In this document: in pieces, positions 1 to 37,133 of the stretch
Position numbering within the stretch: the first letter of the stretch is position 1
Layout of the letters: every line of letters starts with the position of its first letter
Source of the DNA: Klebsiella pneumoniae
GTDB taxonomy: Bacteria; Pseudomonadota; Gammaproteobacteria; Steroidobacterales; Steroidobacteraceae
Length of the DNA: 37,133 nucleotides
NCBI GenBank assembly: GCA_945860725.1
Contig: CAMAQZ010000016.1
Location: 1 to 37,133, forward strand
Direction: 5' to 3'
Made by a program: the position numbers and the translations under genes
Notes under the pieces: generated by a model
Database searches by the model: none
Seen by the model: the letters and a program-made list of their open reading frames with translations, nothing else
What the model was told of the DNA's origin: nothing

Positions 1-367
1 CCTGCGCGTTGGCCCCTCGAGCACCGAGATCATCCTGCTCTCCGATCCGAGCAGTGGCGTGCCCGTGCAGATCGTGCGCACCGGGGTGCGCACCCTCGCC
101 ATCGGCTCGGGAAAGCCGGGCGAGTTGTCGCTGCCCTACCTGCCGCTGCAGACGGACATCATCGACGGTGACCTGTTGGTCAGTTCAGGTCTCGGTGGCG
201 TGTTCCCTGCCGACTACCCGGTCGCCAAGGTGACCGAGGTCCGGCGCGACAGCGGTTCGCCGCTCGCCGTGGTGCGCGCGAGCGCGCTCGCGGCGCTCGA
301 CCGGGATCGCGTGGTGGGGTTCTTGTGGCTCGACCCGGTGCCGACGGCTGCCGAGATGCCGCCATGA
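1..367 (+). CDS. mreC: Rod shape-determining protein MreC, C-terminal part (5' end outside window)
   Basis: Reading from base 2, this open frame enters from the left edge and stops at TGA 365-367, giving about 121 residues of the C-terminal beta-rich domain of MreC. The visible part holds the typical pattern of an ILLSDP strand, a glycine-rich turn, a segment IIDGDLLVSSGLGGVFP and a following PVAKV strand, as seen near the end of MreC proteins. MreC is a bitopic inner-membrane protein whose periplasmic domain links the MreB cytoskeleton to PBP2/RodA during lateral wall growth. The next gene, mreD, starts inside the stop codon (ATGA, 364-367), and PBP2 and RodA follow, so the context agrees. 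The N-terminal membrane anchor and coiled coil are not in the window. Confidence 0.9.
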   Translation, partial: LRVGPSSTEIILLSDPSSGVPVQIVRTGVRTLAIGSGKPGELSLPYLPLQTDIIDGDLLVSSGLGGVFPADYPVAKVTEVRRDSGSPLAVVRASALAALDRDRVVGFLWLDPVPTAAEMPP

Positions 368-834
368 CGGAATCACGCAGCTCGGTCGTGCTGTCGACGC
401 TCGCCGCTTTCGTGCTGCAGGCGGTTCCACTGGCCTCGGCTCTCGAGATGCTGCGGCCGCCGGTCGCGGTGCTTTTGGTTATATTTTGGTCGCTGACGGC
501 ACCGCGCGTCGGCGGGATCGCACTCGGCTTCTTCATCGGACTCGCCATCGACGTCTACCAGGGCGTGGTGCTCGGACAGCATGCGCTCGCCACCGCATTG
601 GTGGCCTACCTCGCCGTACGCCAGCACCTGCTGGTCCGCACCAAGCCGCTCCTCGAGCAGTCCTTGTTCGTTTTTGCGCTGCTGTTGGCGTGGGTCGCGA
701 CCTGCTGGCTCATCGAAGCGTTCAACGGAAGTTCGACCGGCGACGCCACACGCTGGGTGACAGCGCTGACCGGTGCGGTCATCTGGCCTTTGATGATGAT
801 CTGGGGCGCATCGCGTACCGCCGGGACCCGTTGA
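364..834 (+). CDS. mreD: Rod shape-determining protein MreD
   Basis: 156 residues from ATG 364, which overlaps the mreC stop as ATGA. An in-frame start at 325 would extend into mreC and is less likely. The protein is almost entirely hydrophobic, with about five predicted membrane spans (around residues 7-25, 30-60, 68-85, 100-120 and 135-150), and carries the family-like stretch GFFIGLAIDVYQGVVLGQHAL in the middle. MreD is a small integral membrane partner of MreC in the elongasome; its biochemical activity is not known. The length matches the family (about 160 residues). PBP2 begins 3 bp after the stop, so mreC, mreD, mrdA and mrdB probably form one transcript. Confidence 0.9.
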   Translation: MTESRSSVVLSTLAAFVLQAVPLASALEMLRPPVAVLLVIFWSLTAPRVGGIALGFFIGLAIDVYQGVVLGQHALATALVAYLAVRQHLLVRTKPLLEQSLFVFALLLAWVATCWLIEAFNGSSTGDATRWVTALTGAVIWPLMMIWGASRTAGTR

Positions 835-837
835 GCG

Positions 838-2772
838 ATGGCGGTACGGGGACGCATCAAGGACCTATGGCGCGAACAGCGCCTGTTCGAGCAACGCGCC
901 ATCGCCGCAATCGTCTTGATCGGACTGCTTACAACGGTGTTGGTGTCACGGCTGCTCTGGCTGCAGGTCAAGCGCTACGACCACTTCACCGACCTTGCGC
1001 AAGGCAATCGCGTGCGCGTCGAACCGCTGCCCGCGCCGCGCGGCATGATCTACGACCGCGCCGGGGCGGTGCTCGCCGAGAACCGTCCCGCCTATCAACT
1101 CGAGCTCGTCCGGGAACAGGTCAAGGACCTCGAAGCCACGCTCGAGGGTCTCATCGGCATCGGCGTGCTGGACCTCGACGAACTCGACTTCGCGCGTCGC
1201 GCCATCCGTTCGCGCCGGCCGTTCGACAGCGTACCGATCAGGTTGCGGCTCAGCGAAGAGGATATGGCGCGCTTCGCGCTGCACCGGCACCGCTTCCCGG
1301 GCGTCGACATCCGCACGCGATTAGCGCGGCACTACCCGCAAGGCGAGACGGCGGTGCATGCGGTGGGGTATGTCGGCACCCTCTCGGAATCCGATCTCGA
1401 ACGGGTCGATCGCGAGGAATACGCCGGTATCTCCACCATCGGCAAGATCGGGGTCGAGGGAACGTTCGAAGATGCGCTGCGCGGACGCAAAGGATCGCGG
1501 CAGATCATGGTCAACGCGCAGGGACGCTCAGTGGACCGCGAGACGGTACTGGACGAGCCGCTGCGCACGATCGCGGCGAAGCCCGGGGCCGACCTCTACC
1601 TGACGCTCGACCTCGAAGTGCAGCGGGTCGCCGAACACGCGGTGCAGGGACAGCGTGCTGCCATCATCGCGCTCGACCCGCGCAACGGCGAGGTAATTGC
1701 GCTCGTGAGCCGCCCCGGATTCGATCCCAACAGCTTCGCGCGCGGCCTGACCCGCGCCGAGTTCGCGGCGCTCAACGAGGATCTGGACCGTCCGCTGTTC
1801 AACCGCGCGCTGCGCGGCACCTATCCGCCGGGCTCGACGATCAAGCCTGTGGTCGCACTCGCGGGTCTCGAGCACGGTCTCGTGACACCGACCACGACCC
1901 GTGCCTGCCCGGGTTGGTATTCGCTGCCGGGCAGCAGCCATCGTTTCCGCGACTGGAAGCGCAGCGGCCACGGCAGCGTCGCGCTGATCGAAGCGCTGGC
2001 GCAATCCTGTGACATCTACTTCTACGCGCTCGCCGCCCAACTCGGGGTCGAACGGCTGCACGAGTTCCTCGGGCGTTTCGGCCTCGGCGGACCGACCGGC
2101 CTCGATGTCGGCGGCGAAAAATTCGGCATCCTGCCGTCACGCGCATGGAAGCGCAGCGCCTTCAAGCGCGCCGCGCAACAGGTCTGGTTCCCCGGCGAGA
2201 CGGTGATCTTCGGCATCGGCCAGGGCTACCTGACAAGCACCCCGATGCAGCTCGCCCAGATGACCGCCGTGCTCGCGATGCGCGGCGCGAGCCACCGGCC
2301 CCGACTGGTACGGGCTCTGCGCGACCCGGTCACCCGCGTCGAGACACCGGTGCCGCCCGCCCCGCTGCCCACAGTCCGATTGCGCGATCAGGCCAATTGG
2401 GAGGTCGCGGTGCAGGGCATGGTGGCCGTCATGCAGGGCGGTACCGCAAGTCGGGCTGCTGCGGGAGCGGAATACTCGATCGCCGGCAAGACCGGCACGG
2501 CGCAGGTGTTCAGCATCGCCCAGAACGCCCGCTACGACGAATCGACCATCTCGGAACGGCTGCGCGACCACGCGTGGTTCATCGCCTTCGCACCGGTGGA
2601 GGCCCCCCGGATCGCCGTCGTCGTGCTGGTTGAGAACGGCCGCAGCGGCAGCGGCACGGCGGCGCCGATCGCCCGCTTGGTGATGGATGCCTACCTGCTG
2701 CGCAAGTTTCCCCCAGCCCCGGGCGAGGACGTGAGCGCCGCCCCGACAGCAGATACCGGAAACGGGGAGTGA
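838..2772 (+). CDS. mrdA: Penicillin-binding protein 2 (elongasome transpeptidase)
   Basis: 644 residues; the family is usually 610-650. One N-terminal membrane anchor (about residues 20-43) is followed by the non-catalytic dimerisation domain (about 60-230), with PRGMIYDRAG near residue 67 and GKIGVEGTFED near 202, then the transpeptidase domain. Its active-site motifs are S333-T-I-K (nucleophile serine and lysine), S390-C-D and K551-T-G-T. The SCD version of the SxN motif is usual for PBP2. The enzyme cross-links peptidoglycan during cylindrical growth, working with the glycosyltransferase RodA encoded next. ATG 838 lies 3 bp after mreD. The rodA start sits at or just beyond the 3' end of this gene. 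Confidence 0.96.
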   Translation: MAVRGRIKDLWREQRLFEQRAIAAIVLIGLLTTVLVSRLLWLQVKRYDHFTDLAQGNRVRVEPLPAPRGMIYDRAGAVLAENRPAYQLELVREQVKDLEATLEGLIGIGVLDLDELDFARRAIRSRRPFDSVPIRLRLSEEDMARFALHRHRFPGVDIRTRLARHYPQGETAVHAVGYVGTLSESDLERVDREEYAGISTIGKIGVEGTFEDALRGRKGSRQIMVNAQGRSVDRETVLDEPLRTIAAKPGADLYLTLDLEVQRVAEHAVQGQRAAIIALDPRNGEVIALVSRPGFDPNSFARGLTRAEFAALNEDLDRPLFNRALRGTYPPGSTIKPVVALAGLEHGLVTPTTTRACPGWYSLPGSSHRFRDWKRSGHGSVALIEALAQSCDIYFYALAAQLGVERLHEFLGRFGLGGPTGLDVGGEKFGILPSRAWKRSAFKRAAQQVWFPGETVIFGIGQGYLTSTPMQLAQMTAVLAMRGASHRPRLVRALRDPVTRVETPVPPAPLPTVRLRDQANWEVAVQGMVAVMQGGTASRAAAGAEYSIAGKTGTAQVFSIAQNARYDESTISERLRDHAWFIAFAPVEAPRIAVVVLVENGRSGSGTAAPIARLVMDAYLLRKFPPAPGEDVSAAPTADTGNGE

Positions 2773-2777
2773 CGAGA

Positions 2778-3905
2778 ATGCGTGAAGATGTGGAGAGCAC
2801 GGCCCGCCGTACGCTCACGCGCAGCACGCGCATCTTGGGCGCACTGCAGCTCGATGGACCCCTGGTGCTCGGCCTCGCGCTGATCGTCGTGTATGGTCAG
2901 TTCGTCCTCTACAGCGCCTCGGGCGGCGACTGGAACGCGGTCGTGCGCGGCTCGATCCGGCTCTGCATCGGTGCACTCGCGATGTTGGTCTGCGCTCAGA
3001 TCAAGCCCGGCCAGCTGCGCCGTCTGTCGCCCTGGCTGTATCTGGTCGGGCTCGTGCTGCTCATCATCGTCGATGCCATAGGCTATATCGGCAAAGGTGC
3101 GCAACGATGGCTGGATCTCGGCCTGTTCCGCTTCCAGCCCTCCGAAATTATGAAGCTCGCGGTGCCGATGGCCTGCGCCTGGTACCTGCGTGAACGCTCA
3201 CTGCCCCCGGACGGCAAGACCTTGCTCGTCCTGGCCGCGCTCATCTTGGTACCGACCTTGCTGACGATCCTGCAACCGGACCTCGGTACCGGCCTGTTAA
3301 TCCTCATATCGGGCGGACTCGTCGTGCTGTTCGCCGGGCTGCAAGCTTGGATCATCGCGCTGCTCGGCGGCGCCAGCGTCGCAGCAGCCTGGGGCGGCTG
3401 GTACCTGTTGCACGACTACCAACAACAACGCGTGCTCGCCTTCCTCGATCCGCAGTACGATCCGCTCGGCGCGGGCTACCACATCATCCAATCCACCATC
3501 GCGATCGGTTCGGGCGGCGTCACCGGGAAGGGCTACCTGCAGGGTACGCAAGGACAACTGGAGTTCCTGCCGGAACGCTCCACCGATTTCGTATTCGCCG
3601 TGATCGGCGAGGAACTCGGGCTGCTCGGTGCACTGTTGCTGCTTGCGCTCTACCTTGCCGTGGTGGCGCGGGCGCTCTATCTCGCCTCGCAGATGCATGA
3701 CACCTTCGCGCGACTTCTGTCCAGCAGCTTCGCGACCATCTTCTTCGTCTATGTATTCATCAACGCGGGTATGGTGAGCGGACTGCTGCCCGTGGTCGGT
3801 GTGCCGCTGCCGCTCGTCAGCTACGGCGGGACTTCCATGGTGACCCTATTGGCGGGGTTCGGTATGCTCATGGCACTGCACGCCAACCGGAAACTTGCCG
3901 CCTGA
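2778..3905 (+). CDS. mrdB: Peptidoglycan glycosyltransferase RodA (SEDS family)
   Basis: 375 residues from ATG 2778. A GTG at 2769 overlaps the mrdA stop, but the GGGGAG at 2764-2769 is well placed (8 nt) only for ATG 2778. About ten membrane segments are visible. SEDS hallmarks are present: GAQRWLDLG and FRFQPSEIMKLA in the first half, PDLGTGLLI, the periplasmic loop with GGVTGKGYLQGTQGQLEFLP then STDFVFAVIGEELG, and PLPLVSYGGTSM near the end. RodA polymerises lipid II into glycan strands in the inner membrane and is activated by PBP2. The stop (3903-3905) overlaps the mltB start as TGATG, suggesting translational coupling. Confidence 0.96.
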   Translation: MREDVESTARRTLTRSTRILGALQLDGPLVLGLALIVVYGQFVLYSASGGDWNAVVRGSIRLCIGALAMLVCAQIKPGQLRRLSPWLYLVGLVLLIIVDAIGYIGKGAQRWLDLGLFRFQPSEIMKLAVPMACAWYLRERSLPPDGKTLLVLAALILVPTLLTILQPDLGTGLLILISGGLVVLFAGLQAWIIALLGGASVAAAWGGWYLLHDYQQQRVLAFLDPQYDPLGAGYHIIQSTIAIGSGGVTGKGYLQGTQGQLEFLPERSTDFVFAVIGEELGLLGALLLLALYLAVVARALYLASQMHDTFARLLSSSFATIFFVYVFINAGMVSGLLPVVGVPLPLVSYGGTSMVTLLAGFGMLMALHANRKLAA

Positions 3906-4972
3906 TGATGCGCCGCATAAAAGACCTGGTCACCGTCCTGCCGTTGCTGCTGCTCACCGCGTGCAGCATGCCCAGCAGCATCGCGCAGACTCCCCCGGCT
4001 GCGACGCCCCCGGCTGCGGTCGTACTACCCGAGCCGCCGACGCCCTTCGATCTCGGCCGTACCGACATCGCCGGCTGGATCGACGAGGTCGCCGCACGGC
4101 ATTCGATACCCGCCAAGGACCTGCGCGACCTGCTCGCGACCGGTCAGCGACAGCCGGCGATCCTCGCCGCCATCAGCCGCCCAGCCGAGAACGTGATGAC
4201 TTGGTGGCAATACCGCGAAAAACTCGTCTCTGAACAGCGTATCGCGGAGGGCGCGGAGTTCTGGCTGATCCACCGGCAGAGGCTCGATGCGATCAGCACG
4301 CGCACCGGTGTCGATGCGGCTTATCTGGTCGCGATCATCGGCGTCGAGTCCTCCTATGGACGCCGTGCCGGCACTTGGCGCGTGCTCGATGCGCTGATGA
4401 CCCTCGGCTTCGACTACCCGCGACGCAGCAAATTCTTCCTCGCAGAGCTCGAGCAGTTCGTGCTGCTGGTGCGCGACGAACGTCTCGACCCTGCGGCCGC
4501 GCTCGGCTCCTACGCAGGTGCGATGGGCTCGCCGCAGTTCATGCCATCGAGCTATCGCCGCTTGGCGGTCGACGGCTCGGGCGATGGTCGGCGGGACCTG
4601 TTCACGGACTGGGATGATGTGTTCGCCAGCGTCGCCAACTATTTCGTCGCGAGCGGCTGGCAACGCGGCGCGCGGGTGCTCACAGAAGCCACCGCCCCGG
4701 AGACGGTCTTCGCGGCTCTCGACCGCCGTAACCTCGACCTCAAAGACACCGCTGCGAGCCTGCGGGCACGCGGTGTGAGCTTCGATCCGGCCGTCGCCGC
4801 CGACACGCCGCTGATACTCATCCCGGCGGAGCAGCGCGACGGACCGGGTGTACGGGTGGGGTTCGCGAACTTCCGCGTCATCACCCGCTACAACCGCAGC
4901 ATCCTCTACGCGATGGCCGTGCATGACCTCGCCGACGCGCTGAGAGCACGGACGGACGCCGCCGCACCCTGA
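3905..4972 (+). CDS. mltB: Lytic murein transglycosylase B (lipoprotein)
   Basis: 355 residues. The N-terminus is a lipoprotein signal with lipobox L-T-A-C, giving lipidated C20. A proline- and alanine-rich linker follows to about residue 45, then an MltB/Slt70-type catalytic domain with the active-site glutamate E148 in IIGVESSYGRRAG and the family stretch ALGSYAGAMGSPQFMPSSYR around residue 200. The enzyme cleaves the MurNAc-GlcNAc bond to leave 1,6-anhydro ends, probably from the inner leaflet of the outer membrane. The start overlaps the mrdB stop (TGATG) and the stop overlaps the rlpA start in the same way. A second ATG directly follows the first, so the true start may be one codon later. 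Confidence 0.94.
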   Translation: MMRRIKDLVTVLPLLLLTACSMPSSIAQTPPAATPPAAVVLPEPPTPFDLGRTDIAGWIDEVAARHSIPAKDLRDLLATGQRQPAILAAISRPAENVMTWWQYREKLVSEQRIAEGAEFWLIHRQRLDAISTRTGVDAAYLVAIIGVESSYGRRAGTWRVLDALMTLGFDYPRRSKFFLAELEQFVLLVRDERLDPAAALGSYAGAMGSPQFMPSSYRRLAVDGSGDGRRDLFTDWDDVFASVANYFVASGWQRGARVLTEATAPETVFAALDRRNLDLKDTAASLRARGVSFDPAVAADTPLILIPAEQRDGPGVRVGFANFRVITRYNRSILYAMAVHDLADALRARTDAAAP

Positions 4973-5850
4973 TGCACACCGAACGCAAGGCACATCGGCG
5001 CTGGCTCTGGGCACTGCCGGTGTTCGCGGTGCTCCCGGGATGCGGTCTGCTGCAACGCACACCCGATCCCCCGGCTGCCGATACGGCAGTGCCCGCGCCG
5101 CCGCGCGACCTCGACGCGATCCCGGACGCGGTACCGCGCGACGAGCCCCGCAGCCGTTACGGTAACCCCGAGACCTATGAGGTCTTCGGCAAACGCTACA
5201 AGCTCATGAAGTCCGGTAAGGGCCATGTGGAGCGAGGTCTGGCCTCGTGGTACGGCCCAGGCTTCCATTCCGAACGCACCTCGAGCGGTGAACCGTACGA
5301 CATGTACGCGATGACCGCCGCGCACAAGACCTTGCCGATACCAGCCTATGTGCGGGTCACCAACCTCGAGAACGGCCGATCGGTCGTGGTACGCGTGAAC
5401 GATCGAGGTCCGTTCGTGAACGAGCGGATCATCGATCTCTCCTACACCGCCGCCTCGAAGCTCGACATGCTGCGAGCAGGCACGGCGAGGGTCGAGATAC
5501 GCGTGCTCGACGCTCGATCGAGCGCCGCTCCGGCGCCGTCGGGCACAACGTTTCAATCCATCGCCCTGACGCCACCCCCACAGATCGTTACTGGCGCGAC
5601 CACTGGCGCGACCACTGGCATCCGGTTCTTGCAGGTCGGCTCTTTCGCATCGAGTGCCAATGCCTCGGCCTTGGTAGCGAGGCTCACCGCCGCGGGCATC
5701 GCTGGAGCGAGCGTCCGCGAAGCACGGGTCGGAGACCGGTTACTCTATCGTGTTCGAGTCGGACCGGTGGTCGACGCCGGACAGGCGACCCGACTCACTT
5801 CGCAGCTGCGCGATGCCGGGATCCCGGACGCCCGTCTCGCACCGGAGTGA
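4972..5850 (+). CDS. rlpA: RlpA family septal-ring lipoprotein / lytic transglycosylase
   Basis: 292 residues with a lipoprotein signal ending L-P-G-C (C24). A double-psi beta-barrel domain follows (about residues 85-180), with GLASWYGPGFH, a TSSGE segment, MTAAHKTLP and VNDRGPFVNERIIDLS. This carries the usual RlpA catalytic residues: the E of TSSGE, the H of AAHKTLP and the D of VNDRGPF. A SPOR domain (about 215-290), which binds denuded glycan at division sites, ends the protein. The known Pseudomonas RlpA cuts glycan strands lacking stem peptides; whether this one is active is inferred from conserved residues. The linker between the domains contains a short DNA tandem repeat (5590-5619). 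It is the last gene of the coupled block; dacA follows after 60 bp with its own promoter-like site. Confidence 0.93.
   Translation: MHTERKAHRRWLWALPVFAVLPGCGLLQRTPDPPAADTAVPAPPRDLDAIPDAVPRDEPRSRYGNPETYEVFGKRYKLMKSGKGHVERGLASWYGPGFHSERTSSGEPYDMYAMTAAHKTLPIPAYVRVTNLENGRSVVVRVNDRGPFVNERIIDLSYTAASKLDMLRAGTARVEIRVLDARSSAAPAPSGTTFQSIALTPPPQIVTGATTGATTGIRFLQVGSFASSANASALVARLTAAGIAGASVREARVGDRLLYRVRVGPVVDAGQATRLTSQLRDAGIPDARLAPE
5590..5619 (+). repeat. 12-bp tandem repeat inside rlpA linker
   Basis: The unit ACTGGCGCGACC occurs twice in full (5590-5601 and 5602-5613), followed by half a unit (5614-5619). It is in frame and encodes a repeated T-G-A-T tetrapeptide in the linker between the barrel and SPOR domains. 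Copy-number change would alter linker length in four-residue steps without a frameshift. Confidence 0.85.
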
Positions 5851-5870
5851 GCCGATCGTCCGGCAGCCGC

Positions 5871-5876
5871 TACAAT
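5871..5876 (+). promoter_or_regulatory. Possible -10 element for dacA
   Basis: TACAAT, five of six matches to the sigma-70 -10 consensus, lies 34 nt before the dacA start in the 60-bp gap after rlpA. No convincing -35 is present at 16-18 bp. It would give a leader of about 28 nt that includes the GGAG ribosome site at 5901-5904. Tentative. Confidence 0.4.
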
Positions 5877-5910
5877 ACGCCGCCCTGATGCACACCACCC
5901 GGAGATCCGC

Positions 5911-7089
5911 TTGACGATTTCATTGAACCTCGCCGCACCCCCGATCCGCCACATGCTCGCAGCGCTAGCGAGCGCTCTCTTGCTGCTCGATACGCCGACG
6001 GCCCACAGCGCCGCGACGGCCTCGCCCGCGCTGCCTGGCCCGGTACCGGCGCGCCAGTTCATCCTCATCGACCAGGCCAATGGCCGGACGCTCGCCGCGC
6101 AGGACGCCGAGCAGCGCGCGGAACCGGCCAGCATCACCAAATTGATGACCGCGATGGTGGTGTTCCGACAGATCGCAGCCGGCCGTCTGCGCCTCGAAGA
6201 GCCGGTGACGATCAGCGAGCGTGCGTGGCGCGCAGAGGGCTCGCGCACCTTCGTCGAGGTCGGTAAGCAGGTGCCGGTCGAGGTGCTGCTCAAGGGCATG
6301 ATCGTGCAGTCGGGTAACGATGCCGCGATCGCCCTCGCGGAGAAGGTCGCGGGCTCGGAGGCCGCTTTTGCGTCGCTGATGAATGCCGAGGCCAAACGGC
6401 TCGGCATGAAGAACTCGAACTTCGCCAATGCCACCGGCCTGCCGGATCCGGCCCTGTACTCGAGCGCACGGGACATCGCCCTGCTCTCGCGGGCACTGAT
6501 ACGCGAGTTCCCAGACTACTATCGCTGGTACTCGCTGCGCGAATACGAGTGGGGCGGCATCCGTCAACCGAACCGCAATGGCCTGCTGGCGCGCGATGCG
6601 GGGGTGGACGGTCTCAAGACCGGTCACACCTCGAGCGCAGGCTACTGCCTGGCAAGCTCTGCCGAACGCAGCGGCACACGGATGATCGCGGTGGTGCTCG
6701 GTGTTGTCTCCCCCAAAGTGCGTGAAGAGGCGAGCCTGACGCTGCTGGAGCACGGCTTCCGGCACTTCCAGACCGTGCGCCTGCGCCGAGCCGACGAGGT
6801 CATCCTGCGGCCACGCCTCTACAAGGGCGCCAGCGACCAGTTGGCGGTGGTACCGGCCACAGAGGTGGCGGTCACCACGCAGCGCGGCCGGACCGGCGCG
6901 CTGCGCACCGTGCCGGTGCTCGAACCGCGGTTGATCGCGCCGATCACTGCACGGCAGCGTGTCGGCGAACTGCAGGTCCAGGAGGACGGGAAGGTCATCG
7001 CGCGGATCCCGTTGGTCGCGCAGTCGGCGGTGGCCGAGGGTGGCCTTTGGCCGAAGCTGCGCGATACTGTTTTGTTGTGGTGGCAGTGA
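5911..7089 (+). CDS. dacA: D-alanyl-D-alanine carboxypeptidase (PBP5/6 type)
   Basis: 392 residues. TTG 5911 is chosen because GGAG (5901-5904) sits 6 nt upstream; the next in-frame ATG (5953) has no ribosome site and would cut into the signal peptide. A cleavable signal (to about residue 35) is followed by the low-molecular-weight PBP domain with S74-I-T-K, S134-G-N and K236-T-G-H. A C-terminal beta-domain follows, ending in a short helix (GLWPKLRDTVLLWW) that is likely to be the amphipathic membrane anchor. The enzyme removes the terminal D-Ala from pentapeptide stems, limiting cross-linking. The released D-Ala is a plausible substrate for the aminotransferase encoded 33 bp downstream. The dacA/dacC distinction cannot be made from sequence alone. 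Confidence 0.94.
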   Translation: MTISLNLAAPPIRHMLAALASALLLLDTPTAHSAATASPALPGPVPARQFILIDQANGRTLAAQDAEQRAEPASITKLMTAMVVFRQIAAGRLRLEEPVTISERAWRAEGSRTFVEVGKQVPVEVLLKGMIVQSGNDAAIALAEKVAGSEAAFASLMNAEAKRLGMKNSNFANATGLPDPALYSSARDIALLSRALIREFPDYYRWYSLREYEWGGIRQPNRNGLLARDAGVDGLKTGHTSSAGYCLASSAERSGTRMIAVVLGVVSPKVREEASLTLLEHGFRHFQTVRLRRADEVILRPRLYKGASDQLAVVPATEVAVTTQRGRTGALRTVPVLEPRLIAPITARQRVGELQVQEDGKVIARIPLVAQSAVAEGGLWPKLRDTVLLWWQ

Positions 7090-7122
7090 TGCCGCGTTCC
7101 CGATCGCTCTTGGTAGAGCCTC

Positions 7123-7995
7123 ATGGCTGAGCCGATGCCCATCTGCCACCTCGACGGGGAGTGGCTGCCGCTGCGTGAAGCGCGGATCTCGCCGCTCGAC
7201 CGCAGCTTCCTCTTCGGCGACGGCGTGTATGAAGTCGTGCCGGTGTTCGCGGGGCGTCCGTTCCGCTTCAACGAACATTTCGCCCGCTTGACGCGCAGCG
7301 CCGACGCCATCCGGCTGCGCGACCCGCACAGCCGAGACGGTTGGCGGGCGCTGGTGCACGAGCTCATGGCCCGCAATGGTGGCGGTGATCTCTACACCTA
7401 TGTGCAGGTCTCGCGCGGCGCGGAGTTCGGCCGCAGCCACGCGCCGTTGCCGGTCGTCCCGCCCACCGTGTTCGCTTTCTGCGCACCGCTGCCGCAGCTG
7501 TCGCCCGAAGCGCGTGCCGACGGCCTCGCCTGCATCACCGCCGAGGACACCCGCTGGGCTCGCTGCGACATCAAATCCACGGCCCTCCTCGCCAACGTGC
7601 TGCTGCGACAGTTGTCGGTCGATGTCGGCGCCCACGAGACCATCCTGCTGCGCGAGGGTGCGCTGATGGAGGCCAGCACCTCGACCGTGCACATCATCAG
7701 CGGCGGCCGCTTGGTCACGCCACCCGAGTCGCAGCGCATCCTCCCGGGGACCACCCGCAGTGTGGTCGAAGAGCTCGCCGACCAGATCGGTCTGGCACGC
7801 GAGACCCGCGAGGTGTCCGAGGCCGAGCTGCGCCGGGCGGATGAGATCTGGTTGGCGTCGGCGACACGACGCGCCTCGCCCGTCACGCGTCTTGATAGCG
7901 CGCCGGTCGGTGCCGGTCGCCCGGGCCCTGCATGGCACCGCATCGACGCCGCATTCTCGGAGTTGATCGTCGATCTTGCAGGACAGCCGTGGTGA
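7123..7995 (+). CDS. dat: D-amino acid aminotransferase (class IV PLP enzyme)
   Basis: 290 residues, the usual size of fold-type IV aminotransferases. The N-terminal stretch ISPLDRSFLFGDGVYEVVPV is characteristic, and K151 in the CDIKSTALLANVL segment matches the PLP-binding lysine of D-amino acid aminotransferases, where CDIKS is usual. LMEASTSTVHII and the ILPGTTR phosphate-binding turn follow. The family interconverts D-Ala plus 2-oxoglutarate with pyruvate plus D-Glu in the cytoplasm. A branched-chain aminotransferase or aminodeoxychorismate lyase is the alternative, but CDIKS and the position after a D,D-carboxypeptidase favour the D-amino acid enzyme. ybeD begins at the stop codon (GTGA), so the two genes are probably co-translated. 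Confidence 0.88.
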   Translation: MAEPMPICHLDGEWLPLREARISPLDRSFLFGDGVYEVVPVFAGRPFRFNEHFARLTRSADAIRLRDPHSRDGWRALVHELMARNGGGDLYTYVQVSRGAEFGRSHAPLPVVPPTVFAFCAPLPQLSPEARADGLACITAEDTRWARCDIKSTALLANVLLRQLSVDVGAHETILLREGALMEASTSTVHIISGGRLVTPPESQRILPGTTRSVVEELADQIGLARETREVSEAELRRADEIWLASATRRASPVTRLDSAPVGAGRPGPAWHRIDAAFSELIVDLAGQPW

Positions 7996-8270
7996 ACGGC
8001 CCGATCGACGAGGCCCTAAGCCCGCTGCAGTTCCCGACCGACTACCCCATCAAGGTGGTCGGACGATCCGAGCGCAGCCTGCGGACGCGCATCGACGGCG
8101 TGTTCGAAGCGCATGTGTCGGACCTCGATCCTGCTCGCATCAGCGAACGCGCCAGCGGCGCCGGCAACTTCACCGCGATCACCTACACCATCGTCGCGCA
8201 GAGCCGCACCCAGGTCACCGCACTGGTGGCCGAGCTCGCCGCCACCGAAGGCGTCTTGATGGTGATCTGA
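7992..8270 (+). CDS. ybeD: YbeD-like DUF493 protein
   Basis: 92 residues from GTG 7992, which overlaps the dat stop as GTGA; a second GTG at 7989 is equally possible, and AGGA near 7980 serves both. The protein has the DUF493 pattern: LQFPTDYPIKVVGRSE at the front, a central GNFTAITYTI strand, and an AELAATEGVLMVI end, as in the ACT-like fold of E. coli YbeD. Its function is unknown. YbeD is usually encoded between dacA and lipB, and here dacA-dat-ybeD is kept while lipB and lipA lie on the opposite strand just beyond folE. Confidence 0.88.
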   Translation: MNGPIDEALSPLQFPTDYPIKVVGRSERSLRTRIDGVFEAHVSDLDPARISERASGAGNFTAITYTIVAQSRTQVTALVAELAATEGVLMVI

Positions 8271-8271
8271 C

Positions 8272-8293
8272 CGGCCGATCAGCGGCCGATCAG
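8272..8293. terminator. 11-bp tandem repeat forming a GC hairpin between convergent ybeD and folE
   Basis: CGGCCGATCAG is repeated back to back (8272-8282 and 8283-8293). Because CGGCCG is its own complement, the two copies (8272-8277 and 8283-8288) can pair as a 6-bp stem with a 5-nt ATCAG loop. It begins 1 nt after the ybeD stop and covers the folE stop codon (8279-8281). There is no T-tract on either side, so it is only a candidate two-way transcription stop. Confidence 0.35.
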
Positions 8294-8851
8294 CGAGAGG
8301 AATTCGCGGCGCGTATCGGCATTGGTCTTGATGCTGCCCCGCAAGGCGGAGGTGACCGTCGCAGTGCCGGTGTGGCGGACCCCACGAGATTCCATGCACA
8401 TGTGGCGACATTCGATCACCACTGCCACGCCCCGCGCCTTGAGGTTGCTGTCGAGCGCATCGGCGATCTGGTTGGTGAGCCGTTCCTGGACCTGCAGCCG
8501 TCGGCCGAAGATTTCGACCAACCTCGATATCTTTGAGAGCCCGAGGATGCGCTTATCGGGCACATAGCCGACATGGGCCTTGCCGAAGAACGGCGCGAGG
8601 TGGTGCTCGCACAAAGAATAGACGGGAATGTCGCGGACGATCACCATCTCATCGACGCTCTGCGCGCCGTCCTCGAAGGATTTGAGGATATCCTCCGGGT
8701 TCATGCGGTAGCCGCGGGTGTATTCCTCCCAAGCCTTCAGGAAGCGTGCCGGGGTCTCGAGCAGACCTTCTCGATCGGGATCCTCGCCGATGTAGCCGAG
8801 CAACCGGCGAACGGCTGCGAGGTCTTCGGGTGTATGGGTCGGTCTATCCAT
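8279..8851 (-). CDS. folE: GTP cyclohydrolase I
   Basis: 190 residues from ATG 8851, with GGAGAG about 8 nt upstream; a longer frame exists but the extra residues run inside lipB and resemble nothing in the family. The enzyme turns GTP into 7,8-dihydroneopterin triphosphate, the first step to tetrahydrofolate. The zinc ligands are seen in [10 protein letters not shown] and ECRHMCM, and the GTP-binding core in [16 protein letters not shown] and [11 protein letters not shown]. The start overlaps the end of lipB by 8 bp (ATGGATAG), so it is the last gene of a lipA-lipB-folE transcript, an unusual partner for the lipoate genes. It is convergent with ybeD at a distance of 8 bp. Confidence 0.95.
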
Positions 8852-9473
8852 GGCAACGGCTCTCCAAAGATCGGTGCAGTTCCGGGACAAGCACGCCTGC
8901 CACAGCTGCGATTTCACGCGGTCCGCCAAGCGCCGCCAACTGGGTCATCGCCAGCCCTTCGAAGCCGCAGGGGTTGATCCTGCTGAACGGGCCGAGATCC
9001 ATGTCGACATTGATTGACACGCCATGATAACTCGCCCCACGTCGGACCCGTATACCGACGCTCGCCAGTTTGGCGCCCTCCACATACACCCCCGGGGCAC
9101 CGGGCCGAGTGGCCGCCACGATGCCGAAACTGGCAGCGGTGGCGATCACCGCCTGTTCGAGGGCTGTGACCAGATCGCGCACGCCAAGTCCTGCACGGCG
9201 CAGGTCAATGAGCGGATAGACCACGAGCTGCCCGGGGCCGTGGTAGGTCACCTGCCCGCCGCGATCGACCTGCACCACCGGGATGTCACCCGGCGCGAGC
9301 AGGTGGGCGGGATCTGCGTTCATGCCCAGTGTGAAGACCGGCTCGTGCTCGAGCACCCAGAGTTCATCCGGGGTATCGACTCCGCGCTGATCGGTGAAGG
9401 CCTGCATCGCACGCCAGGTGTCGAGATACCGGGCGCGGCCGAGTTCACGGACGCATAGGGGAAGATCCCGCAT
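8844..9473 (-). CDS. lipB: Octanoyl-[acyl-carrier-protein]:protein octanoyltransferase
   Basis: 209 residues. It moves octanoyl groups from ACP to lipoyl domains of 2-oxoacid dehydrogenases and the glycine cleavage H protein. The motifs are [21 protein letters not shown] (about residues 71-91), [11 protein letters not shown] with the active-site lysine, [18 protein letters not shown], and INPCGFEG with the catalytic cysteine. The start overlaps the 3' end of lipA by 29 bp, and the stop lies within the folE start. In E. coli the order is ybeD-lipB-lipA on one strand; here lipA comes first and both lipA and lipB are reversed relative to ybeD. Confidence 0.96.
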
Positions 9474-10467
9474 TCACCACACCGGCGTTGTTACCCGCGA
9501 GCGCCTGCTCGGCGCGATAGCTCGATCGCACCAACGGTCCCGAGACGCATTCGCGGAAGCCTCGCGCCAGCGCCCACTCCCGGTAGCGATCGAACTCCTC
9601 CGGCGCCACGAAACGCGCCACCGACAGGTGGTTCACGGTCGGCTGCAGATACTGGCCGAGCGTCAGCAGGTCGACTTCGTGTGCCCGCAGGTCGTCCATC
9701 GACTCGCGCAGTTCGTCATCGGTCTCGCCGAGGCCGAGCATGATGCTCGACTTGGTGAGCACCTCCGGGCGGCGCCGCTTGGCATGGGCCAGCACCCGCA
9801 GCGTCTGCTCGTAACCGGCGCGCGGATCGCGCACCGGATGGGTCAAGCGCCGTACGGTCTCGACGTTCTGCGCGAACACTTCGAGACCCGAGTCGACCAC
9901 GGTATCGATATCCGCCGCCACCCCCTGGAAATCGGGCACCAAAGCCTCGACGGCGGTCTCTGGCATCAGCGTCTTGATCTCCCGCACCGTGGCCGCGAAA
10001 TGTGCAGCGCCCCCGTCGGGCAGATCGTCGCGGTTGACCGAGGTGAGCACCACATAACGGAGGCCCATGAGCTGTACGGTGCGCGCCGCATTGCGCGGCT
10101 CTTCAGGATCGAGCCAGCCACGCGGGTTGCCGGTGTCGACGGCGCAGAAGCGACAGGCCCGCGTGCAGACCTCGCCCATCAACATCAAGGTCGCCGTGCC
10201 GGCGTTCCAACATTCGCCGATGTTTGGGCATTTCGCCTCTTCACAGACTGTGGCGAGGCGGTGCTCGCGCACCGTCTGGCGCACGATCTCGTAACGGGCG
10301 CCACCGGCAAACGGCGCCTTGAGCCAACGCGGCTTGCCACCCGGCACCCGGACCGGTGCGGCGGCGGTCGCCTTGATGCCGTCGCGGATCGCGTTGAAGC
10401 CCTGTGGGGTGCGATATTTCAGGCCGCTCGCAGGGCGCGGGACCGGGTCGCGGGATTCTTCGTCCAT
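9445..10467 (-). CDS. lipA: Lipoyl synthase (radical SAM)
   Basis: 340 residues. The two iron-sulfur clusters are visible: the auxiliary cluster motif C-x4-C-x5-C in [12 protein letters not shown], and the radical-SAM motif C-x3-C-x2-C in CTRACRFC. Later landmarks are [41 protein letters not shown], and the conserved RSSY serine near the end. The enzyme inserts two sulfurs into the octanoyl chain made by LipB. About 20 residues follow the RSSY motif, and this tail overlaps the lipB start. There is no Shine-Dalgarno sequence before ATG 10467; the upstream bases read TACACT then 7 nt to the start, which may mean a leaderless mRNA. Confidence 0.96.
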
Positions 10468-10480
10468 GGGGAATAGTGTA

Positions 10481-10495
10481 CGCGCCGCTGGCGCG
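10481..10495. other. Inverted repeat between murU and lipA
   Basis: CGCGCC (10481-10486), GCT loop, GGCGCG (10490-10495): a perfect 6-bp GC stem in the 47-bp gap between the murU stop and the lipA start. On the transcribed (minus) strand it is followed by TACACTATTCCCC, not a T-tract, so it is not a classical terminator. It could be a weak stop for amgK-murU or part of the lipA control region. Confidence 0.4.
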
Positions 10496-10514
10496 CTTCG
10501 TCGCTCGTCCGTCG

Positions 10515-12268
<1,754 letters not shown>

Positions 12269-12294
12269 GAAATCTGCAGGGTGCGGGAGGGGCT

Positions 12295-12308
12295 GCCATT
12301 ATAATGGC
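12295..12308. promoter_or_regulatory. 14-bp perfect palindrome carrying a TATAAT -10 on each strand (amgK/lptD)
   Basis: GCCATTATAATGGC reads the same on both strands. It contains TATAAT at 12300-12305 on the plus strand (toward lptD) and at 12303-12298 on the minus strand (toward amgK). The whole amgK-lptD gap is 46 bp. Neither direction has a recognisable -35 at 16-18 bp. For lptD the predicted transcript would start about 3 nt before ATG 12315; for amgK the leader would be about 22 nt. The palindrome could also be an operator. Confidence 0.5.
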
Positions 12309-12314
12309 GCACCC

Positions 12315-14621
12315 ATGTCGCTGCCGCCTCGCCACGCGACCCTTTTTCCGGCCCTGCCCTATGCGCTGCTGGTCATTGTGTCGTGTGCGGCGATGTCACC
12401 GTTGCTGCAGGCCGAGGCGGTCACCCCGCCGCCCCTCGAGAGCCGTCCGCTGCGCTGCCCGGCGCCCTCGTCAGTGCGCGAAGCACTGCTCGCAAGCACC
12501 CCCCCAGACGCGCCGCGAGCCGCGGACGGGGCGACCCGGGCGACGCCGACGGCGGACACCGAGCCTCGCATTGAGATCAGCAGCGATTCCGCAGTGCTTG
12601 GGTCCGGCGGCGACGCGGTGCTTACCGGCGATGTGCGCGTCACCCAAGGCGAACGCATCCTGTCCGCAGAGGACGTCACCTACGATGCCAAGACGAACCT
12701 CTTTAAGGTCGACGGTACCGTCCGATATAGCGACCCCTCGCTCGAGGTCGCTGGCCGCGGCGGACGCTACGACCCCGCCGGTGGTGCCGCATTCGAGGAC
12801 GCGACCTTCGAGTTGCCCGAGCGACCGGCCCGCGGGGCGGCGGAACGCCTCGAGTTCGATGCAGACGGCGACATCCGACTGCAGGAAGTCTGGTTCAGCA
12901 CCTGCCCCGCCGCGAACCCGGACTGGCGGATACGCGCCCGCAACATCGAGCTCGACATGGTCGGGCGCAACGGCACCGGCCGCGATGCCACGGTCGAGTT
13001 CATGGGCGTGCCGATCCTCTACCTCCCTTGGATCTCGTTCCCGGTCGGCGACCAGAGAAAGAGCGGGTTCCTCTTCCCGAGCGTCGGATTCAGTTCGCGC
13101 AGCGGTGTCGAAGTCGGTGTGCCCTACTACTTCAACCTCGCCCCCAACCACGATCTCACCTTCGATCCGATGTTCCACGGACGGCGCGGCGTCGATCTCG
13201 GCGGCCGCTACCGCTACCTCACCGAGCGCCACGCAGGACGACTGCAGGCGCGGGTACTGCCGTCCGACATGCTGAAAGACAACGAGCGCCATTGGCTGCA
13301 ATGGCGGCACGATGGCGACCTCGGATCCGGCTGGCATATCGATGTCGATGCGCAACAGGTCAGCGATCCGGAGTATTTCGAGGATTTCTCCCACAGCGGA
13401 TCCGACTCGAGCACCACTTTCCTCGACCAAGTGATGAGCGTCTCGTACGAGGATGAACGATGGGCGTTGCTCGGTGAGATCAGGGATTTCCAGACCATCG
13501 ACCGAGCGCTGGCGCCGCTCGACCGTCCTTACGCCACATTGCCGCGACTGCTCGCCCGAGGCGATCTGGCTTTCGGATCCGATCACCGGCTGCTCGCAAG
13601 CATGGACGCCGAGCTGGTCCGCTTCGACCGCGATGTGGGGGTCACCGGCTGGCGCCTCGACGCCCGGCCCCAGTTAGGGCTCTCGTTCGATCGGCCGGGT
13701 TGGTTCGCCAGACCTGGCGTCGCTTGGCGTCATACCCGTTACGATCTCGCGGGCGTGACCCGCGGCCCGGGTTCGCTGCGTCGCGACCTGCCATCAGCCT
13801 GGGTCGATGTCGGACTGCGTCTCGAGCGACCGGCCGTCGATGCGGCTGCGCGACGGGTCACGCTCGAGCCCCGCATGCTTTATCTTTGGACGCCGTTCCG
13901 CGACCAAGAGGCCTTGCCGATCTTCGACACCGCCCTGCCCGATCTCGACTTTGGTCAGCTCTTCAGCACCGAGCGCTATGTCGGTGCGGATCGGGTCGCC
14001 GATGCGAATCAACTGAGCCTGGGCGCGACCACCCGCGTCTATGACGATCGCGGGCGACAACTGCTGTCGGCGACGGTCGGCCAGATCAGGTATTTTGAAG
14101 CATCGCGCGTGCGGCTCCCCGATGAGCCAAGCCCGCGTCGCCGCGAATCTGATCTGGTGGCCGAAGTGAGTGTGTCGGCTTGGAGCCATTGGACGGCCGA
14201 TTTCGGCCTGCAATGGAACACCCGTGACGAGCTTCGTGAGCGCAACAGTTTCCGGCTGCGCTACAGCCCGGACCCGGTACGCGCCCTGAACCTCTCCTAC
14301 AACTTCCAGCAGGGCGGCCTCGAGCAGGCCGAGGTCTCAGGTGCCTGGCCGCTCACCCAGCGCTGGAGCGCTTTCGGCAAGCTGGTGCACGATCTGCAAT
14401 CGGATTCCGGTCTCGAGCATTTCGCGGGCTTGGAGTTCCGCTCCTGCTGTTGGCGGCTGCGAGCGGTCGGCCGACGCTATATCTCGAGCCGCACGGGCGA
14501 TCGCGACACCCAGTTCTACCTGCAACTTGAACTGAACGGCCTCTCGAGTGTCGGAAGTGGGGCTGACGCTTTCCTCGACGAGGCATTTCGTGGATACTCA
14601 CAGTCAAGCGTAACCCGCTGA
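12315..14621 (+). CDS. lptD: LPS-assembly protein LptD
   Basis: 768 residues from ATG 12315. A signal peptide (to about residue 35) precedes an OstA/LptA-like periplasmic domain (about 85-215), then a large outer-membrane beta-barrel with the MGVPILYLPWISFPVGDQRKSG plug-strand region. All four disulfide cysteines known from E. coli LptD have counterparts: C48, C197 and the C711-C712 pair, implying the same oxidative maturation. The protein inserts LPS into the outer leaflet with LptE. There is no Shine-Dalgarno sequence; a TATAAT ends 9 nt before the start, suggesting a near-leaderless mRNA. surA, whose product helps fold LptD, follows after 29 bp. Confidence 0.95.
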   Translation: MSLPPRHATLFPALPYALLVIVSCAAMSPLLQAEAVTPPPLESRPLRCPAPSSVREALLASTPPDAPRAADGATRATPTADTEPRIEISSDSAVLGSGGDAVLTGDVRVTQGERILSAEDVTYDAKTNLFKVDGTVRYSDPSLEVAGRGGRYDPAGGAAFEDATFELPERPARGAAERLEFDADGDIRLQEVWFSTCPAANPDWRIRARNIELDMVGRNGTGRDATVEFMGVPILYLPWISFPVGDQRKSGFLFPSVGFSSRSGVEVGVPYYFNLAPNHDLTFDPMFHGRRGVDLGGRYRYLTERHAGRLQARVLPSDMLKDNERHWLQWRHDGDLGSGWHIDVDAQQVSDPEYFEDFSHSGSDSSTTFLDQVMSVSYEDERWALLGEIRDFQTIDRALAPLDRPYATLPRLLARGDLAFGSDHRLLASMDAELVRFDRDVGVTGWRLDARPQLGLSFDRPGWFARPGVAWRHTRYDLAGVTRGPGSLRRDLPSAWVDVGLRLERPAVDAAARRVTLEPRMLYLWTPFRDQEALPIFDTALPDLDFGQLFSTERYVGADRVADANQLSLGATTRVYDDRGRQLLSATVGQIRYFEASRVRLPDEPSPRRRESDLVAEVSVSAWSHWTADFGLQWNTRDELRERNSFRLRYSPDPVRALNLSYNFQQGGLEQAEVSGAWPLTQRWSAFGKLVHDLQSDSGLEHFAGLEFRSCCWRLRAVGRRYISSRTGDRDTQFYLQLELNGLSSVGSGADAFLDEAFRGYSQSSVTR

Positions 14622-14650
14622 CTTCCAACCGTTTTTCGGAACCGACGCCC

Positions 14651-16000
14651 ATGCTGACCTCACCGACTTTCCATCTGCCCCGCCACTCCGTGTTCGCGCT
14701 GGCCGGCGCGCTCACCCTAGCGTTGACGCTGTCGCTCGCAAGCGGCCCCGTCCACGCCCAAGCGCGTACGCTCTCAGACCGCGGCGAGATGCTCGATCGG
14801 GTCGCTGCAGTGGTCAACGACGGGGTGGTGCTCAGCAGCGAACTCGATGAACAGGTCGCCGAGATCACAACGCGCATCAGCGGCCAAGGCATGGAGATGC
14901 CGCCCGCCGCTGTGCTGCGCCAACAGGTGCTCGACCGGCTGGTGCTGCAGGAGATCCAGATGCAGCGTGCGCAACGCGCCGGTATCCGTATCAACGACGA
15001 GGCGCTCAATTCAGCGCTCGCCGATGTCGCGCAGCGCAACGGCATCCCTCTCGCAGACCTGCCCAAGGTGCTCGCCTCGCAAGGTGTCGACTACAACGCC
15101 TACCGCGAGAGCGTACGCCGCGAGATGACCACCCAAGTGCTCAGGCAGCGCGATGTACTGCAACGCATCAATGTCTCCCCGCGGGAGATCGAGCAGTTCA
15201 TCGCCAAGGACAAGAACCGCCCCTCCGAAGCCAATGAATACAACCTCTCTCACATCCTCATCGCTGTGCCGCAGGACCCCTCGACGCAGCAACTCGAGGA
15301 AGCCGCGCGGCGCGCCGAGGATGTCAGTCGCCGGGCACGCGCCGGTGAGGATTTCGCCCAGCTCGCGATCGCCAACTCCAACAGCCAGACGGCCTTGGAG
15401 GGCGGTGCGCTCGGTTGGCGTCGCGGTCCGGAGATCCCCACGGTGCTGGCAGACCTCGTGGTGCAGCTCAAGGCCGGTGAGACCAGTGAGCCCCTGCGCA
15501 CGCCCTCGGGTTACCACATCGTGAGGCTCAACGAACTGCGCGGCGAAGCGGCGCAAGGTCTCGTGGAACAGACCCAAGCACGCCACATCCTGCTCAAGCC
15601 CACCGAGATCCAGGACGACGCCACGGTCGAGCAGCGGTTGCGCGCGGTGCGCGAGCGCATCCTCAAGGGCGAGGACTTTGCCGGTCTCGCCAAGACATTA
15701 TCTGAAGACCCGGGGTCTGCGACCGAGGGCGGCAACCTGGGCTGGACCACGCCCGGTACCTTCGTGCCGGAGTTCGACAAGGCCCTGGCGGCCCTGCAGC
15801 AGGACGAGATCAGCCAGCCGTTCCGCAGCCAGTTCGGTTGGCACATTGTGCAGTTGCTCGGCCGGCGGCAATTCGACAACACCGAGGAGATGCGGCGCCA
15901 GCGCGCCTTCATGCAGCTCCGTGAAAGCAAGGCCGAAGAAGAGATCGAGCTCTGGCTGCGGCGACTGCGCGACGAGGCGTATGTCGACGTCAAGACCTGA
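14651..16000 (+). CDS. surA: Periplasmic chaperone / peptidyl-prolyl isomerase SurA
   Basis: 449 residues. A signal peptide ends near PVHAQA (about residue 37). The SurA N-terminal domain follows (DRVAAVVNDGVVLSSEL onward), then two parvulin (PpiC) domains: about residues 195-295, with LSHILIAVP and GGALGWRRG, and about 310-410, with ARHILLKP and GGNLGWTTPGTFVPEF. A short C-terminal helix closes the core. SurA escorts outer-membrane proteins, LptD above all, to the Bam complex. The order lptD-surA-pdxA-rsmA is widely kept in gammaproteobacteria. The 3' end overlaps pdxA by 20 bp. Confidence 0.96.
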   Translation: MLTSPTFHLPRHSVFALAGALTLALTLSLASGPVHAQARTLSDRGEMLDRVAAVVNDGVVLSSELDEQVAEITTRISGQGMEMPPAAVLRQQVLDRLVLQEIQMQRAQRAGIRINDEALNSALADVAQRNGIPLADLPKVLASQGVDYNAYRESVRREMTTQVLRQRDVLQRINVSPREIEQFIAKDKNRPSEANEYNLSHILIAVPQDPSTQQLEEAARRAEDVSRRARAGEDFAQLAIANSNSQTALEGGALGWRRGPEIPTVLADLVVQLKAGETSEPLRTPSGYHIVRLNELRGEAAQGLVEQTQARHILLKPTEIQDDATVEQRLRAVRERILKGEDFAGLAKTLSEDPGSATEGGNLGWTTPGTFVPEFDKALAALQQDEISQPFRSQFGWHIVQLLGRRQFDNTEEMRRQRAFMQLRESKAEEEIELWLRRLRDEAYVDVKT

Positions 16001-16982
16001 CCGTCCGCGCCTGGTACTGACCGCGGGCGAGCCCGCAGGGATCGGTCCCGAGATCTGCGCCCAGTTGGCTGCCGGTGACGCCGGCGGGCCCATCGACTGC
16101 GAGATCACCCTGCTCGGCGATCGGACGCTGATCACGCAACGCGCGCAGGCTGCAGGTGTGGATCCAGCACGGCTCCACATCGAACATCACCCGCTTGCCG
16201 TCCCCTGTACGGCGGGGCATCCCGACCCGCGCAACGCCGGCCATGTGCTCGCGCTGCTCGATGCCGCGCTAGCAGGACTGCGGGAGGGTCGCTGGGATGC
16301 GATGGTCACGGCACCCGTCCAGAAAAGCACCATCGCCGCATCGGGTGTGGCGTTCTCGGGACACACCGAGTATCTCGCCGAGCGCTGCGGGACATCGCGG
16401 CCGGTGATGATGCTGGTCGCCGGGACCCTTCGGGTGGCGCTTGCAACCACCCATCTGCCGCTGCGTGCTGTACCCGATGCGATCGACACCGCGCTGCTGA
16501 TCGAGGTACTGCACATCATGCATGCCGACCTACGCGACAAGTTCGGCATCGCCGCACCGCGCATCGCGGTCTGCGGGCTGAACCCCCACGCCGGCGAGGA
16601 CGGGCTGCTCGGCGACGAGGATCGGGCGGTGATCGCCCCTGCCATCGCGGCGGCCCGCAACGCCGGACTGCTCGTGCACGGCCCGGTACCGGCGGACACC
16701 GCCTTCGTACCGCGCGAACTCGCGCGAGCCGATGCCGTGCTCGTCATGTACCACGACCAAGGCTTACCGGTGCTGAAGCATGCGGGCTTCGGCCACGCGG
16801 TCAACATCACACTGGGTCTCCCGGTGCTGCGCACCTCAGTGGACCACGGTACTGCGCTCAGCCTCGCAGGGACCGGCCGGGCTGACCCCGGCAGCCTGCG
16901 TGCTGCAGTGGATCTTGCGGCATCGCTCGCTGCGCAGCGCATCGCGGGTCGCACGACAGCGCCTCACGCCTACCGCGGCTGA
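15981..16982 (+). CDS. pdxA: 4-hydroxythreonine-4-phosphate dehydrogenase
   Basis: 333 residues from ATG 15981, inside the last codons of surA; this is the only start that keeps the N-terminal strand before LTAGEPAGIGPEI, and GAGG lies just upstream. PdxA oxidises 4-phosphohydroxy-L-threonine in pyridoxal-phosphate synthesis. Family marks are AGEPAGIGPE, GHTEYLAERCG (metal histidine), CGLNPHAGE, YHDQGLPVLK and TSVDHGTA, with three metal-ligand histidines across these motifs. The length agrees with the family (about 330). Translation is probably coupled to surA through the 20-bp overlap. Confidence 0.95.
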   Translation: MSTSRPDRPRLVLTAGEPAGIGPEICAQLAAGDAGGPIDCEITLLGDRTLITQRAQAAGVDPARLHIEHHPLAVPCTAGHPDPRNAGHVLALLDAALAGLREGRWDAMVTAPVQKSTIAASGVAFSGHTEYLAERCGTSRPVMMLVAGTLRVALATTHLPLRAVPDAIDTALLIEVLHIMHADLRDKFGIAAPRIAVCGLNPHAGEDGLLGDEDRAVIAPAIAAARNAGLLVHGPVPADTAFVPRELARADAVLVMYHDQGLPVLKHAGFGHAVNITLGLPVLRTSVDHGTALSLAGTGRADPGSLRAAVDLAASLAAQRIAGRTTAPHAYRG

Positions 16983-16988
16983 CCCGGC

Positions 16989-17780
16989 ATGGTGTTCGCA
17001 CGCAAGCGTTTCGGTCAGCATTTCCTGCACGACGCACAGGTCATCGACCGCATCGTCGCCGCGATCGGCGCGCGACCGGGTGCGTCGATGGTCGAGATCG
17101 GTCCGGGACATGGCGCGATCACCGAGGGCTTGCTCGCCGCAGCAGGCACGATGGACGCGATCGAGATCGACCGCGACCTCGCCGCTGGACTGCGGACGCG
17201 GCTCGTGCCGCACGGTTTGGTGTTACACGAAGCAGATGCCTTGCGCTTCGACTTCGCCGCACTGGCGGCGCTGCGTGGCCAACGGCTGCGCATCGTGGGC
17301 AATCTGCCCTACAACATCTCGACGCCGCTGATGTTCCATCTACTCGAGACACCGGAGGCGATACACGATCTACACATCATGTTGCAGAAAGAGGTCATCG
17401 ACCGGATCTGCGCCGCACCCGGCAGCGACGACTACGGGCGCCTGACGGTGATGCTTGCGCCCTGGGTACAGGCCGAACACCTCTTCGATGTCGGACCGGA
17501 CGCCTTCCGTCCTGCACCGAGGGTCTGGTCAGCGGTCGCCCGCCTCGCGGTGCGCGAGGTTCCGGCGTTCGCGGTCGATGATCGTTACCGCCGGGTGGTC
17601 GCCGCGGCGTTTTCGCAGCGCCGCAAGACGCTGCGCAACGGCCTACGGACGCTGCTCGATGCCGAAGCGATCGCCGCCTGCGGCATCGACCCCGGCGCGC
17701 GCCCCGAGGTGCTGGCGCCTGCGGCTTTCGCTGCACTCGCGCAATGCCTGCCGCTCACCTCAGCCGTCCGCGGGGACTGA
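16989..17780 (+). CDS. rsmA: 16S rRNA (adenine1518-N6/adenine1519-N6)-dimethyltransferase
   Basis: 263 residues (also called KsgA). The N-terminal RKRFGQHFLHD is diagnostic, followed by the SAM-binding VEIGPGHGAITEGLL and the catalytic N105-L-P-Y, then a small C-terminal domain with FSQRRKTLRN. It dimethylates two adjacent adenines in helix 45 of 16S rRNA late in 30S assembly. It starts 6 bp after pdxA and ends 4 bp before apaH. In most relatives apaG sits between rsmA and apaH; it is absent here. Confidence 0.96.
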   Translation: MVFARKRFGQHFLHDAQVIDRIVAAIGARPGASMVEIGPGHGAITEGLLAAAGTMDAIEIDRDLAAGLRTRLVPHGLVLHEADALRFDFAALAALRGQRLRIVGNLPYNISTPLMFHLLETPEAIHDLHIMLQKEVIDRICAAPGSDDYGRLTVMLAPWVQAEHLFDVGPDAFRPAPRVWSAVARLAVREVPAFAVDDRYRRVVAAAFSQRRKTLRNGLRTLLDAEAIAACGIDPGARPEVLAPAAFAALAQCLPLTSAVRGD

Positions 17781-17784
17781 GGTC

Positions 17785-18627
17785 ATGGCGCGGATCGCGA
17801 TCGGCGACCTCCAGGGCTGCCTCAACGAATTGCGCGACCTGCTGCAGGCGGCGCGATTTTCGGCTGACCGCGACCAGCTCTGGTTCGTCGGAGATCTCGT
17901 CAACCGCGGGCCCGATTCGCTCGATGTGCTGCGCTTCGTGCGCGCGCTCGGCGACAACGCACGCGTGGTGCTCGGCAACCACGACCTGCACCTCCTTGCT
18001 GTGGCCTGCGGCAGCGGCGCCCGACGATTGCGCAAGGATGACACGCTCGATGCCGTGCTCGAGGCACCGGATCGCAGGCTGCTGCTCGACTGGTTGATGA
18101 CGCGGCCGCTCGCCGTGCACGCGTCGGCCGTACGCGATGGCCGCGAGGATCTCATGGTGCATGCCGGCGTAGTGCCTCAATGGAGCGTGGCCGAGACCCT
18201 GCAATACGCCGCGGAGGTCGAGACCGCCCTGCGCACCGATCCAGTGGCATTGCTCGATACCCTGTACGGCAACGAGCCGGACCGATGGGATCCCGCACTC
18301 ACCGGTGCGGCGCGCCGACGCTTCATCATCAACGCGCTCACCCGCATGCGCTTCGTCGATGGCGAGGGGCGCCTCGACCTGAAGCGGAAAGGCAGCGCCA
18401 CCGACACACCACCCGGCTGGTTCCCGTGGTTCGATGCACCCGGCCGACGCAGTACCGAGGCCAGGGTGGTGATCGGTCACTGGTCGACGCTCGGATTCGT
18501 GCTGCGGGACGACCTGCTCGCGCTCGACACCGGTTGTGTGTGGGGCGGAGCGCTCACGGCGGTCTCCCTCGACGATCCCTCGTGCCGTTGGCAGGTCCCC
18601 TGCGCGTCACACCGTCTACCCAGCTAG
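17785..18627 (+). CDS. apaH: Symmetrical bis(5'-nucleosyl)-tetraphosphatase
   Basis: 280 residues from ATG 17785, with GGGGA 8 nt upstream at the end of rsmA. It is a calcineurin-type phosphoesterase with IGDLQGC (metal ligands), FVGDLVNRGPDSLD and VVLGNHDLHLL, and a late VIGHWSTLG that supplies a metal histidine. ApaH splits Ap4A into two ADP and can also remove Np4 caps from RNA. The length matches E. coli ApaH (about 280). It is the last gene of the lptD-surA-pdxA-rsmA-apaH run. Confidence 0.94.
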   Translation: MARIAIGDLQGCLNELRDLLQAARFSADRDQLWFVGDLVNRGPDSLDVLRFVRALGDNARVVLGNHDLHLLAVACGSGARRLRKDDTLDAVLEAPDRRLLLDWLMTRPLAVHASAVRDGREDLMVHAGVVPQWSVAETLQYAAEVETALRTDPVALLDTLYGNEPDRWDPALTGAARRRFIINALTRMRFVDGEGRLDLKRKGSATDTPPGWFPWFDAPGRRSTEARVVIGHWSTLGFVLRDDLLALDTGCVWGGALTAVSLDDPSCRWQVPCASHRLPS

Positions 18628-18687
18628 AATCCGAACGTCTCGTCCAACCCACCCTGCAGCCGGTGTCGCGCCGGCACGAGCAACCCC

Positions 18688-20217
18688 ATGACCGTCATTT
18701 CGCAGCAGCACTTCATCGAGAGCGTCGCCGACGCCCTGCAGTACATCTCCTACTACCATCCGATGGACTACATCGAATCTTTGGGCCGTGCGTACGAACT
18801 CGAGGAATCCCCGGCGGCCAAGGATGCGATCGCACAGATCCTCACCAACTCGCGCATGTGCGCGGAAGGCCATCGCCCGATCTGCCAGGACACCGGCATC
18901 GTGGTGGCGTTCGTGAAGGTGGGCATGGGCGTGCGCTGGGACGCGACGCTGACCTTGCAGCAGATGGTCGACGAGGGCGTGCGCAGGGCTTATCTGGATC
19001 CGGATAACAAGCTGCGCGCCAGCATCGTCGCCGACCCCGCCTTCACGCGCCGCAACACCCGTGACAACACGCCCGCGGTGGTGCATGTCGAACTGGTCGA
19101 AGGCGGAACCGTCGAGGTGGCCGTTTCGGCCAAAGGCGGCGGCTCTGAGAACAAGGCTAAGTTCGCGATGCTCAACCCCTCCGATTCCATCGTCGATTGG
19201 GTGCTACAGACCGTGCCAACCATGGGCGCCGGCTGGTGTCCGCCCGGCATGCTCGGCATCGGTATCGGTGGTTCGGCCGAGAAGGCGATGGTCCTCGCGA
19301 AGGAATCGTTGATGGAGTCGATCGACATGGCCGATCTCAAGGCGCGCGGTCCCAAGACCCCGCTCGAGGCGCTGCGCATCGAGCTTTACGACAAGGTCAA
19401 CGCGCTCGGTATCGGTGCGCAGGGGCTCGGCGGGCTCGCCACCGTACTCGACGTAAAGATCCTCGACTACCCAACCCATGCGGCCTCGAAACCCATCGCC
19501 ATGATCCCAAACTGCGCGGCCACGCGGCATGTTCACTTCACGCTCGACGGCAGCGGTCCGGCGCGGCTCGATCCGCCCGACCTCACCCGCTGGCCCAAGG
19601 TCAACTGGAGACCTTCACCCGAGGCGCGCCGCGTCGATCTAGATTCTTTGACACCGGAGCAAGTGTCAGCCTGGAAGCCAGGTGAGCGTCTGCTGCTGAA
19701 CGGTCGCATGCTCACCGGCCGCGACGCCGCCCACAAGCGCATCGCCGACCTCTTCGCCCGCGGCGAGGACCTGCCGCCGGGGGTCGATCTTCGCAACCGC
19801 GTCATCTACTACGTCGGCCCGGTCGACCCGGTGCGTGACGAGGTGGTGGGCCCAGCAGGCCCTACCACCGCCACACGCATGGACAAGTTCACCGAGATGA
19901 TGCTCGAGAAGACCGGCCTCATCGCCATGATCGGCAAAGCCGAACGCGGTCCCATCGGCATCGAGGCCATCCGCAAGCACAGGGCCGCCTACCTGATGGC
20001 CGTCGGGGGCGCCGCCTATCTCGTCTCCAAGGCGATCCGCGCCTCACGCGTGGTCGCGTTCGAAGACCTCGGCATGGAAGCGATCTATGAGTTCACCGTG
20101 CAGAACATGCCGGTGACCGTGGCGGTCGACGCACGCGGCGAGTCGGTGCACCAGAGCGGTCCCGCTGAATGGGGCGCTAAGATCGCGGCGCGGATCCCGG
20201 TGCGCAGATCGGTGTAG
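18688..20217 (+). CDS. Fumarate hydratase class I (iron-sulfur, single chain)
   Basis: 509 residues, containing both the alpha and beta parts of class I fumarases in one polypeptide, as in E. coli FumA/FumB. The three cluster cysteines are C66 (ICQDTG), C184 (GWCPPG) and C276 (IPNCAATRHVHF). The beta part has LLNGRMLTGRDAAHKR, YVGPVD, GPTTATRMDKF and GKAERG. It hydrates fumarate to malate using an oxygen-sensitive [4Fe-4S] cluster. The gene stands alone after apaH with a 60-bp leader region that contains a GCCGG/CCGGC inverted repeat (18659-18675) and no clear Shine-Dalgarno site. Tartrate dehydratase is a less likely alternative, being usually two subunits. Confidence 0.94.
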   Translation: MTVISQQHFIESVADALQYISYYHPMDYIESLGRAYELEESPAAKDAIAQILTNSRMCAEGHRPICQDTGIVVAFVKVGMGVRWDATLTLQQMVDEGVRRAYLDPDNKLRASIVADPAFTRRNTRDNTPAVVHVELVEGGTVEVAVSAKGGGSENKAKFAMLNPSDSIVDWVLQTVPTMGAGWCPPGMLGIGIGGSAEKAMVLAKESLMESIDMADLKARGPKTPLEALRIELYDKVNALGIGAQGLGGLATVLDVKILDYPTHAASKPIAMIPNCAATRHVHFTLDGSGPARLDPPDLTRWPKVNWRPSPEARRVDLDSLTPEQVSAWKPGERLLLNGRMLTGRDAAHKRIADLFARGEDLPPGVDLRNRVIYYVGPVDPVRDEVVGPAGPTTATRMDKFTEMMLEKTGLIAMIGKAERGPIGIEAIRKHRAAYLMAVGGAAYLVSKAIRASRVVAFEDLGMEAIYEFTVQNMPVTVAVDARGESVHQSGPAEWGAKIAARIPVRRSV

Positions 20218-20273
20218 ATGCGGGCCTCGCGGCAGATGCGCCGGATCGAGCCGAAGCCGGTTGATCGGACTTG

Positions 20274-20286
20274 CGGCGGTGCGCCG
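20274..20286. terminator. Short GC hairpin between convergent fumarase and bcp
   Basis: CGGCG (20274-20278), GTG loop, CGCCG (20282-20286) lies directly after the bcp stop on the minus strand and 56 nt after the fumarase stop on the plus strand. The plus-strand sequence after it is TTCA, with no real T-run. It is a weak candidate for a shared transcription stop in the 70-bp convergent gap, which otherwise shows nothing. Confidence 0.25.
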
Positions 20287-20287
20287 T

Positions 20288-20866
20288 TCAGCTGACCTTG
20301 GCGAGAGGCGCCGCCTTCAGGCGCTTGATCTCGGCCAATACGAGCTCGGCATGGCCGTCGGCGTCGACCTTCTCGAAATGACCGGCCACCCGTCCCTGCG
20401 GGTCAATGATGAAGGTATCGCGGCGCGAGTACTCCACCATGCCGAGCAGGCTGGTGAGCACGCCGTAGGACTTGGAGACCGCCTTGGTGGGATCCGCCAA
20501 CACTGAGAACGGCAAGCTGTGCTCCTTGGCGAATGCTTTCTTCGATGCGGCATCATCGACGCTGACACCGAGGATCACGGCGCTCTCACGGCGGAAAGCG
20601 AAGATGTTGTCACGCAGACCGCAAGCCTGACTCGTGCAGCCTGGGGTCCCGTCCTTCGGATAGAAATACAACACCACCCACTTGCCGCGCTGGGACTGCA
20701 GCGTGACCCAATCACCGTTCTGGTCCTGCAAACGGAAATCCGGCGCCGGGACCCCGACCTTGGGCGAGGCCGCCAGTGCGGGCCAGGCCAGCAGCGCGAC
20801 TGCGACCCACAGGGCCGCTGACCACGCGAGGACCAGGGGGGAGGACAGGGCTCGGACCGTGCGCAT
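20288..20866 (-). CDS. bcp: Bcp/PrxQ-type peroxiredoxin with signal peptide
   Basis: 192 residues from ATG 20866, with GGAG 8 nt upstream. The first 33 residues form a signal peptide (basic start, long hydrophobic stretch, ALA before the mature part), so the protein is probably exported; classic Bcp is cytoplasmic. The AhpC/TSA thioredoxin fold follows, with peroxidatic C77 in [15 protein letters not shown] and resolving C82 five residues later, the PrxQ pattern. It should reduce hydrogen and alkyl peroxides using a thiol donor. It is divergent from the patatin gene, sharing a 90-bp gap. Confidence 0.92.
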
Positions 20867-20956
20867 GGGAAATTCTCCGGAGTTCAGGTGGCGGGGCGGG
20901 AGGCCGCGCAGACACGCCCTATCATCGCCACGCCCGGGCTGCGGCACAATAGCCCA

Positions 20957-22126
20957 ATGCGCCAGGATCCGATTGACGAGCCGTTGATCGCCTACGACCC
21001 CCAGCCGGCACCACGCAAGACGGCGTTGGTGCTCGCCGGTGGCGGCGCGCGCGCTGCCTATCAGGTCGGGGTCCTGAAAGCGTTGGCGGAGACTTGGCCT
21101 GAGGAACGCCCGCCGTGGGACATCATCGTCGGGACCTCTGCGGGGGCGGTGTGCGCGGCCGTGCTCGCCCATCACGCCGACGATTGGCGCGCAGGCGTGA
21201 GGGCTTTGGAGGAGGTCTGGGGCAACTTCACGGTCTCGCAGGTCTTCGATACCAGCCTCGGCGCGATGCTGGGCGCCGGTGCACGCTGGGTGGCCTCCGC
21301 GTTGTCCGGGGGACGCCTAGCGCAAGCACCGCCCGCCTTGCTCGACAACGGACCCTTACGCCGGTTACTCGCTGAGCGCATCGATTGGGAGCGCATCCGC
21401 AGACATATCGACGCGGGCCATCTGCACGCCCTCGCGTTGGCAGCCACCCCCTACGCCGGCGGCCACCACTGCGTGTTCTTCGAGGCCGCCCCAAGCGTGC
21501 AGCCATGGCAGGGTGTGCGCCGTAACGGCGTCCGTACCCGTCTCGAGCTCGACCATCTCATGGCGAGCTCGGCGATCCCGTTCCTGTTCCCGGCCGTGAA
21601 GCTCGGCGATGTCTACTTCGGGGACGGTGCGATGCGCCAGTTGGCGCCGATCTCCCCCGCCATCAAGCTCGGCGCCGACCGCGTCCTGGTGCTCGGCGTG
21701 CGCGCGGCCGGCAGCGGCGGCACTGAACCCTCGATGGGGCGCGGACGTGCGCCCTCGCCAGGCGAGATCTTCGGCTTCATGCTCGATACGCTGTTCGGCG
21801 ACCACGTCGATGCTGATTTCGAGACGCTGGGCCGCAACAACCTGTCCCTGTCAGCCGCGGCACAACCGATCCCGGGGCTGCGGCGCATCGAGGCCTTGCG
21901 GCTGACGCCGACACGCGACCCGCAGATCGAAGCCGCGCAACATGTCGACGCGCTGCCCCGAACGCTGCGAACCCTGTTCGGGGTCATCGGCGCCCGCGGC
22001 GAGGCGGGCGGCCTGCTCGCCAGCTATCTGTTGTTCGAGTCCGCCTACACCCGCGCGATGATCGAGCAAGGCTACGCGGAGACGATGGCCCAATCACGGC
22101 CGCTGCAGGCGTTCTTGCAGCTCTAG
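20957..22126 (+). CDS. Patatin-like phospholipase
   Basis: 389 residues. It shows the patatin fold: the oxyanion loop [15 protein letters not shown] (about 27-40), the nucleophile in G59-T-S-A-G63 (S61), and the dyad aspartate D223 in YFGDGAMRQ. The C-terminal third (about 290-389) is outside the core and looks helical. There is no signal peptide, so it is probably cytoplasmic or membrane-bound. RssA/YlbK-like bacterial patatins hydrolyse acyl esters of phospholipids; the natural substrate is unknown. ATG 20957 lacks a Shine-Dalgarno site and is preceded at 6 nt by CACAAT, so the mRNA may be leaderless. It is convergent with the VWA gene at 11 bp. Confidence 0.9.
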
Positions 22127-22137
22127 CGCGGCTTTGA

Positions 22138-23334
22138 TCAGAGCGAGGATGGTCCGGGCTGCCGCAGTGCCCTCATCGCCCGATCGAGACCCTCGAGTGT
22201 CAGCGGGAACATCCGGCGACCGACCAGCGTGCGCACCATGCCCACCGACGGCGTCCATTCCCAGCGTTCCTCCGGCTCGGGATTGAGCCAGACGAGACGC
22301 GGGAAATGCGCGGTCAGCCGCTGCATCCAAGCCGCCCCCGATTCGTCGTTCCAATGTTCCACGCTGCCACCGGGCTGGACGATCTCGTGCGGGCTCATGG
22401 TCGCATCACCCACGATGACCACGCGGTAGTCGGCATTAAAGGTGCGCAGCAGCTCCAAGGTGGTGGTACGCGCGGCGTGCCGGCGACGGTTGTCCTGCCA
22501 AAGATGCTCATAGAGGAAATTGTGGAAGTACCAGGACTTCAGGTGCTTGAACTCGCTGCGCGCGGCCGAAAACAGCTCCTCACAGACCCGGACATGGTCA
22601 TCCATCGAACCGCCGATATCGAGCAGCAACAGCACTTTCACCGCATTGCGGCGCTCAGGCACCATCTTGAGATCCAGCCACCCGGCGTTGCGCGCGGTCG
22701 CCTCGATCGTGGCATCGAGATCGAGCTGATCAGCGGCGCCTTCACGCGCGAAGCGCCGCAGACGGCGCAGCGCCATCTTGAGGTTGCGTGTGCCGAGCTC
22801 GCGGCGATCGTCGAGATTACGGTACTCGCGGGCTTCCCAGACCTTCACGGCACGGCGTTGGCGCGCGCCCTGCGAACCGATGCGTACACCCTCGGGATTG
22901 AAGCCCCCGGAGCCGAACGGTGAGGTGCCGTTGGTGCCAATCCACTTGTTACCACCCTCATGCCGCTCTTTCTGTTCGGCCAAGCGCTCGCGCAAGGTCT
23001 CAAGCAGCTTGTCCCAACCGCCGAGGGACTCGACCTTCCGCCGCTCCTCTTCGGTGAAGAGCCGCTCCGCGAGCGATTTGAGCCAGTCAGGCGGCACATC
23101 GGCGAGCAGCGCTGCGAACGCCCGCTCCGCACCTGCGAAGTGTTCGGCGAAGACGCGGTCGTAGCGGTCGAAGTGCCGCTCGTCCTTCACGAGCGCCATC
23201 CGCCCCAACCAGTAGAACTCCTGCGCCGAGAGCGCGGCGACACGGGCCTCGAGCGCACTCAACAAGGACAGCAACTCGGTCACCGACGCCGGCACGCCCG
23301 CCTCGCGCAAGCCGAGGAAGAAGCGCACCAACAC
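22138..23334 (-). CDS. VWA domain protein, CoxE-like partner of MoxR ATPase
   Basis: 398 residues from GTG 23334, 2 bp after the moxR stop; the start is uncertain (GTG 23328 or a CTG at 23340 overlapping the stop are alternatives). The N-terminal half is helical and charged, with FFLGLREAGVPASVTELL at the front. The von Willebrand A domain begins near residue 230. Its MIDAS-like motif is D239-I-G-G-S243-M, lacking the first serine of D-x-S-x-S, while a later D-A-T-M is present. MoxR/VWA pairs act as chaperone-like systems that load metals or assemble enzymes; no target is proven here. It is the last gene of the pyk-acylase-moxR-vwa unit. Confidence 0.86.
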   Translation of the reverse strand: MLVRFFLGLREAGVPASVTELLSLLSALEARVAALSAQEFYWLGRMALVKDERHFDRYDRVFAEHFAGAERAFAALLADVPPDWLKSLAERLFTEEERRKVESLGGWDKLLETLRERLAEQKERHEGGNKWIGTNGTSPFGSGGFNPEGVRIGSQGARQRRAVKVWEAREYRNLDDRRELGTRNLKMALRRLRRFAREGAADQLDLDATIEATARNAGWLDLKMVPERRNAVKVLLLLDIGGSMDDHVRVCEELFSAARSEFKHLKSWYFHNFLYEHLWQDNRRRHAARTTTLELLRTFNADYRVVIVGDATMSPHEIVQPGGSVEHWNDESGAAWMQRLTAHFPRLVWLNPEPEERWEWTPSVGMVRTLVGRRMFPLTLEGLDRAMRALRQPGPSSL

Positions 23335-23336
23335 GA

Positions 23337-24185
23337 TCAGCGCGTCCGGCGGTTGAGGAACACCAACTGCTCGAACAGGTGTACATCCTGTTCGTTCTTG
23401 AGCAACGCACCGTAGAGCGGCGGGATCGACTTCTTCGGATCGTCGCCGCGCAGCGCTTCCGGGGGAAGATCCTCGGCGAGCAGCAGCTTGATCCAATCGA
23501 GCAGCTCCGAGGTCGATGGCTTCTTTTTGAGACCAGGCGTCTCGCGCACGCGATAGAAGGCACCGAGCGCCTCGGCGAGCAGCTCACGCTTGAGGCCCGG
23601 ATGGTGGACCTCGACGATCCTCTGCATCGTCTCGGCATCCGGGAACCGGATGTAGTGGAAGAAGCAACGGCGCAGGAAAGCATCCGGCAGCTCTTTCTCA
23701 TTATTGCTGGTGATGATGATCACCGGCCGATGGCGCGCCTTGACGAGCTCGCGGGTCTCGTAGACGTCGAACTCCATGCGGTCGAGCTCTCGCAGAAGAT
23801 CGTTCGGGAACTCGATGTCGGCCTTGTCGATCTCGTCGATCAGGAGCACCGGCGGCTCGGGTGAATCGAACGCCTCCCAGAGCTTGCCGCGCACGATGTA
23901 GTTACGGATGTCGGCGACGCGGGCCTCACCGAGCTGTGAATCTCGCAGACGCGACACCGCGTCGTATTCGTAGAGCCCCTGTTGCGCCTTGCTGGTGGAT
24001 TTCACGTGCCACTCGAAGATCGGTCGGCCGAGCGATGCAGCGACCTCGAGCGCAAGCTGTGTCTTGCCGGTACCGGGCTCTCCCTTGATGAGGAGCGGGC
24101 GGCCGAGCGTGACGGCCGCATTGACCGCCATCTCGAGGTCTGGTGTGGCGATGTAGCGTTGAGTACCGACGAATCTTCCAGTCAT
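23337..24185 (-). CDS. MoxR family AAA+ ATPase
   Basis: 282 residues. Walker A is GEPGTGKT (35-42) and Walker B is LLIDEIDKAD (about 115-124), followed by sensor 1 IITSNNEKELPDAFLRRC with the arginine finger region. A C-terminal helical lid follows, with KKKPSTSELLDWI. These ATPases work with VWA proteins as remodelling or maturation factors. The start overlaps the acylase stop (ATGA), and the VWA gene begins 2 bp after the stop. No signal or membrane segment, so it is cytoplasmic. Confidence 0.92.
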   Translation of the reverse strand: MTGRFVGTQRYIATPDLEMAVNAAVTLGRPLLIKGEPGTGKTQLALEVAASLGRPIFEWHVKSTSKAQQGLYEYDAVSRLRDSQLGEARVADIRNYIVRGKLWEAFDSPEPPVLLIDEIDKADIEFPNDLLRELDRMEFDVYETRELVKARHRPVIIITSNNEKELPDAFLRRCFFHYIRFPDAETMQRIVEVHHPGLKRELLAEALGAFYRVRETPGLKKKPSTSELLDWIKLLLAEDLPPEALRGDDPKKSIPPLYGALLKNEQDVHLFEQLVFLNRRTR

Positions 24186-26629
24186 GGCGTGCCCTCCCGG
24201 GCGGCTTGCAGCGTCAAAGTATGTGCCACGGGTCCCGGCAACAGCGGGCGCGGTCGGCCGAGCGCCCAGTCGTCGAACCCCGCACGGTAGAACGGCGAGA
24301 GCGGGTGTCCTGCCTGCCCGCCCGGCATGTGCAGATAGCCCTCGGACTCGCGCCCCGGCGAGACAGCGAAGCGCTCGGACGCCCCGAAGGACGGTCCGGC
24401 CACCCGCGGCAGATCGTCATCGCCCGACAGCGGCACTGCCGGCATGTCTAGCCAGGTGCCGAATCGACCGAGCGAGGCCGAAAGCGGATGACGGATGCGG
24501 GCCGTATTGCCTGCGCCCCAAGTGCAACGCTCGAAACGCCCGCACTGCTCCTCCACACCCGCGATCACCGCATCGGCGCGGGCCAGCAGGAACGAGCGCC
24601 AATCCGCATGCTCGGCGGTCAGCAGGTGCGCAGGCTGTTCGGTCACCAGCCGCCAGAGCGAGCCCTCGAACAGCGCCACCGGTCGCGTACCCGCTGCGAT
24701 ACCGAGGGCGCCGGTGAGCATCCCCCACACGACATCCCGGGTGTCGTTGCGGAACTCCCTCACCAATCGGTAACCGACCGACTCCGGCGCCGCACGCGCG
24801 GTCCAGCCTGCGACCCACCGGCGCAGTTCGGCACGCTTGGGCTGGTTGCGCACCGCATCCTCATCGAGTGTGGCGAGTAACAGCCGTTGCCAACGCTCGA
24901 GGAAGAGTGCGCGGTCATCGAGCTGGATGGCGAGCATGTCAGCAGGCGTCGCCTTGCCGCTGATCGCCAGCAATCCATCGCGGATCTGCCGCACACGCGC
25001 ACCGTGCTCGTAGCCCATGCCGCTCTCGGTCTCGTCGTTGCCGAGCACGCGCTCCATCTCACCCTCGATCTGCCGCGCGTTGCCGCTCCACAGCCGGCCG
25101 GCCTCGGGATCGAGGATGCGCGGAACCTGCGCGGCTTCGAGCCAAGCGATCGGTCGCGGCGTCTCAGGCCCACGGTCGCCCTGCGGGATACGGCCGACGA
25201 TCGTCCAAGCGATGCGGCCCTCACGATCGCCGATCAGCAGGTTCTGGTGCGGGATACCGACCGAGGGCACCATGGCCAATGCCTCGGGTACAGAGCGCAC
25301 CCGTTGCAGATCCAGGCTGCCGAGCGTCGTGGCGCCCGGCTCGGTCGCAAGCCAGCGCGCGAGCCAGCAAATCTCCCCGGTACCCGCCGGTCCCGGCTCT
25401 CGTTTCACGAGCACGCCGAGCGGCGATTCGCGCACCACCTCGATGACCGGGTCGCCACGCAACACCTCGATGCGTTCGCGGCTGACCTTGAAACGCTGCT
25501 CCCCGGTGCTGGTGTAGTAGAGGTCGGACTGCGGGTCGCAGCTGTATCCGCGTACATCGACCCAGTCCCCGTAGCTGTTGGTGAACGACCACGCGACATG
25601 ACCGTTCGAACCTGCGACCAACGCCGGCACGCCGGGCAGCGTTACGCCGTTGAGTTCGGGAAGATCGCCACTCGTGGTCTGCAGGCGTGCGCGATACCAG
25701 ACAGTCGGCACGCGCAATCCGAGGTGCATATCGCCCGCGACCAACGCCGCGCCGCTCTGGGTGTGCGCGCCGCCGACCACCCAGGCGTTGCTGCCCGGCT
25801 TGCTCGGCGAGGGCGACGCCGCCTCGCCTGCCCGCTCGGAGCGCAGATCGAGCTGCTCGGGTGAGGGCACCGGTGGTGCATCAGCCGGTGCCGGCACCCA
25901 CACTCCGCCCACGGACTCGGGGAGGTTCGGCGCGTCCCACTCATCGCCGCGCGGATAAAGGAAGCGTGTGACGCTCGCGGCTAGGCTGGCATCCGCTTCG
26001 GCTCGCGAGGTGACGGTGGCCCGTTGCTCGAGGCGCGCGACCACCGCGCGTCGCGACAAGTCGCTGCCGACATCGGCGTACTGCAGCTGCCACCACATGG
26101 CATGCACGACGAGGATGGAGTCTTCCGGCCGCCACGGCTGCGGCGTGGCGCGCAGCAGGATGTATTCCCAAGGCCTGACGCGCAGGCTTTCGAGCCCGCG
26201 GTTCACGCCGCGCGTGTAGGCCTCGAGTACGGCACGCTGCGCCGGTGTCGCGTCAGCGACGACGCCCTTGGCGACGCGCCGGAAACGGAACGGACGCGCC
26301 TTGCGATCCTGCGCCAGCATCTGTTCACCCAGCAAAGCCGACAATTCACCCGAGGAGAGGCGCCGGGAGAGGTCCATCTGGAAGAAGCGGTCTTGGGCAT
26401 GGGCGAATCCGAGCCCGTAGGCGACCGCTGCCATGTCTGCACCACGCACCGTGGTCGCACCACCCGCGTCACGCTCGATCACGACTTCGGCGTCCGGCGC
26501 GCCCGCCGCCGCCGCCACCTCGCCATCGAGTTGCGGTAGCGAGCTTCGCAACAGCCAGCCGCCGAAGAGGAACGCCAACAACGCCACGGTGGCGATGGTG
26601 GCCAGCAAGCCACCCAGCAGACGCTTCAT
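24182..26629 (-). CDS. Penicillin acylase family protein (S45 Ntn-hydrolase)
   Basis: 815 residues. An N-terminal hydrophobic segment (about 5-27) is a signal or membrane anchor, so the enzyme is likely periplasmic. The alpha part includes YGLGFAHAQDRFFQMDLSRR (about 71-90). The beta part begins at S280 in GSNAWVVGG, the expected self-processing site between G279 and S280 that exposes the catalytic N-terminal serine. Later landmarks are VAGSNGHVAWSFTN and RIAWTIVGRIP. The family cleaves amide bonds in beta-lactams, acyl-homoserine lactones or other N-acyl compounds; this substrate is unknown. ATG 26629 overlaps the pyk stop (ATGA) and its own stop overlaps moxR, so the protein is made from the pyk message. 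Confidence 0.91.
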   Translation of the reverse strand: MKRLLGGLLATIATVALLAFLFGGWLLRSSLPQLDGEVAAAAGAPDAEVVIERDAGGATTVRGADMAAVAYGLGFAHAQDRFFQMDLSRRLSSGELSALLGEQMLAQDRKARPFRFRRVAKGVVADATPAQRAVLEAYTRGVNRGLESLRVRPWEYILLRATPQPWRPEDSILVVHAMWWQLQYADVGSDLSRRAVVARLEQRATVTSRAEADASLAASVTRFLYPRGDEWDAPNLPESVGGVWVPAPADAPPVPSPEQLDLRSERAGEAASPSPSKPGSNAWVVGGAHTQSGAALVAGDMHLGLRVPTVWYRARLQTTSGDLPELNGVTLPGVPALVAGSNGHVAWSFTNSYGDWVDVRGYSCDPQSDLYYTSTGEQRFKVSRERIEVLRGDPVIEVVRESPLGVLVKREPGPAGTGEICWLARWLATEPGATTLGSLDLQRVRSVPEALAMVPSVGIPHQNLLIGDREGRIAWTIVGRIPQGDRGPETPRPIAWLEAAQVPRILDPEAGRLWSGNARQIEGEMERVLGNDETESGMGYEHGARVRQIRDGLLAISGKATPADMLAIQLDDRALFLERWQRLLLATLDEDAVRNQPKRAELRRWVAGWTARAAPESVGYRLVREFRNDTRDVVWGMLTGALGIAAGTRPVALFEGSLWRLVTEQPAHLLTAEHADWRSFLLARADAVIAGVEEQCGRFERCTWGAGNTARIRHPLSASLGRFGTWLDMPAVPLSGDDDLPRVAGPSFGASERFAVSPGRESEGYLHMPGGQAGHPLSPFYRAGFDDWALGRPRPLLPGPVAHTLTLQAAREGTP

Positions 26630-28062
26630 GGCCGTCTCACCTGCACGATCTGCAGAGAATTCGTTCCGCCCTGGACCCCGGTCAACTCGCCTTTGGTGAG
26701 GATCACGAGATCCCCCTCATCGACGAGCTGCTGGTCGAGGAGCATGGCAAACACACGATCGTGCAGCGCCACCGGGTCACCGGGTGTCACATCGAAGGTG
26801 ATCGGCTGCACACCGCGATAGAGCGTCACGCGCCGACGCGTGCGATCGTGGCGCGTGAAGGCGTAGATGGGGATATCCGAGCGCAGCCGTGACATCCACA
26901 GCGTCGTGGCGCCGCTCTCGGTGAGCGCGACGATGGCGCGCACGCTCATGTGGTTGGCGGTATACATGACCGCGTTCGCGATAGCTTCCTCGGTGTACGT
27001 GAAGATCACTCCGGCACGCTCGCGCGGCCGATGCTGTGTGATCTGATAGGACTCCGCACCCACGATGACATCCGCCATCGCGGCCACCGCCTTCACCGGG
27101 TGCTTGCCGGCAGCGGTCTCAGCCGACAGCATCACCGCGTCCGTGCCGTCCATCACCGCGTTGGCGACGTCGCTGACCTCAGCGCGGGTCGGGACGGGGC
27201 TGTGGATCATGGACTCCATCATCTGGGTCGCCGTGATGACGACCCGGTTGCGATGCCGCGCCTGTCGGATGATATTCTTCTGCAGGCCAGTCAACGCGGC
27301 GTAGCCCATCTCGACGCCGAGATCGCCGCGCGCCACCATCAGCGCGTCCGCGGCATCAATGATACCCGTGAGCTGCGCGACCGCCTCGTGCCGTTCGATC
27401 TTGGCGACGATGCGCACGTCGCCGCCACCGGCTTCGCGCAGCAGCCGACGCGCAAGATGGATGTCATCTGCATCGCGGACGAACGACAGTGCCACGTAGT
27501 CGGCGCCCTGCGCCGCGACGAAGTGGATGTCCTCGCGGTCCTTGTCGGTGAGCGCCGGCGCCGAGATGCCGCCGCCCTTTCGGTTCACACCTTTGCGGTT
27601 CGAGAGTTCGCCGCCGACGGCGACGCGGGTGCGGATGCGGCTGCCCCGCACCTCGAGCACCTCGAGCACGAGCAGCCCATCGTTGAGCAGCAAAGTATCG
27701 CCGGCGACGACGTCGACAGTCAGTTCCTTGTAGGCCACGCCGACCGAATCGATTGTGCCCGCGGTCGGGTCGAGTGCGGTGTCGAGCGTGAACTCGGCAC
27801 CCTCGATGAGCTGCACCCGACCTTCAACGAAGCTCTCGATGCGGATCTTGGGGCCGGCGAGATCGAACAGAGCGCCCACGCAGCGACCCGAGCGCGCCGC
27901 GGCCTCACGCAGCTTGCCCAAGCGGAGCAGGTGGTCGGCTTGGGAGCCGTGGGAGAGGTTGATGCGGGCGACATCGAGACCGGCACGGCACATCTCGAAA
28001 AGGACATCATCATCGTCGGTAGCAGGCCCGAGGGTGGCTACGATCTTGGTACGGCGTTGCAT
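26626..28062 (-). CDS. pyk: Pyruvate kinase
   Basis: 478 residues, full length for the family. The N-terminus RRTKIVATLGPAT, the INLSHGS loop, the substrate-binding MVARGDLGVEMG and the following ATQMMESMI are all intact. It converts phosphoenolpyruvate and ADP to pyruvate and ATP. The gene follows tkt-gap-pgk on the same strand after a 74-bp gap that has its own promoter-like sequence (TTGAGC, 17 bp, CACAAT). The CACAAT ends 6 nt before the ATG and there is no Shine-Dalgarno site, so translation may be leaderless. In many relatives a fructose-bisphosphate aldolase gene follows; here an acylase does. Confidence 0.96.
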   Translation of the reverse strand: MQRRTKIVATLGPATDDDDVLFEMCRAGLDVARINLSHGSQADHLLRLGKLREAAARSGRCVGALFDLAGPKIRIESFVEGRVQLIEGAEFTLDTALDPTAGTIDSVGVAYKELTVDVVAGDTLLLNDGLLVLEVLEVRGSRIRTRVAVGGELSNRKGVNRKGGGISAPALTDKDREDIHFVAAQGADYVALSFVRDADDIHLARRLLREAGGGDVRIVAKIERHEAVAQLTGIIDAADALMVARGDLGVEMGYAALTGLQKNIIRQARHRNRVVITATQMMESMIHSPVPTRAEVSDVANAVMDGTDAVMLSAETAAGKHPVKAVAAMADVIVGAESYQITQHRPRERAGVIFTYTEEAIANAVMYTANHMSVRAIVALTESGATTLWMSRLRSDIPIYAFTRHDRTRRRVTLYRGVQPITFDVTPGDPVALHDRVFAMLLDQQLVDEGDLVILTKGELTGVQGGTNSLQIVQVRRP

Positions 28063-28068
28063 GGCACC

Positions 28069-28097
28069 ATTGTGGGGCCGGAAGCCGCAGCGCTCAA
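28069..28097 (-). promoter_or_regulatory. Putative pyk promoter
   Basis: On the minus strand, TTGAGC (28097-28092) and CACAAT (28074-28069) are separated by 17 bp, the ideal sigma-70 spacing. The predicted start falls at or within a base of the pyk ATG (28062), implying a leaderless transcript. The rest of the 74-bp gap holds a weak CCTG/CAGG stem and an AT-rich stretch next to the pgk stop. Confidence 0.5.
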
Positions 28098-28136
28098 CTT
28101 ACTTGCTCGCTAAGGCCTGCTTTTCAGGTATTAATT

Positions 28137-29321
28137 TCAGCGGGCCGCCGCGGCACGCGACTCCAGCATCGCCACCGCCGGCAAGGTCTTACCCTCGACG
28201 AATTCGAGGAAAGCGCCGCCGCCGGTGGAGATGTAGGAGATCCCACTCGCCACGCCGTATTTTTCGATTGCTGCCAGCGTGTCGCCGCCGCCCGCAAGCG
28301 AGAACGCGGGACTCGCGGCGATCGCCTTTGCGAGCGTCTCGGTGCCGCCCCCGAACGGGTCGAACTCGAACACGCCGACCGGTCCGTTCCAGAGGATGGT
28401 GCCCGCGCCGACGAGCAATCTGGCGAACCGTGCCGCGGTCTGCGGACCGATGTCGAGGATCAGTTCGTCCGGACGGACCTCGCCCACCGCCCGTACCGTC
28501 GCGACCGCGGTCGAGGCGAACGCCTCCGCGACCACCACATCCGTGGGCAGCGGAATCTCGGCGCCGCGCGCGAGCGCCTGCGCGAGCAGCGCACGCGCGG
28601 TGTCGAGCATATCGGGCTCGTGCAGCGACTTGCCGACCGCGATCCCGTTGGCGGCGAGGAAGGTGTTGGCGATGCCGCCGCCGACGATCAAGTTATCGAC
28701 CTTGCCGAGCAAGGACTCGAGCACGGTGAGCTTGGTCGAGACCTTGGAACCGGCGACGATCGCGACCAGGGGCCGCGCAGGCTGCGCGAGCGCAAGCGAC
28801 AGCGCGCCGAGTTCGCCCACCAACAGCGGGCCCGCGCAGGCGACGGGCGCGAACCGCGCCACCCCGTGGGTGCTCGCCTCAGCACGATGAGCGGTGCCGA
28901 AAGCGTCCATCACGAAGATGTCGCAAAGCGCAGCCATGCGGCGCGCGAGCGCCTCGTCGTCCTTCTTCTCACCGTTGTTGAAGCGTACGTTCTCGCAGAG
29001 TACGACCTCGCCCGGCGCGCACTCGACGCCGTCGAGCCAGTCGCGCTGCAAACGCACCGGCTGCCCGAGCAGCTCGCCGAGCCGCGCCGCCACCGGCGCG
29101 AGCGAGTCCTCGGCCGAAAACTCGCCTTCTTTGGGACGACCGAGATGCGACATCACGATGACACGGGCGCCGGCGCCGACGGCCGCGCGCAGCGATGGCA
29201 GCGCCGCGCGGATGCGCGCATCGCTCGAGATGACGCCGGCTTCGACCGGGACGTTGAGGTCCTCGCGGATCAGCACCCGCTTGCCCCGCAGGTCGAGATC
29301 GGTCATGCGCAGCACCGTCAT
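28137..29321 (-). CDS. pgk: Phosphoglycerate kinase
   Basis: 394 residues from ATG 29321; the next ATG (29306) has no ribosome site, and the short MTVLRM leader resembles other gammaproteobacterial enzymes. The substrate-binding start is [18 protein letters not shown], followed by [30 protein letters not shown], and the ATP-site GSKVSTKL and [11 protein letters not shown] near the end. It transfers phosphate from 1,3-bisphosphoglycerate to ADP. It begins 10 bp after gap, so gap and pgk are one transcript, as is common. Confidence 0.96.
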
Positions 29322-29331
29322 CGACGCCGCC

Positions 29332-30348
29332 TCAGGGAGCCTTGGACCAGGCTAGCGTCGTGTCGAGCATGCGGTTCGAGAAGCCCCACTCGTTGTCATA
29401 CCAGGCGCAGACCTTCACCAGTGTGCCGCCCGTGACCTTGGTCATGGTGGCGTCATAGGTGGAAGAATGCGCGTCGTGGTTGTAGTCGATCGAGACGAGC
29501 GGCGCTTCGGTGTAAGCCAGCACGCCGGCGAGCGGGCCCGAGGCCGCTGCGGCCTTCATCAGGGCATCGATCTCCGCAACCGTGGTCGCGCGCGCTGCGG
29601 TGAAGGTGAGATCGACCAGCGACACATTGATCGTCGGCACGCGCACCGAGAAACCGTCGAACTTGCCCTTGAGCGCGGGCAGCACGAGACCGACGGCCGC
29701 AGCCGCACCGGTCTTGGTCGGGATCATCGACATCGTGGCCGAGCGCGCGCGGCGCAGGTCCGAGTGGTAGACGTCGGTGAGCACTTGGTCGTTGGTATAG
29801 GCGTGGATGGTGGTCATCAGGCCACCGACGATACCGATATGCTCGTGCAGCACCTTGGCGACCGGCGCGAGGCAGTTGGTGGTGCAGGAGGCGTTCGAAA
29901 TCACGGTGTGCGAGGCGCGCAGCACATCGTGGTTGACGCCGTAGACCACCGTGGCGTCGACATCGTCGCCGCCTGGCGCGGAGATCACGACCTTCTTCGC
30001 GCCGCCCGCGAGGTGCGCCGCGGCCTTCGTCTTGCTGGTGAAGAGGCCCGTACACTCGAGCACAAAATCGACGCCGAGCTCGCCCCAAGGGAGCTTCGCG
30101 GGGTCGCGCTGCGCCAGCACCTGGATGCGATCGCCGTTGACCACCATCGAGTCGCCCTCGACCGCGACCGTACCGGGGAACTTGCCGTGCGCCGTGTCGT
30201 AGCGGGTCAGGTGGGCGTTGGTCGCCGCGTCGCCGAGGTCGTTGATCGCCACGATCTGGATCTCGCCCGTACGGCCCGCTTCGTAGAGCGCGCGCAGCAC
30301 ATTGCGCCCGATGCGGCCGTAGCCGTTGATGCCCACCTTGATCGTCAT
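29332..30348 (-). CDS. gap: Glyceraldehyde-3-phosphate dehydrogenase
   Basis: 338 residues from ATG 30348, with a strong AAGGGGAG 6 nt upstream. The NAD-binding start [17 protein letters not shown] is followed by INDLGD, whose aspartate favours NAD+ over NADP+. The active site is [12 protein letters not shown] with catalytic C155, and [14 protein letters not shown] closes the C-terminus. It oxidises glyceraldehyde-3-phosphate to 1,3-bisphosphoglycerate, feeding Pgk encoded next. The tkt-gap-pgk(-pyk) arrangement is known from many gamma- and betaproteobacteria. The 31-bp spacer after tkt contains only the ribosome site. Confidence 0.97.
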
Positions 30349-30379
30349 GCGTACTCCCCTTTCCGTTGTCTTTCCATTG

Positions 30380-32398
30380 TCAGCTTGCGAGCAGGCTCTC
30401 GAGCGCACGCGTGACGTGCGCGGTCGTGATGCCATATTCTTTGAACAGATCGGCAGCCTTGCCGGAGGCGCCGAAGCGGTCGATACCGATGACGCAACCG
30501 CCGCCACCGACGTACTTCCACCAGCTCTGCGAAGCGGCCGCCTCGACGGCGAGTCGGCGGCGCACGGCCTTCGGCAGCACGGCCTCGCGCCAAGCCTCGT
30601 CCTGGGCGTCGAACACGTCCGATGAGGGCATCGAGACGAGGCGCAACCGGCGACCGGCGGCGTTGAGCGCCCGGACCGCCTCGGCGCAGGGTGCGACCTC
30701 GGAACCCGTCGCGATCACGATGGCCTCCGGCTGCGCGCGACCCGCGGCGACCTCGGGGGCATCGAGCAGGATATAGCCACCGCTCGCGATCGCGGCGCGT
30801 TGCGCAGCGTCGCGCGGCTGCTGCGGCAGGGCTTGGCGCGTGAAGACGAGGCTGGTCGGCCCGTTGCGGCGCTCGATCGCCGCGCACCACGCGACCGCAG
30901 TCTCGGCGGCGTCGCAGGGCCGCCAGAGGCTGAGGTTCGGCATCGCACGCAGCGAGGCGAGATGCTCGATCGGCTGGTGCGTGGGTCCGTCTTCGCCGAG
31001 GCCGATCGAGTCGTGCGTGTAGACGAGCAGGATGCGCTGATGCATGAGCGCGGCGAGCCGCACCGCGTTGCGCGCGTAGTCGGAGAACACGAGGAAGGTG
31101 CCGGCATAGGGCGCGAATCCGCCGTGCAACGCGAGGCCGTTCATCATGGCCGTCATCGCGAACTCGCGCACTCCATAGTAGACATAGTTGCCGCCGCCCT
31201 CGTGGCCCGTCACGGGCTTGGAATCTTTGCGGAAGGTGTTGACCGAGCCGGTGAGATCCGCCGAACCGCCCAGCAGTTCACCCATCCCCGGCCCGAGCGT
31301 ATTGAGCACCACCTGCGATGAGGCACGGGTCGCCTGAGGCGCATCGACGGCAGCGGCGGAGGCCAAGGCCGCGTCGCGCAGCTGCGGCCAATCAGCGGGA
31401 AGCGCACCCGCCATGCGGCGGGTGAACTCCGCGGCGAGATCGGGGAACTCGCGGCGGTAGCGGTTGAAGCGGCGCTTCCAGGCGCGCTCGGCGCGCTCGC
31501 CGCGGGCGCGCTGGTCCCAGTCGGCGCGGATGTCCTCCGGCACCACGAACGGCGCGTGCGTCCAACCCAGCGCTGCGCGCGCGGCCGCGACCTCTTCGAT
31601 GCCGAGCGGCTCGCCATGCGTCGACTTGCTGCCCTGCTTGTTCGGGGCGCCGAAACCGATCACCGTGCGCGCGCAGATGAGCGTCGGCTGGCGGCGGTTG
31701 GCCTTAGCCCGCCGCAGCGCCTTGAGCACCGCGTCGCCGTCATGACCGTCCAGATCTTTGATGACCTGCCAACCGCAGGCGGCGAAGCGCTTCGGGGTGT
31801 CATCAGCCATCCAGCCGCTGACCGCACCATCGATGGAGATGCCGTTGTCGTCGTAGACGCAGATGAGCTTACCGAGTCCAAGCGTACCGGCGAGCGAGAC
31901 CGCTTCGTGCGAGATGCCTTCCATCAGGCAGCCGTCGCCGACGAAGACATAAGTGTGATGGTCGACGATGTCGTGTCCCGGACGGTTGAACTCCGCCGCC
32001 AATAGCCGCTCGGCGAGCGCCATGCCGACCGCGGTGGCGAGGCCTTGGCCGAGCGGACCGGTGGTGGTCTCGATGCCGATGTCGAGATCGTTCTCGGGGT
32101 GGCCGGGCGTGCGTGAACCGAGCTGGCGGAACGCGCGCAGATCGTCGATCGAGAGCGGATAGCCGCTGAGATGGTTCGCTGAATAGAGCAGCATCGATGC
32201 GTGGCCGTTCGACAGCACGAAGCGGTCACGATCGGCCCAGCGTGGATGGGTCGGGTTGAAGTCCATGACCTCGCGCCACAGGACTTCAGCGATGTCCGCC
32301 ATCCCCATCGGCGCGCCCGGATGCCCGGAGGCCGCCTGCTGCACCGCGTCCATGGAGAGCGCCCGGATGGCATTTGCGAGACGGCGACGTTGGCTCAT
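30380..32398 (-). CDS. tkt: Transketolase
   Basis: 672 residues from ATG 32398; a longer frame reaches into the metK-side spacer without family likeness. The thiamine-diphosphate motif is [20 protein letters not shown] (about residues 155-175), ending in the usual YDDN. The front reads [22 protein letters not shown] and [16 protein letters not shown], and the pyrimidine domain has [24 protein letters not shown]. The enzyme exchanges two-carbon units in the pentose phosphate pathway and produces the glyceraldehyde-3-phosphate used by Gap. It is divergent from metK (150 bp). No clear promoter was found; TTGGAT and GAGAAT at 18 bp are poor matches. Confidence 0.96.
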
Positions 32399-32499
32399 AG
32401 GGACATCCGAAGGCTTGCAGGAAACAGCAATTCTCGCCCACAGCGGCGCCAATATCCAACGAAAATGACGGCCCAAGGCCGCGGCGGCACGCCGGACAT

Positions 32500-32508
32500 T
32501 GTTATAAT
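32500..32508 (+). promoter_or_regulatory. Extended -10 promoter of metK
   Basis: TGTTATAAT is a perfect TGn-TATAAT extended -10. No -35 match is found 16-18 bp upstream, which extended -10 promoters tolerate. The predicted start is near 32515, leaving a 34-nt leader before ATG 32549. That leader is too short for any SAM riboswitch class and shows none of their motifs. Confidence 0.65.
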
Positions 32509-32548
32509 GGAAGGCTTAGCACACCCCTCACGAGAGCGAGACACTGCC

Positions 32549-33721
32549 ATGGCGAACGATTTTCTCTTCACCTCCGAGTCCGTCTCGGAAGGCCACCCGG
32601 ACAAGGTCGCCGACCAGATCTCCGATGCCATCCTCGATGCGATCCTCGCTGAGGACAAAGGCGCCCGCGTGGCCTGTGAGACCCTGGTCAAGACGGGTGT
32701 CGTCATCGTCGCCGGCGAAGTCACGACCAACGTGTGGGTCGATATCGAGGCCGTGGTGCGCAAGACCGTGCTCGACATCGGCTACAACTCCTCCGACATG
32801 GGCTTCGATGGCGCCTCCTGCGGCGTGCTCAATGTCATCGGCAAGCAGTCGGTCGACATTGCACAGGGTGTCGATCGCAAAGACCCGCGCAAGCAGGGCG
32901 CCGGCGACCAGGGTCTGATGTTCGGCTTCGCCACCCACGAGACCGATGTGCTGATGCCCGCCGCCATCACCCTCTCGCATCGGCTCGTCGAGCGTCAGGC
33001 CAAGGTGCGCAAGTCCGGCAAACTCGCCTGGCTGCGCCCCGATGCCAAGAGCCAGGTCACGCTGCGCTACGAGAACGACCGACCGGTCGCGATCGATGCC
33101 GTCGTGCTCTCCACCCAGCACTCGGACGACATCTCCACCAAGGCGCTGCGCGAGGCCGTGATGGAGGAGATCCTGCTGCCCGTGCTGCCCAAAAAATGGC
33201 TGCATAAAGGCACCAAGTTCCATATCAACCCGACCGGCCGCTTCGTCATCGGCGGTCCGGTGGGCGACTGCGGCCTCACCGGCCGCAAGATCATCGTCGA
33301 CACCTACGGCGGTTTCGCCCGCCACGGCGGCGGCGCGTTCTCGGGCAAGGACCCCTCGAAGGTCGATCGCTCGGCCGCTTATGCCGCGCGCTATGTCGCC
33401 AAGAACATCGTCGCTGCGGGCCTCGCCGAACGTTGCGAGGTGCAGGTCTCCTACGCCATCGGCGTCGCCGAACCGACCTCGATCATGGTCGAGACCTTCG
33501 GCACCGGGACGCTGTCGCGCGACAAACTCACGGCGCTGGTGCGCCGGCATTTCGATCTGACCCCCTACGGGCTGCGCGAGATGCTCGACCTCGCCCGTCC
33601 GATCTACCTCAAGACCGCGGCCTACGGCCACTTCGGCCGCAAGCACCCGGATTTCACCTGGGAGCGCACCGACAAGGCCGCAGCGCTCGCCGCCGACGCC
33701 GGCGCGAAGACCCGGCGCTGA
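32549..33721 (+). CDS. metK: S-adenosylmethionine synthetase
   Basis: 390 residues from ATG 32549; family lengths are 380-400. Visible motifs are [24 protein letters not shown] at the front (ATP and metal site), [12 protein letters not shown], the mobile-loop region, and [19 protein letters not shown] near residue 260. It joins methionine and ATP to form SAM in the cytoplasm. It is read away from tkt from an extended -10 promoter, and ahcY follows after 170 bp that contain a riboswitch, so synthesis of SAM and disposal of its by-product SAH are encoded together but can be controlled apart. Confidence 0.97.
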
Positions 33722-33738
33722 ACGAGCCGGGTTTCGAC

Positions 33739-33744
33739 TACAAT
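33739..33744 (+). promoter_or_regulatory. Possible -10 of the ahcY leader
   Basis: TACAAT lies 18 bp after the metK stop and about 50 nt before the riboswitch. CTGAAC 15 bp upstream is a poor -35. If used, transcription would begin near 33751 and include the complete riboswitch. Confidence 0.4.
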
Positions 33745-33794
33745 CTTCGACCGTAAATGGCCCGATCGCCCGCAAAGGCGACCAGGCCGCGTGA

Positions 33795-33861
33795 CGCGAG
33801 GGGCGCTGCAGCATCGATGGGATGCGAGGCTCGCGGCACGGCAGGATGCACAACGGCGCCC
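33795..33861 (+). ncRNA. S-adenosylhomocysteine (SAH) riboswitch upstream of ahcY
   Basis: The known SAH riboswitch architecture can be drawn from the sequence. P1 is CGCGAG (33795-33800) with CTCGCG (33830-33835). P2 is GCATC (33811-33815) with GATGC (33821-33825) and a 5-nt loop. The pseudoknot is GGGCGC (33801-33806) with GCGCCC (33856-33861). The conserved core GAGG-GCGCTGCA after P1 and GAGGCTCG before its 3' strand match the class consensus as I recall it. The ahcY ribosome site (GGAG 33882-33885) begins 21 nt later. In this class SAH binding raises downstream expression, which suits removal of SAH by AhcY. Confidence 0.88.
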
Positions 33862-33891
33862 GTTCATCTTTCTAAGATAACGGAGCCGACC

Positions 33892-35298
33892 ATGACCAGC
33901 ACCGCCACGCGCGACTTCCATGTCGCCGACCTTGCCCTTGCCGACTGGGGCCGCAAAGAGATCCGCATCGCCGAGACGGAGATGCCGGGCCTCCTGGGGA
34001 TCCGTGACGAGTTCGCCCCGACGCAGCCGCTGCGCGGCGCCCGCATCACCGGGTCGCTGCACATGACCATCCAGACAGCCGTGCTGATCGAGACGCTGCA
34101 GGCGCTCGGCGCTCAGGTCCGCTGGGCTTCCTGCAACATCTTCTCGACGCAGGACCATGCCGCCGCCGCCATCGCCGTCCAAGGCACGGCGGTGTTCGCC
34201 TACAAGGGCGAGTCTCTCAAAGAATACTGGGACTTCACCCATCGCATCTTCGAGTGGCCGGACGGCGGCTTCTCGAACATGATCCTTGATGACGGCGGCG
34301 ACGCCACGCTGCTGCTGCACCTCGGGACCCGCGCCGAGACGGACGCCTCGCTGCTGACCAACCCGGGCAGCGAAGAGGAGACCTTCCTCTTCGACTCGAT
34401 CCGCGAGACGCTCAAGCGCGACCCGAAGTGGTATTCGACCCGCATCAAGCACATCCGCGGCGTCACCGAGGAAACCACTACCGGCGTCAAGCGCCTCTAC
34501 CAGATGGCGAAAGACGGCGCGCTCGCCTTCCCCGCCATCAACGTCAACGATGCCGTGACGAAGTCCAAGTTCGACAACCTGTATGGTTGCCGCGAGTCGC
34601 TCGTCGATGCGATCAAGCGCGCCACCGATGTGATGATCGCTGGCAAGGTCGCGGTGGTCTGCGGCTATGGTGACGTGGGCAAGGGTTCGGCGCAGGCGCT
34701 GCGGGCGCTGTCGGCCCAGGTGTGGGTCACGGAAGTCGATCCGATCTGCGCACTGCAGGCGGCGATGGAGGGTTATCGCGTGGTCACCATGGAGTACGCC
34801 GCCGACAAGGCGGACATCTTCGTCACCGCCACCGGCAACTACCATGTCATCACGCACGATCACATGCAGGCGATGAAGAATCAGGCGATCGTCTGTAACA
34901 TCGGCCACTTCGACAATGAGATCGACTGCGCCTCTTTGAAGCAGTACCAGTGGGACAACATCAAGCCGCAGGTCGACCACATCATCTTCCCCGACGGCAA
35001 GCGCATCACGCTGCTCGCGGAAGGCCGGCTCGTGAACCTCGGCTGCGGCACCGGACATCCGTCGTATGTGATGTCCTCGTCGTTCGCCAACCAGACCATC
35101 GCCCAGATCGAGCTTTGGTCGAACCACAACAAGTACCCGGTCGGCGTCCATGTGCTTCCCAAGCACCTCGACGAGAAGGTCGCGCGGCTGCAGCTCCAGA
35201 AGCTCGGCGCCCGGCTGACCGAGCTCTCCGACCAGCAGGCGAACTACATCGGGGTCACCAAGCAGGGCCCCTACAAGCCGGACGCCTACCGGTACTGA
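33892..35298 (+). CDS. ahcY: Adenosylhomocysteinase (SAH hydrolase)
   Basis: 468 residues from ATG 33892, with GGAG 6 nt upstream; a longer frame would run through the riboswitch and is rejected. The front has [17 protein letters not shown] and [24 protein letters not shown]. The NAD-binding loop is [13 protein letters not shown], with [22 protein letters not shown] before it, and the C-terminal [10 protein letters not shown] supplies the partner-subunit NAD contacts. It splits SAH into adenosine and homocysteine, relieving inhibition of methyltransferases. The 468-residue length with the extra insert around residues 160-200 is the bacterial form. Confidence 0.97.
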
Positions 35299-35333
35299 CC
35301 TGGGGGGACGGCCGTGGCGTTAGCATAGGTGCC

Positions 35334-36083
35334 ATGGCCGTCATCCGCCTGCTGCAGCTCACCGACACGCACCTTGTGGGTGATCCCCGCGGGGAGGTGC
35401 GCGGCGTGCGCACCCTCGACACGCTGCGCAAGGTGCTGCGCGGCGCGGCCGCGGATCTCGAGGCGGCCGATGCGGTGCTGCTGACGGGCGACATCGTCCA
35501 TGACGATCCCGACGGTTACGCGTGGGTGCGCCACGAGCTGGGCTCGCTGGCAAAGCCTGTGCTTTGTATCCCGGGCAACCACGACGACCCGCAACTGCTC
35601 CGCGACGCGCTCAGCGAACCGCCCTTCCGGCATCTCGGTCACCATGATCTCGGCGCGTGGCGGATCGTCCTGCTCGACAGCACCGTCCCCGGAGAGGCTG
35701 CAGGCGAATTACCCGCCACCGAGTTGGCGCGCCTCGAGGCGGCGCTCGGGCCTGGCAGCCCACCGCACGCATTGGTCGTGCTGCACCACCCGCCGCTTCC
35801 GGTAGGCAGCGCCGGACTCGACAGCGTCGGTCTGCGCAACAGCGCAGCGCTGCAGGCGATGATCGCGGGCCTGCCGACGGTACGCGCCTTGCTCGGCGGT
35901 CATGTGCACCAGGAGAGCGAGCAGCGCCTCGGTGCAGTGCGGGTGTTCACCACGCCCTCCACCTGCATGCAGTTTAGGCCGCAGGCCACAGGCTTCGAGA
36001 TCGACGATCGCGGCCCCGGGTACCGGGTGCTCGAACTGTATCCCGATGGTGGACTGCAAACCCGCGTCCGCTGGTTCGACTGA
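35334..36083 (+). CDS. CpdA-like metallophosphoesterase (possible 3',5'-cAMP phosphodiesterase)
   Basis: 249 residues from ATG 35334, 35 bp after ahcY. The calcineurin-type class III phosphodiesterase ligands are complete: D11-x-H13 (LTDTHL), D53 (TGDIVHDD), G81-N-H-D84 (IPGNHDDP), H151-H152 (VLHHPP) and G189-H-V-H192. This D-x-H, G-N-H-D, G-H-x-H set is that of CpdA-like enzymes, which hydrolyse cAMP. It lacks a signal peptide, so it is cytoplasmic. Other phosphodiester substrates are possible, since the fold is broad. The upstream 35 bp hold no clear promoter, and the CPBP gene follows after 10 bp, so it may be read with ahcY. Confidence 0.8.
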   Translation: MAVIRLLQLTDTHLVGDPRGEVRGVRTLDTLRKVLRGAAADLEAADAVLLTGDIVHDDPDGYAWVRHELGSLAKPVLCIPGNHDDPQLLRDALSEPPFRHLGHHDLGAWRIVLLDSTVPGEAAGELPATELARLEAALGPGSPPHALVVLHHPPLPVGSAGLDSVGLRNSAALQAMIAGLPTVRALLGGHVHQESEQRLGAVRVFTTPSTCMQFRPQATGFEIDDRGPGYRVLELYPDGGLQTRVRWFD

Positions 36084-36093
36084 GAGATCTGCG

Positions 36094-37029
36094 ATGCGCA
36101 CCTTCCTGTGGTTCATCGGCCTGTTTGTCGCCGGTTTTGCGGTCATGGCGCTGCTTGCGTGGCCGGCCTACGAGTGGCTCTCGCCGCACCTCGACGTCAA
36201 GTTCCATCGGCTCGCCAACCGCATCGGGCAGCTCTCGCTGCTGATCGGTATCGTGTTGCTGGTACGGCGGTTGGCGCTGGCCGACCGTCACAGCCTCGGC
36301 TACGGCCTGCCGAGGACCGAGTTCCTGCGCGAACTCGCCATCGGGCTGGCCCTAGGTTTAGCCACCATGCTGCCGATCGCATTTTTGATGTTCGGGTTCG
36401 ACCTGCGGATATTGCGCGAGGGCATCACGCTCGATGGGGCGCTGCTCATGCAGCTCGCGGCCGGCGGCCTGATGACGGGGCTCGCGGTCGCCTTCATCGA
36501 AGAGACTTTTTTTCGCGGTGCGATGCACGCCGCGATCGCGCGCGAGTCGGGTCATCGGCTCGCCATCGTACTGACCGCCCTGCTCTACTCGGCGGTGCAT
36601 TTCGTGGGGCGCCACCGCATCCCCGTCGAGGAGCTCGGTCCGGACAGCGGACTGCGGCATATCGTGGGTACGTTGGCGGCGTTCGCGAACCCCCTCGGCA
36701 TCCTCGATGCGTTCCTGGCGCTCGCAGCGGTGGGTGTGCTGCTCGGGCTCGTGCGCGCGCGGACCGGCCATGTCGCCGGCTGCATCGGCGTGCACGCCGG
36801 TTGGGTATGGGTGATCAGCGTTCTGCGCGAGTCGTCAGTCCCCGTCGCCGCGAGCCCTTGGCGCTTCCTGCTGTCGGAATTCGACGGCGTGGTGGGCTGG
36901 CTGGTGCTCGCCTGGACGCTCGTCATCGGCGTGGTGGTGCTGAGCTTTTACCGGCATCGCACCACCCTAGGGATCGGCGTCGCGGACGACGCCCTCAAGC
37001 GTCGGAGGGATCCTCCGGCCGCCGGATGA
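36094..37029 (+). CDS. CPBP family intramembrane metalloprotease
   Basis: 311 residues from ATG 36094, with GAGAG upstream. About eight membrane spans are visible. The CPBP (Abi) motifs are E136-E137-x3-R141 in FIEETFFRGAM, H169 in YSAVHFVG, and H234 in IGVHAGW. The family includes Rce1-type CAAX proteases and bacterial proteins of varied or unknown role, some linked to bacteriocin immunity; the function here is unknown. The 3' end overlaps the convergent LON-domain gene by 35 bp, an antiparallel overlap that leaves no room for a separate terminator. Confidence 0.87.
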   Translation: MRTFLWFIGLFVAGFAVMALLAWPAYEWLSPHLDVKFHRLANRIGQLSLLIGIVLLVRRLALADRHSLGYGLPRTEFLRELAIGLALGLATMLPIAFLMFGFDLRILREGITLDGALLMQLAAGGLMTGLAVAFIEETFFRGAMHAAIARESGHRLAIVLTALLYSAVHFVGRHRIPVEELGPDSGLRHIVGTLAAFANPLGILDAFLALAAVGVLLGLVRARTGHVAGCIGVHAGWVWVISVLRESSVPVAASPWRFLLSEFDGVVGWLVLAWTLVIGVVVLSFYRHRTTLGIGVADDALKRRRDPPAAG

Positions 37030-37133
37030 GCGGAGAGACGACGGCCAGCCGCTCGATCGGATCGTCCATCTCGAGGCAGGCCTGCTTGTCGCCGAGGGCG
37101 ATCGGCAGGATCTCCACCAGCCGCCCGCCGACC
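36995..37133 (-). CDS. LON substrate-binding domain protein, C-terminal part (5' end outside window)
   Basis: A minus-strand frame from the right edge to TGA 36997-36995 gives 45 residues: a segment VGGRLVEILPIALGDKQACLE, then MDDPIERLAVVSPLIRR and a short acidic end. The pattern of a hydrophobic helix, (P)xxLxxKQxLLExDDPxxRL, resembles the end of the stand-alone LON/ATP-dependent protease La N-terminal domain proteins as I know them. Too little is present to be certain, and the domain core is not seen. It overlaps the CPBP gene end by 35 bp. Confidence 0.55.
   Translation of the reverse strand, partial: VGGRLVEILPIALGDKQACLEMDDPIERLAVVSPLIRRPEDPSDA

Follow-up and report, generated by a model that had tools for sequence, protein, structure and literature searches.

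The leader of ahcY in the stretch of DNA analysed here (37,133 nucleotides, called the window in what follows) carries an SAH riboswitch that probably acts as a translational ON switch by releasing the Shine-Dalgarno (SD) sequence of the gene. The feature belongs to the SAH riboswitch class RF01057, and its aptamer is genuine but ordinary. It adds one more genome to a known riboswitch class, together with a proposed switching mechanism that is clear, testable and conserved in the genus. Its wider value lies in the comparison with other genomes, which led to a set of RNAs with a swapped core, always located before a MOSC-domain gene.

The aptamer upstream of ahcY

The Rfam scan of the whole window gave RF01057 as the sole match over cut-off. 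The match lies at 33792-33868 on the plus strand, spans the full model (positions 1-78), and has an E value of 5.8e-6 over the window and 4227 families. A preliminary description of this site had read it as an SAH riboswitch and named a score above the Rfam gathering threshold as support; the score was 47.8 bits against a gathering cut-off of 37. When the window's own genome was scanned with RF01057, no second SAH match was found. The downstream gene had been called ahcY, and its product matched TIGR00936 with 602.1 bits (cut-off, 497.6) in the NCBIfam profile search.

P1 is formed by the strands 33790-33793/33837-33840 and 33795-33799/33831-33835, which flank an A33794/G33836 mismatch. P2 pairs 33811-33815 with 33821-33825 and was clearly more stable than shuffled sequences (-7.1 kcal/mol, z -4.3), and the pseudoknot between 33801-33806 and 33856-33861 has 6 bp. 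The core letters GAGGGGCGCUGCA, AGGCUCG, and CAACGGCGCCC were all found in the aptamer. The sole departure from the core is G33826, where most loci read C; the equivalent position is also G in L011, L029, and L032. The last pseudoknot base (33861) is separated by 30 nt from the ahcY ATG at 33892, the distance given previously. The P4 region had been suspected of being poorly paired, and the segment 33836-33855 indeed folded no better than shuffles (-2.3 kcal/mol, z -0.9). At 32 of the 34 ahcY loci compared below, the P4 position is occupied by a linker of 6-23 nt, and a long stable hairpin is confined to L033 and L034. The P4 hairpin is optional and hence not defining for SAH riboswitches. The span originally proposed for the element (33795-33861) leaves out the outer part of P1, which extends about 5 nt further 5', as well as the expression platform. 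The features are listed in Table 1.

Table 1 Features of the metK-ahcY region of the window and loci of the MOSC-associated RNA.
Feature	Position	Strand	Basis
metK, methionine adenosyltransferase, 390 aa	32549..33721	+	NCBIfam TIGR01034, 618.2 bits
TATAAT, candidate -10 of metK	32503..32508	+	sequence only
TACAAT, candidate -10 of an ahcY promoter, between metK and the aptamer	33739..33744	+	hexamer comparison over the genus
P1, enclosing P2	33790..33840	+	sequence; covariation in alignment A1
P2 hairpin, GCAUC/GAUGC, 5-nt loop	33811..33825	+	Rfam match, covariation, folding
Pseudoknot 5' strand, GGGCGC	33801..33806	+	partner of 33856-33861
Pseudoknot 3' strand, GCGCCC, doubling as anti-SD strand	33856..33861	+	covariation, per-locus folds
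Sequestering (OFF) hairpin	33854..33888	+	folding of the window and genus loci
ahcY SD sequence, GGAG, 6 nt before the ATG	33882..33885	+	sequence
ahcY, adenosylhomocysteinase, 468 aa	33892..35298	+	Pfam PF05221, NCBIfam TIGR00936
MOSC-variant loci (outside the window)	L035:1596-1673, L036:1697-1772, L146/L155, L147/L156, L157, L158, L159, L160, L161, L162		

Occurrence and covariation in related genomes

An SAH match was obtained in 36 of 60 related genomes (the window's genome counted), and 35 of the matches were over the cut-off. Each of the 36 loci (L001-L036) was examined. ahcY is located directly downstream in 34 of them, the two loci without it being L035 and L036. Of the 34 ahcY-linked loci, 33 also have metK upstream in the same orientation; L023 is the exception.

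Alignment A1 was composed of 21 genus loci and two family loci (23 rows, 22 distinct). Over P1, P2, and the pseudoknot, 92.3% of its cells form standard pairs, compared with 28-45% when the partners were slid. Two-sided changes occur at 10 of 20 pairs, and none of 500 shuffles reached any of the observed measures. The covariation signal is carried by P1 (two-sided changes at 6 of 9 pairs; 83.3% of cells paired) and P2 (3 of 5 pairs; 99.1%). The pseudoknot is nearly invariant in this alignment: 100% of its cells are paired, and only one of its six pairs varies, by a two-sided change in one row. In the wider alignment A4, the pseudoknot has two-sided changes at 3 of 6 pairs. All three pairings proposed in the preliminary description are present in the sequence and covary across relatives.

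The search for AhcY covered 20 of the 24 genomes lacking an SAH match, plus G011 and G057; of these 22, 20 gave matches, some of which were fragments. No SAH match was detected by Rfam at a permissive threshold at fourteen ahcY loci (L117-L130). Four of these loci, L117-L120, are from the window's family and have metK and ahcY adjacent without a riboswitch, which amounts to gain or loss within one family. Another, L122, has a sub-threshold match to the cspA thermoregulator at 3592-3990 (33.2 bits; cut-off, 78). A regular expression was run on 80 named ahcY loci, most with proteobacterial titles, and found the 5' SAH core at most 260 nt upstream in 65. The AhcY proteins of two public MAG records, L037 and L041, are 91% and 84% identical to that of the window. 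Their titles, Klebsiella pneumoniae and Bordetella parapertussis, respectively, are probably wrong, and L037 and L010 seem to be one contig.

Shine-Dalgarno release as the proposed switch

The segment 33850-33900 folds with -16.0 kcal/mol (z -3.62), and none of 200 shuffles folded as well. The resulting OFF hairpin pairs 33854-33857 with 33885-33888, 33860-33864 with 33879-33883, and 33866-33870 with 33874-33878. It takes four of the six bases of the pseudoknot strand (33856, 33857, 33860, and 33861) and covers three of the four SD bases of ahcY. Because the hairpin shares bases with the pseudoknot and buries the SD sequence, the two structures are mutually exclusive. The competing hairpin and its geometry are conserved. 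In folds of the individual loci, three or more of the 4 SD bases pair with the pseudoknot strand at all 21 genus loci and at 29 of the 34 loci overall, the remainder being L012, L016, L021, L033, and L034. All four pairs at the base of the hairpin are kept in the 22 distinct rows of A1; two-sided changes occur at three of them and all come from one distant locus, L029.

We calculated the local cost of opening the SD sequence with the pseudoknot strand free or occupied. In the window, the cost was 10.4 kcal/mol when the strand was free and 1.6 kcal/mol when it was occupied, and a drop of at least 1.5 kcal/mol was observed at 21 of 21 genus loci. The medians over the 34 loci were 6.1 and 2.0 kcal/mol, respectively. 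When the spacers of these loci were shuffled, the median drop was 0.5, compared with 3.2 observed, and for the window's spacer only one of 60 trials matched the observed drop. The SD finder gave no convincing SD sequence in L021, and two analyses disagreed for L003 and L016; these rows were kept in the counts.

The full ahcY leader folded no better than shuffles (z -0.22). In the full-length model of the window, masking the six pseudoknot bases alone left the SD sequence closed (5.3 vs 5.1 kcal/mol), presumably because bases of the unfolded aptamer take over, and masking the whole aptamer opened it (1.6 kcal/mol). Outside the genus, SD opening that depends on the pseudoknot was absent at L011, L012, L016, L018, L020, L021, and L033. 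In view of these results, we take SD release as the likely mechanism of the window's genus and not as a rule for the whole class.

On this model, when SAH is scarce, 33854-33864 would pair with 33879-33888 and hide GGAG, so that ahcY would be poorly translated. When SAH accumulates, it would bind the aptamer formed by P1, P2, and the pseudoknot and hold 33856-33861 against 33801-33806. The OFF hairpin would then lose the pairs that cover GGAG, ribosomes could load, and SAH hydrolase would be made. Binding of SAH, the switching itself, its ON direction, and control of translation rather than transcription are the parts that we infer.

Promoters and alternative readings of the ahcY leader

metK is located upstream, has a candidate -10 hexamer of its own, and ends before the aptamer; it therefore lies outside the control of the riboswitch, in agreement with the preliminary description. 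The cited passages of a survey of proteobacterial methionine regulons likewise state that SAH riboswitches precede ahcY and do not control metK (PMC4239095). A promoter for ahcY itself is plausible from the hexamers in the gap between metK and the aptamer. At 13 of 21 genus loci, this gap contains a hexamer matching TATAAT in at least 5 of 6 positions, and in nine of the 13 the hexamer sits 9-13 nt before the P1 reference point; the 13 loci are related and are not 13 independent cases. No good -35 for the candidate at TACAAT was found in the window, and a consensus scan gave no sigma-70 site within 32300-34000.

In much of the genus the -10-like hexamer is close to P1, unlike in the window, where a GC-rich hairpin (33757-33792; -16.9 kcal/mol, z -2.4) is inserted between the candidate -10 and P1. 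The closest relatives of the window (L024, L030, and L032) have this insert as well. Additionally, the ahcY frame is open upstream to an ATG at 33757 (33757-35298), giving a possible N-terminal extension of 45 codons. The aptamer lies inside this possible extension, and automatic annotation could put the start at 33757. We favour 33892 as the probable start from the SD sequence and homology.

It is quite conceivable, if on the whole doubtful, that metK and ahcY form one operon and that the riboswitch tunes only ahcY on a shared transcript, without a promoter for ahcY. Such an arrangement is compatible with SD release. The order of metK before ahcY on the same strand at 33 of the 34 riboswitch loci points toward it, as do the same order in family genomes without the riboswitch and the poor -35 of the candidate ahcY promoter in the window, while the TATAAT-like hexamers at 13 of 21 genus loci, nine of them within the narrow interval before P1, argue for separate initiation. 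Control of transcription, with the aptamer preventing an intrinsic terminator between itself and ahcY, is unlikely. A consensus scan did give a weak terminator-like site at 33852-33864 (AACGGCGCCCGTT then CATCTTTCTA). However, its stem has 5 bp with 3 G-C pairs and its T tract is broken, and for this short stem and broken tract we rejected it as the main mechanism. Furthermore, two terminator-like sites in the region compare with 1.1 expected from shuffles, the OFF hairpin is not followed by a U-run, which disfavours a terminator, and what the genus conserves is the hairpin that covers the SD sequence.

That the aptamer is degenerate or non-functional and has been kept by chance is very improbable. 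Its 47.8 bits are among the lowest in the genus (19 of the 20 other ahcY-linked genus genomes score higher, and only G020, with 47.5, scores below), and both the A/G mismatch of P1 and the less common letter at G33826 would fit this reading. Against it, neither the core blocks nor the 6-bp pseudoknot is disrupted, P1 and P2 stay paired through their changes, and the nearest relatives (L030, L032, and L024) share the architecture. We retain an SAH aptamer with SD release as the preferred reading of the ahcY leader.

A swapped-core RNA upstream of MOSC genes

L035 (37.0 bits) and L036 (32.7 bits), the two loci without ahcY, have an SAH-like motif before a gene for a MOSC_N + MOSC protein (PF03476, PF03473). 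A pattern search revealed two further genomes with a MOSC-linked motif, and a covariance model, R1, was built from these four loci. R1 led to five more: G470, G486, G531, and G672, where DNA upstream of MOSC homologues matched, and G682, which R1 found directly. In total, an SAH-like RNA stands directly before the MOSC gene at nine loci in nine genomes, all from the taxonomic order of the window. All seven MOSC homologues with E <= 1e-40 in 296 genomes of the order have the RNA upstream; the motif was absent at two distant homologues, L176 and L177 (40 and 39% identity; found in 2 of 398 genomes of the phylum sample). The other eight MOSC proteins share 58-75% identity with the first. All nine have an invariant 'RC' cysteine close to the C-terminus, which we take to be the molybdenum-cofactor cysteine.

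Two of the nine MOSC-variant genomes reach the RF01057 gathering score of 37 (39.6 and 37.0 bits), six score 23-33, and G682 was unmatched. No second SAH match over the cut-off was found in the nine genomes. G011, the source of L036, is filed in the window's genus and has 4.3 Mb; the contig that carries its MOSC variant has possibly been binned wrongly. No ahcY-linked SAH riboswitch was seen in G011, where ahcY gave a fragmentary match at the end of a contig.

The pattern GAGAGGCGCTGC...CACGCTC...AAGGGCGCC occurred in none of 369 genomes of the class sample and in three of 296 of the order sample. It proved too strict, missing members with GAGGGGC that R1 recovered. In the 296 genomes, R1 gave 21 matches, consisting of seven MOSC loci, 13 by ahcY and/or metK, and one (L175) by neither, which we took as a chance match; canonical SAH riboswitches are also matched by R1, weakly. 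L186 (29.7 bits) and L187 (23.5 bits) likewise look like chance, with broken pairing or core letters, and neither stands before ahcY or a MOSC gene in the portion read. A MOSC operon was considered and set aside: acetyltransferase-like ORFs, recognised by eye, follow the MOSC gene in L036 and L147 and not in the other seven.

Relative to the ahcY-type core, the nine MOSC RNAs change CAGGCU to CACGCU together with AACGG to AAGGG. Columns 40 and 71 of A4 read G-C in 44 of 44 ahcY or metK-ahcY loci and C-G in 9 of 9 MOSC loci, and they form a standard pair in 25 of 25 rows. Among the 65 named ahcY loci in which the regular expression found the core, 60 have G and C, and none has C and G; four have G with the other letter unread or T, and one has C with the first letter unread. 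One of the two changed bases presumably corresponds to C46 in construct numbering. The cited part of a simulation study on the crystal structure of the SAH riboswitch describes C16 and A29 as sandwiching the SAH adenine, G15 as bonding the adenine, and C46 as located at the homocysteine tail of SAH (PMC7057144). A ligand-side base that changes with its partner, and along with the downstream gene, is the pattern expected of specificity variants.

At 9 of 9 loci, the pseudoknot strand pairs with SD bases of the MOSC gene (five bases at six loci, four at two, and two at L156). There is good support for the MOSC-associated RNA being real and structured. We tentatively propose, at slightly under an even chance, that this swapped-core variant controls MOSC-domain (PF03476+PF03473) genes by SD release and responds to some ligand different from SAH. 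The non-SAH ligand is the speculative part of this reading; the swapped pair is again Watson-Crick and may leave SAH binding intact, and for this reason we hold the altered ligand at modest odds. If the RNA does sense another ligand, it would offer a naturally occurring change of specificity in a riboswitch whose structure is solved, and would hint at the substrate on which the uncharacterised MOSC protein acts. No published account of this RNA was found in the open-access literature searched, and an earlier description may exist elsewhere. The cited part of a 2013 survey of riboswitch regulons gives PF04020 and PF04993 as novel SAH-riboswitch genes, with MOSC absent there (PMC3766115).

Comparison with known riboswitches

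The window feature shares with RF01057 its above-cut-off score, P1, P2, the pseudoknot, the core letters, and the site before ahcY. It differs in lacking P4 and in having G33826 for the usual C, and the expression platform is the one proposed here for the window's genus. A precedent for the MOSC RNAs is given by riboswitch variants with a changed ligand, such as a spermidine riboswitch reported to derive from a SAM aptamer (PMC10853860). Both would be a known aptamer put before a new gene with few changes, the ligand of the MOSC RNAs being putative. The SAM/SAH riboswitch, RF01727, gave no match in the Rfam scan of the window. According to the cited passages, it occurs before metK in Rhodobacterales (PMC2864571), and its ligand directly blocks the RBS (PMC10907184). 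The switch proposed for the window is similar in that the pseudoknot is tied to the SD sequence, whereas it would be opposite in sign and stands before ahcY, not metK.
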